This document shows positions 1 to 64,000 of a stretch of 64,000 bases of DNA, in pieces. Below the pieces are notes generated by a model. The model saw only the letters and a list, made by a program, of their open reading frames with translations. It did no database searches and had not been told where the DNA came from. This DNA comes from an uncultured Verrucomicrobiales bacterium (GTDB lineage Bacteria > Verrucomicrobiota > Verrucomicrobiia > Verrucomicrobiales > Akkermansiaceae): assembly GCA_947039485.1 (NCBI GenBank), contig CAMQZC010000005.1, forward strand, positions 1 to 64,000. Direction: 5' to 3'. Numbering within the stretch: position 1 is the first letter of the stretch; each line of letters starts with the position of its first letter. A program made the position numbers and the translations under genes.

Positions 1-54
1 CGTGATGGTATGACCAGCGGCAGTGGCTCGGTGGGCTATCGCTTCGCCTTCTAA
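1..54 (+). CDS. 3' end of an autotransporter-type gene, truncated by the window edge (reads ...RDGMTSGSGSVGYRFAF*)
   Basis: In-frame translation of bases 1-54. C-terminus nearly matches that of the next gene (GMSSGNASLGYRFAF). Confidence 0.7.
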   Translation, partial: RDGMTSGSGSVGYRFAF

Positions 55-79
55 AGAAATCCTCTAAGAAAATTAATCA

Positions 80-118
80 AGCGCTTGTCCTCAATGTGAG
101 GGCAGGCGCTTTTTTTGT
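80..118 (+). terminator. Rho-independent terminator after the partial autotransporter gene
   Basis: AGCGCTTGTCCTCA-ATG-TGAGGGCAGGCGCT stem followed by TTTTTTG. Confidence 0.75.
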
Positions 119-206
119 TTCTATCAATTAGCTTGATGTTAGCCCTATTATCTTGACTGTAGGAGGGGGTTAGAATGTAGTAGTCTTATAGCAAGATCAT
201 CTTATT

Positions 207-3200
207 ATGAAATTACAACTAACATCCAGTCTGCTCTTTATTTCCATTTTTGCCTTGAATCAATCCATAGAGGCGCAACAATCCTATGGTTGGGATGCGG
301 CTTGGGGGGAGGCGCAGCTTAGTGATCGCCCAACAGACCCTGTGGAGAGTAGCGATATCACAGCTCCAGAAACAGGGCTTGCCAATGCTGATGTAGGCGG
401 TGTTAATCCCTACTTGGATAATGGTACAACCAGCGTCATCCTGACGGGCGGCGGCGATGGCAATTCGGCGAGTGTCTATGGCGGCAACTACACGCCAGGT
501 GCGACGGTGCCGGGCTCGCTGCTCATCATTGATAGTTGGATTAAGCAGACTGGCGGTGATTTTAACATCATAGCTGGTGGGAATAAGGTGAGTAATGTGG
601 ATAGTGTCGTGGCTTGGGGATTGGCAGGTGATACGCATCTGATGCTCGATATTGAGAGTGCGGGCTCGGTCAATTACATGGTTGGTGGCAATGTGGGGGA
701 GAGCTCTACAGGCACAAGTATGTCAGGTAATAGCTATATCTCAGTCTTTAGCAATTCTCTTGCGGGCTCGGTCATTGGAGCTAGTGCTGTGACCAATGGG
801 CGTGATACGAGCTTTGTGGGCAATACCCATATCTATATCTACACGGCTCTTGATCAGACGGGGGTCTCTCTGAGTTCTAATGCCATTGTGGGCAGTAATG
901 CCTACATATCTGGCACGAGCAGCAGCGTCAACAATGTGCTCAGTCATGTGGGAGACTCCAATATCAGCATTGATCTGAGCGGTGATGCAGGGGGGGCAAC
1001 AAGCTTTGGCAAGGATATTGTGGGTAGTATGTATGTGGGTGGCGGCTATCGGAAGGTGGAGCATGAGGGCGATAGTAATATTGAGATTGTTGGCAGGGAG
1101 GGGGTCAGCTTTGATGGTCTCATTGTGGGTGGCTCCTACTTGACGCAGGGTTATTTTGCCTCCTTGGATGCGAGTATTGAGAATACGAATGTGACGATCT
1201 CTGGGGATAGCAGCTTTAGCTCGGAGGTGATTGGTGGGCATTATCATAGCTCAGGCACGGTGAGTATCACTGGGACTTCGAGCCTGACAATTTCTGGAGG
1301 GAGCTTTGCCAAGACTGTTGTGGCGGGGAATATGGTTTTTGGGGGGACTCCAAGCGCGGATGTTGCCGCAACTTGCCTGAGCGTGACTGGCGGTGATTTT
1401 GCCGGTTTTTTGGTCGGGGGTTCGGTTTACGAGGTCAACCGCGATAGCCGCACACGGCTGACGCTGGGAGACTCGCTGGTGAGTATCTCGGGTGCGGCTG
1501 GTAGCTTTGCTCAGGTCGTGGCGGGCAATGTGCTGGGTGGAGGGATATCCACGGTCACGGGAACGAGTCGCTTGGAGATATCTGCTGGGCGATTCACGAG
1601 CTTTGTGACAAGTGGTAGCGCAACTCACAATACGGCGGGAACCACGCTGTCTCTGATTGCCAATGCGCTGGAGTTATCCATTTCAGGGGGTGTTTTTGAG
1701 GGCGATGTTGTTGGCGCGGCTGTCATTCTTGGCGGTACGGCGACGACGACGACTCAGAGTGTTGATATCGACATTATAGGCGGTACGCTTGGGGCGAAGC
1801 TCATTGGCGGGTTTTCTACAGACTCTGGCACGAGGGGCTTGGCGGGATCGGTGGGTAGTATTGATTTGACTTTGGATGGGGGCAGTGTCACCGATATCTA
1901 TGGCGGCTCTTGGATTACGCGCCAGACGAGCGCGACTATTACACAGGGGGCGATTAATTTAGAGCTGCTCTCGGGCACGATCACGGGTAGTAATGTGGCG
2001 GCTGCTGGATATCAGGGCTCGGAGGTCATCATGGTGACTGAGAGTACGAGGGTGGAGATTGGCTCGGCTCTACAGGCTAATGGAGTGCAGATATCGGGTG
2101 ATTATCTCTTTGCCTCGGGACAGGTTGGATCCAGTGTGACGGGTGATAGGACGCTGGTATTTAACTCCACATCCAGCTATGCTAATGTAGCTGGGATGAA
2201 ATTTGTTGACTTTGATGTGGTGGAGGTGGGCGCTGGAGCCGAGGTGGACTTTGCTCTCTCAGCGACGCACCTGAGTGATTTGGATGAGCAGGTGCGCAAG
2301 ACAGGTGAGGGGACACTCGCCTTGGCCGCTGATAATGGCTTTAGCAAGCTGAGTGTGGAGGCTGGTAGTCTGCGGCTCGCTGCTGGGAGCTCGGCAGATA
2401 CGCTGCGCTCGGTGAGTATCGCCTCGGGGGCGAGGCTGGATATGACAGCGGCTGATACGGGGATAGGCAGTAGCCTGAGCTTGCAGAATGGGAGTCATCT
2501 CATGCTCACGACGGGGCAGTCTGGGGCGGCCTTTCTCTCAGGGGGGAGTTTGACTCTGGATCCTTCGGCTAAATTTAATCTGAGCCTGAGCTCAGGGCTT
2601 GGGGCGCTTTTTCGTCAGGTGATTTTTACTGGGCTGGAAGCTGAGGATATTGAGGGATTTGGGCTTACTTCTCAGGCGGGGTTTGATGGTAGTCTTGGGG
2701 TGTTGGCTTCTAGTGTGATTGCTCAGTTGCTGGAGGATGGTCAGAGTCGCGCGATTGGGGCTGATTATTACATTCTCTTTGAGGATGGTGATTTGCTGCT
2801 CACTAATATTACGGCGGGCAATGAGTTGGAGCTAGCCGTGCAGGGCGCTAGCTTGACCGCGCTCTCGGCAGCTCAGAGTGATGATATGGCGCGTCAGCTG
2901 CGCACGCTGCGTAACCGCACGGAGAGGCTGGGGCTTGATCCCAACTACAAGCATGCGGGCTTGCCATACTACAGCTTTTGGATCACGGCTGAGGCGGGTC
3001 GCAGCGAGCTGGATGCAGATGGTGCAGAGACGGGTTACTCTATGAACAGTTGGGGCGGCAGCCTCGGCATGGATGTGGATATTAGCAGTAGCCTGAGTCT
3101 GGGCGTTGCGATGACGGCCATGTATGGCGATGTGGATGGCGCGAACTTTGATTCGGGGGATGGGGAGCTAGATACGCTCTACCTCAGCGCCTATGCGCGA

Positions 3201-3800
3201 GCTCATATCGGGAGGTGGTCGCATGGCTTTGTCTTGAGTTTTGGAATGTCGGATGCTCGATTGGAACGCCGTGTCGATGGGCTGCAGCTCAAGGGTGATA
3301 CGGATGGCTACTCCATGGGTCTGCTCTATGAGGTTGGCTACATCATCCCTCTCAATGAGGATAAATCGAGTTGCTTGCAGCCTATCTTTAGCATGAGCTT
3401 AATTCATAGCGATCTATCTGCCTACACGGAGAGTGGCGGTCGCTATGAGGTGCACGTTGATGATGAGGATATGCTCTACGCGAGCTTTGGGCTGGGGGCA
3501 CGCTATGAGAGTGTGGTTGGCACCTCGGTCTATAACCGTAGCTCGGTGCTTTCCCTGCGTGCGCTCTGTGTGGTGGATGCTGGCTCTCGCAGGGCAGCGA
3601 GCGAGGTGAGTCTGCTGGGTACTGATGAGGCGGTACGCGTCCAAGGGGCTGAGGCTGGGGCCGTCGGGGCACAGCTGGGCTTTGGTATCTCCATCCCCCT
3701 GCGTCGTGACGTAGCTGAGCTGTTTTTGAATGTGGATGCAGATTTGCGCTCTGGTATGAGCAGCGGCAATGCCTCGCTGGGCTACCGCTTCGCCTTCTAA
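207..3800 (+). CDS. Autotransporter outer-membrane beta-barrel protein with repetitive Gly/Ser/Thr-rich passenger
   Basis: 1197-aa ORF with signal peptide, repeated SxxISGGxF/VVGG passenger motifs, C-terminal barrel ending in aromatic residue (GYRFAF). Confidence 0.85.
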   Translation: MKLQLTSSLLFISIFALNQSIEAQQSYGWDAAWGEAQLSDRPTDPVESSDITAPETGLANADVGGVNPYLDNGTTSVILTGGGDGNSASVYGGNYTPGATVPGSLLIIDSWIKQTGGDFNIIAGGNKVSNVDSVVAWGLAGDTHLMLDIESAGSVNYMVGGNVGESSTGTSMSGNSYISVFSNSLAGSVIGASAVTNGRDTSFVGNTHIYIYTALDQTGVSLSSNAIVGSNAYISGTSSSVNNVLSHVGDSNISIDLSGDAGGATSFGKDIVGSMYVGGGYRKVEHEGDSNIEIVGREGVSFDGLIVGGSYLTQGYFASLDASIENTNVTISGDSSFSSEVIGGHYHSSGTVSITGTSSLTISGGSFAKTVVAGNMVFGGTPSADVAATCLSVTGGDFAGFLVGGSVYEVNRDSRTRLTLGDSLVSISGAAGSFAQVVAGNVLGGGISTVTGTSRLEISAGRFTSFVTSGSATHNTAGTTLSLIANALELSISGGVFEGDVVGAAVILGGTATTTTQSVDIDIIGGTLGAKLIGGFSTDSGTRGLAGSVGSIDLTLDGGSVTDIYGGSWITRQTSATITQGAINLELLSGTITGSNVAAAGYQGSEVIMVTESTRVEIGSALQANGVQISGDYLFASGQVGSSVTGDRTLVFNSTSSYANVAGMKFVDFDVVEVGAGAEVDFALSATHLSDLDEQVRKTGEGTLALAADNGFSKLSVEAGSLRLAAGSSADTLRSVSIASGARLDMTAADTGIGSSLSLQNGSHLMLTTGQSGAAFLSGGSLTLDPSAKFNLSLSSGLGALFRQVIFTGLEAEDIEGFGLTSQAGFDGSLGVLASSVIAQLLEDGQSRAIGADYYILFEDGDLLLTNITAGNELELAVQGASLTALSAAQSDDMARQLRTLRNRTERLGLDPNYKHAGLPYYSFWITAEAGRSELDADGAETGYSMNSWGGSLGMDVDISSSLSLGVAMTAMYGDVDGANFDSGDGELDTLYLSAYARAHIGRWSHGFVLSFGMSDARLERRVDGLQLKGDTDGYSMGLLYEVGYIIPLNEDKSSCLQPIFSMSLIHSDLSAYTESGGRYEVHVDDEDMLYASFGLGARYESVVGTSVYNRSSVLSLRALCVVDAGSRRAASEVSLLGTDEAVRVQGAEAGAVGAQLGFGISIPLRRDVAELFLNVDADLRSGMSSGNASLGYRFAF

Positions 3801-3868
3801 GTATTTAGAACCAAATGGATGATGCTTCAGGCCTTGTCGGTAGCTCTAGCTTTTATCTCCTCGATGGA

Positions 3869-4480
3869 TTACTTGATCTGGAGGTAGATGATGTGCTGGC
3901 TATAGCGTGGGTCGATAGACTCGGTCTTGATGACGAGGCGGTTGAGCGCTTTTTTAGCTGTGCTCAGGGGCGTGATGGTGATTTGGTACTCGCGATTCTT
4001 TTTTAGGGTTTTGGTCTGGTAGTCAAATTCCTTGCCGTTGAGTCCTGCTTCCTTGAGTGCCTTGATCGGTGAGCCCTTGGGGATGTAGAGGGTGATGCTC
4101 TGCGGGCTGGGGCTAGCTCCACGCTTCCATGTCAAGGAGCGGCTGCTGAGTAGCAGGGGCTGCGCGATGCGGAAGTAGAGCATGAGGCGGCACTTGCGGC
4201 CATCCTGCATCTTGATGTCGAGGTAGCGGTTGGTATCGCGGTTGAACTCGCGCGCATCAACCGTGACATGCAGCTTGTTGTTCTCAATGCGGTAGCTGGT
4301 GCAGTCGCAGTTGGGGGTAACCTTGCGGATGCTCGAGTCTGCCGTAAAGAGGAAGTTGCAGTGGGTCTGCCCAAAGCCGAGTCGCGCCTCTTGGCTGCTC
4401 TGGCTAAATTGAGCTTGCAGGCTCTGGCTCCCCAGTGAGAGGGCGAGGAGGAGGCAGGCTGTGAGATGGTGGCGCCTCAT
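3869..4480 (-). CDS. Secreted DUF1573-like protein
   Basis: 203 aa, signal peptide, TPNCDCT motif similar to the xCxCT motif of DUF1573 proteins. Confidence 0.5.
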   Translation of the reverse strand: MRRHHLTACLLLALSLGSQSLQAQFSQSSQEARLGFGQTHCNFLFTADSSIRKVTPNCDCTSYRIENNKLHVTVDAREFNRDTNRYLDIKMQDGRKCRLMLYFRIAQPLLLSSRSLTWKRGASPSPQSITLYIPKGSPIKALKEAGLNGKEFDYQTKTLKKNREYQITITPLSTAKKALNRLVIKTESIDPRYSQHIIYLQIK

Positions 4481-4503
4481 GATGCTTGTGCGTGGTTGTC
4501 GTT

Positions 4504-5127
4504 TTAGACTGTTTTTATCTCATCTTGCTTGTCTTTGCTCTGCGCTGGGGCAGGGAAGAAGCTTGAGAGGAGGAAGATGACCGCGGCAATACTAATGCAG
4601 CTATCAGCGACGTTGAAGGATGGCCAGTGGTAGCCAAAGGGATAGTTCTCGGAGATAATCCAAGGGAAGGAGAAGTCGAGGAAGTCGACGACGTAGCCGT
4701 TGGCGAGGTTTTGCAAGAAGCTGAGCTTCTCAGCACCAGGCAGGAAGAATCCCTGGATGAGGCGGTCGGTCATGTTGCCCAGTACGCCTGTCATGATGAG
4801 TGTCCATGCGATCTTGAGCAGGCGTGTGTTGAAGACTCCTCGCTTGAATAATACGACGAGGCCCACCAGTGCGATGAGCTGGATTGCGAGGAAGACGATG
4901 GGCGCCCAGCTGGTGCCATTGCCCATGCCAAAGGCGACTCCCGAGTTGTGGATGCGGATGATGTTGAAGTTGACAATCTCGCTATCCGCGATGATGCTCG
5001 TGATCTCCCTGACTCGGTTGTTGAAGGGGGGCTTGTAGTTGAATACGATGTACCACTTGCTCACTTGGTCCAGGATGTAGAGGAATAGGATGCTAAGTAG
5101 TATTGTCAAGCTGAAGCGTTTGCTCAT
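4504..5127 (-). CDS. lspA: Lipoprotein signal peptidase (start likely MSKRFSL; ORF extends to 5160)
   Basis: Multi-TM protein with NSGVAFG and NVADSCI motifs typical of SPase II. Confidence 0.92.
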   Translation of the reverse strand: MSKRFSLTILLSILFLYILDQVSKWYIVFNYKPPFNNRVREITSIIADSEIVNFNIIRIHNSGVAFGMGNGTSWAPIVFLAIQLIALVGLVVLFKRGVFNTRLLKIAWTLIMTGVLGNMTDRLIQGFFLPGAEKLSFLQNLANGYVVDFLDFSFPWIISENYPFGYHWPSFNVADSCISIAAVIFLLSSFFPAPAQSKDKQDEIKTV

Positions 5128-5158
5128 AATGTGTGGGGGTGCTCGGTGTTGAGATGAC

Positions 5159-5189
5159 AATGCAGCTGCCCTTATCAGGCAGCTGCATT
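5159..5189. other. 12-bp perfect inverted repeat between lspA and ileS
   Basis: AATGCAGCTGCC-CTTATCA-GGCAGCTGCATT; no clear T-tract. Confidence 0.6.
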
Positions 5190-5216
5190 GCAGGGGGGGT
5201 GGTTTTTATGCTTTTT

Positions 5217-7934
5217 TTAGCCTATGACCTTAGCGCAGCGTGCGCAGAGGCCATCGGCATTGACTGCTGGTTCGTAGCGGCGGCAGCGGGGGCACATGTC
5301 ATAGGGTGACTTGCTCGCTGTGGCCGATAGTTCGCGGCCTTGGCTGATGCTCATCTCTGAGAGGATGAAGAACTCCTTGGCAAAGTCAGCATCCTGCAAG
5401 AGGCTCATGACCTTGGCATCCTCATTGCTGGGGACGATCAGCTCGACTTTTACCTCGTTGTTTTTGCTAAAGGCTTTGGCCTGAATTTTTGCCTCGATGG
5501 CGATTTGGATGCAGCTTTTGATGGCCTGCAGGCGCTCGAAGGTTACGCTGTAACCCTGCTCAAAGGCTGGGTCGACACTGGGGAAGTCCTGCTCGTGGAT
5601 GGAGTCCTTGTTGCCAGCATGCTCCCAAGCTTCCTCTGCGGTGAATGCGAGGATGGGGGCGAGCAGCTTGACCAGAGCATCAAAGATGCGGCTCAGGGCG
5701 AATTGCTTGCTAATGCGGCGTGGGGCGTGGGCAGCGTCACAGTAGAGACTATCCTTGGTGATGTCGATGTAGAGGGCGGAGAGCTCAACTGTGCAGAACT
5801 GGTTGATGGAGGTGAATACCTTGCGGAAGTCATATGCCTCATAGCCAGCACGCGCATCGGAGATGAGGGCATTGAGACGCTCCAAAATCCAGATGTCGAG
5901 AGCCTCAAGCTGCTCGGGTTGCTGACCTTCGTATCCCTTGAGATTCGCCAAGAGGATGCGCAGTGTGTTGCGCAGGCGGCGGTAGGGGTCGGTAATCTGC
6001 TTGAAGAGATTCTCACCAAAGGGAACTTCATTTTGCCAGTCGATGCTGCTCACCCAGAGACGCACGATGTCAGAGCCGTACTTGTCGTAGAAGTACTTGG
6101 CATCGGTGGGCTTGCCACCGGTTTTTCCTTGTGCGCTCTTGGAGATTTTGCTGCGGTCTTGGTTGACGACAAAGCCGTGGGTCATCACTGCTTTGTAGGG
6201 TGCCACGCCGCGCCATGCGCAGGAGAGCATGAGTGAGCTTTGGAACCAGCCGCGATGTTGGTCGGTAGCCTCCAGATAGAGGTCGGCAGGGGCATGGAGC
6301 TCCTGACGGGGCTCAAGCACGGCGACGTGGGAGCAACCGGAGTCAATCCAGACGTCGAGTGTGTCCTTGCCTTTCTTGAGGTTCTTGGGCAGGCCGAGGC
6401 GCTCGCAAAGTTGCTCGTCGCTCAGCTCAAACCAGATGTTGGTGCCCTCAGTCTCGACCAGATCGGCGAGCTTGTTGATGATGGCTGCATCGAGGATGGG
6501 CTGCTCGTTCTCATCAAAGAAGACTGGCAGGGGTACGCCCCATGTGCGCTGACGGCTGATGCACCAGTCGGGGCGAGATTCAACTGTGCCGCGGATGCGA
6601 CTGCTACCCCATGCAGGGAGCCACTGAGTCTTGTCAATCTCCGCCAATGCGACGGGGCGCAGCTTTTTCATGCTGATGAAGAATTGCTTGACCGCGCGGA
6701 AAATGATAGGCGTCTTGGAGCGCCAGCAATGAGGGTATTGATGGCTAAACTCATCGCGACCCAGCATGTGACCAGCTTCAACGAGCATGGTGAGGATGTC
6801 CTCGTTGCTCTTAAAGACGTGTTGACCAACAAGCTGAGGCAGACCGCATTCATTGGTGTAGCAACCATTGTCATCCACAGGCGAGAGTACGCCAAGACCG
6901 TATTGCTGTCCTACGTTGTAGTCATCTGCGCCATGGCCGGGGGCGATGTGGACGGCTCCGGTACCTGTCTCGGTGGTAACAAAGCTACCCATGATAATCA
7001 GGCTTTCGCGGTCGAGGAAGGGGTGTTTGGCGGACTTGCGCTCCAGCTCATGGCCTTTAAAGGTGGCGAGTTCTTCTTCAAGCTGCCAGTTATTCTTTGT
7101 TGCGAAGCTCTCCATGAGCTCGCGCACGAGGATGAAGTTGCGTGACGCACCATCCTTGCTGTAGCGGGCAATCACGTAGGTGAACTCGGGATTGAGCGCG
7201 ATACCAAGATTGCTAGGAAGCGTCCAAGGTGTTGTTGTCCAAATGACCATCTCGCAGCTAATGCCCTTGACATCCTCCACCATGGGGAAGGAGACAAAGG
7301 CGGCGGTGCTGGTTTCTTCCATATACTCGACCTCTGCCTCGGCGAGGGCGGTGTGGTGAGCGTAGCTCCACTGCACGGGCTTGAGACTTTGATAGACTGC
7401 GCCCTCCTCAACCAGCTTGCCAAAGACGCGCAGGATGTGAGATTCGTAGTCGGGGTTCATCGTGATGTAGGGATTGTACCAGTCGGCAAAGATGCCGAGG
7501 CGGCGGAAGGAGTTGCGCTGCTGATCGATGTAGCCTTTAGCAAAGTCCATGCATCGGCGGCGGATCTCTGCTGGTTCAAGACCTTGGTCTTGCTTCACAA
7601 CTTTAGCCTCAATGGGTAAACCGTGGCAGTCCCAACCGGGGATAAAGGGGGCGTAGAAGCCAGCCATGCTCTTGCTCTTGACGATGAGATCCTTGAGGGT
7701 CTTGTTGAGAGCGGTGCCCATGTGCACATCGCCATTGGCGAATGGAGGGCCATCATGGAGGATGAAGCTAGGAGCGCCCTCGGCGAGGCGCTTAGCGGTA
7801 ATTCGCTCGTAGAGCTTGCTCTGTTCCCATTGTTCCAAGCGCAGGGGCTCTTTGGTGGTCAAATCCCCACGCATGGGGAAGGTGGTATCAGGCAGGAAGA
7901 TGCTTTCCTTATAGCTCTTAGCTTCTGTAGTCAT
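5217..7934 (-). CDS. ileS: Isoleucyl-tRNA synthetase (start likely MTTEAKSYKES; ORF extends to 8006)
   Basis: HDGPPFANGDVHMGTALNK (HIGH-type motif), KISKS motif, C-terminal Cys zinc finger CPRCRRY...CARC. Confidence 0.97.
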   Translation of the reverse strand: MTTEAKSYKESIFLPDTTFPMRGDLTTKEPLRLEQWEQSKLYERITAKRLAEGAPSFILHDGPPFANGDVHMGTALNKTLKDLIVKSKSMAGFYAPFIPGWDCHGLPIEAKVVKQDQGLEPAEIRRRCMDFAKGYIDQQRNSFRRLGIFADWYNPYITMNPDYESHILRVFGKLVEEGAVYQSLKPVQWSYAHHTALAEAEVEYMEETSTAAFVSFPMVEDVKGISCEMVIWTTTPWTLPSNLGIALNPEFTYVIARYSKDGASRNFILVRELMESFATKNNWQLEEELATFKGHELERKSAKHPFLDRESLIIMGSFVTTETGTGAVHIAPGHGADDYNVGQQYGLGVLSPVDDNGCYTNECGLPQLVGQHVFKSNEDILTMLVEAGHMLGRDEFSHQYPHCWRSKTPIIFRAVKQFFISMKKLRPVALAEIDKTQWLPAWGSSRIRGTVESRPDWCISRQRTWGVPLPVFFDENEQPILDAAIINKLADLVETEGTNIWFELSDEQLCERLGLPKNLKKGKDTLDVWIDSGCSHVAVLEPRQELHAPADLYLEATDQHRGWFQSSLMLSCAWRGVAPYKAVMTHGFVVNQDRSKISKSAQGKTGGKPTDAKYFYDKYGSDIVRLWVSSIDWQNEVPFGENLFKQITDPYRRLRNTLRILLANLKGYEGQQPEQLEALDIWILERLNALISDARAGYEAYDFRKVFTSINQFCTVELSALYIDITKDSLYCDAAHAPRRISKQFALSRIFDALVKLLAPILAFTAEEAWEHAGNKDSIHEQDFPSVDPAFEQGYSVTFERLQAIKSCIQIAIEAKIQAKAFSKNNEVKVELIVPSNEDAKVMSLLQDADFAKEFFILSEMSISQGRELSATASKSPYDMCPRCRRYEPAVNADGLCARCAKVIG

Positions 7935-8142
7935 ACGCGCGAGATTATAATGATTTTGTTCGCTAAAGTCAAGAGCTGCTGTGGAAAATATGCAGTTGCG
8001 CAGCATGGTAGAAACTTTGAGGAGCCGCGCGGCTTTGTGCTCCTTCTCAAAATGCTGCGTCTCATTGACGTGGCTTGGCTGCTCAGCTAGAGCGTTGCAT
8101 GCTCTGTTGCCATAGCGTTATATGCATCGCTGTGGGCAAAAT

Positions 8143-8173
8143 AAAGCCGAGAGCGTTGGCGGCTCTCGGCTTT
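8143..8173 (-). terminator. Terminator downstream of SPFH gene
   Basis: AAAGCCGAGAGC...GCTCTCGGCTTT hairpin. Confidence 0.75.
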
Positions 8174-8195
8174 GTTGATTGATAGGGGGTGGCTT

Positions 8196-9029
8196 TTAGT
8201 TCTTGCCTGAGTCGATGATGCCCTGAATGTTGGAGGGCAGGTAGACTTTGTCGGCTGGGTTGGAGCTAATCTTGTCGTAGCCGTCGAGCACCTTGGTGGT
8301 GAGGAGGATTTGGGAGGCTTGTTCTTTGCCGACGACTTCGCTGAGTTTGGAGAGGTAGGATTTCTCCGCCTCTGAGATGATGGCGAGTGATTCTCGGAGT
8401 CCTTCGGCCTTGAGGATGGCGGCGGCTTTTTCTGCCTCGGCAGAGCGGATGATGGCCTTGGCTGAGCCGTCTGCTTCTAAGATGATGGCGCGGCTGCGAC
8501 GCTCGGCCTCCATTTGCTGGAGCATGGCGGTGGCAGTGGCGTCATCGGTGCTGAGCTCTTGAATCTCTAGGCTGATGATTTGTACACCCCAGCGGCTTGA
8601 GGTTGAGGCGAGTGCTGCGATGATGCGCTCGGTGAGGGCTTGGCGTGCGCTGAGCACGTTGTCGAGGTCCATGCTGCCTATCTCGGTACGCAGGGTGTTG
8701 AGCACGGCGTTGATGAGGGAGTTAAAGAGATCCTCTACCTCGTAGACGGCTTTGATGGCGTCGACGATGCGCCAGCGGATGATGCAGTTGACAGAGACCT
8801 TGGCATTGTCTCCCGTGATGCACTCGCGCTTGTTGGTGTCGAGTATTTGCTCGGTGAGTTGGATGGCGTAGCCGCCTGTGTTGGCGTTTCTACCCCATTT
8901 GGCAGCGACTCGCTTGACTTGGTCGAGGGCGGGGATGCGGAAGGCGAGGCCGCTTTCTTGGACTTTGATTGGCTTGCCAAATCGCTCGATGATGCGGCAG
9001 TGAGACTGGGGGATGATGCTGATGAACAT
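8196..9029 (-). CDS. SPFH/band 7 (stomatin/QmcA-like) protein
   Basis: RxxxRFGKPxxVQESGLAFRIP, ITGDNAKVSVNCIIRWR, EIGSMDLDNVLSARQALTERI and A/E-rich coiled coil typical of the family. Confidence 0.92.
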   Translation of the reverse strand: MFISIIPQSHCRIIERFGKPIKVQESGLAFRIPALDQVKRVAAKWGRNANTGGYAIQLTEQILDTNKRECITGDNAKVSVNCIIRWRIVDAIKAVYEVEDLFNSLINAVLNTLRTEIGSMDLDNVLSARQALTERIIAALASTSSRWGVQIISLEIQELSTDDATATAMLQQMEAERRSRAIILEADGSAKAIIRSAEAEKAAAILKAEGLRESLAIISEAEKSYLSKLSEVVGKEQASQILLTTKVLDGYDKISSNPADKVYLPSNIQGIIDSGKN

Positions 9030-9032
9030 GGT

Positions 9033-9545
9033 TTATTGGTTTGTTTGGTTGTTGTTGATTTTGCGGATGAAGAGTTTGCCTGAGACTTGACGACTGATTT
9101 TTACTTGCTCGCGCTCGCTAAACTCGTCGTTGCTCTTCTCGGCTTGGGCGCTCCAGAGCTCACCATTCCACTCGACAAAGGAGGCCCCCTCCATGAGGCG
9201 ATAGATTGCTATCTCTCCAGCAGCACGATTGAGGTACTCGGGGGTTGCCTTGCGTAAGAGTGTTTTTTTGATGAGGAGTTGTAGCTTGCTCCAGAGGGCG
9301 TAGTAGAGGGCGATGGAGAGGGCTAGCCCTGCGATAAAGACGAGTACTGTCCACTGGATGGGTAGATCTAGATGGGTGTCGCAGAGCAGGCTGATGTAGC
9401 CTGCAAAGATGAGTAGGGATACCCATGAGATGAACTCTGTCTGGATGAAGAGGTCGAGTACGAGTAGGGTGATGGAGATTGCGAGCATCCAGTGTAGGAC
9501 GCTCATCGGGTCTATCTGTAGGCTGCTGATGAGTTCTAGGGGCAT
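9033..9545 (-). CDS. NfeD family membrane protein
   Basis: Multi-TM protein with C-terminal OB-like segment (EWNGELWSAQAEKSNDEFSEREQVKI), directly upstream of the SPFH gene. Confidence 0.85.
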   Translation of the reverse strand: MPLELISSLQIDPMSVLHWMLAISITLLVLDLFIQTEFISWVSLLIFAGYISLLCDTHLDLPIQWTVLVFIAGLALSIALYYALWSKLQLLIKKTLLRKATPEYLNRAAGEIAIYRLMEGASFVEWNGELWSAQAEKSNDEFSEREQVKISRQVSGKLFIRKINNNQTNQ

Positions 9546-9571
9546 GGCTGAAATTGAGTTCGAGGGCTCTT

Positions 9572-9637
9572 AATATAGATGAAGGCGTAGCTCAGCGCAA
9601 GGACAATATAGATGAAGGGGTAGCCCAGCGCAAGGAA
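9572..9637. repeat. Two-copy 33-bp tandem direct repeat upstream of nfeD/SPFH operon
   Basis: AATATAGATGAAGGCGTAGCTCAGCGCAAGGAC / AATATAGATGAAGGGGTAGCCCAGCGCAAGGAA (3 mismatches). Confidence 0.9.
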
Positions 9638-9645
9638 AATATACA

Positions 9646-9686
9646 CCAAAGACGACCTAGCGTAAGTAACGCTAGGTCGTCTTTGG
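9646..9686 (-). terminator. Terminator after the HU gene
   Basis: Perfect 17-bp stem CCAAAGACGACCTAGCG-TAAGTAA-CGCTAGGTCGTCTTTGG. Confidence 0.75.
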
Positions 9687-9709
9687 AAATTGGGCTAATA
9701 AGCGCGTGC

Positions 9710-9985
9710 TTAGCAGCTGCTCTTGAAGGCTGAAGATGCCTTGAAACCAAGAGACTTGGAGGCGGAGATTGTCATCGCCTCACCTGTTTTTGGGTTGCGG
9801 CCAGTGCGGGCTGGGCGGCTCTTCATTTCGAAGGTGCCAAAGCCAATAAGCTGTACCTTTTCGCCGCTGAGGGCTGCTTCACCGATGCTCTCAAGGACTA
9901 CCTTAAGGGCTTGTTCTGCACATTTCTTGCTGGCGTCGTCGCCGAGCTTTTCTTGGATTTTCTCTACGAGCTGAGTCTTATTCAT
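9710..9985 (-). CDS. HU family DNA-binding protein
   Basis: 91 aa; MNKTQLVEKIQEK...GFGTFEMKSRPARTGRNPKTGEAMTI signature. Confidence 0.95.
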   Translation of the reverse strand: MNKTQLVEKIQEKLGDDASKKCAEQALKVVLESIGEAALSGEKVQLIGFGTFEMKSRPARTGRNPKTGEAMTISASKSLGFKASSAFKSSC

Positions 9986-10069
9986 AGGTAGCTATGATAT
10001 AGTATGTTAATAACTGATAGCAAGTAAAAAGTTAAAAAACCAAGTTTTTTAACTTTTAAGTTAGCAGAT

Positions 10070-10813
10070 TTAGCTCCAAGCGATGGCATCAATAGCGCTG
10101 CGCATTTCCCTGACTGCAGATTGGAGCCCGATGCTCAGTGCGCGTGCGATGATTGTATGGCCGATATTGAGCTCCTGGATATGGGGGATGCTGGCGAGCT
10201 CTGCGAGGTTACTCAGCTGGATGCCATGTCCTGCGTGGATCTCGAGTTGGATGGATTGAGCGTATTGGGCTGCGGTGATGAGTCGCTCAGTCTCGACTTG
10301 GCGTTGCTCGCCGAGATTGTTGGCAAAGCAGCCAGTGTGTAGTTCAATCATGGTGGCTCCTACAGCCTTTGATGCTTCGACTTGGTTGAGGTCGGGGTCG
10401 ATGAACATGCTAACTTGGCTGCCATTGGCCTTGAGTTGGGCGATGAGGGGCTTGAGTTCTTCAATGCGGCTGGCTACATCGAGTCCTCCTTCTGTGGTGA
10501 CTTCTTCTCGTCGCTCGGGGACGAGGCAGACGTAGTCGGGGCACAACTCAAGGGCAAATTCTAGCATGGACTGCGTGGCTGCCATCTCAAGGTTGAGCGG
10601 CAGGGCTATCTCACGTCGCACGATGCGGGCATCTTCCTTTTGCATGTGGCGCAGGTCTTCGCGTACGTGGATGGTGATGGAGTCCGCTCCGCCTGCTTGG
10701 GCGGCTTGGGCTGCGCTGAGGATGCAGGGCTCGACGTTGTGAGAGTCGAGCATGCTTGAGTAGCGCGCTTGGCGCAGGGTGGCGATATGGTCAATATTAA
10801 CTCCGAGTAGCAT
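10070..10813 (-). CDS. pdxJ: Pyridoxine 5'-phosphate synthase
   Basis: LGVNIDHIATLRQAR...GADSITIHVREDLRHM...AGHGI...ELNIGHTIIARA. Confidence 0.97.
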   Translation of the reverse strand: MLLGVNIDHIATLRQARYSSMLDSHNVEPCILSAAQAAQAGGADSITIHVREDLRHMQKEDARIVRREIALPLNLEMAATQSMLEFALELCPDYVCLVPERREEVTTEGGLDVASRIEELKPLIAQLKANGSQVSMFIDPDLNQVEASKAVGATMIELHTGCFANNLGEQRQVETERLITAAQYAQSIQLEIHAGHGIQLSNLAELASIPHIQELNIGHTIIARALSIGLQSAVREMRSAIDAIAWS

Positions 10814-10840
10814 GGTGTGTGTGGGTGTTGGTTTGAGTAT

Positions 10841-10880
10841 AAAAAAAGCCCCAGCCGCGGCTCACGCTGCTGCTGGGGCT
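10841..10880 (-). terminator. Terminator downstream of purH
   Basis: AGCCCCAGC...GCTGGGGCT hairpin with adjacent A/T tract. Confidence 0.7.
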
Positions 10881-10900
10881 GAGTTGAAATAGGGTTGTCT

Positions 10901-12466
10901 TTAGTGCAGGAAGTGACGGGCGCCCGTGAAGATCATGGCGATGCCTGCTGCATCAGCGGCGTCGATTACTTCTTGGTCACGGATGGAGCCACCGGGCTGG
11001 ATGCATGCGGTAGCACCTGCCTCAATGGCTGCGGTGAGACCATCTGCGAAGGGGAAGAGTCCATCAGAAGCGATGACGCTGCCCTTGAGCTCGATGCCTG
11101 CTTGACCGGCTTTCCAGACGGCAATCTTAGCGGAGTCAACGCGGCTCATTTGCCCTGCGCCTATGCCGAGTGTGCCGTTCTTGTCTGAGAAGACGATGGC
11201 GTTGGAGTGTACTTGCTTGCAGACGCGCCATGCAAAGCTGAGAGCCTCAAGCTCTTCAGCGGTGGGGACGCGTTTGGTGACTACTTTGTCCTCAAGCTTC
11301 TCAAGACCCAGAGCGATGTCGTCGCGCTTCATGGTCATGATGCCACCTGGAGCGGAGCGGATGATGGGCTGCTTGCAGTAGATCTTCCATGCGTCCATGT
11401 CGATGCGCATGATGCGGCAGTTCTTTTTCTTTTGCAGGATGGCACGTGCTTCAGGCTCGTAGTCAGGGGCGATAATCACGTCGGTGAAGATTGCGCCAAC
11501 GATGCGTGCGAGCGCTACGGTCATGGTGCGATTCATGACGATGACACCGCCAAAGGGGGCTTGTGTGTCGGTCTGATAGGCGCGCTTCCAAGCTTTGACG
11601 AGGTCTTCGTCATCTTGACCAACACCGCAGGGGTTGGTGTGCTTGAGGATGCCGACTGTGGGGCGGCGGAAGTTCATGATCAGGGAGGCTGCTGCCTCGA
11701 CGTCAAGGATGTTGGTGTAGGAGAGTTCTTTGCCTTGAAGTTGGGTCACGATGCCATCAAAGTTGCCAAAGAGTGTGCTGGGTTGGTGAGGGTTGTCACC
11801 GTAGCGCAGGGTCTGGGCGAAAGGCAGGGAGAGACAGAAGTTGTTCTTTGTGCACTCCTCGGAGCGATGGCCGAGATAGTTGGAGATTGCGGTATCGTAG
11901 GTTGATGTGCGCAGGAAGACCTTGATGGCGAGTTTTTCGCGTGTCTTGAGGGTTGTGTTACCCTGATGGTTTTCCATCTCTTCAAGGATGGTGTCGTAGT
12001 CTGCGGGGTCGGAGACGACGGTGACGGAGCTGTAGTTCTTGGCTGCGGAGCGCAGCATAGAAGGACCACCGATGTCAATTTTCTCAATAGCTTCGGCAAG
12101 TGTGACACCTTCTTTAGCGATTGTTTCCTCAAAGGGGTAGAGGTTCACGCAGACGAGATCGATTGTAGGGATGTCGTTGGCTGCTGCTTGTTGTTGGTGT
12201 TCTTCGAGGTCGCGACGCTGGAGGAGTCCACCGTGTACCTTGGGGTGCAGGGTCTTGACGCGGCCATCAAAGAGCTCAGGAGCTCCTGTGTAGTCGGAGA
12301 TTTCCACGACGGGGAGACCGAGGTCTTGGAGGTACTTGCAGGTACCTCCTGTGGAGATGAGCATGACACCCTGGGCGAGGAGTCCCTGGGCAAATTGTTC
12401 GAGCCCACTCTTGTCGGAGACAGAGATGAGGGCGCGCGTGATTTTGGCTTGTTGAGTTGTTTCCAT
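10901..12466 (-). CDS. purH: Bifunctional AICAR formyltransferase/IMP cyclohydrolase
   Basis: [18 protein letters not shown]...[11 protein letters not shown]...LRYGDNPHQ...[10 protein letters not shown] motifs. Confidence 0.97.
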
Positions 12467-12689
12467 TTGCTTCCTTGGAGGTTAGGAGGGTGAAGACCCT
12501 TGCGGAGACAACGGTACACCTAAGAGGTTAAAAAAGCAAGCTCAAATGAAAGCTCTTTCTTGGCATGAGGATGATGTGCTCATGCTAGCTGGTATGGCAA
12601 AAGGGGGAGTGCGGATGCTCAGGGGGGCGTGGTCTCAATCCCTTCTGGGGCTGAGAGCGCTTGAGCTTGCTAGAAAACGGGGTTTTCCT

Positions 12690-13490
12690 TTAGCTGCTGC
12701 GCAGCGCGTCGCAGCCTAGGGCTTGCACCTTCTCCCACTTGATTGTGCCGAGGATGGCTTGCTCGGTGTAGTGGAGGGCGTGCTCTACGGCGGTTTCTAG
12801 TGTCTCTCCTTTTGCTAGTCCTGCGGCGATGGCGGCAGAGAGTGTGCAGCCTGTCCCATGGGTGCTGACGTTGTTGACGCGTGGATGGCTCCAGCTGCGG
12901 ATGCTCCCGTCTGCGTTGCAGAGGACATCGCTACAGTGCTCTCCCTCAAGGTGTCCTCCTTTGGCGAGTACGGCGCAGTTGTATTTCTCTTGGAGTGCTT
13001 GCGCGGCAGCGCTGAGTTCATCGACGCTTGTGATGCTTTCCCAGCCGAGCAGGGCTAGGGCTTCATCAATGTTGGGGGTGAGGATGCTGCAGCGCGGCAT
13101 GATCATTTGCTCGTAGATGTCAATGGCTTCACGTTGCATGAGGGATTCTCCTGCGGTGGCGATCATGACGGGGTCGACGATGAGGGCTCCTTGGTAGTTG
13201 CTGCGCTCAAGTTGCTCTGCGACGGCTCGGACGATGTCGCAGGAGTAGAGCATGCCTGTCTTGATGGCTCCTACGGGGTAGTGCTTGAGGCAGAGGGCTA
13301 GCTGGCCAGCGACAAAGCTGGCGGGCATGGGGATGATTTCTTCGACAATGCCCGGGACTTCACTGACGGCGCAGGTGAGCGCGGTGAGTGGGTAGCAGCC
13401 CAAGGAGAGGGCTGCTTTCATGTCGGCTTGGAGCCCTGCTCCAGCAGAGCAGTCAGAGCCAGCGATGCTGATGATGACGGGTTGGCTCAT
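12690..13490 (-). CDS. thiD: Hydroxymethylpyrimidine/phosphomethylpyrimidine kinase
   Basis: ISIAGSDCSAGAGLQADMKAALSLG...STHGTGCTLSAAIAAGLAKG. Confidence 0.95.
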   Translation of the reverse strand: MSQPVIISIAGSDCSAGAGLQADMKAALSLGCYPLTALTCAVSEVPGIVEEIIPMPASFVAGQLALCLKHYPVGAIKTGMLYSCDIVRAVAEQLERSNYQGALIVDPVMIATAGESLMQREAIDIYEQMIMPRCSILTPNIDEALALLGWESITSVDELSAAAQALQEKYNCAVLAKGGHLEGEHCSDVLCNADGSIRSWSHPRVNNVSTHGTGCTLSAAIAAGLAKGETLETAVEHALHYTEQAILGTIKWEKVQALGCDALRSS

Positions 13491-13498
13491 GCTGTGCT

Positions 13499-14905
13499 TT
13501 AGCTGAGGGCTAGTTCGAGGGCGGAGGCGACACGCAGGAGGCCTGTCTCTGCAAAGTGGGGTGCTTGCAGCTGGATGCCGATGGGGAGTCCGCTTTGCTG
13601 AGGGTAGGGGATGCTGATAGCTGGCAGTCCTGCCAAGTTGGCTGGGATGGTGTAGATGTCAGCGAGGTAGGTTTGCAGGGGGCTGAGGCTCTCGTCCTTG
13701 AGTCGGGGGGCTGCGGTGGGGCTGCTGGGTCCGATGATGTAGTCGACTTGGGCAAAGGCGTTGTTGAAGTCTTGCGCGACGAGGGCACGTACTTTTTGGG
13801 CGCGTGTGTAGTAGGCATCGTAGAAGCCACTGCTCAGGACGTAGGTGCCTAAGATGATGCGGCGCTTGACTTCTGCTCCAAATCCCTCACTGCGGCTGCG
13901 TGAGTAGAGGTTATCGAGGCTGGTGTTGCCAGCTGTGCGGTGCCCGTAGCGGATGCCATCAAAGCGGCTGAGGTTCGAGGAGGCTTCGGCGCAGGCGATG
14001 ATGTAGTAGGTGGAGACGACGGCTTCGGCTCGGGGGAGTGATATTTCTACGATTTGGGCACCGAGTTCTTCGAGTGCTTTGATGCTGCCTGCGAGGGCGG
14101 CGCTGACGGCAGGGTCGTTGCCGCTGCTGAGGTATTCCTTGGGTACTCCGATTTTGATGCCGGCGATGCTTTGCCCTATTTCGGCGCTAAAGTCGGGGGT
14201 TTCGCGTTTGCTGCTGGTGCTGTCCTTAGGGTCGTAGCCGCAGAGGCAGTTGAGCATGAGGGCGGCGTCTTGGACGTTTTGGCTGAGGGGTCCAATTTGG
14301 TCGAGGGAGGAGGCAAAGGCGACGAGACCGTAGCGCGAGATGCGTCCGTAGGTGGGTTTGATGCCGACGATGCCACAGTGGCTGGCTGGCTGGCGGATGG
14401 AGCCGCCTGTGTCGGAGCCGAGGGCTGCGATGGCGATGCCTGCTGCTACGGCTGCTGCGGAGCCACTTGAGGAGCCGCCGGGGACGTGTAGGGGGTTGTT
14501 GGGGTTGAGGGTGGCTCCAAAGGCGGAGTTCTCACCGTGGGAGCCCATAGCGAACTCGTCCATGTTGGTGTTGCCAAAGGTGATGGCGCCGTTCTTGTGC
14601 AGATTGTTGATGCTGCTAGCGTTGTAGGGAGCAACAAAGTCCTCTAGCATGCGGGAGGAACAGCGCGCTGGCTGACCCTTGACGCAGATATTGTCTTTGA
14701 TTGCGATGGGGATGCCTCCGAGCGGCTTGCTGATGTCGGCGCTTGCGGCTGCGACAAGCGCGGCTTCTTTATCCCACGAGATGTAGGCGTTGAGGCTGGG
14801 GTTGAGGGCCTCGATTTTTGAGGCGAGCTCTTGCACGAGTTCAACGGGGCTGATGGCTCCGCTGCTCAGTTGCTGTTTCCAATGGCTGATTGTTCCAAAT
14901 TTCAT
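13499..14905 (-). CDS. gatA: Asp-tRNA(Asn)/Glu-tRNA(Gln) amidotransferase subunit A (start probably MKFGTISHWK; ORF extends to 14947)
   Basis: Amidase signature GGSSSGSAAAVAAGIAIAALGSDTGGSIRQPASHCG. Confidence 0.95.
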   Translation of the reverse strand: MKFGTISHWKQQLSSGAISPVELVQELASKIEALNPSLNAYISWDKEAALVAAASADISKPLGGIPIAIKDNICVKGQPARCSSRMLEDFVAPYNASSINNLHKNGAITFGNTNMDEFAMGSHGENSAFGATLNPNNPLHVPGGSSSGSAAAVAAGIAIAALGSDTGGSIRQPASHCGIVGIKPTYGRISRYGLVAFASSLDQIGPLSQNVQDAALMLNCLCGYDPKDSTSSKRETPDFSAEIGQSIAGIKIGVPKEYLSSGNDPAVSAALAGSIKALEELGAQIVEISLPRAEAVVSTYYIIACAEASSNLSRFDGIRYGHRTAGNTSLDNLYSRSRSEGFGAEVKRRIILGTYVLSSGFYDAYYTRAQKVRALVAQDFNNAFAQVDYIIGPSSPTAAPRLKDESLSPLQTYLADIYTIPANLAGLPAISIPYPQQSGLPIGIQLQAPHFAETGLLRVASALELALS

Positions 14906-14927
14906 GTGGTTAGCTGGGAGTGGGTGC

Positions 14928-15227
14928 TTAGCTGTGGGCTGATTCAACGACCTTGGGGACGCGGATTTGTCCCTCGGCGCAGGCTGGCGCGTTGGCCATG
15001 GCCTCGTCGTTGCTCAGGCCGCTGCTGCAGTTGTCGGCGCGCAGGGCGTCCATGTCGGGCAGGGGGTGGCTCATGGGGGCGATGCCTTCGACGTCCCATT
15101 CGTTGAGTTGTTCAACGTGGGCGAGGATTTGGTTGAGATCTTGGCTGAAGCGTGCGATTTCCTCATCGCTGAGCTCGAGCTTAGCGAGTTTGGCGATGTA
15201 GGTGACGTCGATTTGATTGTCGGGCAT
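14928..15227 (-). CDS. gatC: Asp-tRNA(Asn)/Glu-tRNA(Gln) amidotransferase subunit C (start MPDNQIDV; ORF extends to 15419)
   Basis: VTYIAKLAKLELSDEEIARFSQDLNQILAHVEQLNEWDVEGIAPMSHP. Confidence 0.93.
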   Translation of the reverse strand: MPDNQIDVTYIAKLAKLELSDEEIARFSQDLNQILAHVEQLNEWDVEGIAPMSHPLPDMDALRADNCSSGLSNDEAMANAPACAEGQIRVPKVVESAHS

Positions 15228-15234
15228 ATTGCGA

Positions 15235-15498
15235 TTAGTGTTGATTGAGCAGGGTGAGGCAGAGTCGGAAGATGCCGTAGATGCTAGCGCAGAGGGCGAG
15301 CAGCACGATGATGTTCTCCCCAAGGATGCTCTTAGCATGGCTTTTCTCGCGCTTGATGGCGACGCGCTTGCGGCTTTGGTTGTGTTGGCGCCTCTCGATG
15401 ACTTCCTCTGGGGCATCAAGGGTGTTGTAGAGCTCAGCGATGTTGGGGGTGTCGATGTTGAGTGCTCGACGGCGACGGCGGTTTCGTTCTATGGACAT
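15235..15498 (-). CDS. Small hypothetical protein with C-terminal TM segment
   Basis: 87-aa ORF immediately upstream of gatC, basic N-terminus, hydrophobic C-terminus. Confidence 0.55.
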   Translation of the reverse strand: MSIERNRRRRRALNIDTPNIAELYNTLDAPEEVIERRQHNQSRKRVAIKREKSHAKSILGENIIVLLALCASIYGIFRLCLTLLNQH

Positions 15499-15519
15499 GC
15501 TAGTAGTGAGAGCTTCTCT

Positions 15520-16173
15520 TTATTTGTTGATGAGGCTGGCTACGCCCCATGTCATCAGAATGAGGAGAAAGAGGGGGAGGTGGAAGAAGAGTCCGCTGAG
15601 GAGTTGTTCCTTGAGTTTCGCCCAGCTGAGGGCGTTGGCCTCGGCATCGCCTGGTTTTTTGTCAAAGAGTTTGCTGTGGCGCAGCTGCCGCCCATAGACG
15701 TAGGCTTCATCGTAGTCGTTCTCAGCGCGCTCAAGCTTGGGCAGGGCCTCTCTCAGGCGATCGCTGAGTCCCTCGGGGCTCCACTGCTGGGGTTGCATGG
15801 CTGAGAGGATTTTGAGGTGCCCGTGGAGGCAGCCTTGGATTTGCTCAAGGCTTTGCTCCTCGCGTTCCAGCGAGTCGATCTCCATCTCAATGCGCTTGAG
15901 ACAGTTGCTGATTTTAGTGCCAACTTCGTTGAGGTTCTCGCTAAAAAAGGTTTTTTGGAGGGTGATTTTCTCGAGATCGCGGCGTTGTTCTACCCATTCG
16001 GCGTGTCGCTGCTCGTAGTAGGCGGCTTGCGCTCGGGCTTCTTCAACTTGCAGTCGCGTTTGCTCCGCATGATGCTCCTCCCCATCTCCTACTCGGGTAT
16101 TGAGTTCCATTTGGCGCGGATGTGCGCGCTCTTGGCTGGGATGGTATTCGGGCATGGCTAAAAAGTCTTTCAC
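15520..16173 (-). CDS. Hypothetical coiled-coil protein with C-terminal TM anchor
   Basis: 217 aa; long Glu/Gln/Arg coiled coil and a terminal hydrophobic segment LFFHLPLFLLILMTWGVASL. Confidence 0.65.
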   Translation of the reverse strand: MKDFLAMPEYHPSQERAHPRQMELNTRVGDGEEHHAEQTRLQVEEARAQAAYYEQRHAEWVEQRRDLEKITLQKTFFSENLNEVGTKISNCLKRIEMEIDSLEREEQSLEQIQGCLHGHLKILSAMQPQQWSPEGLSDRLREALPKLERAENDYDEAYVYGRQLRHSKLFDKKPGDAEANALSWAKLKEQLLSGLFFHLPLFLLILMTWGVASLINK

Positions 16174-16260
16174 GAAAGTTAAACAAATGTACGCTATTTG
16201 TCAAGGTTATATCCGTAAAAATAGGGATTAGGCTGCTCTGCTGTCTCAGAAATAGAACAT

Positions 16261-16286
16261 CCTCGCTGGTATAGGCACCAGCGAGG
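16261..16286 (-). terminator. Hairpin between two hypothetical genes
   Basis: CCTCGCTGGT-ATAGGC-ACCAGCGAGG. Confidence 0.5.
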
Positions 16287-16310
16287 ATGGAAAATTGACT
16301 GTTGAGTCGC

Positions 16311-16646
16311 TTAGCGTACTTCGTAGATAGCAGGGTCGCGGGGGGTCTCTTGGTTGCGCTCACAAGGGGGCAACATGTTATTGAGGCTGCGCTTGATGAT
16401 GGTTTTCTTGAGGCCTTCATCATTTGCCTTGGTGATATCCTTGGCGTTCTGGATGTCTTGCTCGCGTTGGTTTTCGGCCTCGGCCTTAGCGTCGTTGTAT
16501 TCCTTGAGGCTTGCTTGCTGTTGTGGCGTGGCTACTGACTGGAGTGAATCCGCAGAGAGGTCTTTGACCGAGATGGCTGGGGCTGCTTGTAATAAGCTGC
16601 TGCTGGCGGCAATTAGGATGATGGTGAGAAAATGAGAGGCTTTCAT
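16311..16646 (-). CDS. Small secreted hypothetical protein
   Basis: 111 aa with signal peptide MKASHFLTIILIAASSSLLQAAPA. Confidence 0.6.
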   Translation of the reverse strand: MKASHFLTIILIAASSSLLQAAPAISVKDLSADSLQSVATPQQQASLKEYNDAKAEAENQREQDIQNAKDITKANDEGLKKTIIKRSLNNMLPPCERNQETPRDPAIYEVR

Positions 16647-16776
16647 GGCTGATATTTATCAGCATTATAGAGAAATTGCGGCTCATGTCAAGGGGATTTT
16701 ACGGGACTGTTTGCAAAAAATCGCACAGCAATTGTATCTTGATGGCTTAGAGTGGGTCTGTGATTGGCACGCCAAA

Positions 16777-16804
16777 GAGCCATGCACCTTGAGATGCATG
16801 GCTC
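16777..16804 (-). terminator. Hairpin downstream of rpsI
   Basis: GAGCCATGCA-CCTTGAGA-TGCATGGCTC. Confidence 0.55.
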
Positions 16805-16834
16805 GTAAGAGGCTTGATAGCGCTCGGAAGCGGC

Positions 16835-17242
16835 TTAACGCTTGCTGAACTGGAAGCGCTTACGTGCACCAGGTTGACCTGGCTTTTTGCGCTCCTTCAT
16901 GCGAGAATCACGGGTCATGAGACCTTGCTCGCGGAGTTTGATGCGGTATTCTTCGTCAACGATCACGAGGGAACGTGCGATAGCGAGGCTCATTGCGCCT
17001 GCTTGACCGTGGATACCACCACCTTTGGCGACGATGCGAACATCGTAGCGCTTCATGGTGTTTGTGGCGTAGAATGCTTGGAGAACGGTGTTCTGCAGGG
17101 CGTCTGAAGGAAGGTATTCTTCAAAACCGCGGCGATTGATGGTAATCTTGCCGGATTGGCCTTCTTCGACGGGTGTCAACCATGCGTGAGCGATGGCGTT
17201 CTTGCGGCGACCTGTTGCGTTGTAAGGAGTAACTGTGCTCAT
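16835..17242 (-). CDS. rpsI: 30S ribosomal protein S9
   Basis: NATGRRKNAIAHAWL...C-terminal PGARKRFQFSKR. Confidence 0.97.
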   Translation of the reverse strand: MSTVTPYNATGRRKNAIAHAWLTPVEEGQSGKITINRRGFEEYLPSDALQNTVLQAFYATNTMKRYDVRIVAKGGGIHGQAGAMSLAIARSLVIVDEEYRIKLREQGLMTRDSRMKERKKPGQPGARKRFQFSKR

Positions 17243-17261
17243 ATACTTGTTATTTTAGAGT

Positions 17262-17690
17262 TTAGAGGGTGACAGTTGCTGGGTTTTGAGCAGTGTGAGG
17301 ATGCTCGGAACCTGCAAATACCTTAAGGCGTACGCACTGAGCGCGACCTTGACGAGTATGAGGAACCATGCCGTGTGTGGCAAGTTCAACAATCTTTTCA
17401 GGGTGCTTCTGGCGAAGCTTAGAAGGAGTAGTTACAACTTGGTTACCTACATAGCCCGTGTAGCGGGTGTAAATCTTTGCACGCTCTTTGTTACCGCTGA
17501 GTGTTACTTTGTCAGCATTGATAACAATTACGTAGTCACCACAGTCGACGTGTGGTGTGAAAATTGTTTTGTCCTTGCCGCGAAGGATGCGAGCTGCTTT
17601 TTCAGCAACTTGGCCGAGCACCTGCTTGGAGGCGTCGATGATGTACCATTTGCGCTCAATGTCCTGGGGCTTGGCAGAGAAGGTTTTCAT
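17262..17690 (-). CDS. rplM: 50S ribosomal protein L13
   Basis: KWYIIDASKQVLGQVAEKAARILRGKDKTIFTPHVDCGDYVIVINADKV. Confidence 0.97.
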   Translation of the reverse strand: MKTFSAKPQDIERKWYIIDASKQVLGQVAEKAARILRGKDKTIFTPHVDCGDYVIVINADKVTLSGNKERAKIYTRYTGYVGNQVVTTPSKLRQKHPEKIVELATHGMVPHTRQGRAQCVRLKVFAGSEHPHTAQNPATVTL

Positions 17691-17921
17691 ATTTTATTTT
17701 GTGTTTCCAGTTTTGGCTTGTGCCATCGAACCTCTTAGTTCGGGGCAGCTAATCTACTCCTATTGGAGTCTTTTGTCAATCGCATTTTACCAAAAGCAGC
17801 ATTTTTTTTTAATTTTGGCTTTATATTATGAAAAAGCGCTTGCAATACGCCTTGTCTGACATTACACTATCCACAGCCGCACTGTCGTATTTTAGTCAGC
17901 GCGCAATAACAAATATTCAAG

Positions 17922-18260
17922 ATGGCAACTCCCCCCCCACGCGGCAATAGAACTCCTCAACGCAAGAAATCAAAGAGCCGTGGTAAAGGCGGTGGTGGAC
18001 GTCGTCGCTTCCAACCTTCTGCTCCACGAGCCAAGGATGAGAATGACACAGAGAGCGAAATTGAAATGGAGGGCGTAATCTCTTCAGTGCTCGCTGGTAC
18101 AATGTTCCGAGTCAAGGTGCCTAGCGGTCATGAGTTTCTCGCTCATATCTCTGGCAAGATGCGCAAGCGTTTCATCCGCCTTGTTGTGGGTGACCGTGTG
18201 AAGATTGAGGTCTCTCCTTATGATATGAGCAAGGCTCGTATCACTTTCCGACTTGCTTAA
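17922..18260 (+). CDS. infA: Translation initiation factor IF-1 with a long basic N-terminal extension
   Basis: C-terminal ~70 aa is canonical IF-1 (MEGVISSVLAGTMFRVKVPSGHEFLAHISGKMRKRFIRLVVGDRVKIEVSPYDMSKARITFRLA). Confidence 0.93.
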   Translation: MATPPPRGNRTPQRKKSKSRGKGGGGRRRFQPSAPRAKDENDTESEIEMEGVISSVLAGTMFRVKVPSGHEFLAHISGKMRKRFIRLVVGDRVKIEVSPYDMSKARITFRLA

Positions 18261-18287
18261 GTTTTTTACTTAACTTTTTTTCGACAG

Positions 18288-18319
18288 CAGCTGCTCCTTC
18301 TCGGGGTGGCTGTTTTTTT
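18288..18319 (+). terminator. Terminator after infA
   Basis: CAGCTGCTCC-TTCTC-GGGGTGGCTG then T7. Confidence 0.7.
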
Positions 18320-18660
18320 GTCCCCAGTGGGGGGATCGGGGGCTTTGACCATGCTCTGAGCATGGCGGGCGTGTCTTTGGCTTCTCCTTGACGGGCTAGG
18401 GATGGTTGTGAGAAGGATTCTGTCGCGATGATGGGCGCCGATAGTTGCCTGCTGTGCTTCTTGTGGCTCTGAATAAGGGGGGATTGCTCGGCTGGGTGTC
18501 TCTAACAGGCTTTAAGGGCTATCCTGAGGGCAGGAAGGCGGCTCTAGCCGTGTCTCGGATGAGCATCGGCTCTAAGATAGCGTGGGCTGTTACTTCTTGC
18601 CGCGCCAATGTGCTTTGTTTTTTACCCCTTCCTTGGGGCATGGATGTGTTTAGAACGCAA

Positions 18661-18691
18661 AAAGCCGCGCAACCTGAGGCTGCGCGGCTTT
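18661..18691 (-). terminator. Terminator after the symporter gene
   Basis: AAAGCCGCGCA...TGCGCGGCTTT hairpin. Confidence 0.75.
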
Positions 18692-18714
18692 GAATCTTGT
18701 TCTAATGGGTTCTA

Positions 18715-20949
18715 TTAACCCCAAAAGATGATGTAGAGTACGATGGTGGCAATCACGACGGCGATACCAGCGTATTTTGCTCCCTTGGAGGATTCCATCT
18801 CGACGATGCCTTTGTCCTCAAGGATGATGGCCTTGCCACCACGTGCTGAATGGACAGCTGTGACGATGGCACCAACGAGGATGATGACGATGAAGCAGAT
18901 GGCCATGCGGTTCAAGAAGGGCATCGCGGGGATGAGAATCTTGATAGCGCCGTAGAGAACGACGTTGATGGCGATACCGAGCCAGCCGAAGAATCGAGGG
19001 CACTTATGTACAAAGAAGCCAAAGAGGAAGACGACGAGCGCACCTGGGCTGAGGAAGCCTTGGAATTCTTGGATGTAGCTAAAGATGCTGTCCATGCCTT
19101 CTGCGAGGTAGATAGAGAGACCCAGCGCGATGGCGGAGCAGACCAGTACACCAAGTTTACCAACCTTGACGAGTTCGCTTTGTGAGGCTTGCTCGTTGCG
19201 CATCTTGTTGTAGATGTCCATGGTGAAGAGTGTGGATGCTGAGTTGAGCATGGAGGCGAGGGAGCTGACAACGGCGCCAAAGAGGGCGGCGAGGACGAAC
19301 CATGCCCAGCCTGTGTTAGGCAGCAGTTTGCGCAGCAGCACGGAGAATGCAGAGTCGTAGTCGTAGCCGTTGAGGGGCGCGGAGATGGCGACGCTGGTGT
19401 CGGTTGCTTTTGCGGTGAGGATGACATCATTAATCGCGACGATCTTGGTTGCGAGGTCCGAGGCTACGATGCGACGTGTTTTGTCAAAATCGGTGATGCT
19501 TTCGGGTACGTAGATGCCGTGCTTGCTGATGAGCTCGCCCATGGCTGGTGCCTTGGTGTCGGTGGTGACTAGCAGGAGTGAGAAGTCGGCAAAGAGGCTG
19601 TTAGCCTTGGCTTGCTGCTCGGGGTTGCCTGCTGCTTTGATGTTGCGCGAGATGAGCTCGGCACCACTCAATACGGTTGCGTTGGTCGCATCCGCTGTGT
19701 TGGTGACAAAGTAGTCGGTTGTGACTTTGTAGAGGGGTGTCTTACCGGTTGCCTCCACTTTACTGATTGCTGCGATCGACTTCAGGTTGGCTGTGCTCTG
19801 CATATCTACGTTGTAGAGATTGTAGGCGAGGATGCCGGGGACGAGGACGACGAAGGGAATGAGTAGCTTGAGGGCTGCTGCAAAGACGATACCTTTTTGA
19901 CCCTCGGCGAGGCTCTTTGAGGCGAGGGTGCGCTGCATGATGTATTGGTTGAGACCCCAGTAGAAGAAGTTGGGAATCCAGAGACCAAGGCAGAGTGCTG
20001 TCCATGGGATTTCTGCATCATCAGATGGGCGTACCATGCTCAGTTTGCCACCTGCGGCGTTGGTGCCGGTGATGGCTTCGCCGCCATTGAGGCTCATGAA
20101 ACGGTCGATAGCGCCTGCATCCTTGAGACTTTCAACGGTGACGTTGGATGTGGCAGAGGCTGTTTTGATGAGCTCATGAGGGTCGGCGAGGGCGAGTGCG
20201 TCAAGGGCGAACCATGCGACGACACCACCACCAAAAATGAGGGCTGCCCCCCAGATGAGGTCGGTCCATGCGCAGGCCTTGAGTCCACCTACAAAGACGT
20301 AGACGGTCGCGGAGGCTGCGATGATGCAGCAGCTTGTGGGCATGCTGAGATCAAAGTAGCCAGAAACAACTTTAGCACCTGCGTAGATGACACCTGCTGT
20401 AGGGACGCCGACGAGGATGATGAGGTTGGAGATGGCCATGATGCTGCGTGCTTTGCCATCGTAGCGTTCTTCTAGGAACTGTGGGATGGTGAAGACGCCG
20501 CGCTTGAGTAGCATGGGCAGGAAGCTGAATGCAACAATGACGAGGGTGATGGCGGCGAGCCATTCGTAGCCTGCAATGGCGAGGCCTACCCAGTTGGCGG
20601 CTTTGCCGCTCATGCCGACGAATTGCTCAGTGGAGATGTTGGCTGCGATGAGGGAAAAGCCTACGAGCCACCAGCTCAGGCCGCGACCTGCGAGGAAGTA
20701 GTCGGCTGCGCCGTTTGCTTTTTTATCTTCATCGCTTTCGGTGGGGTCATTGGCCTTCCAGATGCCAAGTGCGATGACGCCGACAACGACGATGCAAAAG
20801 ACGATCATTTCCCAGGTGGCGAGTTTGACGGACTCGACTGCGACAGGGGCTTGGGCAGCTAGGGTTTCGATGGCTCCACCATCGGTCTGCGCGGCGGCTC
20901 CGAGGGAGAGGAGTGCGAGGCAGCAGGGTATGCTAAGGATTGGTTTCAT
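18715..20949 (-). CDS. Sodium:solute symporter (SSS/SGLT family), probably sugar transport
   Basis: Multi-TM; ADYFLAGRGLSWWLVGFSLIAANISTEQFVGMSG, YKPILIPF-type motifs; directly upstream of galK. Confidence 0.92.
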   Translation of the reverse strand: MKPILSIPCCLALLSLGAAAQTDGGAIETLAAQAPVAVESVKLATWEMIVFCIVVVGVIALGIWKANDPTESDEDKKANGAADYFLAGRGLSWWLVGFSLIAANISTEQFVGMSGKAANWVGLAIAGYEWLAAITLVIVAFSFLPMLLKRGVFTIPQFLEERYDGKARSIMAISNLIILVGVPTAGVIYAGAKVVSGYFDLSMPTSCCIIAASATVYVFVGGLKACAWTDLIWGAALIFGGGVVAWFALDALALADPHELIKTASATSNVTVESLKDAGAIDRFMSLNGGEAITGTNAAGGKLSMVRPSDDAEIPWTALCLGLWIPNFFYWGLNQYIMQRTLASKSLAEGQKGIVFAAALKLLIPFVVLVPGILAYNLYNVDMQSTANLKSIAAISKVEATGKTPLYKVTTDYFVTNTADATNATVLSGAELISRNIKAAGNPEQQAKANSLFADFSLLLVTTDTKAPAMGELISKHGIYVPESITDFDKTRRIVASDLATKIVAINDVILTAKATDTSVAISAPLNGYDYDSAFSVLLRKLLPNTGWAWFVLAALFGAVVSSLASMLNSASTLFTMDIYNKMRNEQASQSELVKVGKLGVLVCSAIALGLSIYLAEGMDSIFSYIQEFQGFLSPGALVVFLFGFFVHKCPRFFGWLGIAINVVLYGAIKILIPAMPFLNRMAICFIVIILVGAIVTAVHSARGGKAIILEDKGIVEMESSKGAKYAGIAVVIATIVLYIIFWG

Positions 20950-20970
20950 GGGGTTATGTTTTGGGGAGGG

Positions 20971-22149
20971 TTAGGCTTGAAAGATGACGCGTGCTCCTGC
21001 ACCCGCTCGTGTGATGAGGTAGGAGGTCTCGATGCCGAGGGCTTGGCGGTAGTCCTCGATGATTTCTTTGGCGACTTGCTCGACGTCGTTGCTCTTGACG
21101 AGGGCGACGATGCTGCCGCCAAATCCACCACCTGTCATGCGGGCTCCGTAGATGGAGGCTGCCATGGGGATGGTGTCGCAGAGGGTGACGAGGGTGTCGA
21201 CCTCGGCGCAGGAGACTTCAAAGTCATCCCTGAGGGATGCGTGTGAGCCGCGCATGGCGATTCCCGCGCTTTCCCAGTCGCTCTTGGCGACGGCTTGTGC
21301 GAAGCTGTGTACGCGTGCGTTTTCTCCGACGACATGGCGTGCGCGGATGTAGCTGAGTTTGCCGAGCTTTTCCTTGTTGGCCTTGAGCATGTCGATGTTT
21401 GCTTCGCGCAGGGACTCGATTCCAAGTACGCTGCAGGCGTCTTCGCAGTTTTTGCGGCGAGCGGCGTAGCCTCCATCAGCGAGGGAGTGCTTGACAGCGG
21501 AGTCGATGACAAGTACGCTGATGCTGGGGTCGGTCATGGGGATGAGCTTGTAGCTGAGGTCCTTGCAGTCGAGCATGATGGCGTTGTCCTCGATGCCGTT
21601 GGCTGAGATGAACTGATCCATGATGCCGCAGGGGACGTTGGCAAATTGATGCTCGGTGGCTTGTCCCATGAGGGCGCATTCTGTGGGCGTGATTTCGATG
21701 CCGCAGAAGGCTGCAAGTGCTGTGCCAACGGCCATCTCAAAGGCTGCGCTAGAGGAGAGGCCTCCTCCGCGGGGGACGTTGGAGTCGATGAGCATGTCAA
21801 CGGCTGGGATGACGGCACCGCGCTGCTCAAGCATGTAGATCATACCGCGCACGTAGTTACTCCAGAAGGGGCATCCTTTCTTCGATGCTTCCTCGATAGG
21901 TATTTCGATGATGGGGTCTCCAAGTCCACCAATCCAGCGATGCTTGCCAGTGGGGGAGGGGGCTATAGCGACGACGTTGACGTTGTTGAGCGCCATGGGT
22001 AGCACAAAGCCGTTGTTGTAGTCGGTGTGATCCCCGATGAGGTTGACACGTCCGGGGGCTGCTGCAATGACAGTAGGCGAGTGCCCAAAGTATTGTTCGA
22101 AGTAAGGGCTAATTGTATCTACGTTAATTTCGCGTTCCTCTAAATCCAT
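20971..22149 (-). CDS. galK: Galactokinase
   Basis: APGRVNLIGDHTDYNNGFVLPMAL, RGGGLSSSAAFEMA, MTGGGFGGSIVALV motifs of GHMP kinases. Confidence 0.96.
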   Translation of the reverse strand: MDLEEREINVDTISPYFEQYFGHSPTVIAAAPGRVNLIGDHTDYNNGFVLPMALNNVNVVAIAPSPTGKHRWIGGLGDPIIEIPIEEASKKGCPFWSNYVRGMIYMLEQRGAVIPAVDMLIDSNVPRGGGLSSSAAFEMAVGTALAAFCGIEITPTECALMGQATEHQFANVPCGIMDQFISANGIEDNAIMLDCKDLSYKLIPMTDPSISVLVIDSAVKHSLADGGYAARRKNCEDACSVLGIESLREANIDMLKANKEKLGKLSYIRARHVVGENARVHSFAQAVAKSDWESAGIAMRGSHASLRDDFEVSCAEVDTLVTLCDTIPMAASIYGARMTGGGFGGSIVALVKSNDVEQVAKEIIEDYRQALGIETSYLITRAGAGARVIFQA

Positions 22150-22289
22150 AGTGAATTATTATTAACATAATCGAGCTGGCTTGTAAATCATGAAGTTGCC
22201 AGCGGCTCTAAATTTGCCTATGTGGGCCGCGCAGATCTCCATATCACGCTGCTTGGTCTATGTGGAGTGGGCTAGCTTTGCGCGATTGA

Positions 22290-22940
22290 TTAATCTCTAC
22301 CTAGGAGGCTGCGAGTCTCCTCGATGGTCTTGCGCGCGTACTCGTCTTTGCTGTAGATGACGGGGGCGGGTGTGTTGTAGCGGCGGCTTTCGATGTAGCT
22401 GCTTTGGTCCTCTCGGCTGAAGCGGCTGCCATGCGTGGCAAACTCCCCGTGGAATCCATCGACGATTTTGCCTTGCATGGAGGAGTCCTTGCGCTCAATC
22501 TGGTGCTCGCTCTGTGTGATGCCCTTGCCCTCCTTGAGAAAGTCGGGTATCTGGTCCTTGGTGAAGGCGCTTTTTTTGCTGCCTTCGAAGCGCTTGTTGA
22601 AGGGCGCGGTCTTGTCCCCTGTGTCAAAGCGCTTGCTGGCGAGTCCTGATGCGATCCCTGTGTCAAAGCTTTTGCGCTCGACCTCGTTGTCAAGGCGGCG
22701 CGCATCGTCGAGTTTCTTTTGGAAGGGGCTCACCTTGCGAGAGTGCGCTACTGGGACGCCGTCTTTGTTGCGCTTTTCATCAAAGGAGGAGGCAAAGCGC
22801 TGCTCAAGGCTTGTCTCCTGCCCAGGTGCACGGCCCTTGACCTCAAAGCCGAGATCGTCATAGACCTTGCGCTTTGAGCTGCAGGAGAGCAGGAGGCTCG
22901 CTATGAGGGTGAGGCTGAGGCTGAGGTATGTGGGGCTCAT
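22290..22940 (-). CDS. Hypothetical lipoprotein, charged and low-complexity
   Basis: 216 aa with lipobox LIASLLLSCSS. Confidence 0.6.
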   Translation of the reverse strand: MSPTYLSLSLTLIASLLLSCSSKRKVYDDLGFEVKGRAPGQETSLEQRFASSFDEKRNKDGVPVAHSRKVSPFQKKLDDARRLDNEVERKSFDTGIASGLASKRFDTGDKTAPFNKRFEGSKKSAFTKDQIPDFLKEGKGITQSEHQIERKDSSMQGKIVDGFHGEFATHGSRFSREDQSSYIESRRYNTPAPVIYSKDEYARKTIEETRSLLGRD

Positions 22941-23015
22941 AACTTGGTTAGAATGTTACTCTAGCTGATAGCTTTGATGAGGTCAAGTTGATTCGCTCCC
23001 AATTGGGCTAAAAGA

Positions 23016-23045
23016 AATGCACCCAAGCCGAAGCTGGGGTGCATT
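23016..23045 (-). terminator. Terminator after rpsP
   Basis: AATGCACCC...GGGTGCATT hairpin. Confidence 0.65.
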
Positions 23046-23092
23046 AAACAACCAAATAAAAGGTTTCTTTTTCTTAAGAGGTGCTGCTAGGC

Positions 23093-23335
23093 TTAGGCCT
23101 TAGCGCGTTCCTTCTTAATGATGGAGGCCACTGTCTCGGATGGCTGGGCGCCATTGCCAATCCACTTGTCAACCTTAGTGAGGTCGATTGTGTAGTTTAC
23201 ACCTTCGAGCATTGGGTTGTAAGTACCGAGTTGCTCGATGTATGCACCGTCGCGGCGTGCGCGGCTATCGACGGCTACGATCTTGTAGTAAGGACGGTCC
23301 TTGGACCCTTGGCGGTTGAGACGGAGTGCTACCAT
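23093..23335 (-). CDS. rpsP: 30S ribosomal protein S16
   Basis: [42 protein letters not shown]. Confidence 0.96.
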
Positions 23336-23601
23336 ATAATTGTTTTTGTTCTAAGCTGTTGGTTGTCAACGCCTGAGCCTCTAATTGCCTGCATGTTCGG
23401 GTTAGTTAACTCGTGTTTGCTAGCAAGTTAACCTGCGCTTTCGTGCAGGTCAGGCCGCATGGCGGGGGCGACAATATGCCATAATGAAGCGGAATTGTCA
23501 AGCATAAAGAGGGATTTTGTGATTAACTTTTTTTGTGAGGGGGCGACAGGGGCTCTCAATCGCCTTTACCCGCGACTCTCTTTCTGTTAAGATGCAGCCA
23601 T

Positions 23602-24375
23602 ATGAAGAAGCTCCTCTACCTCAGCTTGGCTTTGGTCCTCTGCGCATGCTCCAGCGCAAAACCTCAAACACGCAGCCCCTTGCCCAGTATTAATTACGCT
23701 GCTCTGGGGGATCGAATTTGGGCTAATGAGTGCGCGGGCTCCGTCTCTGGCCTCGTGAGTTGGAATGCTGGTGAGGCGTTCCCCTCCTTGGGGATAGGGC
23801 ATTTTATTTGGTTCCCTGCTGGCGTTGATGCACCCTTTGCCGAGAGCTTCCCCAGCTTTGTAATCTATGCAAGACGCGCTGGTCTGAGCGTGCCTACTTA
23901 CTTTAACGGCTCTGCCCCATGGACCAATAAGTCCGCTTATCTAGCCGATCGCAGTGGCAAGGCGGATCAGATGCGAGAGTGGCTCGCCTCCAATATCCCT
24001 GTTCAGACCGCATTTGTTGTCGCGCGCAGCCGATCCTCGCTGCCAAAGATGCTTGTGCATACGCAGCAGAGGCAGGATGTGGATGCGCGCTTCCGCGCGC
24101 TTGCGGCTAGCACACAGGGTATGTATTGCCTTGTGGACTACGTGAACTTCAAGGGTGAGGGCATTAAGCCTAGTGAGCGCTATCAGGGGGAGGGCTGGGG
24201 TCTGCTGCAGGTGCTTGAGCAGATGCGTGGTCGCCCCAGTGGTCGAGCTGCCTGTGCTGAGTTCTCCCGAGCCGCTGCTGCGGTGCTCAGCCGTCGTGTC
24301 GATAATGCGCCCCCAGCGCGTGGAGAGCGTCGCTGGCTGGCTGGCTGGCTCAACCGCTGCAAGACTTACCGCTAA
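23602..24375 (+). CDS. Conserved hypothetical lipoprotein
   Basis: 257 aa; lipobox LALVLCACSS; compact globular-looking sequence rich in Trp/Gly motifs. Confidence 0.75.
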   Translation: MKKLLYLSLALVLCACSSAKPQTRSPLPSINYAALGDRIWANECAGSVSGLVSWNAGEAFPSLGIGHFIWFPAGVDAPFAESFPSFVIYARRAGLSVPTYFNGSAPWTNKSAYLADRSGKADQMREWLASNIPVQTAFVVARSRSSLPKMLVHTQQRQDVDARFRALAASTQGMYCLVDYVNFKGEGIKPSERYQGEGWGLLQVLEQMRGRPSGRAACAEFSRAAAAVLSRRVDNAPPARGERRWLAGWLNRCKTYR

Positions 24376-24385
24376 AAGATTATTA

Positions 24386-25372
24386 ATGATGAGCACTGCT
24401 TTAGCGTTTTTTGACGAGGGCCAATTCCCCCTCTACCTCGCACCGATGGCTGGTGTGACTGATCCTATTTTTCGCTCGCTCTGCAAGGAGATGGGTGCGG
24501 ATGTGATGGTGACTGAGTTTGTCTCCTCTGTGGGGGTGATCAAGGCTTGGGATCGTAACCGTCGCTACGTGCAGTTCATCGATGAGCATCGTCCCTTGGG
24601 CGTTCAGATTTTTGGCAGCTCGCCAGAGTACATGGCGGCTGCTGCACGCATTATTTGGGATGAGATGCGCCCTAGCTTCATAGATATCAACGCCGGATGC
24701 CCTGTGCCCAAGGTGGTTGGTAAGAATGGCGGCTCATCCCTGCTGCGCGATTTACCGCTGCTCAACAGCATCACCTCAGCCGTGGTCGCAGAGATGGGCA
24801 GCGACTGTCCCGTAACTGCCAAGATACGCATCGGCTGGAGTCCGGATAGTATCAATGCAATCGACTGCTGCCATGGTCTGGTGGATTCAGGCGTTGCGGC
24901 GATTGCCATTCATGGACGCACGCGCTCTCAGCAGTATGGTGGGCAGGCCAACTGGGATATCATCCGCGAATGTGCCCTTGCCTGCCCGAGTGTGCCTATC
25001 ATCGGCAATGGCGATATTGCCAGCCCTGAGGATGTGCGACGCATTAAGGAGGAGGGCATCATCCGTGGTGTGATGATTGGACGTGCCGCGATGAATGCGC
25101 CTTGGATATTCTCCCAGTGCAAGAGCTATCTTGAGACAGGCACGATCCCAGAGTCCCCCAGTCCGCAAGCGCGAGTGGAGCTGATGATTCGTCACACGCG
25201 CCTCGCGCTAGATAGCCTGCATTACGGCAGCGATATCGCCACCATGCGTGCGATGCGCTCGCGCCTGCTAGCCTATGCCAAGGGCATCCCCGGGGCGAAG
25301 CCGCTGCGTGTTCAGCTCGCGCGTGTCGAGAGTCTTGAGCAGCTGCAGGAGATACTGAGCCCCCTGCGTTGA
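24386..25372 (+). CDS. dusB: tRNA-dihydrouridine synthase (start MMSTALAFF; ORF extends upstream to 24155)
   Basis: LAPMAGVTDPIFRSLCKEMGADVMVTEFVS, INAGCPVPKVVGKNGGSSLL, IHGRTRSQQYGGQANWD. Confidence 0.92.
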   Translation: MMSTALAFFDEGQFPLYLAPMAGVTDPIFRSLCKEMGADVMVTEFVSSVGVIKAWDRNRRYVQFIDEHRPLGVQIFGSSPEYMAAAARIIWDEMRPSFIDINAGCPVPKVVGKNGGSSLLRDLPLLNSITSAVVAEMGSDCPVTAKIRIGWSPDSINAIDCCHGLVDSGVAAIAIHGRTRSQQYGGQANWDIIRECALACPSVPIIGNGDIASPEDVRRIKEEGIIRGVMIGRAAMNAPWIFSQCKSYLETGTIPESPSPQARVELMIRHTRLALDSLHYGSDIATMRAMRSRLLAYAKGIPGAKPLRVQLARVESLEQLQEILSPLR

Positions 25373-25418
25373 TTTTTCTCTCTTTTTTATCGATTCTCTT
25401 TTTACTTTTTACTTTTTT

Positions 25419-28400
25419 ATGATTGATTTTGATGTTCAGTGTTTGGCTAAGCTTAATTTAGCAATGCAGCAAAATGGAGTTCTCCTTTTTCAGCGTCTGG
25501 TTATCCAGCATGATGGGATGGAGGAGCTCCGTGATTTGAAGTTGCAGATATCTTGCAAGCCTGATTTGTTTCAGTTTTGTGAGACTCCTATTTCTGTGAT
25601 TGTGCCCGAGTCGTCTTTGGTTCTGGCTGATTTGCGAGTTAATTGGGATAGTGAGCGTTTGCGCGAGCTGAGCGAGGCTCAGATTGTACAGCTGCAAATA
25701 CGGCTCGTGCAGGGGGAGCATTTGCTCAAGGAGGAGTATCTGGATGTGGATGTTTTGCCATGGGATTTTTGGCCGGGTTATGCAATTTTACCAGAGATGC
25801 TAGCGGCTTTTGTGACGCCTAATGCGCCTGAGATTGCGCCGCTGCTCCAGAGGGCTGCTCAGCTGATGCTGGAGTGGACTGGTAGTGCTGCGTTGGATGC
25901 ATATCTGAGCCAGAGTGAGGATAGGGCCCGCATTCAAATCGCGGCACTTTATCAGGCTATTCGAGAGGAATGTATTGTTTATAGTCTCCATCCTGCATCT
26001 TTTGAGTCATGTGGGCAGCGTGTGCGTTTGGCAGACAAGCTGATTGATACGCGGCTTGGCACCTGCTTGGATATGACTCTTTTTTATGCGTCTTGTCTAG
26101 AGGCTATTGGTCTCAATGCGCTTGTTGTGATTCGGGATGAGCATACTTTTGTGGGTGCTTGGTTGAGAGATGAGACTCTCGCTGATTATGTGAGTGATGA
26201 TGCCTCACTGCTGCGCAAGCGCATAGCCAAAGGTATCAAAGAGATGTGCTTTGTTGAGTCTACATTGATGAATGCAGGTAAGGATGTCTCATTTGAGGAT
26301 GCCTCTAGCAGTGCTGAGGCGCAGCTCTTAGATGATGCTAGCTTTGTCTGTGTGCTCGATGTGAAACGCTGCCGCCTCATTGGGGTGCGTCCACTCTCAA
26401 AAGGAGGACAGTCACGGGCGGTTGCTAAGTCCTTTTCTGCACCTTTGCCCCTCGCGCCTGATGCGCTGGATTTGCAGAGGGATAAGGTTGAGGCTCAGAT
26501 GCGGCAGAGCCATGTGTTGGGGCGTCAGTCTATTTGGGAACGCAAGTTGCTCGATTTGAGTTTGCGCAATAACTTGCTTAATATGCGCCCTACTCGTAGC
26601 GTGCTGCCTCTGGTATCATCATCGATCAATGAGCTGGAGGATTTGCTGGCGCAGGGCAAGGAGTTTAGCTTCCGCCACCGCCCCGAGATGTATAAGCTGC
26701 CAGAAGTCGAGAATGGAGCAGCGGCTTTTACTACGATGAGTCCCCAAGACCCAATCTCTGAGCTTATTGTCCATGATATGAGGAATGGTTGCTTGCATAC
26801 AGTGCTCAGTGAGTTGGATACGGAGCGATGCCTTACGCATCTCTATCGCTCTGCTCGTTTGTCTTTGGAGGAGAATGGCGCTAACACGCTTTATCTTGCT
26901 CTGGGGTTGCTGCGTTGGTATGAGGGCCCTCATAGTGAGCGTGCTCGCTATGCGCCACTGATGCTGATGCCCGTGGAGATGAAGCGTCGCCGAGGTGTCT
27001 CCTCTGGCTATACCATTCGCTGTAGCGAGGAGGAGATTGTCATTAATATTACCTTGTTAGAGCTGCTCAAGCAGGATTTTACAATTGACCTTTCTCATCT
27101 CAATGAGCTCCCTCGTGATGCGCATGGTGTAGATGTGAACTTGATCTTTAATACGCTGCGTCAGAGTCTCAAGGATCAGCCTCGTTGGGATGTTGTTGAG
27201 CAGGCTGTGCTGGGGGTGTTCTCTTTTAGCAAGTTTATCATGTGGAATGACATCCACAATAATGTAGATAAACTGAGGCGCAGTCCCGTCGTTGATAGTT
27301 TGCTACAAAGTCAGCTTCAATGGTCGATTCCTGAGTGTGAGCCTCTGGATATTGACGCGCAGTTGCCGCCTGCAGAGTTGCTGCTGCCTGTGCCTGCTGA
27401 TGCCTACCAGATTGAGGCGATTTATCGCGCTGCGAAAGGCGAGAGTTTTGTTCTGCATGGCCCTCCTGGGTCGGGCAAGTCCCAGACGATTACAAATATC
27501 ATTGCCAATGCTCTCTATCGAGGCAAGCGCGTGCTTTTTGTTGCGGAGAAGATGGCGGCTCTCTCTGTGGTGCATCATCGCCTCAGTCAGATTGGTCTCA
27601 ATCCATTCTGCTTGGAGCTACATTCCAACAAGGCAACGAAGCTATCTGTGCTTACTCAATTGGAGGAGGCTGCTAATTATGGCGCCGTTGCCAAGCCTGC
27701 GCAATTTTCCCGCGAGGCTGAGAGGCTAGGCTCTCTGCGTAAGGAGTTACGCTGCCACGTTGATGCTTTGCACGAGCGTCAGTCGATGGGGATATCCCTC
27801 TATGATGCTCTCTACAGACTCGATAAGGATCCCCCGCCTGCTCAGACCCCATATAGGCCTGCGGCAGGGGTCTCTCTCTCTCTCTCTGCTGAGGAGTGGA
27901 CGGAGCTGAGCGATGCCTTAGAGCGTCTCAGTAGCTGCACCAAGCTAATTGGCTCAGCCGCTTCCCATCCGCTTAGCCTCGTTGGATTGAGTACTTATCA
28001 GTCAGGTATTGAGGATGAGTTAGCGCGGATATTCAAGGAGTTTGATGATTGCTGCAAAATTTTGCAGGAGAAGAAAGCTCTGGTGGAGGAGATGTTAGCA
28101 ATGACATCTTGTTCGAGTAAGCCAGATGATCTGCATTTAATTTTAGGCTGGGTCAGCTGGATTACGAAGCAAGATTTTCTGACAAGCGGATTGCTGCGTC
28201 AGGTGAATTTCGAGTCATTCGAGAAACGTGCTGTAAAGCTTGCTGCTCACGGGAGATCTCGCGATGCAAAGCTCGGCGAGATTGATCGCCTGTTGAGCCG
28301 CCCTGCGCTAGATTTAGACGCTACGCCTCTCCTGCGACAATGGCGCGAGGCGGAGACTCTATGGCTGCTGCCGCGCTGGATGAAGCAGAGAGGAATTGTT

Positions 28401-31172
28401 AGACAGCTGCGAACTTATGCCGAAGGCAAAGATCTGCAGGCTGATGATGTCCCGCGCTTGCTTCGTCTTATTGAGTCGACAAACGAGGAGATAAAGGCTG
28501 TAGCCCACCATTCTGATTGGGCTGAGGAGAACTTTGCTGAGCTATCCGAGGATTGGGGTCGTATGGAGGAAATTGCAGCAGTAGTCAAGAATTGGGCTGA
28601 TGCGGACTTGGGGGATATAGCAAAGGCGAGCCAGCTTCGCTTGGCTCTTTCGGATAAACTTATTGAGGGTCAGGCTACTTTTGATCGTCTTTACTCAGCA
28701 GATATGGAGGCTTATCAGCAGGCTTTATCTCGATTTGATGAGATGAAGCTCACTCTTTGTAAGAGGATGAAGTTGTCCATTGCCCTGCAGTTGGATTACG
28801 ATTTGTCCGACTGGTGCAATCTGTCTCATTGGTTTGCTCTGCATTTGAAACTCTTGCGCGATTGGTGTCGCTGGCAGCTGGCCGCAGATAAGCTGCGCGA
28901 TGCAGGCTATGGGAGCTATATTGATTACCTTGTGCTTAATGAGGTCCCTATTGGTCAGATAATCAATCAGTTTAATCGTGGTCTTTATCTCGACATGAAG
29001 GAGGAACTGCTCAGGAGAGATGCCTCATTGGGTGAGTTTAACGGTCAGATATTTGAAGACCTTCTTGATAAATATCGTGAGTTGGAGCTGCTCAATGAGA
29101 AGCTCTCGCGCCAAGAACTGGCAGCTCAGTTGGGCTCTCGCATTCCCGACTTTAGCCGTGAGGCCTCGCAAAACTCAGAGCTGGGTATCCTGCAACGCTG
29201 CCTTCGCAGTCGTGGGCGCGGCGTGACCATTCGTCGGATTTTTGAGACCCTACCTCAGCTCATGCCTCGACTCAAGCCATGCATGCTCATGAGTCCAATG
29301 TCGGTGGCTCAGTATATCGATGCTAAGCAGGAGCCTTTTGATTTGCTTATTTTTGATGAGGCCTCTCAGATGCCTACTTGCGAGGCGGTCGGGAGCATTG
29401 CTCGGGCTAAGAGCGTTGTTGTTGTAGGTGATCCGAAGCAGATGCCCCCCACGAGCTTCTTCTCTACTGGCTCTGTTGATGAGGAGGAGATGGAGATGGA
29501 TGATTTGGAGAGTATCTTGGATGATTGTCTAGCACTCTCCATGCCCTCACGCTATTTGCGCTGGCATTATAGGAGTCGGCATGAGAGTCTCATAGCCTTT
29601 AGTAACATGGAGTATTATGAGAATAAGCTACTCACCTACCCATCGCCGGATGACCTGAATAGTAAACTGAGCTTTGTGCCTGTAAAGGGTTTTTACGACA
29701 AAGGTAAGAGCCGGCGAAACGTAGCGGAGGCGGATGCAATCGTGAAGGAAATCTTGCGTAGGTTAGCTGACCCCGTTCTCTCTCGCTTGAGTATCGGTGT
29801 TATTAGTTTTAGCCAAGTGCAGCAAAGCTTGATTGAGGACTTGCTCTTGCAGGCCTTGGCTCGCCCGGAGTATGCAGTTTTGGAGCCTATCGCATTTGCT
29901 GGAAAGGAGCCCATTTTTATCAAAAATCTGGAGAATGTCCAAGGAGATGAAAGAGATGTTATTCTGTTCTCTGTCGGCTATGGTCCCGATGCGTCCGGAC
30001 GTGTTAGTATGAACTTTGGACCGCTCAATCGAGAGGGGGGCTGGAGACGCCTCAATGTAGCAGTGTCTCGTGCCCGCGCTGAGATGCAGGTGTTTTCCTC
30101 GCTTGCAGCAGAGCAAATTGATCTCTCTCGCACACGCTCACAAGGCGTGGCTGGATTGAGAGCCTTTTTAGAGTTTGCTCAAAAGGGGAAATCTGCCTTG
30201 TTGTACAAGAGTAACAGCTCTCGCGTGGAGGAGCCCTCCATGATTGACTTCATATCAATGCAACTCATGAAGCGAGGCTATGAGCTGCGCCGCCACATTG
30301 GGAGCTCTACCTATCGTATTGATATGGCTGTAATTAATCCAGAGAGACCCTCGGAATACCTCTGCGCGATTATCACTGATGGATTAGGATATCATGCTAC
30401 ATCCATTGTACGTGACCGTGAGTTAACTCAGGTGTCTATGCTGCAATCATTGGGCTGGAATATTCTGCGCGTCTGGACTCTGGATTGGCTTCAGGATAGT
30501 GAGCGCGTGATGAATGACTTGCTTCGCGAGCTGGAGAAGTTGCCGCGCGCGATTGCTCAGGAGGCCTCTTCTATGCCTACTACCAAGGGTGTCGATAATC
30601 CCGTTGTTGTGGTAGCAGCTGCGGCTCGTCCCTCTCGCTGGAGACCTTATGAGACGGCATGGATAGCGGCAGCCGATTGTGGAGGTCTCGATCCATTGAG
30701 TGCCATGTTCATCCCAAAAATGTGCATGCATATTGAGCTTATTTTATCCAAGGAGGCGCCTATGCATCAGGAGGCTCTTGCTCGCCGTCTGATGACAATT
30801 TGGGGTCTGAGAACTCTCACTAGTCGGGTGCGTCGCTTTTTTGCTGAAATTTATGATAGGATGGATTTGTGTCATCGCGGTGATTTCCTTTGGGTCTCGA
30901 TCGAGCAGGAGCAGGGCTGGGATTGCTATCGCCTGGAAGATGAGCGCAAAGCGGAGCATATCGTAGCTCAAGAGTATGCCTATGCGGCTCTCGATCTTTT
31001 GCAGCAGCAGCTCGCGATGCCTCGCGAGGATTTGCAAGCAGGGCTAATCGACCTCTTTGACCTCGGTCGTAAGACGGAGAAACTCCGCTCAATCGTGGAT
31101 GCGGGAATTGATTATGGCATGAGCCATGAATTGTTCACCGAGGCGAATGGGCGCTGCAAGTTTGTCGATTGA
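25419..31172 (+). CDS. Giant DUF4011-type SF1 helicase with C-terminal Vsr/DUF559-like nuclease and DUF3320-like region; candidate single-gene defence protein
   Basis: 1917 aa. Walker A HGPPGSGKSQTI, Walker B LLIFDEASQM, GDPKQMPPTSFF, motif VI LNVAVSRARAEMQVF. Nuclease-like block IDMAVINPERPSEYLCAIITDGLGYHATSIVRDRELTQVSMLQSLGWNILRVWTLDW. Confidence 0.88.
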   Translation: MIDFDVQCLAKLNLAMQQNGVLLFQRLVIQHDGMEELRDLKLQISCKPDLFQFCETPISVIVPESSLVLADLRVNWDSERLRELSEAQIVQLQIRLVQGEHLLKEEYLDVDVLPWDFWPGYAILPEMLAAFVTPNAPEIAPLLQRAAQLMLEWTGSAALDAYLSQSEDRARIQIAALYQAIREECIVYSLHPASFESCGQRVRLADKLIDTRLGTCLDMTLFYASCLEAIGLNALVVIRDEHTFVGAWLRDETLADYVSDDASLLRKRIAKGIKEMCFVESTLMNAGKDVSFEDASSSAEAQLLDDASFVCVLDVKRCRLIGVRPLSKGGQSRAVAKSFSAPLPLAPDALDLQRDKVEAQMRQSHVLGRQSIWERKLLDLSLRNNLLNMRPTRSVLPLVSSSINELEDLLAQGKEFSFRHRPEMYKLPEVENGAAAFTTMSPQDPISELIVHDMRNGCLHTVLSELDTERCLTHLYRSARLSLEENGANTLYLALGLLRWYEGPHSERARYAPLMLMPVEMKRRRGVSSGYTIRCSEEEIVINITLLELLKQDFTIDLSHLNELPRDAHGVDVNLIFNTLRQSLKDQPRWDVVEQAVLGVFSFSKFIMWNDIHNNVDKLRRSPVVDSLLQSQLQWSIPECEPLDIDAQLPPAELLLPVPADAYQIEAIYRAAKGESFVLHGPPGSGKSQTITNIIANALYRGKRVLFVAEKMAALSVVHHRLSQIGLNPFCLELHSNKATKLSVLTQLEEAANYGAVAKPAQFSREAERLGSLRKELRCHVDALHERQSMGISLYDALYRLDKDPPPAQTPYRPAAGVSLSLSAEEWTELSDALERLSSCTKLIGSAASHPLSLVGLSTYQSGIEDELARIFKEFDDCCKILQEKKALVEEMLAMTSCSSKPDDLHLILGWVSWITKQDFLTSGLLRQVNFESFEKRAVKLAAHGRSRDAKLGEIDRLLSRPALDLDATPLLRQWREAETLWLLPRWMKQRGIVRQLRTYAEGKDLQADDVPRLLRLIESTNEEIKAVAHHSDWAEENFAELSEDWGRMEEIAAVVKNWADADLGDIAKASQLRLALSDKLIEGQATFDRLYSADMEAYQQALSRFDEMKLTLCKRMKLSIALQLDYDLSDWCNLSHWFALHLKLLRDWCRWQLAADKLRDAGYGSYIDYLVLNEVPIGQIINQFNRGLYLDMKEELLRRDASLGEFNGQIFEDLLDKYRELELLNEKLSRQELAAQLGSRIPDFSREASQNSELGILQRCLRSRGRGVTIRRIFETLPQLMPRLKPCMLMSPMSVAQYIDAKQEPFDLLIFDEASQMPTCEAVGSIARAKSVVVVGDPKQMPPTSFFSTGSVDEEEMEMDDLESILDDCLALSMPSRYLRWHYRSRHESLIAFSNMEYYENKLLTYPSPDDLNSKLSFVPVKGFYDKGKSRRNVAEADAIVKEILRRLADPVLSRLSIGVISFSQVQQSLIEDLLLQALARPEYAVLEPIAFAGKEPIFIKNLENVQGDERDVILFSVGYGPDASGRVSMNFGPLNREGGWRRLNVAVSRARAEMQVFSSLAAEQIDLSRTRSQGVAGLRAFLEFAQKGKSALLYKSNSSRVEEPSMIDFISMQLMKRGYELRRHIGSSTYRIDMAVINPERPSEYLCAIITDGLGYHATSIVRDRELTQVSMLQSLGWNILRVWTLDWLQDSERVMNDLLRELEKLPRAIAQEASSMPTTKGVDNPVVVVAAAARPSRWRPYETAWIAAADCGGLDPLSAMFIPKMCMHIELILSKEAPMHQEALARRLMTIWGLRTLTSRVRRFFAEIYDRMDLCHRGDFLWVSIEQEQGWDCYRLEDERKAEHIVAQEYAYAALDLLQQQLAMPREDLQAGLIDLFDLGRKTEKLRSIVDAGIDYGMSHELFTEANGRCKFVD
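27871..27887. repeat. (TC)8.5 dinucleotide tract inside the helicase ORF
   Basis: TCTCTCTCTCTCTCTCT, encoding SLSLS. Confidence 0.95.
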
Positions 31173-31181
31173 TTTTGTGAA

Positions 31182-31216
31182 AAATGAGCCTAGTCCCTCA
31201 GGGATTAGGCTCATTT
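31182..31216 (+). terminator. Terminator after the helicase
   Basis: AAATGAGCCTAGTCCCT...AGGGATTAGGCTCATTT hairpin. Confidence 0.75.
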
Positions 31217-31271
31217 GTTTGTTAGAGATGTTGGGCTTTTAGCGTGCCCAAGAGTCGCCTGCGTCGATTAG

Positions 31272-32972
31272 CTAAGGGGATTCCTTCTTGATCTCTGTTT
31301 GGAGGTGCTGGGCGCGGGCTGTGATGATCAGCGCTCGCTTGGGCGTGGCTGGACAGATTGCCTCACAGCCTCCGCAGCCGATGCAGAGTTTTTTGTTGAG
31401 GATGGGGGCATGGAGTCGATCGTAGTCGAGTGCCTGATGGGGGCAGACTCTGATGCAGTGACCGCAGCCTGTACACTTGGCCCAGTCAATGACGGGGAGG
31501 CCATTGTGTATGCTGATGGCTTGCGCATAGCATCTTTTCGCGCAGAGGCCGCAGCCTGTGCAGTTCTTTGCGATGAGCTTGGGGCGCGAAACTTTCCTGA
31601 TGTAGAGTGCCTTGGTGGGGCAGTGCTCGATGCAGGCTCCGCACTCGACGCCATCAGCCCAGATGAGGCAGCGCTCGGAGTGGAACTCTGCTAGTCCTAT
31701 TTGCGTTTGCTGCTTGAGCTTAAGTGGAAGATGCGCAATGGCGCCTTCGGGGCAGATGTTGCCGCATTGGTTGCAGTCAAAGGCGCAGAAGCTCTCGCGG
31801 AAGTTGAGGTGGGGCTTGAGCAGCCCACTGAGCCCGTGCTGCATGAGGGAGGGCTTGAGGGTCTTTGTCGGGCAGGCTGTGATGCAGAGGCCGCAGCCTG
31901 TGCAGCTCTGGAGAAAGTTGGCGAGTGATCCTGCGCCCGGGGGGATGACGGCGTGGCAGTGGTTGTTGCTGAGGCTGTCGATGGTGTCGCTGAGTTTCTC
32001 CTGCTCGGCGGATGCTGGGCGGCATGAGGGGAGGGCGAGGCTGCCGATGGCGCAGGCTCCGAGTCCGAGGGCGGCGCGGCGTGCGGGGTCCGCGCTGGGG
32101 GTTGGTCTGGGTTTTGCGGCTTGGTCTTTGCGCCCCATCTTGGCTGGTCTCTCGCTGGGGTCGATTGAGGCAAAGGGGTTGTGAGGTCGGATGCTAATTG
32201 CGCTGTTGGAGCAGGAGGCGATGCAGTTGTAGCAGCCCACGCAGCGAGTCTTGTCGATGCGCATGGTTTTGAGGTCGATGGCCTGTGATTTGCAGCTTTG
32301 CACGCAGTGAGCGCAGCGGCCGCAGTTGGCGGGTGTGAGATGTGGTGCGAGTGGGGCAAAGCGAGAGAGTAGTCCTAGTAGCGCGCCTAGAGGGCAGATG
32401 CTGTTGCAGTAGATGCGACCGCGCCAGATAGCCATGCCAAGCGGTAGGAGGAGCGAGAGCGCGACAAGCAGCAGCAGGGGGAGGCTGTAGCGAGCCCAGT
32501 CAGGCTGGATAAAGCTGCGACCTAGGGCGTTGTTGAGCTCCGCGGCAAGAGGGTTGAGGATGGCACTGCAAAAGCGTGCTGCAATGCTGTAGGGGTCAAG
32601 GAGGCTGAGGATGAGGATGCTGCCCGAGAGCAGGGCGATGAGGCAGCTTCCGCCAAAGAAGGCGCGTATCCAGATAGGGTTGGGGCTGTAGCGCTCGGCC
32701 TTGCCCTTGCGCAGGTGGCGCGCGATATCCTGCATGATGCCCAGCGGGCAAATCCAAGAGCAGTAGACTCGCCCAAGCAACAGCGTGAGTAGCAGCAGGG
32801 AGGCTAGGGCAATAATCGCCCATGACTCCCCTCTCAGGCTGCTGAGGAGGGCAGGGGTGAATTGGCTTCGCGCGATGAGGGCAGACTCATGAGAAGTCCC
32901 CCAAGCGAGAAAACTATAAATGAATATAGCGAGGAATAGCAGCGCGATGAGGCGGCGAATATGGGCTAACAT
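31272..32972 (-). CDS. Membrane polyferredoxin (NapH-like N-terminus plus multiple 4Fe-4S motifs)
   Basis: Two CSWICPLG/CNSICPLG motifs in a TM region and about eight CxxCxxC-type cluster motifs. Confidence 0.88.
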   Translation of the reverse strand: MLAHIRRLIALLFLAIFIYSFLAWGTSHESALIARSQFTPALLSSLRGESWAIIALASLLLLTLLLGRVYCSWICPLGIMQDIARHLRKGKAERYSPNPIWIRAFFGGSCLIALLSGSILILSLLDPYSIAARFCSAILNPLAAELNNALGRSFIQPDWARYSLPLLLLVALSLLLPLGMAIWRGRIYCNSICPLGALLGLLSRFAPLAPHLTPANCGRCAHCVQSCKSQAIDLKTMRIDKTRCVGCYNCIASCSNSAISIRPHNPFASIDPSERPAKMGRKDQAAKPRPTPSADPARRAALGLGACAIGSLALPSCRPASAEQEKLSDTIDSLSNNHCHAVIPPGAGSLANFLQSCTGCGLCITACPTKTLKPSLMQHGLSGLLKPHLNFRESFCAFDCNQCGNICPEGAIAHLPLKLKQQTQIGLAEFHSERCLIWADGVECGACIEHCPTKALYIRKVSRPKLIAKNCTGCGLCAKRCYAQAISIHNGLPVIDWAKCTGCGHCIRVCPHQALDYDRLHAPILNKKLCIGCGGCEAICPATPKRALIITARAQHLQTEIKKESP

Positions 32973-33004
32973 AAGCTGTCGTACGTAGTTGGATGAGCCT
33001 CCGT

Positions 33005-33937
33005 TTAGGCGGGCATAGAGATGCGTCTCATAGGCACGCGGGAGAGGTTTTTCTCACCCATACCCAGAGCGGCGGCGCAGTCGATATGGCGCACGTCTCC
33101 GTCCTGATTGCCTAGCATCTTGCTAGCTGCCGTATCAATGGCAACAATATCGGTGGAGAGTAGCATGGTTTTCATCTCTACGAGGTCATTGATGTCCTTG
33201 CCTTTGGGTCCATTGCGTAGCATGGGGGAGTATGCATCAAGGATGTTGAGCTCTGGCATGCGCACCAGTTGTGTCTCGGCAATGCACTGATGGAGGTCAT
33301 TGTGATGGTAGTGGAGGCGATCCCAGACGATGCCCATGGCGTTTTTCATACAGGCTGTCATGCCAGCACCGCCGTGGTGCTTGAGTACGGGGATATTGAT
33401 GTAGACATCTGCATCGAGGATAGCGCTATGGATGGCAGCCTTGGGCAGCTTGCGAGCTCCTTTGATTTCTACTTCGCGGTAGAGGCTTTTATCAGCTCCT
33501 GAGAGCATGGTGCCGCCTGCGGCTTTGACCGCATCGGCAATGCCGCTGCTTGCGTAAGCGAGCTGCTCGGCATCGCAGCAGTGGTCAAAGACGACTACCT
33601 CCTTGGCGCCAGCATCAAGGCAGAGCTTGATGACATGAGCGACGATGCTGGGGTGGGTGTTGGCTGCGAGCTCGGGGGTCTTGTCCCACGAGGCATTGGG
33701 CTTGAGGACGACGCTCTGTCCCGGCTTGACAAATCGGCTCATGCCGCCCATTGCCGTGATGGCAGCACTGAGCATCTCGACGCGCTCACCACCTTGTACG
33801 GCTACCATCTTGAGCTCGGAGGGCTCGATGCTGGGCTCCTCAGCGGCGCTGGCCGAGGGGAAGAATTCGCTGAGGTTCTCGAGGGCGAAGGCGGCTCCGA
33901 CGCCGAAGCTGAGTTGAATGAAGTTGCGGCGTTTCAT
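33005..33937 (-). CDS. DUF362-domain protein with Tat-type signal
   Basis: MKRRNFIQLSFGVG twin-arginine leader; VVLKPNASWDKTPE, YINIPVLKHHGGAGMTACMKNAMG typical of DUF362. Confidence 0.88.
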   Translation of the reverse strand: MKRRNFIQLSFGVGAAFALENLSEFFPSASAAEEPSIEPSELKMVAVQGGERVEMLSAAITAMGGMSRFVKPGQSVVLKPNASWDKTPELAANTHPSIVAHVIKLCLDAGAKEVVVFDHCCDAEQLAYASSGIADAVKAAGGTMLSGADKSLYREVEIKGARKLPKAAIHSAILDADVYINIPVLKHHGGAGMTACMKNAMGIVWDRLHYHHNDLHQCIAETQLVRMPELNILDAYSPMLRNGPKGKDINDLVEMKTMLLSTDIVAIDTAASKMLGNQDGDVRHIDCAAALGMGEKNLSRVPMRRISMPA

Positions 33938-34121
33938 GAGAATGAGGGGAGGCGGGATGGATTAGCCTTGAGTCTACGCTCAAGGAGAGATGGGGTCAAG
34001 CAGGAAGTTGGGGATGACAAGCTTGTTAGAGGCTGCTGATGTGTCTTTAGCGCAGATTGGAAGTGAGGGTGTCATTGTTGCCGTGGACAGGGATCCCTTA
34101 TCGCAGTGTTGTGGGCTTGCT

Positions 34122-34131
34122 CCCCCCCCCC
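34122..34131. repeat. C10 homopolymer abutting the hpt stop codon
   Basis: TCCCCCCCCCCTTA, read directly. Confidence 0.9.
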
Positions 34132-34647
34132 TTAGCTACCGAGCACGGCAATGTAGGGCAGGTTGCGGTAGCGTTCGGCATCATCCAGTCCGTAGCCAAT
34201 GAGGAATTCGCTTTCTGCGCTCAAGGCTACAAAGTCTGCTTCAAAGTCACAGCGTCTACAGGGCTTCTTGTCGATGGCAACAGCGGTATAGACTTCCTTA
34301 GCTCCTGCCTCAAGTAGGCATTTCTTGATGGTGCAAAGGGTGAGTCCTGTGTCGATGACGTCATCAAGAATTAGGACAATCTTGCCTGCTACTTTGGGGA
34401 TGGGTGTGTCGATATGCACCACGCCGGAGCTCTCATGGCTCTCTCCGTAGCTGCCCACGCGCAGGCTACTCAAGATGTAGTTGCAGGGGAGCTTGCGCAG
34501 GAGGTCGGCTGCATAAAAGAGGGCTCCATGCAGGAGGGGGAGTACGATGATGTCTTCCTGACTGCCAAGCAAGCGCTCAATCTCGCGTGCTTGCTGGCAG
34601 ATTGCCTTGTCAATTTGCTCTGCCGTGTGGAGGGTATTCAAGTTCAT
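34132..34647 (-). CDS. hpt: Hypoxanthine phosphoribosyltransferase (start MNLNTLHTAEQ; ORF extends to 34863)
   Basis: PRTase motif KIVLILDDVIDTGLTL; C-terminal FLIGYGLDDAERYRNLPYIAVL. Confidence 0.92.
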   Translation of the reverse strand: MNLNTLHTAEQIDKAICQQAREIERLLGSQEDIIVLPLLHGALFYAADLLRKLPCNYILSSLRVGSYGESHESSGVVHIDTPIPKVAGKIVLILDDVIDTGLTLCTIKKCLLEAGAKEVYTAVAIDKKPCRRCDFEADFVALSAESEFLIGYGLDDAERYRNLPYIAVLGS

Positions 34648-34651
34648 CGGC

Positions 34652-35911
34652 TTATGTGAGCTTGCGACGGGATACTTTGTAGACTTTATCACCTTGGCGT
34701 GTCTTGGCGGGCAGGGGGATGAAGGCGATGCTGCCCTTGGGTGCTGTATCTGCGGTGATGGTCTCACCCTCCTCGTTGTCGTAGCGCAGTTCCTCGATGG
34801 TGGCGCGTACGATGCCTGTGGTGACGCCTGTGATTTCAAGGATGTCTCCAATCTTGAGATCATAGGCTTCGAGGCGGATTTGTGCGACTCCTATTTTGGG
34901 GTACCAGCGTATGACGCGGCCAAGGTGTTGCCTTTGCTCCAGCGCGAGGCTGTTGGAGCAGCCACTCCATGTGTCCCATTCCTCACCCAGATAGTAGCCG
35001 CCCTGCCAGAATTGGCGGTTGAAGACGCGCAGTAGCTCATCTTCCCAGACGGGGACTTTCTCGGGCGTCCACTCACCTGCTGCGCAGATTTGGACGGCTT
35101 CTTTATAGACTTTGGTGACGGTGGAGACGTAGGACTCAGAGCGTCCGCGTCCCTCGAGTTTGAAGACGGAGACGCCCGCCTCAACGAGTTGGTCGATGAC
35201 GCGGATGGTGCAGATGTCCTTGGGCGACATGATGTATTCGTTGTCGATGTCCATCTCAAAGCCGCTGTCCTTGTCGGTGACGCGGTACTTGCGGCGGCAG
35301 AGTTGGTAGCACTGTCCTCGGTTGGCGCTGGCGTTGTAGGCGGCGAGGCTCATGCCGCACTTGCCAGAGATGCCGATGCAGAGGGCTCCGTGTACAAAGA
35401 TTTCGATGCGGACGAGCTCGCCGCGTGGTCCGCGGATGTCCTCGGCTTTGATGCCCTCGATGATGTGGCGTACTTGGCTGAGCTTGAGCTCGCGGGCGAG
35501 TACCATGACATCGGCATACTGTGCCATGAGGCGTACGCTGCCCATGTTGCAGACGTTGGCTTGGACGGAGATGTGGACTTCGAGCCCGATTTGATGGGAG
35601 TAGCTGATGACGGCCATATCTGCAGCGATGACGGCGTCGATGCCGCTGGCCTTGGCCTCATCGAGGAGCTCCTTCATGCCGGCTATTTCCTCATCATAGA
35701 TGATGATGTTGCAGGTGAGGTAGGCTTTTGCGCCAAAGGCGTGGCAGCGGCGCGCGACTCCTGCGAGGTCAGATACTTGGAAGTTGACTGTGCTGCGTGC
35801 TCGCATGTTGAAGAAGCCTACACCAAAGTAGACGCTATCTGCGCCCGCACGGAGTGCGGCGGCGAGGGATTCAAAGGAGCCGGCTGGCGACATGATTTCA
35901 AGTTGCTGCAT
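34652..35911 (-). CDS. Peptidase U32 family protein
   Basis: MSPAGSFESLAAALRAGADSVYFGV, FVHGALCIGISGKCGMS...NRGQCYQLCRRKY. Confidence 0.93.
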   Translation of the reverse strand: MQQLEIMSPAGSFESLAAALRAGADSVYFGVGFFNMRARSTVNFQVSDLAGVARRCHAFGAKAYLTCNIIIYDEEIAGMKELLDEAKASGIDAVIAADMAVISYSHQIGLEVHISVQANVCNMGSVRLMAQYADVMVLARELKLSQVRHIIEGIKAEDIRGPRGELVRIEIFVHGALCIGISGKCGMSLAAYNASANRGQCYQLCRRKYRVTDKDSGFEMDIDNEYIMSPKDICTIRVIDQLVEAGVSVFKLEGRGRSESYVSTVTKVYKEAVQICAAGEWTPEKVPVWEDELLRVFNRQFWQGGYYLGEEWDTWSGCSNSLALEQRQHLGRVIRWYPKIGVAQIRLEAYDLKIGDILEITGVTTGIVRATIEELRYDNEEGETITADTAPKGSIAFIPLPAKTRQGDKVYKVSRRKLT

Positions 35912-35977
35912 GCGCCTAGTCTACCTTGATTCCCCCTAACAGGTCAAGGCTAATCCCAAGAGGATGGGGATGGCTAC

Positions 35978-36016
35978 AAAAATGGCGCAGGACGGATGCC
36001 GTCCTGCGCCATTTTT
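35978..36016 (-). terminator. Very strong hairpin terminator downstream of the TRL-like gene
   Basis: AAAAATGGCGCAGGACGG-ATG-CCGTCCTGCGCCATTTTT, perfect 18-bp stem. Confidence 0.85.
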
Positions 36017-36034
36017 GATGGGTTTAATCTGTGA

Positions 36035-36349
36035 TTAGTTGCCTCGTACGGTTGTGGTGTACTCGGCGTAGAGACCAAGGACGCTCGTAACGCGCTTGTC
36101 AACGCTGCTTACGGTATTGATGCCACTTGCTTCCTTTGCTGCTTGGATGGAAGCATCGCCAACAGCTATGAGACCGAAGTAGGAGGTTGCGTGTGATACA
36201 CCAATAAGGTTACCGGATGCGGCAGATGCGCTGATGGGGAAGCTGGTGCGGGTGTAGATGAAGCCTATTGGGCGGTCAGGTCGTCCTGCGCAGCTTTGGA
36301 GGATGAGGGCGGCGGCGACAAATGAGAAGATAGAGAGAGTTTTTTTCAT
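36035..36349 (-). CDS. TRL-like family lipoprotein
   Basis: 104 aa; lipobox ALILQSCAG; P(I)GFIYTRTSFPI...G..SYFGLIAVGDASIQAAKEASGI pattern of TRL-like proteins. Confidence 0.7.
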   Translation of the reverse strand: MKKTLSIFSFVAAALILQSCAGRPDRPIGFIYTRTSFPISASAASGNLIGVSHATSYFGLIAVGDASIQAAKEASGINTVSSVDKRVTSVLGLYAEYTTTVRGN

Positions 36350-36511
36350 GGATGTATATTATGTAATATCTTCCTAGCTTTGGGGCTTGAGTAGATGGGT
36401 TTTGGTCGGGCGTTATCTTGTAGATGTATAGGCTTGCGGCTTATTATTCTAGTAGATGCTTCGACTGAGTCCGATTGTACAATAACGGTTGTGCTCTTAC
36501 AAGAGAAAAGT

Positions 36512-37177
36512 TCACCTAAGCTTTTTTTCGTTTTTAGGTGTTAGTTCATTATGCTCATAGCTGTGCAGCAGCGCGGCCATATCGCTGGCGAGGCGGCGCA
36601 GGGCGTGCTCTTTGTCGCGTATGGCTGGTAGGCCCCAGAGTGCAAATTCATTATGCGCAACGACGTTGAAATACATGCCTCTCAGGCAGGTGAGGCACCA
36701 GAGCCAGTCGGGTCGCTCCAGATTGGGGAAGTAGGATTGCAGCGCATCTTTCCATTCTTGGTGGGCAAATGAGTAGTGTGAGGCGTAGACCTCGTGGGTG
36801 AGTTCCGTGGACTCATAGCCCATCTTGTTGAGGAAGCAGAGCAGCTCCTCACCACTGAGGATGGCGCCATCCTCCCAGTGCGTGTAGGGGGCGGCAAGCC
36901 AAGAGAAGATGATCTGCTCAACACTGCCTGAGGCGCGCGCTTGCTCAAGTGCAGCGAGGCAGGCGCGGTTGTAGGGCTCTGAGACATGCGCTAGGGTGTC
37001 GCGGTAGAGGTCAGCCTTGCTGCCAAAGTGGTAGCGGATGAGCCCGATGTTGACATCGGCTTGGTTGGCAATGTCGCGCAGGCTACAGCCTGCAAAGCCA
37101 CGCTCGCTAAAGAGCTGAATGGCCGCTCGCATCATGCTGGCCTTGGTTTGGTCAGATTTGTTGGAGGGTTTGGGCAT
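36512..37177 (-). CDS. TetR family transcriptional regulator
   Basis: IQLFSERGFAGCSLRDIANQADVNIGLIRYHFGSKADLYRDTL HTH. Confidence 0.92.
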   Translation of the reverse strand: MPKPSNKSDQTKASMMRAAIQLFSERGFAGCSLRDIANQADVNIGLIRYHFGSKADLYRDTLAHVSEPYNRACLAALEQARASGSVEQIIFSWLAAPYTHWEDGAILSGEELLCFLNKMGYESTELTHEVYASHYSFAHQEWKDALQSYFPNLERPDWLWCLTCLRGMYFNVVAHNEFALWGLPAIRDKEHALRRLASDMAALLHSYEHNELTPKNEKKLR

Positions 37178-37191
37178 GACGCTCTGTTGAT

Positions 37192-38169
37192 TTAGTTGGA
37201 GTTCTTGGGCTTGCGGTGCTTGCGGTCGATGTAGTCGACATCCTCAGCGCTGAGGCGCAGGACGGATAATTTCATCTGGCGGCCAGTATCCTGCTTGAGG
37301 TAGATGATGTCTTTTTTCTCATCGTAGCGTGTGACCTTGGCAAAGGCGCTGTACTTCCCATCAAGGGAGTGCCAGTCGCGGTAGTCTTGTGATTTGAGGC
37401 GGACTCGATGCTCCTTGTAGACGCGCTCTGCGGCCTCCACACCTTTGCGAATCTCAAGCTCAAGTCCCGAGGTGTATCCCTCGTATCCGTGGATGCGGCC
37501 CACGATCTCTCCGTTGGCGGAGACGATAGCGATGGCGGGCTTGCCCTTGAGTTTGTAGCGGTGTTGGAGGTTGTTGACATAATCGCGGCTGTAGCGCGCT
37601 TTCTTGCCTGAGCTGTCATCGAGACCGGCGCCTGCATCGAGCTTGATGCGCAGCACGCGCTCGTGGCACCAATTGTTAAACTCCTCGGTCTCAAGCAGGT
37701 CACGGGCGATGGTCTTGCTCTCCTTGCTGAGTACGGAGTCGTGGAACCAAATGATGGTGGGGATGCCTTCGAGGCGTGCCGTTCGCAGCCCCTTCTGGTA
37801 GTTCGTAAGCCATCCGTGACCGAGAGCGCGGTTTAAGAAGGCCTCATCGATGCCTTCAATCGCTGCATCGGGGTTGTCAGGGTCGGTGAAGAAAATTTCC
37901 CCATCCGCTCCGTTGTCGATTTTCTCCAGCTCCGCGGAGCTGTTGACGTTGAGTGTCTCGGCCGCGATGTCGGTAGCATCGAGGCGTAGGGGGTTGATGT
38001 GTGCTGCTGCTGCTGCAGCGGCCTTAGCCTCCTCGCTGCTGGCCTTGGCTGCAGCGGCCTCGCGCTCGAGCGTGGATTGCTGCTTGAAGATGCTGCATGA
38101 GTTGAGCGAGAGTGCGACGATGAGGCTGTAGCAGCAGGCTAGGGCGCAGGTCTGGAGGCTCAATTTCAT
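37192..38169 (-). CDS. Secreted thioredoxin-like/SH3-like hypothetical lipoprotein
   Basis: 325 aa, lipobox LSLNSCSIF; WLTNYQKGLRTARLEGIPTIIWFHDS resembles thioredoxin-fold. Confidence 0.6.
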   Translation of the reverse strand: MKLSLQTCALACCYSLIVALSLNSCSIFKQQSTLEREAAAAKASSEEAKAAAAAAAHINPLRLDATDIAAETLNVNSSAELEKIDNGADGEIFFTDPDNPDAAIEGIDEAFLNRALGHGWLTNYQKGLRTARLEGIPTIIWFHDSVLSKESKTIARDLLETEEFNNWCHERVLRIKLDAGAGLDDSSGKKARYSRDYVNNLQHRYKLKGKPAIAIVSANGEIVGRIHGYEGYTSGLELEIRKGVEAAERVYKEHRVRLKSQDYRDWHSLDGKYSAFAKVTRYDEKKDIIYLKQDTGRQMKLSVLRLSAEDVDYIDRKHRKPKNSN

Positions 38170-38187
38170 GGCTAGGGGGTGGGTGGA

Positions 38188-39000
38188 TTATGGTTCTTGG
38201 GATTTGACTTGCTGCCATGCGGCTTCCATCTCATCGAGGCTGGCGGACTGAAGGCTCTGGTTTTGCTGCTTGAGTATCTGCTCAATGCCTGCAAAGCGGC
38301 GCTCAAACTTGCGGTTCGCGCCTGCCAGTGCAATCTCGGGGTCGATATCTGTTTGTCGGCAGAGGTTGACGCAGGAGAAGAGGAGATCACCGAGTTCCTC
38401 TTCAAGGTGTGCGGTGTCCTCAGGCTGGGTAAAGCACTGCTCAACCTCGGCTAATTCTTCGCGCACCTTGTCGGCGACCTGTTGGGCGTTGTCCCATTCA
38501 AAGCCGACTTTGGCGGCTTTTTTAGAGATTTTCATCGCGCGCATCAGGGCAGGCAGCCCCTTGCCACAGTTGTGTAGGTAGGGCTCATCCTCGATGGACT
38601 GCTCGACGCGCTTGATGGCATCCCATTGATTGAGTACACCATCGCTGTCTACCACCTCAGCATTGCTAAAGACGTGGGGGTGACGACGCACCAGCTTGTC
38701 AGCGAGCACACAGGCAATGTCATTGATGTCAAAGTCCGCGTGCTCCTTCGCCATATCGGCGTGAAAGAGCACCTGCAAGAGGACATCACCCAGCTCCTCG
38801 CGCATGTGTGACCAGTCCTCCTCGCGGATGGCGTCGATGCACTCATAGACCTCCTCAATGAGGTTGCTCACGATGCTGGCATGAGTCTGCTGTGCATCCC
38901 AAGGGCAGCCCCCTGGGGCACGGAGACGACGCATGATGCAGATGGCACGCTCAAGCTGTCGGGCGGGATCCTTGCAGTGGATCATCTGCTCATCAGTCAT
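38188..39000 (-). CDS. mazG: Nucleoside triphosphate pyrophosphohydrolase
   Basis: LRAPGGCPWDAQQTHASIVSNLIEEVYECIDAI...EELGDVLLQVLFHA. Confidence 0.95.
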   Translation of the reverse strand: MTDEQMIHCKDPARQLERAICIMRRLRAPGGCPWDAQQTHASIVSNLIEEVYECIDAIREEDWSHMREELGDVLLQVLFHADMAKEHADFDINDIACVLADKLVRRHPHVFSNAEVVDSDGVLNQWDAIKRVEQSIEDEPYLHNCGKGLPALMRAMKISKKAAKVGFEWDNAQQVADKVREELAEVEQCFTQPEDTAHLEEELGDLLFSCVNLCRQTDIDPEIALAGANRKFERRFAGIEQILKQQNQSLQSASLDEMEAAWQQVKSQEP

Positions 39001-39290
39001 AATCCGCGGCGATCTCGGCGTTCGTTCTTACACTTGCCTGCGAGGATGTTGTCGATGTTCTGCACCATAATCCAAGCCACGCGGCGGCGTTGGTACTTGC
39101 GCCAGAGAATCTCGCGCAGGTCTCCCCAGATTTCTTCGCTGAACTCTGCGGACTCAAAGACGACATCGTCCTTGAGGGCGCGGCCTACTTTGGGCGCGGA
39201 TTCGAGCTGCCACCAGCCTCCAAAGTGAGAGGCTTGGTAAATGACCTTTTGGCCTTCATCGTTCTTAGCTTTCCATGAGAATACTTCCAT
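38997..39290 (-). CDS. Small conserved hypothetical protein translationally coupled to mazG (4-bp overlap)
   Basis: 97-aa ORF; stop overlaps mazG start. Confidence 0.6.
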   Translation of the reverse strand: MEVFSWKAKNDEGQKVIYQASHFGGWWQLESAPKVGRALKDDVVFESAEFSEEIWGDLREILWRKYQRRRVAWIMVQNIDNILAGKCKNERRDRRGL

Positions 39291-39304
39291 ATGATAATTT
39301 CGTT

Positions 39305-39817
39305 TTAGTTTTTGCTGCGATGGATTTTGTTGACGTCATCGCGCATTGTTGGTGTGATTTCTGCTGTGTTGCCCCCAGCGTTGAGGGAGATAATGATAGG
39401 CTTGGAGCGGTTGCCCTCAGCATCGTACCTGTAGATAACACGCTGCACGAGCATGCCTCCGGGATTGGTATACATGCGCTCCTCAATCAGGCGTGCATTG
39501 CGGTCGTAGCCGTAGGCTACCTTGTAGATGATTTGGCGCTTGTTGTTGTAGATGCGGCAGCCAACGAGCTGAGAGTACTTGCCCTCAATGTATTCATTGA
39601 TGGCGGCGAGTCGTCCACTGGGGGCATAGACCATGCTGAGCATGCCCGGCTGGCCTGACTGGCGTTTGTAGATAGCCCTCGTGCCATCGGGGTGGCGCGT
39701 GACGCGCACCATGTCCTTGGACTCGGATGAGAGGTCCGGACTCTGGGCGAAGCTGTGGCTGCTCAGCGAGAGTAAGAGCAGTGTTATGCAGGTGATGGTA
39801 GCGTGGAGCTGCTTCAT
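39305..39817 (-). CDS. Secreted hypothetical protein with YD-like repeats
   Basis: 170 aa, signal peptide, IYKRQSGQPG...YGYDRNARLIEERMYTNPGG...YRYDAEGN. Confidence 0.6.
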   Translation of the reverse strand: MKQLHATITCITLLLLSLSSHSFAQSPDLSSESKDMVRVTRHPDGTRAIYKRQSGQPGMLSMVYAPSGRLAAINEYIEGKYSQLVGCRIYNNKRQIIYKVAYGYDRNARLIEERMYTNPGGMLVQRVIYRYDAEGNRSKPIIISLNAGGNTAEITPTMRDDVNKIHRSKN

Positions 39818-39863
39818 GGCGTATATTTTAACGCGAAGGGGCTAACAAGGCAAGCCCTCATTC

Positions 39864-41141
39864 TCAAAGGCTGCGTAGGGCGCGCTCCATGGACTGTAGC
39901 GTCCAGTCAATATCAGCCTCGGTATGGGCCGTGGAGATGAAGCCTGACTCATAGGCTGAGGGGGCTACGTAGACGCCCTGCTCAAGCATGGAGAGGAAGT
40001 AGTGGCGGAATATATTAAAGTCTGACTTCATCGCGCTGTTCAAATCATAGACATCGCCTGGGCAGAAGAAGAGGCTATACATTGAGCCTGCACGCTTGAA
40101 GCAAAAGTCCTTGCCCGTATCGCGCAGGATGCGTGCCACGCCCTCCTCAAGTCTGGCGCCGAGGTTCTCGAGCCTCTCATAGGCATTGCTTGCTTTGAGC
40201 TCACGGAGCTGCGCGAGGCCTGCCGCCATCGCGACGGGGTTGCCGCTGAGTGTGCCAGCCTGATAGACCGGACCTAGAGGGGAGAGGCAGTCCATGATAT
40301 CTGCGCGGCCGCCAAAGGCACCCACGGGTAGCCCCCCGCCGATAATCTTGCCCAAGCAGGTCAAATCAGGGCTGATGTTGAGCTTGCCCTGCACACCAGC
40401 AGGCGAGATGCGAAAGCCTGTCATCACCTCATCAAAAATCAGCAGGGCTCCGTGACGCGCTGTAATCTCGCGCAGGAACTCTAAATAGCCATCATATGGT
40501 AGATAAAATCCAGCATTGCCTGGATAGGGCTCCACGATGATCGCCGCAATGCGGCTGCCCACACGCGCAAAAGCCGCCTCTAGCGCCTCGCGGTTATTGT
40601 AGGGGAGTGAGAGCGTCAAGCGCGCAAAGTCCGCAGGCACACCTGCACTATCGGGCTCACCATGAGTGAGTGCCCCGCTGCCAGCAGCCACTAAGAGGCT
40701 ATCGGAGTGGCCGTGGTAGCAGCCATCAAACTTGATAATCATATCGCGGCCAGTGTAACCACGAGCGAGGCGGATGGCACTCATCGTCGCCTCCGTGCCG
40801 CTGTTACACATGCGTAGCTTCTCAACCGAGGGGATCCAGTCGCAGACCATCTCAGCCATATCAACCTCGACGCTCGTAGGCGTGCCAAAGCTTAGCCCAT
40901 GGGTAGCCGCCTCGCAGACGGCCTCAATCACACAGTTAGGTGCATGACCCAGAATTGCAGGGCCCCATGTGCCCACATAGTCGATATAATCATTGCCATC
41001 AACATCTTTGAGGTGCGCTCCCTTGGCTGAGGTGACAAAAAATGGTGCACGATCCAGTCGTCGAAAGGCTCGTACGGGGGAATTGACACCGCCAGGGATG
41101 CATTGGCAGGCACGTTGGAATAACTCCTGTGAGAGGGACAT
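39864..41141 (-). CDS. hemL: Glutamate-1-semialdehyde 2,1-aminomutase (start MSLSQELF; ORF extends to 41180)
   Basis: CIPGGVNSPVRAF, CNSGTEATMSAIRLARGYTGRD, FDEVMTGFR, GKIIGGGLPVGAFGGR. Confidence 0.96.
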   Translation of the reverse strand: MSLSQELFQRACQCIPGGVNSPVRAFRRLDRAPFFVTSAKGAHLKDVDGNDYIDYVGTWGPAILGHAPNCVIEAVCEAATHGLSFGTPTSVEVDMAEMVCDWIPSVEKLRMCNSGTEATMSAIRLARGYTGRDMIIKFDGCYHGHSDSLLVAAGSGALTHGEPDSAGVPADFARLTLSLPYNNREALEAAFARVGSRIAAIIVEPYPGNAGFYLPYDGYLEFLREITARHGALLIFDEVMTGFRISPAGVQGKLNISPDLTCLGKIIGGGLPVGAFGGRADIMDCLSPLGPVYQAGTLSGNPVAMAAGLAQLRELKASNAYERLENLGARLEEGVARILRDTGKDFCFKRAGSMYSLFFCPGDVYDLNSAMKSDFNIFRHYFLSMLEQGVYVAPSAYESGFISTAHTEADIDWTLQSMERALRSL

Positions 41142-41279
41142 GCGAGAAGTATAGGGTAGTGAGCGCGCCTGCTCAAGCATAATTATTGTTCCGAGAGCGT
41201 CAGTAAGTGTCGGCTTTTTTAATGACTATCACATTTTGAGGTTGATTTCCAAAAGGACTATGGCATACTAAAAGCGATT

Positions 41280-41891
41280 ATGGCACTCATCTATATTAGT
41301 AAGTCTGATGGCAGCAACAACAAGTACCGACTCCCTGCCAATGAGGCAATGACCGTACAGATCGGTCGAGCGGAGGGCTGCCTCATCTCTCTGCCTGACG
41401 AGGAGGGCATCTCAGGTGTTCACTGCAGCATCAGCTATGTCAACGGATATTACCTGTTGCGTGACGAGGGATCGACTAATGGAACCCTCCTCGAGGGAGC
41501 CCCTATCGAGGCTGTCTACCTAGAAGAAGGTAAGCAGTACAAGATTGGTGGCGCTACGATTACCTATGACTCCGAGGGTGCCCATTCTGCCCCAGCAGTT
41601 GAGCAAGCTCCAGCCACCACAGCTACGCTCAAGAGGCGCACTCCTGCCGCAGGACCCAAGCTGCGAAAGAAAAAAGCAGGCATGCCAGGCCTCGAAGTAA
41701 GTGCTGGAGGCTCCAGTAGCATTCAATACAGCCATTCTCCCAATCTCTTCTTCATCTTTGTCGTGATTGTCATCTCTTTTGTGGCAGGCATGTCGCTGCG
41801 TCACAAGGCTGACACGGGTCGATTCTACCCTAGTGATGCCATGTCGGGTGAGACCAAAGTCGCTAAACCTGCTAAGGAAAAGGGGAAATAA
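41280..41891 (+). CDS. FHA-domain protein with C-terminal TM segment
   Basis: IGRAEGCLISLPDEEGISGVHCSISYVNGYYLLRDEGSTNGTLLEG. Confidence 0.85.
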   Translation: MALIYISKSDGSNNKYRLPANEAMTVQIGRAEGCLISLPDEEGISGVHCSISYVNGYYLLRDEGSTNGTLLEGAPIEAVYLEEGKQYKIGGATITYDSEGAHSAPAVEQAPATTATLKRRTPAAGPKLRKKKAGMPGLEVSAGGSSSIQYSHSPNLFFIFVVIVISFVAGMSLRHKADTGRFYPSDAMSGETKVAKPAKEKGK

Positions 41892-41908
41892 CCCCCCATT
41901 CAGAGCAG

Positions 41909-41945
41909 AAAAAAGCCTCGCTAGTTTGCACTAGCGAGGCTTTTT
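41909..41945. terminator. Bidirectional terminator between convergent FHA and aroC genes
   Basis: AAAAAGCCTCGCTAGT-TTGC-ACTAGCGAGGCTTTTT. Confidence 0.85.
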
Positions 41946-41969
41946 CGTGTCGAAAATCGTGTATGGTGA

Positions 41970-43067
41970 TTAAATCTGAGCTGATCGTTGGCGCAGCACA
42001 TGGTCGCAGATCACGATAGCAGCCATTGATTCCACCACTGGCACCGCGCGCGGCAGTACACAGGCATCATGCCTGCCCTTGCCGCGAAGCTTGAGCTCGA
42101 TATGCTCATCATTGACCGTATCCTGCTCAATCATCAGCGTTGCCGTCGGCTTAAAGGCCATGCGCATATTGATATTCTCACCATTAGACATGCCTCCTTG
42201 GATGCCGCCACTGAGATTGCTGCGCGTGCGGACACGATCGCCCTCCATATAGTAGGGGTCATTGTGCTCGCTGCCGCGATAGTTCGCCGCAGCAAAGCCA
42301 CTACCCACCTCAAAGCCCTTGCAGGCAGGAATACTCATCATCGCATGAGCCAAGGTTGCCTCAAGCTTATCAAAAACGGGATCACCCAGACCCACAGGCG
42401 CATTACGAATGCTGCACGCGACAATGCCGCCTACAGAATCACCAGCCGAGCGAGCCGACTCAATAGCCGCAATCATCGCCTTGGCACTCGCCTCATCAGC
42501 CGTGCGCACCATGTTGGACTCCACCGTAGCCGCGCAGACATCGGCGGGGCTCATCGGGCAGATCACCTGATGGACCTGTGCCACCCATGCGATAATCTCT
42601 AAATCGGGGTAGAGTGTCTTGATCACAGCCTTGGCAACGGCACCAGCCGCCACACGACCAATCGTCTCGCGAGCCGAGGCCCGTCCGCCACCAGCCCAAG
42701 CGCGAATACCATACTTTGCATCATAGCAATAATCAGCATGTGATGGGCGATAGCAGTGCTGCATCTCGTTATAAGCTGTTGAGCGTTGGTCCTTGTTGCG
42801 CACAGAGAGAGCAATGGGTGTGCCAAGCGTCTTGCCGTCGAGCACGCCGCTGAGAATCTCGACGCGATCAGCCTCGTCGCGAGGTGTGACAATTGAGCTC
42901 TGGCCAGGGCGTCGGCGATCGAGCTCCGTCTGAATCAGCTCAGGGCTGATGGAGACCCCTGCGGGGCAGCCATCAATGACGACACCCACACCAACTCCGT
43001 GGGATTCACCCCAGGTGCTAATTTTAAAAATGGAAGCAAAGCTGCTAGACATGGCTTGATTATACAC
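41970..43067 (-). CDS. aroC: Chorismate synthase
   Basis: [49 protein letters not shown]. Confidence 0.97.
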
Positions 43068-43126
43068 GAGAGAGGCAAGCTATTCAAGCCCTATACAAAG
43101 TTGGGCTGAGTCAAGCTCTCGCTTAC

Positions 43127-43945
43127 TCAATAGCCCCCTCGAATCTTCTGCAAATACTGCCAATTGATATATCCCAGATAGCCGAGCAAAAACATATTAT
43201 AAATACTGCCTAGCGATAAGAAATAAAGAGCCACCGTCACGGAAATCAGTACCCCTAGCCAAGCTGTGAGGATGGGGCGCTGCGTGATATCATTGAGCAA
43301 ATGCGAGCCATCGAGTGGATAAATGGGCAGCAAGTTTAAGAAAGTCCACCAGATGCCGATGAAGAAGATGCTATCATAAAAGTACAAAGCAAACTGCGAC
43401 AACGATCCATCCTCGATGGCGCTAAAAAGCGTCTGATTTGCCTGCGCAATGCTATCCGCATGCACAATCGCTCCCGAGAAGGGAAGGTGTGAGGTGAAGG
43501 CTACCATAAATCCATCCCCGACGTTGCCTATCTGAATGCCCAAAATCAAGGCCGCAAGGAGCAGCGGGAGAAAGCTACCCACGGGCCCTGCCAGTACCAT
43601 CTTAAAATGATCCCAGCGACTCAGGCGCGCGCCCTGATTCACCGCCATGCCTCCCAGAGTGCCAATCACAATATAGGGATAGCCACCCCCGTAGCGACGG
43701 CCCACCAGCGCATGCCCAAACTCATGGCAGAGCAGGCAGAGCATGCCCATCAGCATAAACGCAAGAACCGCAGATAAGGTCGTGCCTCCTCCGATATTGA
43801 GTGCTCCTCCGAGAAAAGCGAGTAGAAGCCAAGAAAATGGCTGAATCTCGACAGGAATGCCGAAGAGGTGGAAATTAATGCTGAGGTTTTTCATTCGGGT
43901 ATCAAATTGATCTAATATCTTAGTACAGACGACTCTTTGAGACAA
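43127..43945 (-). CDS. M50/site-2-protease-like membrane metallopeptidase
   Basis: HEFGHALVGRRYGG zinc motif; LLPIYPLDGSHLL. Confidence 0.88.
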   Translation of the reverse strand: MSQRVVCTKILDQFDTRMKNLSINFHLFGIPVEIQPFSWLLLAFLGGALNIGGGTTLSAVLAFMLMGMLCLLCHEFGHALVGRRYGGGYPYIVIGTLGGMAVNQGARLSRWDHFKMVLAGPVGSFLPLLLAALILGIQIGNVGDGFMVAFTSHLPFSGAIVHADSIAQANQTLFSAIEDGSLSQFALYFYDSIFFIGIWWTFLNLLPIYPLDGSHLLNDITQRPILTAWLGVLISVTVALYFLSLGSIYNMFLLGYLGYINWQYLQKIRGGY

Positions 43946-44004
43946 GGCAAGAGCGTGACTTCAGTAGAGAAAATTAAAAAAAGCAAGAAAAGTATAAAAA
44001 GTAC

Positions 44005-44033
44005 TTGCTATACATAAAAAAAACATGTATTAT
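44005..44033 (+). promoter_or_regulatory. Sigma70-like promoter for tRNA-Asn
   Basis: TTGCTA, 17-bp spacer, TATTAT. Confidence 0.6.
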
Positions 44034-44069
44034 TAGCCCGCACCTCACCAGTCCGGTGAGAATTGCAAA

Positions 44070-44141
44070 TCCGGTGTAGCTCAGCGGCAGAGCGGGTGAC
44101 TGTTAATCACTAGGTCGTTGGTTCGATCCCATCCGCCGGAG
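44070..44141 (+). tRNA. tRNA-Asn (anticodon GTT)
   Basis: Cloverleaf: TCCGGTG/CGCCGGA acceptor, GTAGCTCAGCGGCAGAGC D-arm, GACTGTTAATC anticodon loop, GGTTCGATCC T-arm. Confidence 0.95.
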
Positions 44142-44144
44142 GAT

Positions 44145-44180
44145 AAAAGACTCACATCTTAACGATGTGAGTCTTTTTTT
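44145..44180 (+). terminator. Terminator after tRNA-Asn
   Basis: AAAAGACTCACATC-TTAAC-GATGTGAGTCTTTTTTT. Confidence 0.85.
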
Positions 44181-44403
44181 ATTCCTTGAGTGGGGCGGGT
44201 AGCTTTTCGAGTATTCGTAGCTTCTCTAGAGGGTCGCCGTCTTTGTCTTTACTGGCTTCCTTGGGGTCAGGTAGCATGGCTAGGCGCGTGTCCTCGACCA
44301 TGGCTTTGAACTTCTCTGCTTGGCTAATCTCGCCGCTTGCGTCTCGGAAGAGGTTTGCGAGCCAGTCTCGTTTCTCGCTGATGCTGAGGTGTTTTTTCTT
44401 CAT
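44179..44403 (-). CDS. Small hypothetical protein, possibly phage terminase-small-subunit-like
   Basis: 74 aa; ISEKRDWLANLFRDASGEISQAEKFKAMVED resembles TerS-like segments; overlaps next gene by 4 bp. Confidence 0.45.
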   Translation of the reverse strand: MKKKHLSISEKRDWLANLFRDASGEISQAEKFKAMVEDTRLAMLPDPKEASKDKDGDPLEKLRILEKLPAPLKE

Positions 44404-44702
44404 GGGTTTGGCATGTTCTCCATGGGGAGGAAGCTGAGATAGCTGCGGATGCGCTCGCGTCCTTGTGGGCTGAGTTGGTACTCGCTAGGTTTGCGCGTGG
44501 CGAGGCGTAGGACAAGTCCCGCGCGCTCTAGGCTGCTGAGCACGGCACTACTAGCTTGGCTGCTGAGCTGGCAATTCTGTCCGATGTCGCGGCTGGTTTC
44601 AAGTCCTGCGGCAAGCGCGATGAGGACTCGCTGACTGTTGCTGCTCAAATCATCCTCTTGGAGGCGGAGTAGGAGGCGGCAACTAAAGTCGATGGCTTTC
44701 AT
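44400..44702 (-). CDS. Winged-helix (MarR/PadR-like) DNA-binding protein (start MKAIDFS; ORF extends to 44744)
   Basis: LIALAAGLETSRDIGQNCQLSSQASSAVLSSLERAGLVLRLATRKPSEYQLSPQGRERI. Confidence 0.65.
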   Translation of the reverse strand: MKAIDFSCRLLLRLQEDDLSSNSQRVLIALAAGLETSRDIGQNCQLSSQASSAVLSSLERAGLVLRLATRKPSEYQLSPQGRERIRSYLSFLPMENMPNP

Positions 44703-44736
44703 TTTTTTGTGTTCTTGTGTTTTATGGTTGTAGGGT

Positions 44737-45354
44737 TTAATCATGAAGCTCTCCGCGCTGGCAGCCGGAGTGCTTCCAGAGCTGGTAGAGGGGGTGGCTG
44801 TCGTTGGACTGGCTCTGCACGGCGTTAAAGTGGCTGGCGTTTGGCAGTGCGATGCGGGTGTACTCCTCTAGCAGGGCTTGGCGAGCGGTTGTGCTGCTGG
44901 TGAGCCCGATGCACATCTTGTAGGCGAGGCGTGAGCAGAGAGCCTCGATAAATAGGGGCTCAAATAACTCGGTATTTTCGCAGTCGCAGATGTAGAGCAG
45001 GCGAATATGCTTGCTTGGGCTGTAGACTGATCGTCCTCGTAGTGTCCATCCTTTCTGATTGACGCTCAGGACGCGCAGGCAGTCTGGCGGCAGGTTGTGC
45101 TTGAGCAGATGCGTGCTATCGGGGATCTCATCTCTGCTGCTGACAAGTTGGACGAGTTGCTGCGCAAAGCTCCATCGGTGTGCGCAGAGTACCTCACGTC
45201 GTACGGGATGGTAGTGAATGTAGCAGAGTCGCGATGCTGCAGATCCGTTGGGGTCGATGGTTGGGATGGGGGACTCGCCCAGCTTACTCAGGGCGAGATT
45301 GCAGATGTCTAAGGCGCTGCAGGCCCTGTTCTCGATGTTTACTTCTGTATTCAT
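44737..45354 (-). CDS. Podovirus tail-adaptor (gp4/tail tubular protein A-like) protein
   Basis: DICNLALSKLGESPIPTIDPNGSAASRLCYIHYHPVRREVLCAHRWSFAQQ signature. Confidence 0.8.
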   Translation of the reverse strand: MNTEVNIENRACSALDICNLALSKLGESPIPTIDPNGSAASRLCYIHYHPVRREVLCAHRWSFAQQLVQLVSSRDEIPDSTHLLKHNLPPDCLRVLSVNQKGWTLRGRSVYSPSKHIRLLYICDCENTELFEPLFIEALCSRLAYKMCIGLTSSTTARQALLEEYTRIALPNASHFNAVQSQSNDSHPLYQLWKHSGCQRGELHD

Positions 45355-45538
45355 ATGGTTGCGTTGAATGTATCAGATGATGTCCTGTTTTCGGCCATCA
45401 CCTCTTAGATGCTCGCATAAATGGGCTTAGGCGGCAATGAGTGCATTTGCCACTGGCTATGAAGCCCACACTGGGCTGGGTGCTTTTCACCAGCCTGCGT
45501 ACTAGCCATCGGCTACTATCTTGCATTATGATTCAGAC

Positions 45539-45916
45539 ATGAACAACGATGCCCGATTACTAGCTCGTCAATACTACCTCCGCCACGACCGTGACTGGCT
45601 CGTCGATGTGGAGGCCTTGGCGGCAAATCCTCGGGCGGTTGTTGTCAACCTCCCAAACTTAGTGGTCTTGCTCAAGCCTGTCTGCATCCGCGAGCCTATG
45701 GCTTGGCTGGATTTGCGTCAGAGCCCAGAGGCTGCTGATGCTTGGTATGTGCATTTGCTGGTGGGTGATGTTGCGCTTGCGCTGTCTCTGGCTCGCGATT
45801 TGGATGTGCTGCCATGGCTTTGTTTTCAACGGGGGGCTCGCGACTCAAGAGGCCACTGCTACTCTTGGGCTCGTTTTGTAGCGCGCCGCGCCACTTTGCC
45901 AACTAGCAGTATCTAA
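45539..45916 (+). CDS. Hypothetical protein of the phage-like cassette
   Basis: 125-aa ORF heading a co-directional run into the portal gene. Confidence 0.55.
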   Translation: MNNDARLLARQYYLRHDRDWLVDVEALAANPRAVVVNLPNLVVLLKPVCIREPMAWLDLRQSPEAADAWYVHLLVGDVALALSLARDLDVLPWLCFQRGARDSRGHCYSWARFVARRATLPTSSI

Positions 45917-45940
45917 CATCATAAAATATAGAATAATTAT

Positions 45941-46144
45941 ATGGGATTTTCCTCATCCAAACAATCCACTCCTGCCGCTGAACCAATACCTACCGTATCG
46001 ATCGCTGAAGACGACAATATCAATAGCTCAAGTGCACGCGATAATCAGGCATCGCGCCGTAAGGGCTTGCTCTCGACAATACTCAGCAGCTCCGAGGCCT
46101 CCAGTAATAAGACGATGGGCTCTAATTCGAGCTCCTTGGGCTGA
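45941..46144 (+). CDS. Small Ser-rich phage-associated protein
   Basis: 67 aa; SRRKGLLSTILSSS...NKTMGSNSSSLG resembles the RRKG..STILT..G..KTLLG small protein common beside podovirus portals. Confidence 0.6.
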   Translation: MGFSSSKQSTPAAEPIPTVSIAEDDNINSSSARDNQASRRKGLLSTILSSSEASSNKTMGSNSSSLG

Positions 46145-46171
46145 TTGATTCATTGATAGCTACCTGATTTT

Positions 46172-47779
46172 ATGTCTAAAGAACAATCAATCTTGCAGTA
46201 TTACCAGTCGCTGTGCTCCCAGCGCTCCTCTTGGGAGTGCTGGTGGGACGAACTGCGTGATTATGTGATGCCCTGTCGCGCAAGCCGTGATGAAGAAGTC
46301 GCGCAGAGCAGCAGCTCTAAGAGGCTTTACGATAGCACGGCTGTTGAGGCTTGTCAGAAGCTGGCCAGTGGGCATATGAGCTACATGACGCCCAGTCATG
46401 AGATGTGGTTCAAGTGGGCTAGCCCTGACCCGGAGGCCGGAGATGAGGCGGAGTCATGGTATGCTCGCTGCTCCGAGATTGCTAATGCGGAGCTCGCTAG
46501 GAGTAACTTTTATACCGTGCTTCACGAGTGCTTCCTCGATCGCGTGGGTTTTGGAACAGGGAGTCTCTTTTGCGGCAGCAGTCGCAAGGGTCACTTAATG
46601 TTTCGCCATGTGCCATGTGGGGACTTTGTCTGCGCGGAGGATGATGAGGGTAGCATTACGAGTTATGCGCGTGAGTTTACACTGACCCCCAGTCAGGCAG
46701 CCTCGCAATTTGGCGAGAAGGCTCTGGGAGCTAAGGCGAAGGCTCTGCTGCGCGATGAGCGCAGTGCGCAGAGTGGGAGCCTGCGCTTCATCCATATGGT
46801 GCGCCCACGCGCCCAGCGCAATCGCCGCCGCCAGACGGCTAAGGATATGCCCTTTGAGAGCGTGTATTACAGCCTTGATGATGACTGCGCGGTGGAGGAG
46901 AGTGGCTACCGCGAGTTCCCCTACATGGTGACGCGCTTTCTAAAGTGGGGCGATGGGCCTTATGGGCTTGCTCCTGCGCGCCTGGTCTACCCCGATATCC
47001 GTCAGACACAGTTCCTCAACCGTATCCTAGATATGCTGGGTGAGGTGGCCGCCTTTCCCCGTATCCTTGAGCTCGCTAATCAGGCAGGTGAGGTGGATTT
47101 GCGCGCTGGTGGACGCACCCTGATCAACACCGAGAGCGCGAGTCTAGGATACCCACGTGAGTGGGCGACTCAGGGACGCTACGATGTGGGGATGGATCGA
47201 CTCAAGCAAAAGCAGGATGCGATTAACCGCGCCTTCTTTGTCCCTATGCTTGAGCTCTGGACGGAACGGAAGCTTCAGATGACGGCCTCTGAGGTGCATG
47301 CTAGGGAGAATGAGAGGGTGATGCTATTTTCCCCCTCCTTTACTCTGCTCACGCAGGATTTGCAACCGCTGATGGAGCGCGTCTTTGCGCTGCTTTTTCG
47401 ACTAGGGCGATTCCCCAAGCCTCCTAACACGGTACTGCGCTATGACCAGCGCGGTGAGGCTAGTCTGGATGAGCCTCGTGTTATCTATCAGGGTCGCATC
47501 GCTATGGTCATGCGTCGCATCCAAGCTGAGGGTACTGACCGCGCGATGCAGCGCTTGCAGCAGATGAGTACGATGGATCCCACACTGGTTGATCATGTGA
47601 ATCTAGATCGCGCCTTTCGTAGCTCTGCGCGCATGGATGGGATAGCGGAGGATATCCTGCGACCCGAGCATGAGCTGCGCCGCATGCGCCGAGAGCGTGA
47701 GGAGCAACTTGCCGCCGCTGCAAATCCTGCGACCTCTGCTGATGCGCAGGCTCAACTCCAAACTCTCATGGGATCATGA
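46172..47779 (+). CDS. Phage portal (head-to-tail connector) protein, podovirus type
   Basis: 535 aa; W..LRDYVMP...RLYDSTAVEACQKLASGHMSYMTPSHEMWF...ILDMLGEVAAFPRI...QKQDAINRAFFVPM...TASEVHARENER. Confidence 0.9.
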   Translation: MSKEQSILQYYQSLCSQRSSWECWWDELRDYVMPCRASRDEEVAQSSSSKRLYDSTAVEACQKLASGHMSYMTPSHEMWFKWASPDPEAGDEAESWYARCSEIANAELARSNFYTVLHECFLDRVGFGTGSLFCGSSRKGHLMFRHVPCGDFVCAEDDEGSITSYAREFTLTPSQAASQFGEKALGAKAKALLRDERSAQSGSLRFIHMVRPRAQRNRRRQTAKDMPFESVYYSLDDDCAVEESGYREFPYMVTRFLKWGDGPYGLAPARLVYPDIRQTQFLNRILDMLGEVAAFPRILELANQAGEVDLRAGGRTLINTESASLGYPREWATQGRYDVGMDRLKQKQDAINRAFFVPMLELWTERKLQMTASEVHARENERVMLFSPSFTLLTQDLQPLMERVFALLFRLGRFPKPPNTVLRYDQRGEASLDEPRVIYQGRIAMVMRRIQAEGTDRAMQRLQQMSTMDPTLVDHVNLDRAFRSSARMDGIAEDILRPEHELRRMRREREEQLAAAANPATSADAQAQLQTLMGS

Positions 47780-48099
47780 TGGATGAGCTAAATGCGAATA
47801 ACTCCGCTCATCTGCCCAGCTTGGGGCGTCAGACGCGCCTCAATCAGCAGGCGCAAATGCTGGCAGTCAAGGAGAGAGCCGCTCTTTCAGAGCTTTTTTC
47901 TAGCTCATTAGGGCAGCGCGTTCTGTGCATGCTTGAGCTGCAATTTGAGACTCATCTACCTGCCTTTCAGGGGCGGTTAGGTCAGTTTGATGCTCTCGAT
48001 GCCATGCGTCGAGATGCTTACCGCGAGGTTTTCCTTCGTATCCGTCAGCAAATGGAGCTGGCTAAAGAAGAAATAACAAACAAAACAACAATACAATGA
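47776..48099 (+). CDS. Small hypothetical protein of the phage-like cassette
   Basis: 107 aa, 4-bp overlaps with both neighbours. Confidence 0.6.
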   Translation: MMDELNANNSAHLPSLGRQTRLNQQAQMLAVKERAALSELFSSSLGQRVLCMLELQFETHLPAFQGRLGQFDALDAMRRDAYREVFLRIRQQMELAKEEITNKTTIQ

Positions 48100-49034
48100 T
48101 GACAAAACAAGAACAAGAACTGGAGAAGATGGCATCGCCAACTTCTGAATCGCAGACGCAGCACCCAGCCTCTCATATGGCAGAAGCACAGGCGGCGTCT
48201 AGCCCTGCGCTGAATGACGCTGCTGCTCCTGTACTGGGTATGCAAGAGAGCATGAGCACAGACTCCATGCAGGGGATGCTCAATGAGCAAGGTGACTTTA
48301 ATCCTGAGTGGTATGAGAAGTTTGAGGATTTACGTCCCTTTGCCCCATCGCTCAAGAAGTTCCGCCGCCCTGAGGCTCTCGCCAAGAGTTACGCCACACT
48401 CGAGCGAACCAAGGGCTATCCATCGCCTGATGATAAGCAGAGGATGAAGGCCTTTCGCCGCGTCGTAGGGCTGCCCGAATCTGCCGAGGAATATAGCATG
48501 ACTCGCCCCGAGGGTGCTCCAGACGCCATCTGGGATGAATCGCTGGTGCAAAAGCTCGCTGCGGTTGCTTATGACCATGGTGTGCCGCCTAGCGCGATGG
48601 ATGCCATCTGCTCACGCTATTGTGAGGAGAGCGGTAACTTCTTAGACTCTTGCGCCCGCAAGTCTGATGATGAGTTGCAGGAGGCTGAGCTTGTGCTTCA
48701 GCGTGATTGGGGCTGGGAGTATGAGGATAACTTGCGCTCTGTAGCCTCTGTGCTTAATTATCTCGGGGAGAGCGCAGGCGTGGACGTGGTGCATCTGAGC
48801 GAGAATCCAGCTCTGCGTAGCAACCCTGACTTTGCCAAGCTGATGCTTGCCGCATCGTCTCTGGTGTCTGAGGCTCCGATGCGTGAGGGCACGCGCGGTG
48901 ACAGTCGCGCGGAGGCGCACGCTATCGCTCATGACCCAGTGCACCCTCTGCACGAGGCCTATATGCGCAGCAACCATCCCGAGCATCGTTATGCGAATGA
49001 GCAGTACGATCGCCTTGCCTTTGGGCGAGGCTAA
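48096..49034 (+). CDS. Phage capsid-assembly scaffold-like protein
   Basis: 312 aa; acidic; FEDLRPFAPSLKKFRRPEALAKSYATLERTKGYPSPDDKQRMKAFRRVVGLPESAEEY is typical of podovirus scaffold/head-morphogenesis proteins. Confidence 0.75.
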   Translation: MMTKQEQELEKMASPTSESQTQHPASHMAEAQAASSPALNDAAAPVLGMQESMSTDSMQGMLNEQGDFNPEWYEKFEDLRPFAPSLKKFRRPEALAKSYATLERTKGYPSPDDKQRMKAFRRVVGLPESAEEYSMTRPEGAPDAIWDESLVQKLAAVAYDHGVPPSAMDAICSRYCEESGNFLDSCARKSDDELQEAELVLQRDWGWEYEDNLRSVASVLNYLGESAGVDVVHLSENPALRSNPDFAKLMLAASSLVSEAPMREGTRGDSRAEAHAIAHDPVHPLHEAYMRSNHPEHRYANEQYDRLAFGRG

Positions 49035-49061
49035 GTGCCGCAAGTGATTGCATTATAAAAA

Positions 49062-49089
49062 GAGCCCGACCTCTTGGGGGGTCGGGCTC
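49062..49089. terminator. Terminator between the convergent phage-like cassette and repeat lipoprotein gene
   Basis: GAGCCCGACC...GGTCGGGCTC. Confidence 0.7.
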
Positions 49090-49117
49090 CTGTGATTGTA
49101 TTCTTTAGCCTTAGTGA

Positions 49118-50041
49118 TTAGCTGCGGCCTTCGCGTTTGCTATTACGGCGCGTTGCCTTGTTGCCACTGGGGGGCGTGTTGGGTCGCGTGTACGTATTGC
49201 CACTGGGTCGCGTGCTAGGTCTCGTGTACGTGTTGCCACTGGGTCGCGTGTATGTGTTGCCACTGGGTCGCGTGCTAGGTCGCGTGTATGTGTTGCCACT
49301 GGGTCGCGTACTGGGTCGCGTGTGCGTGTTGCCACTGGGTCGTGTGTGCGTGTTGCCACTGGGTCGCGTGCTAGGTCGCGTGTACTTGTTGCCACTGGGT
49401 CGCGTGCTGGGTCGCGTGTACTTGTTGCCACTGGGTCGCGTGCTGGGTCGCGTGTACTTGTTGCCACTATTCTTATTAATCTCTATGTTATTAATAGTCT
49501 TGTTGCTTGAGTAGTTTTTGCTACGGGGCCGCTGCTGGAAGTTATCGCGTGGGTGTCGGTTAATTGGGGCATATGTGCCTCCGTGAGGGCGGCAGTGAGG
49601 GCGGTGGTGTCTAGGATAGTGAGGAGGTGCGGCATAGCGGTGTATGTGGCGGTTGTAGCGCCACTTTCCACGATACCATGGTGCGGGGTTCCAGCTGGGG
49701 GCGTAGCAGGTCGTGCGCAGCAGTCCATAACTATAGATGGCTATACCTGAGGTGTTGTAACCATAGATGGGGCGACCATACTCGTAACCATAGATGGGAA
49801 AACCATTGCTGTCATAGCTGGCGTCGACCCATTGCTCGCTGCTGTCGTAGGTGTCGTAGGTGACGCGGTTACCGCTGCTGTAATCCACCGCGTGGTTGAC
49901 GTAGCCACCACCACCCCCGCCACCACCTCCATAGGTGCTAAGAGGGACATAGTAGCAGGAGGCGAAGAGTACTGCCGCTAGAGCGAGCAAGCCTATTTTT
50001 AATTTATTTTTCATCATGTTTGCGAGGTAAATAGATTGCAT
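49118..50041 (-). CDS. Repeat-rich surface/secreted lipoprotein-like protein (TRPSGN repeats)
   Basis: Signal peptide with LFASCYY lipobox; NGFPIYGYEYGRPIYGYN module; C-terminal KYTRPSTRPSGN/THTRPSGN repeats. Confidence 0.75.
   Translation of the reverse strand: MQSIYLANMMKNKLKIGLLALAAVLFASCYYVPLSTYGGGGGGGGGYVNHAVDYSSGNRVTYDTYDSSEQWVDASYDSNGFPIYGYEYGRPIYGYNTSGIAIYSYGLLRTTCYAPSWNPAPWYRGKWRYNRHIHRYAAPPHYPRHHRPHCRPHGGTYAPINRHPRDNFQQRPRSKNYSSNKTINNIEINKNSGNKYTRPSTRPSGNKYTRPSTRPSGNKYTRPSTRPSGNTHTRPSGNTHTRPSTRPSGNTYTRPSTRPSGNTYTRPSGNTYTRPSTRPSGNTYTRPNTPPSGNKATRRNSKREGRS
49165..49467. repeat. Mosaic coding tandem repeats, 36-bp and 24-bp units
   Basis: Repeated TTGCCACTGGGTCGCGTG(CTGGGTCGCGTG)TAC... 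units. Confidence 0.9.
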
Positions 50042-50701
50042 TTATCGACCACCACCACGGTGACCTCCACTGCGAGAACTGGCTGCGCGGTTGCCTGTGT
50101 GGCTGGCTGCGCGGTTGCCTGAGTTGCTGGCTGCACGGTTGCCTGTGTGGCTGGCTGCACGGTTGCCTGAGTTGCTGGCTGCACGGTTGCCTGTGTAGCT
50201 GGCTGCGCGGTTGCCTGTGTGGCTGGCAGCGCGGTTGCCTGTGTGGCTGCTGATCTTAGGATGCTGACCGCCGCCACCGTTGTGACCGCCGCCACCGTTG
50301 TGACCGCCGCCACCGTTGTGACCGCCGCCGCCGTTGTGAGGCTTACATCCAGGGTTATGTCCACGGGGATGATGAGGGGGGACTCCGCGGTGGTGGACAT
50401 GGTGAGGGTAGTGCCATGAGCCGCGGTACCAAGTTGTAGGACCCCAGTTAGGCACAAAGCAGAGTGCTGTGATTGCGGCTACCGTAAAGATAGCTACGCC
50501 AGCATCATTGTAGCCATAGACCGGTCGACCGTAGCTGTAGCCATAAATGGGGAATCCGTTGGTGTCATACTGGGCTGCTGTCCACTCAGTACTGGTGCTT
50601 GCAGAGACGGAACTACCATAGACGGGGAGGGGGTAGGAGCAAGACGTCAGAGCAATGGCACCGCAGCAAATGATGGCTACTGGAAGTAATTTTTTATTCA
50701 T
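50042..50701 (-). CDS. Paralogous repeat-rich lipoprotein (HTGNRAAS and HNGGGG repeats)
   Basis: Lipobox ALTSCSY; NGFPIYGYSYGRPVYGYNDAGVAIF shared with the neighbour. Confidence 0.75.
   Translation of the reverse strand: MNKKLLPVAIICCGAIALTSCSYPLPVYGSSVSASTSTEWTAAQYDTNGFPIYGYSYGRPVYGYNDAGVAIFTVAAITALCFVPNWGPTTWYRGSWHYPHHVHHRGVPPHHPRGHNPGCKPHNGGGGHNGGGGHNGGGGHNGGGGQHPKISSHTGNRAASHTGNRAASYTGNRAASNSGNRAASHTGNRAASNSGNRAASHTGNRAASSRSGGHRGGGR
50071..50340. repeat. Two coding tandem repeat arrays (24-bp GNRAASHT units; 18-bp GGGHNG units)
   Basis: GCGGTTGCCTGTGTGGCTGGCTGC repeats then GTGACCGCCGCCACCGTT repeats. Confidence 0.9.
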
Positions 50702-50853
50702 GATGATATTGGGGTGGCTATATTTTCATTATTGTAGCAGGTAGCAGATAGCTAGTCGAACAATAATTAAGAGCTGTGTTAATTATGGCGTGTTGTATAA
50801 GGTATTATATTTCAATATTGACAAAATAAGCTCGTACGGCATACAATTCATAC

Positions 50854-51057
50854 ATGTTATGCCAACTTATAGATTTTTTGATCGAGGATATCTTGATTCC
50901 GTCGAGCTTGTTTTGGATACCCGCGCTGCTGATTCTTTCAATCGTGGGGTTTCGCCACTTTTTCATCTGCTCTCGCTATATCATCTCGGTAATTTGCCTG
51001 ATGGCTCCTCTGGTTTTTTTGGGGCTCTTTGCAGCCCTAGCCTTGTTTGTCTATTGA
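50854..51057 (+). CDS. Small two-TM hydrophobic protein
   Basis: 67 aa, strongly hydrophobic, followed by a terminator; a competing frame exists. Confidence 0.4.
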   Translation: MLCQLIDFLIEDILIPSSLFWIPALLILSIVGFRHFFICSRYIISVICLMAPLVFLGLFAALALFVY

Positions 51058-51078
51058 GGAGTGGGGGGGTGAAAAAAT

Positions 51079-51117
51079 CGGCTGCATCGTAAGCGATGCA
51101 GCCGAGAGGTGTTTTTT
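51079..51117. terminator. Terminator between converging genes
   Basis: CGGCTGCATCG-TAAG-CGATGCAGCCG with flanking A6 and T6 tracts. Confidence 0.8.
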
Positions 51118-51724
51118 AATCATCGCCATCATCAGCAAAGATATTGAGGGCATTGGCCCGAGCTATCCTTGCCATTCGATGGTTGCGCAGTTTGTTGATA
51201 TCACTGACGCGCAAGTAGCAGCGTCGACGGGGTCCTTGACCGGATTGACAGCGTAGGAAGACTGGTTTGAGTTTGCCCGACTTGATAGCTCGCTGGATGG
51301 TGCTGCGCCCCACATTGAGAGCCTTGGCGGCCTCCATGGTGGTTAGTAGCCCCGCGATTTCATCTTTTTGGACAAGGGGTTCCTTTTCGTTCGCTATTTT
51401 TTCGACTCGATCTTTTTTCCAGTAGATGCGAGGGGGGCGCCCATCCTGCGCTACGAGCCGGAAGGTAATGCGCTTGCGGCGCATCATGATGCGCGCGGCG
51501 GAGTGACTGCATCCGAGGATGTCGGCGGCCTGATCTGTTGTAATTCCCCAAGGAGGGATTACATCATAGGGCTTCCCGTTCTCGGGGCTGAGTCCAGGGC
51601 GCGTTTGAATTACCTCTTTGGGGTAAATTACGCCTGGTATGTTAAAATATCGCTTCCCTCCAACTCCTTGGAGGGTGCGTGGAATAAAATTAGGCCTTAC
51701 CATAAGCCGTGTGCAGAGGCACAA
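51116..51724 (-). CDS. DNA-binding protein with two tandem MerR/excisionase-like HTH units
   Basis: ITTDQAADILGCSHSAARIMMRRKRI and LLTTMEAAKALNVGRSTIQRAIKSGKL; start may be MVRPNFI. Confidence 0.7.
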   Translation of the reverse strand: MCLCTRLMVRPNFIPRTLQGVGGKRYFNIPGVIYPKEVIQTRPGLSPENGKPYDVIPPWGITTDQAADILGCSHSAARIMMRRKRITFRLVAQDGRPPRIYWKKDRVEKIANEKEPLVQKDEIAGLLTTMEAAKALNVGRSTIQRAIKSGKLKPVFLRCQSGQGPRRRCYLRVSDINKLRNHRMARIARANALNIFADDGDD

Positions 51725-51979
51725 GTCGGTATGACCACTGATGAGTAGTCTATTTTCATATAATTGATACCGATTCTGTTAAAACAGGGTTATAATATCT
51801 TTGCTTTGCAGAGTAATCAATTATGTGGCCAATACATGGCAGTGTTTATTGCGTAGATAGGGCTGCTTGCGACTCCTCTGGTGAAACGAGATGGCATCTA
51901 CAGTACCCATATCATTCTGCGTTATTAGCCTATATTTTGCTAATGACAAATAGAATAACAGCGACAGTTGAAACTTGTA

Positions 51980-52534
51980 TTATTTGCTTTTCTCGATGCT
52001 AAAGAGCAGGGGGGCTGTGGCGGCGCCATTGTGCGCCTCACTGCGACTCACGATGTAGTCGCGGATGGGGAGTACTGCAAGAAATTGCTCGATGGCTCGA
52101 TATTCCTCCTCACCGCCCTCATGGGCAGGGTAGACCATCAGCGTGAGCCTTCCTTTGGGGACGAGGAGCCCGAGGCTGGACTCAATGGCGCGCATGCTGC
52201 TGCTGGCTCGGGTGACGATGCGGTGATCTCCCCCGGGCAGGTAGCCGAGGTTGAACATGGCGGCGCGCACGGTAGAGGGGACATGCTGGGCGATCTGCTC
52301 ATGGCTGCAACAATGCGCACGCAGGCAGGCACCAAGTCCCGCTTGATTCAGTCTCTGGCGGGTCGCCTCAATAGCGGCCTCTTGCAAGTCAAAGGCGTAG
52401 AGCTCTCCCTCAACGCCAATATGCTGGGCGAGAAAGAGGCTGTCATGACCATTGCCTGCGGTGCCGTCGATGACGCAGTCCCCCGGCTGGAGGATGGCGG
52501 CGATGTGCAGGCGTGCTAACTCAAGGAGGCGCAT
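51980..52534 (-). CDS. Class I SAM-dependent (rRNA-methylase/YtqB-like) methyltransferase
   Basis: VIDGTAGNGHDSLFLAQHIGVEGELYAFDLQEAAIEAT; MFNLGYLPGGDHRIVTRASS. Confidence 0.9.
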   Translation of the reverse strand: MRLLELARLHIAAILQPGDCVIDGTAGNGHDSLFLAQHIGVEGELYAFDLQEAAIEATRQRLNQAGLGACLRAHCCSHEQIAQHVPSTVRAAMFNLGYLPGGDHRIVTRASSSMRAIESSLGLLVPKGRLTLMVYPAHEGGEEEYRAIEQFLAVLPIRDYIVSRSEAHNGAATAPLLFSIEKSK

Positions 52535-52546
52535 ATGGGGAGAGCT

Positions 52547-53275
52547 TTATTTCTCAGGGATGTCATCCATCTCCAAGTAGTTGAGGGCGATGGTGCGATT
52601 AGGGTTGTTGGGGTCGCGGATTTCAAGCTTCATTTGCTTGAAGAACCAGCTACCGTCACTGAGTCGCTGAACAGATGTGATGGAGAATCGCTTCTTGAGC
52701 TGCCCCTTGGTATCGTAGCCGTCAATCTGCCAGCTCGTGCCATTCTCCTTGTCGATCCAGATGCGGACCCAGGCAAATTGTCCGATATTGGGCGCGGGGT
52801 TGCTCACCTCGATGATGTGGCAGTCCCGCCCCTTGATACGGCTGTTGCTTGACTCAGACAGCAGGCGGCCACCCTTCCAATAGAGGAAGCGCAAGGAGAG
52901 GTCCTCGTAGGCGACATCCGTGCCGGCAATTTTCTTGCTATAATCGCTGGGAGGCATGACACGTGCATTGCCATTGCTCACGCGGATGAGCTCGGCTTTG
53001 CGAGCTTGGATGAGCAGATCAAAGCGCTGCCAAACGTTGTTCTCTTGATATTGGAAGACGATGGTGCCGCCTCGAGAGCTCAGGCTGAAGGGGACTTGGG
53101 TGCGACCTTTGCGGATTTTGCCCACCACGTCGCGCTCGCCCTGGCTCACGGTCATTTGACGCACTGATTGGAGAATCTGATCCGCAGACATATCGGCCAC
53201 CGCGGAGCTGCCGAGCAGGACGATGGCGGAGCAGATGAGTCTGCAACTGTCTCTAAAAATGTTCATAGACTTCAT
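52547..53275 (-). CDS. Outer-membrane lipoprotein-sorting (LolA-like) protein
   Basis: 242 aa, signal peptide, ADQILQSVRQM...YLEMDDIPEK pattern. Confidence 0.75.
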   Translation of the reverse strand: MKSMNIFRDSCRLICSAIVLLGSSAVADMSADQILQSVRQMTVSQGERDVVGKIRKGRTQVPFSLSSRGGTIVFQYQENNVWQRFDLLIQARKAELIRVSNGNARVMPPSDYSKKIAGTDVAYEDLSLRFLYWKGGRLLSESSNSRIKGRDCHIIEVSNPAPNIGQFAWVRIWIDKENGTSWQIDGYDTKGQLKKRFSITSVQRLSDGSWFFKQMKLEIRDPNNPNRTIALNYLEMDDIPEK

Positions 53276-53351
53276 ATAACATAATGGCGCGCAAAATAGG
53301 AGCTTTATTTAAGTGTGCCACAAAAAATGCGACGCGACAGGGTATGAAAAA

Positions 53352-53378
53352 CGCAGCCTAAGCTGCTGCTTGGCTGCG
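53352..53378 (-). terminator. Terminator of the micro-lipoprotein gene
   Basis: CGCAGCC...GGCTGCG hairpin followed on the minus strand by TTTTTC. Confidence 0.6.
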
Positions 53379-53397
53379 CTGGTCTGCATAATGCAGG

Positions 53398-53517
53398 TTA
53401 CTTAGTAGGCTGGATGATGATCGCTGCAGCTGGTGGTTCTGGTTGCTGCTGTTGTTGTTGTTGGCAGCAGGAGCAGAGGGCGATGCCGCTAAGGGCGATA
53501 ATTATGATGCTTTTCAT
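53398..53517 (-). CDS. 39-aa poly-Gln micro-lipoprotein MKSIIIIALSGIALCSCCQQQQQQQPEPPAAAIIIQPTK
   Basis: Read codon by codon; lipobox LSGIALC, Q7 tract, stop and downstream terminator. Not in the supplied ORF track. Confidence 0.55.
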   Translation of the reverse strand: MKSIIIIALSGIALCSCCQQQQQQQPEPPAAAIIIQPTK

Positions 53518-53604
53518 CCCTCTAGTGTAGACTATTAGTCTGAGGAGACAAGCAGTTAGAGTGGGGATATATCTAATAACTAGAAAGTTAGATACTGAAC
53601 GACA

Positions 53605-53635
53605 AAAAACCCGCGAACCTAAGTTCGCGGGTTTT
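53605..53635 (-). terminator. Terminator of tRNA-Tyr
   Basis: AAAACCCGCGAAC-CTAA-GTTCGCGGGTTTT. Confidence 0.8.
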
Positions 53636-53642
53636 AAGTTGC

Positions 53643-53724
53643 TGGGCAGAGAAGGATTCGAACCTTCGAAAGCAACGCTAGCAGATTTACAGTCTGCCCC
53701 CTTTGACCGCTCGGGAACCTACCC
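53643..53724 (-). tRNA. tRNA-Tyr (anticodon GTA)
   Basis: GGGTAGG..CCGAGCGGTCAAAGGGGGCAGACTGTAAATCTGCT..variable arm..GAAGGTTCGAATCCTTCTCTGCCCA. Confidence 0.95.
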
Positions 53725-53826
53725 ATTCGGTTTGTTTCACCCCCTAGAGGGTGGTTGCGGGGTGATTCTACGCTAAAATGGCGTGGACTGCAAGCATTTT
53801 TTTACTCTTTCGTGTTAATTTAGTAA

Positions 53827-54825
53827 TTATTTCTTATTGGCCCTCCATTTGCGCCATGCTGGGATGAAGAATGCGATCGCACCAAAGATCACAGCTACAG
53901 AGAGGTATTGACCTCGAGTGATGTCATTCCATGTCTCTGCGTCAGGCTCGCGGTAGAACTCTGTGCTGATGCGGCCAGCGGCGTAGAGTAGGCAGAAGAG
54001 AGCTGAGATGAAGCCTGCAGGAATATTTCTCCAGATGAGACGTATGCTAAGCAGAATGATGAAGATGATGAGTCCCTCTGCGGCGGCTTCAAAGAGCTGG
54101 GAGGGGTAGCGCAGGCTGAGCTGCTCGCCAATCCCGTAGCGCAGCTCCTCATTGCTGCGCATCAGCTCAATGAGCTTGTTGTTGAGCTCGTGCTGTGAGA
54201 GGACGCCATTGAGGATGGTGGGCTCTATTGTAATCGCGCTCTGGATGATTTCATTCCAGCGCTGGGGGTCGCGTGCGCATATCTCATGTAGCTCTAGAGG
54301 GAATTTCATGGCAGTAGCGCTTTGCTCGGGCGCGAGTCGGCCATAAAGCTCTCCGTTGATGAAGTTCGCGATGCGGCCAAAGCAGAGACCAATGGAGGAG
54401 GCGATGGCAAGACCATCGCAGAGGTTGAGGATGGGCCATTTGTACTTGCGACTATAGTAGAGCGCTACGAGAAAGACGCCCAAGATGCCACCATGCGAGG
54501 CCATGCCTCCCTCCCAAACGCGGAATACCCAAGAAGGATCTGCAATAAAGCCACTCCATCCGTGTTTGGGCAGCCAGTAGAAGAAGAACTCGCCGAGGCG
54601 ACCCCCCATGAGAGCGCCAAAAATCGCTGTGCTGGTGATGAAATCGCTGAGTTTTTCAGGATTGACGCAATAGAGATTGCGCTTGGAGAGAGCTAGAAGG
54701 ACGAGGTAGCCGACAAGAAAGCTCATCACATAGGATAGTCCATACCAGCGTAGAGCGAGGGGTGTGCCGGGTATATCAAAGATGATCGGGTCGAGGTTGT
54801 GGATGTAGATAGCCAGGAGATTCAT
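53827..54825 (-). CDS. lgt: Prolipoprotein diacylglyceryl transferase
   Basis: GGMASHGGILGVFLVALYY, FGRIANFINGELYGR, YPSQLFEAAAEGL, GRISTEFYREPD. Confidence 0.94.
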   Translation of the reverse strand: MNLLAIYIHNLDPIIFDIPGTPLALRWYGLSYVMSFLVGYLVLLALSKRNLYCVNPEKLSDFITSTAIFGALMGGRLGEFFFYWLPKHGWSGFIADPSWVFRVWEGGMASHGGILGVFLVALYYSRKYKWPILNLCDGLAIASSIGLCFGRIANFINGELYGRLAPEQSATAMKFPLELHEICARDPQRWNEIIQSAITIEPTILNGVLSQHELNNKLIELMRSNEELRYGIGEQLSLRYPSQLFEAAAEGLIIFIILLSIRLIWRNIPAGFISALFCLLYAAGRISTEFYREPDAETWNDITRGQYLSVAVIFGAIAFFIPAWRKWRANKK

Positions 54826-54989
54826 GTGGGGTTGTTTATAGCATGCTTAAGGCGTGTTGGGGAGCAAAAAAAGTGCCTGTATTAGCAAATAGAACATCTA
54901 AATGTTAAAAAAAGTCAATTTAGCGTAAGTTTTTCTCGCCAAGAGGGGGGTGATTCGTGTATAAAAGGGATGAAATCATGCATCCTATT

Positions 54990-55841
54990 ATGAAGACCTT
55001 CATCTCATCCATATTGGTGTCCGCAATCTGCGCCTCCGCCGTCTCTGCTCTCGATGCGACAAGTGTTCGCGTAGAGCTCCCTAAGTCCGTAAACGCCTTG
55101 ACTGTGCACCAAATTGCGGCCCCCAGTGTGACATTCCTCTCAAGCGCCACGAAGGGCAAGTCCAAGTTTGATCCTGCGCCAAGCAAAAGCAAGCCCGTTG
55201 GTAAGCAGGTTTCTGCCGTTAAGCAGTGGCAGTATGTGAGCTTTCCCCTCAGGGTACATGGTTTTCCTGTCAAGGTAGGCGGTAGCTCCAAGCATACACA
55301 GACACCACACTTTGTATCTGAACTCTCAGTGACGATGTACGCGCTCTTCCGCTCCCATAAGGATGACAAAGACTCTCCTCTTGTCTTCCTCACCAAGGAA
55401 CTGAACTATGTTAACGTGCCCGTCGGTGATATTAACGTCGGCTTTATGATCTCCCCCCGCGATGCTAGCAAGATTGCACCGTTTGATAATGACAGGGCAA
55501 AGGTTGCAGGCGATCTCAGGGAGTGCTTGGTCGCGCTCGCGATTGAGGCTCGCTTCAACGGCGTACGCTGCATGGCCTCTAAGAAGGCTTCTGAAATGAC
55601 CGTGATTTTAGATAAAACCCTCAAGTCTCGCCTGGAGGGTGCATGGTGGAAGAAGCAGAGCTTCCGCAGCAGTTCCGCAAGCTTGTTGGGTATCAACGAG
55701 ACTCCTTTTGCCTTTTCTTTCGGTTCCCATTTCCCTGAAATGTCACCTCTCTTAGTCTCATCAGCCTCGGCGCCAAAGGCTGCCACCGCTGATGGAAATG
55801 ACGTAGTTGGTGCGGAAAGCAGCGATGCGGAAGATGAATAA
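54990..55841 (+). CDS. Secreted protein resembling Amuc_1102 of Akkermansia (start MKTFISS; ORF begins 54957)
   Basis: Signal peptide; first gene of the pilus-like cluster; assignment by recall and gene order. Confidence 0.65.
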   Translation: MKTFISSILVSAICASAVSALDATSVRVELPKSVNALTVHQIAAPSVTFLSSATKGKSKFDPAPSKSKPVGKQVSAVKQWQYVSFPLRVHGFPVKVGGSSKHTQTPHFVSELSVTMYALFRSHKDDKDSPLVFLTKELNYVNVPVGDINVGFMISPRDASKIAPFDNDRAKVAGDLRECLVALAIEARFNGVRCMASKKASEMTVILDKTLKSRLEGAWWKKQSFRSSSASLLGINETPFAFSFGSHFPEMSPLLVSSASAPKAATADGNDVVGAESSDAEDE

Positions 55842-55882
55842 ATCTTAGGATAAATTACTTTTTTTAACTATACTCTATCACA

Positions 55883-57751
55883 ATGGCTGAATTTAAGACA
55901 ACCGTCGCCTTGGAAATTGGCGCACAGACAGTCACCATGGCTGTCTTTAACCCCTCTGGACACGGCTTTGCTCTCTCTCGATACGCGCAGCGAAATATCG
56001 TCCTCGATCCCGTCGAGGAGGGTCTGCGAATAGACTACGTGAGCAACGCCGTTGCCGAGCTCGTTACGGAGCTCAAGGTCAAGGGTAGTGATGTTCGCAA
56101 TGTGGTCTCAGGGCAGCAGGTATTCATGCGCTTCCTCAAGCTTCCTGCTCTCGATATGGATGATTTGGAGGAGCAAGTAGGATTTGAAGCTCTGCAGCAT
56201 ATTCCCTTCCCCCTCGATGAGATTGTCTATTCCTATCAGGTGTTGGGCTCAGGTGATGCTGGCGAGCGCGATGTGCTACTCGTTGCCATCAAGAAGAATG
56301 TCTTAGATGAGCTCCACGGACAGGTGTCTAGCAATGGACTGCACCCCAAGAGCGTCGATTGCTCCATCTCATCTCTCTACAATGCCTTCCGCATCGGTTA
56401 CCCCGAGGAGCAGGAGTCTGTGATGATTATCGATATCGGTGCCAAGACCACTGATATCATCTTTAGCGAGAATGGTCGCTTTTACACACGCTCGGTGACG
56501 GCTGCTGGTTCCTTTATAACTAATGCGATTAGCCGTGAGTTCAAGCTCAGCTTCCTTGAGGCTGAAGCAATCAAGGTTGAGAAAGGTCTCATTTCTCTGG
56601 GTAGTGGTCATACCGATGATCTCGATGAGCAGACAGCTGCTCTCGCTACTACAATTCGCACGGCGATGGGTCGCCTGAGCTCTGAGGTGCAGCGCACCAT
56701 CAATCACTACCGCGCTCAGTACAAGGGGAATGCCCCAGTCAAGGCCTACATCTGTGGTGGTGGCGCTCGCATGCCCTATGCTGTTGAGTACCTCAATGCC
56801 GCACTCAATATCTCAGTGGAGCACCTCAATCCCCTCGCTGCCTTCTCTATTGGCAGTAAGATTGATGAGACAGCCCTCTCGATGGACGCTCTCTGCCTCG
56901 GCCCTGTTGCGGGTGCTGCGGTCACGGGTGCTAAGGTAGGTGAGTTTAATATCGATCTTGTACCCACAGTGTTGGGGAAGGATCGCGCTGAGAAAGCTCT
57001 CCTCCTCAAGGTTGTTGTCGCTGGCGCGATTGCTCTGGCAGGCGCTGGCTTCTTTGCCTATCAGTCAGTCGCGGCATCCACCGCTGCGACAAATAGCCTC
57101 AAAAAGATTGAGGCTCAATACGAGCGCGTCAGTAATATTGCTGACACCGTGGTAAATCTTAATAATCGCTACAGCCGTGCTGGCCGCGAGCTCAAGGAGA
57201 TTTCAGAGCTTTATCTTAGCCGTACAACTTATGCGGACATCTTGCTGCAAATTGCAGAGAAGAGCCCCTCAGTCAAGTTCTGGATTACAGAGTTTACTCC
57301 AATGATTAACTACGATGTAGCCAATACGGAGCTGACTGGTGCGTTGAAGGTCAAGGGGCAGCCTCTGATTGACATGGCTCGTAGCCGTAATGGCTCGCCT
57401 GAGAGCTCCATTAATAAGGCTCCCGACTCCATCAACCCTAGAAATCGTAATAAGGACCCCAAGGTCACAGCAATCTATGTGAGTGGTTATACGCTCAAAT
57501 CTTACGGTAAGAGTGATAACGACGTGCATCGCGCTGTGATTCGTGATCTGGTTAATAACAACTTTGATGAGCGCAGCAAGGACTCCCTCTTCCTCTACAA
57601 AGCCCAAGAGGTGAGCGCGAACCAGAATCGCTACTTCCGCTTTGTTTCAGCCGAAGAGACCAAGGGCAAGATGCCTGAGTACGTGGAGAAGTTTATGGTA
57701 ATTATGCCACTCAAGACGCCAATTAACATCCCAGAGCTGAGTAAGAAATAA
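55883..57751 (+). CDS. PilM-like actin-fold ATPase fused to a PilN-like TM/periplasmic region (Amuc_1101-like)
   Basis: Type IV pilus PilM motifs (VALEIGAQTVTMAVF, MIIDIGAKTTDIIFSENGRFYTRSVTAAGS, ICGGGARMPYAVEYLN), then FNIDLVPTVLG and a TM. Confidence 0.85.
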   Translation: MAEFKTTVALEIGAQTVTMAVFNPSGHGFALSRYAQRNIVLDPVEEGLRIDYVSNAVAELVTELKVKGSDVRNVVSGQQVFMRFLKLPALDMDDLEEQVGFEALQHIPFPLDEIVYSYQVLGSGDAGERDVLLVAIKKNVLDELHGQVSSNGLHPKSVDCSISSLYNAFRIGYPEEQESVMIIDIGAKTTDIIFSENGRFYTRSVTAAGSFITNAISREFKLSFLEAEAIKVEKGLISLGSGHTDDLDEQTAALATTIRTAMGRLSSEVQRTINHYRAQYKGNAPVKAYICGGGARMPYAVEYLNAALNISVEHLNPLAAFSIGSKIDETALSMDALCLGPVAGAAVTGAKVGEFNIDLVPTVLGKDRAEKALLLKVVVAGAIALAGAGFFAYQSVAASTAATNSLKKIEAQYERVSNIADTVVNLNNRYSRAGRELKEISELYLSRTTYADILLQIAEKSPSVKFWITEFTPMINYDVANTELTGALKVKGQPLIDMARSRNGSPESSINKAPDSINPRNRNKDPKVTAIYVSGYTLKSYGKSDNDVHRAVIRDLVNNNFDERSKDSLFLYKAQEVSANQNRYFRFVSAEETKGKMPEYVEKFMVIMPLKTPINIPELSKK

Positions 57752-57770
57752 GATCAAAAGGATTTAGAAA

Positions 57771-58691
57771 ATGAATATTAGTGAAAATAAACGAGTAACA
57801 GCACTCGCCGCGCTTTTCTCCCTAGCGTTCTGCGGGGTGATGTATGTGGGTTATCAGTCGCAGACTGATGCGATGGCCGCCAATGCAAGGCTGGCTGAAA
57901 TTGATGAGAAATTTGTCAACTATAGCCGCCAAGATTTCCCACCGACGGTTGCCAGTGTCAAAACACTGCGCAAGTCATTGGGGACAATCACCAATCTCAA
58001 GAAGTCTCTTGACAGCGATTTAGCTGGTTATAGGAGTCGCTGCGTCGGTGATGGGAAGATGTCAACGGCTGTTGAGTTTCAGAGCAAGCTGCGTGTGGCT
58101 ATCGCCCAAACGGCAAAGATCGCCGCTGAGAAAAAGGTAAGCCTGTCCAACACCGCGTCTGATCTCGGCACGGGCAATCTCAAGAATGTTGCCGCTCTGC
58201 AGGAGGAAGTGCCTTATCGCGAGTTCTTACTCGACGCGACCAATTCACTCATGATGATGCTGCTTGATGCAGAGGTTGCGAGTGTTGACAAGGTCTTCAT
58301 CGCCCCCCTCCCTGAGGAGTGCGACTCAGGCTTACGCAGGCCTCCTGCTTACTTCCCCATGTCTATGGAGATTTCCTTTGCTGCAAAGCGAGGAGACTTG
58401 CCTAGCATCATCAACCATATCATTCAGAATAAGGACTACTTCTTCATTTTAACAGGTGTAGCAGCTCTCTCTGACACAAGCATCCCTGATGTTGTGGACG
58501 GTGAGCAAAATGCGCCTCAGGTTCAAGTCGTGCAGAACGATGGGATATCTGATGAAGCAGCTCTCGACGTTGTCGTCCAAGACAGGGGCGTGCAGATTGC
58601 ATCCCGCAAGCTGGGCAACCCCACAGAGACAGTGCGCGTACATTTGACGCTGCAGTTGCTCTACTTTAACGCTCCTAACAAGGTCAAATAA
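57771..58691 (+). CDS. PilO-like membrane protein (Amuc_1100-like)
   Basis: Single N-terminal TM then coiled coil (ARLAEIDEKFVNYSRQDFPPTVASVKTLRKSL) and globular domain; gene order. Confidence 0.75.
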   Translation: MNISENKRVTALAALFSLAFCGVMYVGYQSQTDAMAANARLAEIDEKFVNYSRQDFPPTVASVKTLRKSLGTITNLKKSLDSDLAGYRSRCVGDGKMSTAVEFQSKLRVAIAQTAKIAAEKKVSLSNTASDLGTGNLKNVAALQEEVPYREFLLDATNSLMMMLLDAEVASVDKVFIAPLPEECDSGLRRPPAYFPMSMEISFAAKRGDLPSIINHIIQNKDYFFILTGVAALSDTSIPDVVDGEQNAPQVQVVQNDGISDEAALDVVVQDRGVQIASRKLGNPTETVRVHLTLQLLYFNAPNKVK

Positions 58692-58711
58692 CATTAACAA
58701 AGATTATCAAT

Positions 58712-59842
58712 ATGGCAGAACAATCTAATTCAGGCCGTCAGGTCCTGACCATTGGTGTTATCCTGGGTCTCATCGGGATCGGTGCAGGCGCGTATAGCAT
58801 GGTCAATGGTGAGGTCGAAACAGTCGATACCAGTGTGCGCAGTAACAGCGAGACTGGGACCTCCTTAACTCTCTCCGCTGAGCAATTAGCTGAGCGAATC
58901 CAGAAGGATCGCAAGCTTCAGGACGTAGCACCTGCGGGTTTGACCATCAATGGGCAGCCCCGCTACACCCCCCTCTTCTTTGCTCCCGAGCTCTGGCAGG
59001 TACGCCTGCAAAATGGCAAGGCCGCTATGGTGGACATCTACGATGTCGCAACACCTGCCCTGCATGAGGGCATTAACAACCTTTGGTTCATTAGCCAAGG
59101 CCTCTCTGAGGACCTAGGCTACAGCAATGCGCCTGAGCTCGACAGCGATGGTGATGGCTTTAGCAACCGCGAGGAGTTTGTCGGTAAGACAAATCCTAAT
59201 GATGTCGCTAAGTATCCTTCCCTGCTCTCAACAGCGACGCCCAAGCTTGAGGTGACGGGCGTTTCCGTTGCTAAGGCCGTCGTGACGCTGGACTCCAACT
59301 TTGCTACAGCCGCCCTTCCAGGAGAGCCTGCGCCCACGGAGGTGAGCGTGCGTATCTTTGCAAGTGACCGCGATATCAGCCCCAAGAGTCGATTCTCCCG
59401 CAAGATTGGAGAGAGCTTTGGCATCACTGGTATCAAGGGCAAGGGCAATAAGCGTTTTTCCATCATATCCTTTGAGCAAAAACGCTTTGAGTCATACGGT
59501 GCTGAGGCTGATGAGTGGACTGTAAAGTTGCAGGACAATGACCGCCCCATCGGAGCCACTAACCTTTACACCGTGCGCGCTGGCAAACCACGCAAGGGCG
59601 GTGTTGATAAAGGCGCCCCTAATCAAAAGGGCGTTTATATTGAGGACACCACAGTGACATTAAAAGTACTTGCAGGCTCTAAGATGGGTAGCGAAATTAA
59701 AGTCCCATATGGAGCTACATTTAAGATTCCTGGCGATGAGGCCGTCAGTTGCGTACTTGAGTCAGTTGATGACAACGGTAGTGCCAATGTCCTCGAATCA
59801 GGAAAAGAATCCCCAATAAACATCCCAGCAGTATCGAAATAA
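58712..59842 (+). CDS. Amuc_1099-like (PilP-position) membrane-anchored protein
   Basis: N-terminal TM, APELDSDGDGFSNREEFVGKTNPND calcium-binding-like motif; between PilO-like and secretin genes. Confidence 0.7.
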   Translation: MAEQSNSGRQVLTIGVILGLIGIGAGAYSMVNGEVETVDTSVRSNSETGTSLTLSAEQLAERIQKDRKLQDVAPAGLTINGQPRYTPLFFAPELWQVRLQNGKAAMVDIYDVATPALHEGINNLWFISQGLSEDLGYSNAPELDSDGDGFSNREEFVGKTNPNDVAKYPSLLSTATPKLEVTGVSVAKAVVTLDSNFATAALPGEPAPTEVSVRIFASDRDISPKSRFSRKIGESFGITGIKGKGNKRFSIISFEQKRFESYGAEADEWTVKLQDNDRPIGATNLYTVRAGKPRKGGVDKGAPNQKGVYIEDTTVTLKVLAGSKMGSEIKVPYGATFKIPGDEAVSCVLESVDDNGSANVLESGKESPINIPAVSK

Positions 59843-59887
59843 GTAAAAGACATCGATAAAAAAAGAAAAAAATACATATTTTGAAAT

Positions 59888-59907
59888 GCAGCCTTTACAA
59901 AGGCTGC
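59888..59907 (+). terminator. Hairpin between Amuc_1099-like and secretin genes (attenuator candidate)
   Basis: GCAGCCTTT-AC-AAAGGCTGC. Confidence 0.5.
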
Positions 59908-59934
59908 CTTTCATGTCATTAATATAACATTACC

Positions 59935-62655
59935 ATGAACCACACCCCTCTCAATCATTCTAAGCAAATCATGGCTTTGCTTGCCGTTGCGATGTCTTGC
60001 CCATTTGTGCAGGCTAACACAGCAGGTTTTAGTAGTCCCTCCACGGCTGTTGGCAGCAGTGAGTTTGGCGTCACATACGCTGGGCAAAATGATATCAATA
60101 CTCGTGAGTCTGCACGTCGTCAGGCCCTGGCCCGCGAAGCTTGGCAGCTTCTTCAAGACGGTCGCACATCTTACACTAAAGGTAAGTATACGGAAGCTCT
60201 GGCTAAGTACAAGGAAGCTTGGAGCCGCATGCCCAAGGCTCCTGCTACTGCTCAGCAACAAGACTTTATTGTCAAGAGCATCGATGATGCCTCTGTTGCC
60301 GTCGCAATGGAGTACACATCATTTGGTCGTTATGACGATGCCGAGCAACTTCTTCTTGAGGTCCTCGGTCGCAATCCTGACAACAAGCTGGCACGCCGCG
60401 AACTCAAAGAGATGCGCGACCCCATCCGTCACAATCCCGCACTGACACCTGCACACGTCAAGGATGTAGAGGAAGTAACCCGCTTGCTAGAACTTGCTTA
60501 TGGTTACTTAGACCTGGGTAAATATGATCAATCTTACAAAGAGTTCGAACGCGTTCTCATAATTGACCCCTACAACATCGCCGCAAAACGTGGTCAAGAA
60601 GCAGTGAGCTCACGCAAGTCCACCTTCTATCAGGCAGCACATGATACCATCCGCGCCAAAGCATTGGCTGAAGTTGATGCCATGTGGGTGCCCAAGTCAT
60701 CTGCAAATCTCCCTGACATCGCTGCTGCGGTTGATGTAGAGAATAACATCTCGGCTGACATTATTCGCATCAGCGAAGACCTTGATTCTATCCTTATTGG
60801 TAGCGTAAGCTTCGAAGATACTCCTATGGAGGACGCCCTCGACTTCCTGCGTGGCGAAGCCCGCAAGAAGGGTGTTTCTATCAACTTTACCTTCAAGCGT
60901 GCCGAAGCCCAAGCTCCCATCGCGACAAGCTCTTCTGATGATGAAGATATGGATGAAGACGATACAGACTCCGAGCCTGTAACCGTTGAAGCATCAGCTT
61001 CCTCAGAGTCTATCATCAAGAACCTCAAGGCTCAGAATATGACTGCCAAGGAACTCCTTGACGAAATGTGCAAGGCCTCAAATTGCCAATTCCGCATTGA
61101 GAACAAGGTAGTTCGCGTTTATCAAACTGGTGCTGACTCCAATCTGATGGAGGTTCGCAAGTGGAAAGTTCCAACAAGCTTCTTCTCAACAGAAGGTAGT
61201 GGCTCTGATGATAGCGGTGATGGATTCGAAGAGGAAAGCAGCGCTCCTAGCAGCAAGATAAATCCCGCAGAGGCTCTCAGCCAGTGTGGAGTTAAGGCTC
61301 CTCAAGGCTCCTCTGCTAACTACTCCCGTCAGACAGGCGTGCTTACGGTGCGTAACACACCTGACAATATCGACATGATCAACGAGGCTATTATCGACTT
61401 CCGCGGCAAGCAACCTGGCATGGTCAAGGTGCAAGCCAAGTTTGTTGAAATTACTCAGACTAACGATGAAGAATTGAGCTTTGACTGGGTTGTCAACCCA
61501 TTCTCCATCAATTCTGGTTCAACCTATATCGGTGGCGTCAACGGTAGCGGTGCTGAGCCCGGTCGAGAAGTAGGTGATTTTGTCAGCTCCGGTGGCAATG
61601 CCTTTGGTAACAAATACGACGGTGATGGCGCATGGCCTGTGGGTGGTGCTAGCTCCGACACGGTTAATGGCTTGATGACGGGCGGTCTCCGCTCTGGTTC
61701 TGGCGCTGTCTCTGGTGATCGACTTAATAATCTGATCTCCTCAGGCTCAGCTTCCAGTGCGTCCAATAGCTCGGTTGCCCCTGGTATTCTGTCCCTCTCC
61801 GGTATCTTTGACTCTGGTTCCTACCAGATGATTATGCGCGGTCTCTCCCAGAAGAAGGGTGTCGATGTCATGTCTGCTCCTACGCTGGTAGCTCGCCCAG
61901 TGGAACTCGAATTCGAGTCCCCAATCGACCCCATCACACAGAATGACTCTGGTGACCAAGGTGCAGCAAAGATTGAGGTGGTTCGCCGCTTTATCTATCC
62001 TACCGAGTACGAAGCCCCAACCATCCAAAGCGGTGGTGGTGGTGGTAACAACAACAACGATGACAACAACAACAACGGTGGCAGCTATAGCTCTGGTGGT
62101 TTCCCCGTTGCTAGCCCAGCTAATCCATCCGCATGGACAGTTGAGCAAGTTGGTATCATGCTCCGCTTCCTCGTAGAAGAAGGCGAAGATAAGAACGTTA
62201 TTAACTTCAAGCGTTTTGAAATCCAAATCGTTGACTTTGAAGGCTTCATTAACTATGGCTCCCCCATTACAGCTGGTATTGCAGCGGGTGATGAAATCGA
62301 GCAGGTGCTCCTCACAGAGAACCGTATTGATATGCCCATCTTCAGCCGTCGCTACATCAACTCCAATCCCTGCATCTATGATGGTCACACGATTGCCATT
62401 GGTGGATTGATTGAAGATCAAGTTCAGCGCATTGAGGACAAAGTGCCAATCTTTGGCGATCTCCCCCTCGTTGGTCGTTTCTTCCGCTCCAATGCGGAGT
62501 CTCATGTCCGTAAGAATCTTATTGTCTTCGTGACGGCAGAGCGCATCGACCCATCAGGCAAGTCAGCAAGTAGCAGCAAAGCTGCTGCAGGTGGTGAATC
62601 TATCAGCACCTCTGCTCCTAGCATCTTCCCCGAAGATGGTCTTGCTACCCCATAA
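59935..62655 (+). CDS. Secretin (PilQ/GspD-type) with N-terminal TPR-like region (Amuc_1098-like)
   Basis: TPR-like EALAKYKEAWSRMP...SYKEFERVLIIDPYNIAA; C-terminal secretin motif PIFSRRYINSNPCIYDGHTIAIGGLIEDQVQRIEDKVPIFGDLPLVGRFFRS. Confidence 0.92.
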   Translation: MNHTPLNHSKQIMALLAVAMSCPFVQANTAGFSSPSTAVGSSEFGVTYAGQNDINTRESARRQALAREAWQLLQDGRTSYTKGKYTEALAKYKEAWSRMPKAPATAQQQDFIVKSIDDASVAVAMEYTSFGRYDDAEQLLLEVLGRNPDNKLARRELKEMRDPIRHNPALTPAHVKDVEEVTRLLELAYGYLDLGKYDQSYKEFERVLIIDPYNIAAKRGQEAVSSRKSTFYQAAHDTIRAKALAEVDAMWVPKSSANLPDIAAAVDVENNISADIIRISEDLDSILIGSVSFEDTPMEDALDFLRGEARKKGVSINFTFKRAEAQAPIATSSSDDEDMDEDDTDSEPVTVEASASSESIIKNLKAQNMTAKELLDEMCKASNCQFRIENKVVRVYQTGADSNLMEVRKWKVPTSFFSTEGSGSDDSGDGFEEESSAPSSKINPAEALSQCGVKAPQGSSANYSRQTGVLTVRNTPDNIDMINEAIIDFRGKQPGMVKVQAKFVEITQTNDEELSFDWVVNPFSINSGSTYIGGVNGSGAEPGREVGDFVSSGGNAFGNKYDGDGAWPVGGASSDTVNGLMTGGLRSGSGAVSGDRLNNLISSGSASSASNSSVAPGILSLSGIFDSGSYQMIMRGLSQKKGVDVMSAPTLVARPVELEFESPIDPITQNDSGDQGAAKIEVVRRFIYPTEYEAPTIQSGGGGGNNNNDDNNNNGGSYSSGGFPVASPANPSAWTVEQVGIMLRFLVEEGEDKNVINFKRFEIQIVDFEGFINYGSPITAGIAAGDEIEQVLLTENRIDMPIFSRRYINSNPCIYDGHTIAIGGLIEDQVQRIEDKVPIFGDLPLVGRFFRSNAESHVRKNLIVFVTAERIDPSGKSASSSKAAAGGESISTSAPSIFPEDGLATP
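62032..62084. repeat. (GGT)n/(AAC)n codon repeats in the secretin gene
   Basis: GGTGGTGGTGGTGGTAACAACAACAACGATGACAACAACAACAACGGT, encoding GGGGGNNNNDDNNNNGG. Confidence 0.9.
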
Positions 62656-62680
62656 GCTTAGCTTCATAATCTAATTTATC

Positions 62681-62714
62681 AGCGCCTGCAAACTCTTGTT
62701 TGCAGGCGCTTTTG
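62681..62714 (+). terminator. Terminator after the secretin gene
   Basis: AGCGCCTGCAAAC-TCTT-GTTTGCAGGCGCTTTT. Confidence 0.8.
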
Positions 62715-62828
62715 TATCTGTGTTTTTCGCGTCGCTGGGTGGAGTTGTCATTGTATGCTTGATTTCTCTATTTTTGCTTGCTCTAAGCTGCTCTATTTGC
62801 TAGTATTAGGGTTAACAATTTTATTCGT

Positions 62829-64000
62829 ATGCGCCCTGTTATTTATCAGTTATTTGTCCGCCATTTTTCTAACGCAAATACCGATGGAGTCAATTGGGGG
62901 TCTAAGGCTGAGAATGGCTGTGGGAGCTTTGATGGTATTAATGATGCCGCGCTCGAGGCCATTGCGCAGATGGGTGTTACGCATCTCTGGCTTACAGGCG
63001 TGTTGCGCCACGCTACGCAGACAAGCTACCCTAATCTGCCCGCTAGTCCCAGTCCGATTGTGAAGGGTAAGGCTGGTAGTCCCTATGCTGTGAGCGACTA
63101 CTATGATGTAGACCCCGATTTAGCGACTGATCCGGACAACGGTCTGGCTGAGTTTCGCGAGTTGCTCAACAGAGTGCGCCGTTGGGGGATGCTGCCTATG
63201 ATTGATTTTATCCCCAATCATGTTGCTCGTGATTACCGCAGTCGCATCCTGCCAGCAAGAAGTTTAGGGACTCATGATCATAAGGAGGCGTTCTTTGCCT
63301 ACCATAATTCCTTCTATTACCTCCAGCAGGATGCTAGCAAGTCCATGCAGCTTCCCGCTGGGCCATACGAGCCAGAGGCTAGGTATGCGCGCGTGACAGG
63401 TAATAATGCCGCCACATGGCGACCCTCAGCATATGACTGGTATGAGACCATTAAGCTCAACTATGGACTAGACTACCGAGATGGTAGAGCAAAACTTGCT
63501 TCATTGCCCAGCATGCTGGCAGATGAGGGGCATCTTCCACTTACATGGCGCGATATGGATGCTATCCTAGCCTACTGGCAGGAGATGGGCGTGGCGGGCT
63601 TCCGCTGCGATATGGCTCATATGATTCCTATGTCCTTCTGGCGCTGGCTTACGGCACGTTGTCGCCTGCGCGATGAGGGCGTTTACTTCATGGCAGAGGC
63701 TTATAATGATCATATGAAGCTCTGTGACGGTGATGTGAGCGAGGAGTTGCTCTCTGCTGGCTTTAACGCTGTCTATGATGCACTATCCTATGAGAAACTC
63801 CGCCAGCTCTACGAGGCTGGTAGCTGGGCCAATGAACTCGATGACTTCAATCGCGCTAAAAGTAGCCTTTACTATGGCGGACTGCGTTATCTGGAGAATC
63901 ATGATGAACCCCGCCTCTGTGCCCCCCAGTACTGGGGAGGGAAGGGAGGCACTGTAATGCCCGCGCTGATGGCTGCGCAGTATGCCTCAAGTGCAGGCCC
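62829..64000 (+). CDS. Alpha-amylase family (GH13) protein, truncated by the window end
   Basis: MRPVIYQLFVRHFSNANTDGVNWG...GVTHLWLTGVLRHA...MIDFIPNHVARDYRS...AGFRCDMAHMIP; open to the end, hence missing from the ORF track. Confidence 0.88.
   Translation, partial: MRPVIYQLFVRHFSNANTDGVNWGSKAENGCGSFDGINDAALEAIAQMGVTHLWLTGVLRHATQTSYPNLPASPSPIVKGKAGSPYAVSDYYDVDPDLATDPDNGLAEFRELLNRVRRWGMLPMIDFIPNHVARDYRSRILPARSLGTHDHKEAFFAYHNSFYYLQQDASKSMQLPAGPYEPEARYARVTGNNAATWRPSAYDWYETIKLNYGLDYRDGRAKLASLPSMLADEGHLPLTWRDMDAILAYWQEMGVAGFRCDMAHMIPMSFWRWLTARCRLRDEGVYFMAEAYNDHMKLCDGDVSEELLSAGFNAVYDALSYEKLRQLYEAGSWANELDDFNRAKSSLYYGGLRYLENHDEPRLCAPQYWGGKGGTVMPALMAAQYASSAG

Follow-up and report, generated by a model that had tools for sequence, protein, structure and literature searches.

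A ProA-family (PDC-S37-type) protein of an uncultured Verrucomicrobiales bacterium, predicted to be a single-gene anti-phage system and probably devoid of a classical nuclease

Introduction

Defence proteins that combine a helicase and a nuclease are usually assumed to act by cutting the DNA of the invader. There is prior description of very large proteins of this kind. (Anantharaman et al., 2013; PMC3710099) predicted the architecture of the MTES_1575-type proteins to be that of a modification-independent, restriction-like giant. Profile models also exist for Hhe (DUF4011-helicase-Vsr-DUF3320), for the "anti-phage protein ProA" (NCBIfam NF058533) and for PDC-S37, a candidate system of PADLOC. 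Our literature search found no paper behind the names ProA or PDC-S37, and a link between "Prometheus", a DefenseFinder name, and ProA is no more than a guess. We have analyzed a gene of this type in a stretch of 64,000 nucleotides from an uncultured Verrucomicrobiales bacterium, the whole of which is called here the window. ProA is already a named family, and what is new here is a branch of it that is predicted to be nuclease-independent.

Results

Gene and domain architecture

The ORF at 25419-31172 of the forward strand, on which all the features of the gene are located, starts with ATG and runs in a single unbroken frame of 1917 amino acids; it is a real gene. Its product matched NF058533 with 1938.9 bits (cut-off 1500) over positions 1-1902 of the 1903 in the profile, and the best PADLOC model was PDC-S37 (1149 bits, residues 366-1910, profile positions 6-1541 of 1550). 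The membership in an anti-phage family proposed by a previous sequence-only reading of this DNA is borne out by these two matches. Homologues from several phyla were likewise above the ProA cut-off.

DUF4011 is found at residues 376-550 (26544-27068; PF13195, E 2.7e-44), followed by the N-terminal part of an SF1 helicase (Pfam AAA_11, residues 661-741, 27399-27641) with the Walker A sequence GPPGSGKS at 27459-27482. After a long and variable stretch that separates the helicase motifs (residues ~860-1240, 27996-29138), with few invariant columns in the alignment, the C-terminal part of the helicase extends from the Walker B DEAS (residues 1313-1316) to motif VI (29355-30098; Pfam AAA_12, residues 1370-1560). 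Next come an MTES_1575/Vsr-type restriction endonuclease (REase) fold at residues 1613-1705 (30255-30533; PF18741, E 1.5e-21) and DUF3320 at residues 1766-1805 (30714-30833; PF11784, E 2.6e-6), the latter within a C-terminal helical region. A wHTH overlapping DUF3320 was proposed in PMC3710099. All five Pfam matches (DUF4011, AAA_11, AAA_12, MTES_1575 and DUF3320) exceeded the curated cut-offs, so that the domain search recovered every segment named in the previous reading, DUF4011 and the nuclease fold included.

The helicase looks intact, as had been claimed. The Walker A Lys, the Walker B DE and the motif VI Arg of the SF1 helicases are all present, and seven key residues (K687, D1313, E1314, Q1341, R1385, G1509 and R1551) were identical in 98 of 98 homologues, window protein included.

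Erosion of the nuclease site

The block described before as a Vsr/DUF559-type nuclease does have the fold, as found by Pfam, but the case for the working nuclease that this implied is weakened, since the Glu of both motif I and motif III are missing. In the window protein they are replaced by I1609 and I1652 (30372-30374), respectively, while D1635 (30321-30323), T1653, D1654 and H1659 are retained; the full series of catalytic residues (E of motif I, D, E of motif III and H) is therefore not found. The best structural match of the REase block was 3hrl, with a TM-score of 0.65 by target length.

We have gathered and aligned 102 homologues, 98 of which could be scored at the motif-III Glu position: 28 of them have this residue and 70 lack it. 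In a tree built from the helicase columns only, the Glu-less homologues formed two groups (SH-aLRT 100 each), one of 54 rows from Bacteroidota/Bacillota that contains the window protein and another of 18 rows from the genus of the window organism itself. The motif-I column was E in 89% of the Glu-bearing set, 23% and 0% in the two Glu-less groups, and the column of His1659 (motif III) was H in 82% of the Glu-bearing set and scattered or Ala in the other groups. D1635, R1667 and W1680 were near invariant across groups and the RDR positions were conserved, suggesting that the REase fold is kept under constraint. The ProA model does not separate the two types of members, since it covers Glu-bearing (L065, L131) and Glu-less ones (L090, L110, L071) alike. 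Two losses of the Glu were favoured by parsimony and by a log-likelihood better by 40.7 units; a single origin is the less favoured scenario, although not rejected (AU p 0.065).

With key active-site residues lost, DNA cutting cannot be assumed. The Vsr of E. coli, an enzyme that does cut, is not known to carry a Glu in motif III either, and the window protein retains D1635, T1653, D1654 and H1659. For these reasons we term the REase of the window protein probably not a classical nuclease, rather than a dead one. The alternative that survives best keeps the same family and role, with an REase that would cut phage DNA by means of a metal site like that of Vsr, formed by D1635, the T1653 backbone, D1654 and H1659. 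The fold is well recognised, the precedent of Vsr speaks for it, and D1635, D1654 and H1659 are all preserved in the window protein (IITDGLGYH), which sets it apart from most members of its clade. Yet both Glu positions of the canonical set are Ile, close relatives read ILCDGxNY, having lost the His too, and some have no DG altogether and still persist. We regard an active REase as possible but unlikely, and prefer a REase fold that in this branch probably has a binding, structural or regulatory role instead of that of a classical nuclease.

The N-terminal module

Residues 1-325 contain a module that had been overlooked. We searched residues 1-384 separately by Pfam, an alignment of 14 sequences, AlphaFold and Foldseek. 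The Pfam match to Transglut_core was below threshold (12.8 bits versus a gathering score of 23, E 0.15). The AlphaFold model, obtained from the 14-sequence alignment, had a mean pLDDT of 83.9, its confident part being residues 1-325, and Foldseek matched it to beta-sandwich proteins and transglutaminases. The best fold matches in the PDB were TG2 and PNGase, followed by TG3 and factor XIII, all with weak TM-scores. C216 (26064-26066), H242 (26142-26144) and E280 (26256-26258) were invariant in the 14 sequences, window protein included, so that the Cys-His-Asp/Glu triad that characterizes the transglutaminase-like superfamily is found in the right fold, if at low TM-scores. The model thus gives good support to an Ig-like beta-sandwich domain (residues 1-118, 25419-25772) followed by a transglutaminase-like, papain-type domain (residues 125-325, 25791-26393). 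The latter is a putative protease-type enzyme, with an activity and a target that we infer. No conserved HEPN-type Rx4-6H motif was seen in residues 1-660 by the alignment column list and Pfam, H242 being the only invariant His, and on this basis we rejected the HEPN domain of the 2013 prediction.

The triad was present in 28 of 28 Glu-bearing homologues, 42 of 52 in the large Glu-less group and 9 of 18 in the genus group. In the other 10 and 9 the triad was lost or the whole domain absent, so the family cannot depend on the transglutaminase-like site as its only effector. Neither the predicted nuclease site nor the protease-type site is universal among the homologues, and the motor, with its 98 of 98 conservation, appears as the only activity given up by no member.

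The N-terminal module is missing from four homologues of the same genus (L061, L066, L073 and L075, ~1500-1560 aa), in which the REase is eroded as well; intact motifs are left only in their helicase and DUF4011.

Origin and genomic context

The window protein grouped in the tree with the Bacteroidota/Bacillota homologues and not with the copies of its own genus, a grouping with the latter being rejected (AU p 1.2e-8). Identity over the full length reached ~42% with Bacteroidota, and the own-genus copies showed 34-36% in tblastn segments. Besides, the GC3 of the gene was 0.53 versus 0.65 +/- 0.07 for the 41 longer ORFs of the window, the second lowest value. Tree placement and low GC3, along with the occurrence of relatives in plasmid records and the lack of convincing defence neighbours in the window, make horizontal acquisition the simplest reading and a probable one, with a Bacteroidota/Bacillota-type lineage as the proposed source.

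Human faeces were the source of an 11.4-kb record labelled "Bacteriophage sp." (MT836269.1, hit H16), in which we also found an unannotated ProA homologue with 44% identity across 89% of the query. This could be a prophage, a phage-borne copy or mislabelled bacterial DNA.

The flanking genes are those described before. On the 5' side, dus has the same orientation and is separated from the gene by 46 nt; on the 3' side, a polyferredoxin gene is convergent. Its own terminator was confirmed at the 3' end, where a strong, terminator-like hairpin separates the convergent genes (31182-31216, forward strand, 17-nt arms, 94% complementary); independent transcription is less certain, as dus is so close and no terminator was found in the 46-nt gap. 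In relatives holding both flanking genes these are not adjacent, which left no clean pre-insertion site for comparison. We clustered 813 neighbours of the homologues and no family appeared in more than 5 of the 102 loci, in agreement with a one-gene system. A missing partner nuclease next door can be discarded, with no recurring partner family and no convincing defence genes among the window neighbours, and the 51 other ORFs of the window gave only two weak PADLOC matches, which places the gene outside a defence island.

Some other features of these loci deserve mention. The start of the dus ORF (window:24155-25372) is probably placed too far upstream: alignments with homologues begin at residue ~65-90, and the upstream ORF, in another frame, overlaps its first 75-80 residues. 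Convergent reverse transcriptase genes lie within ~20 nt of ProA homologues (L090:13806-14969, L092:13777-14859, L170:14861-15991) in Dysgonomonas, Apibacter and a Bacteroides finegoldii plasmid record; they are closest to the retron type III-A models of PADLOC and ~47-60% identical to each other. The window has no such gene. In two genus members ProA is followed, after 9-19 nt, by a co-directional gene (L056:6188-8068, L057:11497-12519), and the protein of the former weakly matched IetA and TRIP13 models. The own genome contains a second SF1 helicase of 1403 aa near the end of contig C22 (G000:C22:539-4750, i.e., L087:539-4750, reverse strand), with about equal scores to PDC-S37 (167 bits) and Mokosh MkoA (160 bits).

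The context bears on a second alternative, that of a helicase for maintenance of host nucleic acids with no defence role. The gene is co-directional with the housekeeping dus at a short distance, the scan of the window ORFs found no defence neighbours, and a DUF4011 gene is part of the core in P. aeruginosa (PMC10250203), so the domain by itself is no proof of defence. Against this, the occurrence of the family is patchy, its relatives are present in 433 plasmid records and a curated anti-phage model was passed. Nor is the gene syntenic core in all relatives, the copy not being orthologous to those of its own genus. We consider a maintenance role improbable.

Discussion

Our analysis indicates that the window protein very probably has an anti-phage function of its own. 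If so, the eroded site makes it reasonably likely that classical DNA cleavage is not involved. The whole reading, a single-gene ProA/PDC-S37 anti-phage protein that was horizontally acquired and works without a classical nuclease, is the one towards which we lean, if only slightly. The ATP-driven SF1 motor (Sen1/Upf1-like) with DUF4011 would engage abnormal nucleic acid, for example intermediates of phage replication or transcription, and the C-terminal DUF3320/wHTH region would bind DNA. What harms the phage or the infected cell could be the action of the motor or that of the transglutaminase-like (protease-type) domain at the N-terminus. Defence in the host organism, and what the protein would sense there, we infer as well. 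In a more tentative way, about which we have some doubts, the same could apply to a large branch of ProA that includes the window protein, with defence without DNA cleavage, a nuclease turned non-catalytic once or twice and protection by the helicase or the protease.

The same catalytic Glu has been lost in 70 of 98 scorable relatives while seven helicase positions stayed fixed, and such a parallel or ancient loss of a nuclease site was unexpected. It raises the question of whether the nuclease is dispensable across much of the ProA family, which is testable through K687, C216 and D1635. It also calls for caution, as a "nuclease" annotation taken from domain names can mislead.

Comparison with known systems

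The Hhe identity proposed in the sequence-only reading can be dismissed. The domain order (DUF4011-helicase-REase-DUF3320) is the same and the partial homology to the Hhe models is significant, but the score is far under the curated cut-off (NF042953, 759.3 bits versus 2000) and PADLOC Hhe is outscored by PDC-S37 (531 versus 1149 bits). With Mokosh (MkoA/MkoC) the SF1 helicase core is shared, the matches being weak and partial (94 and 83 bits). The MTES_1575-type giants of PMC3710099 resemble the window protein in the transglutaminase-like domain, the SF1 helicase, the Vsr-type REase, the DUF3320/wHTH and the lack of a modification gene, but here there is no conserved HEPN-type motif and the REase is eroded. 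PDC-S37 is covered nearly over its full profile, a model that excludes the N-terminal transglutaminase-like module. Finally, ProA is matched over the full length, and the window protein differs by the loss of the two Glu positions of the nuclease.
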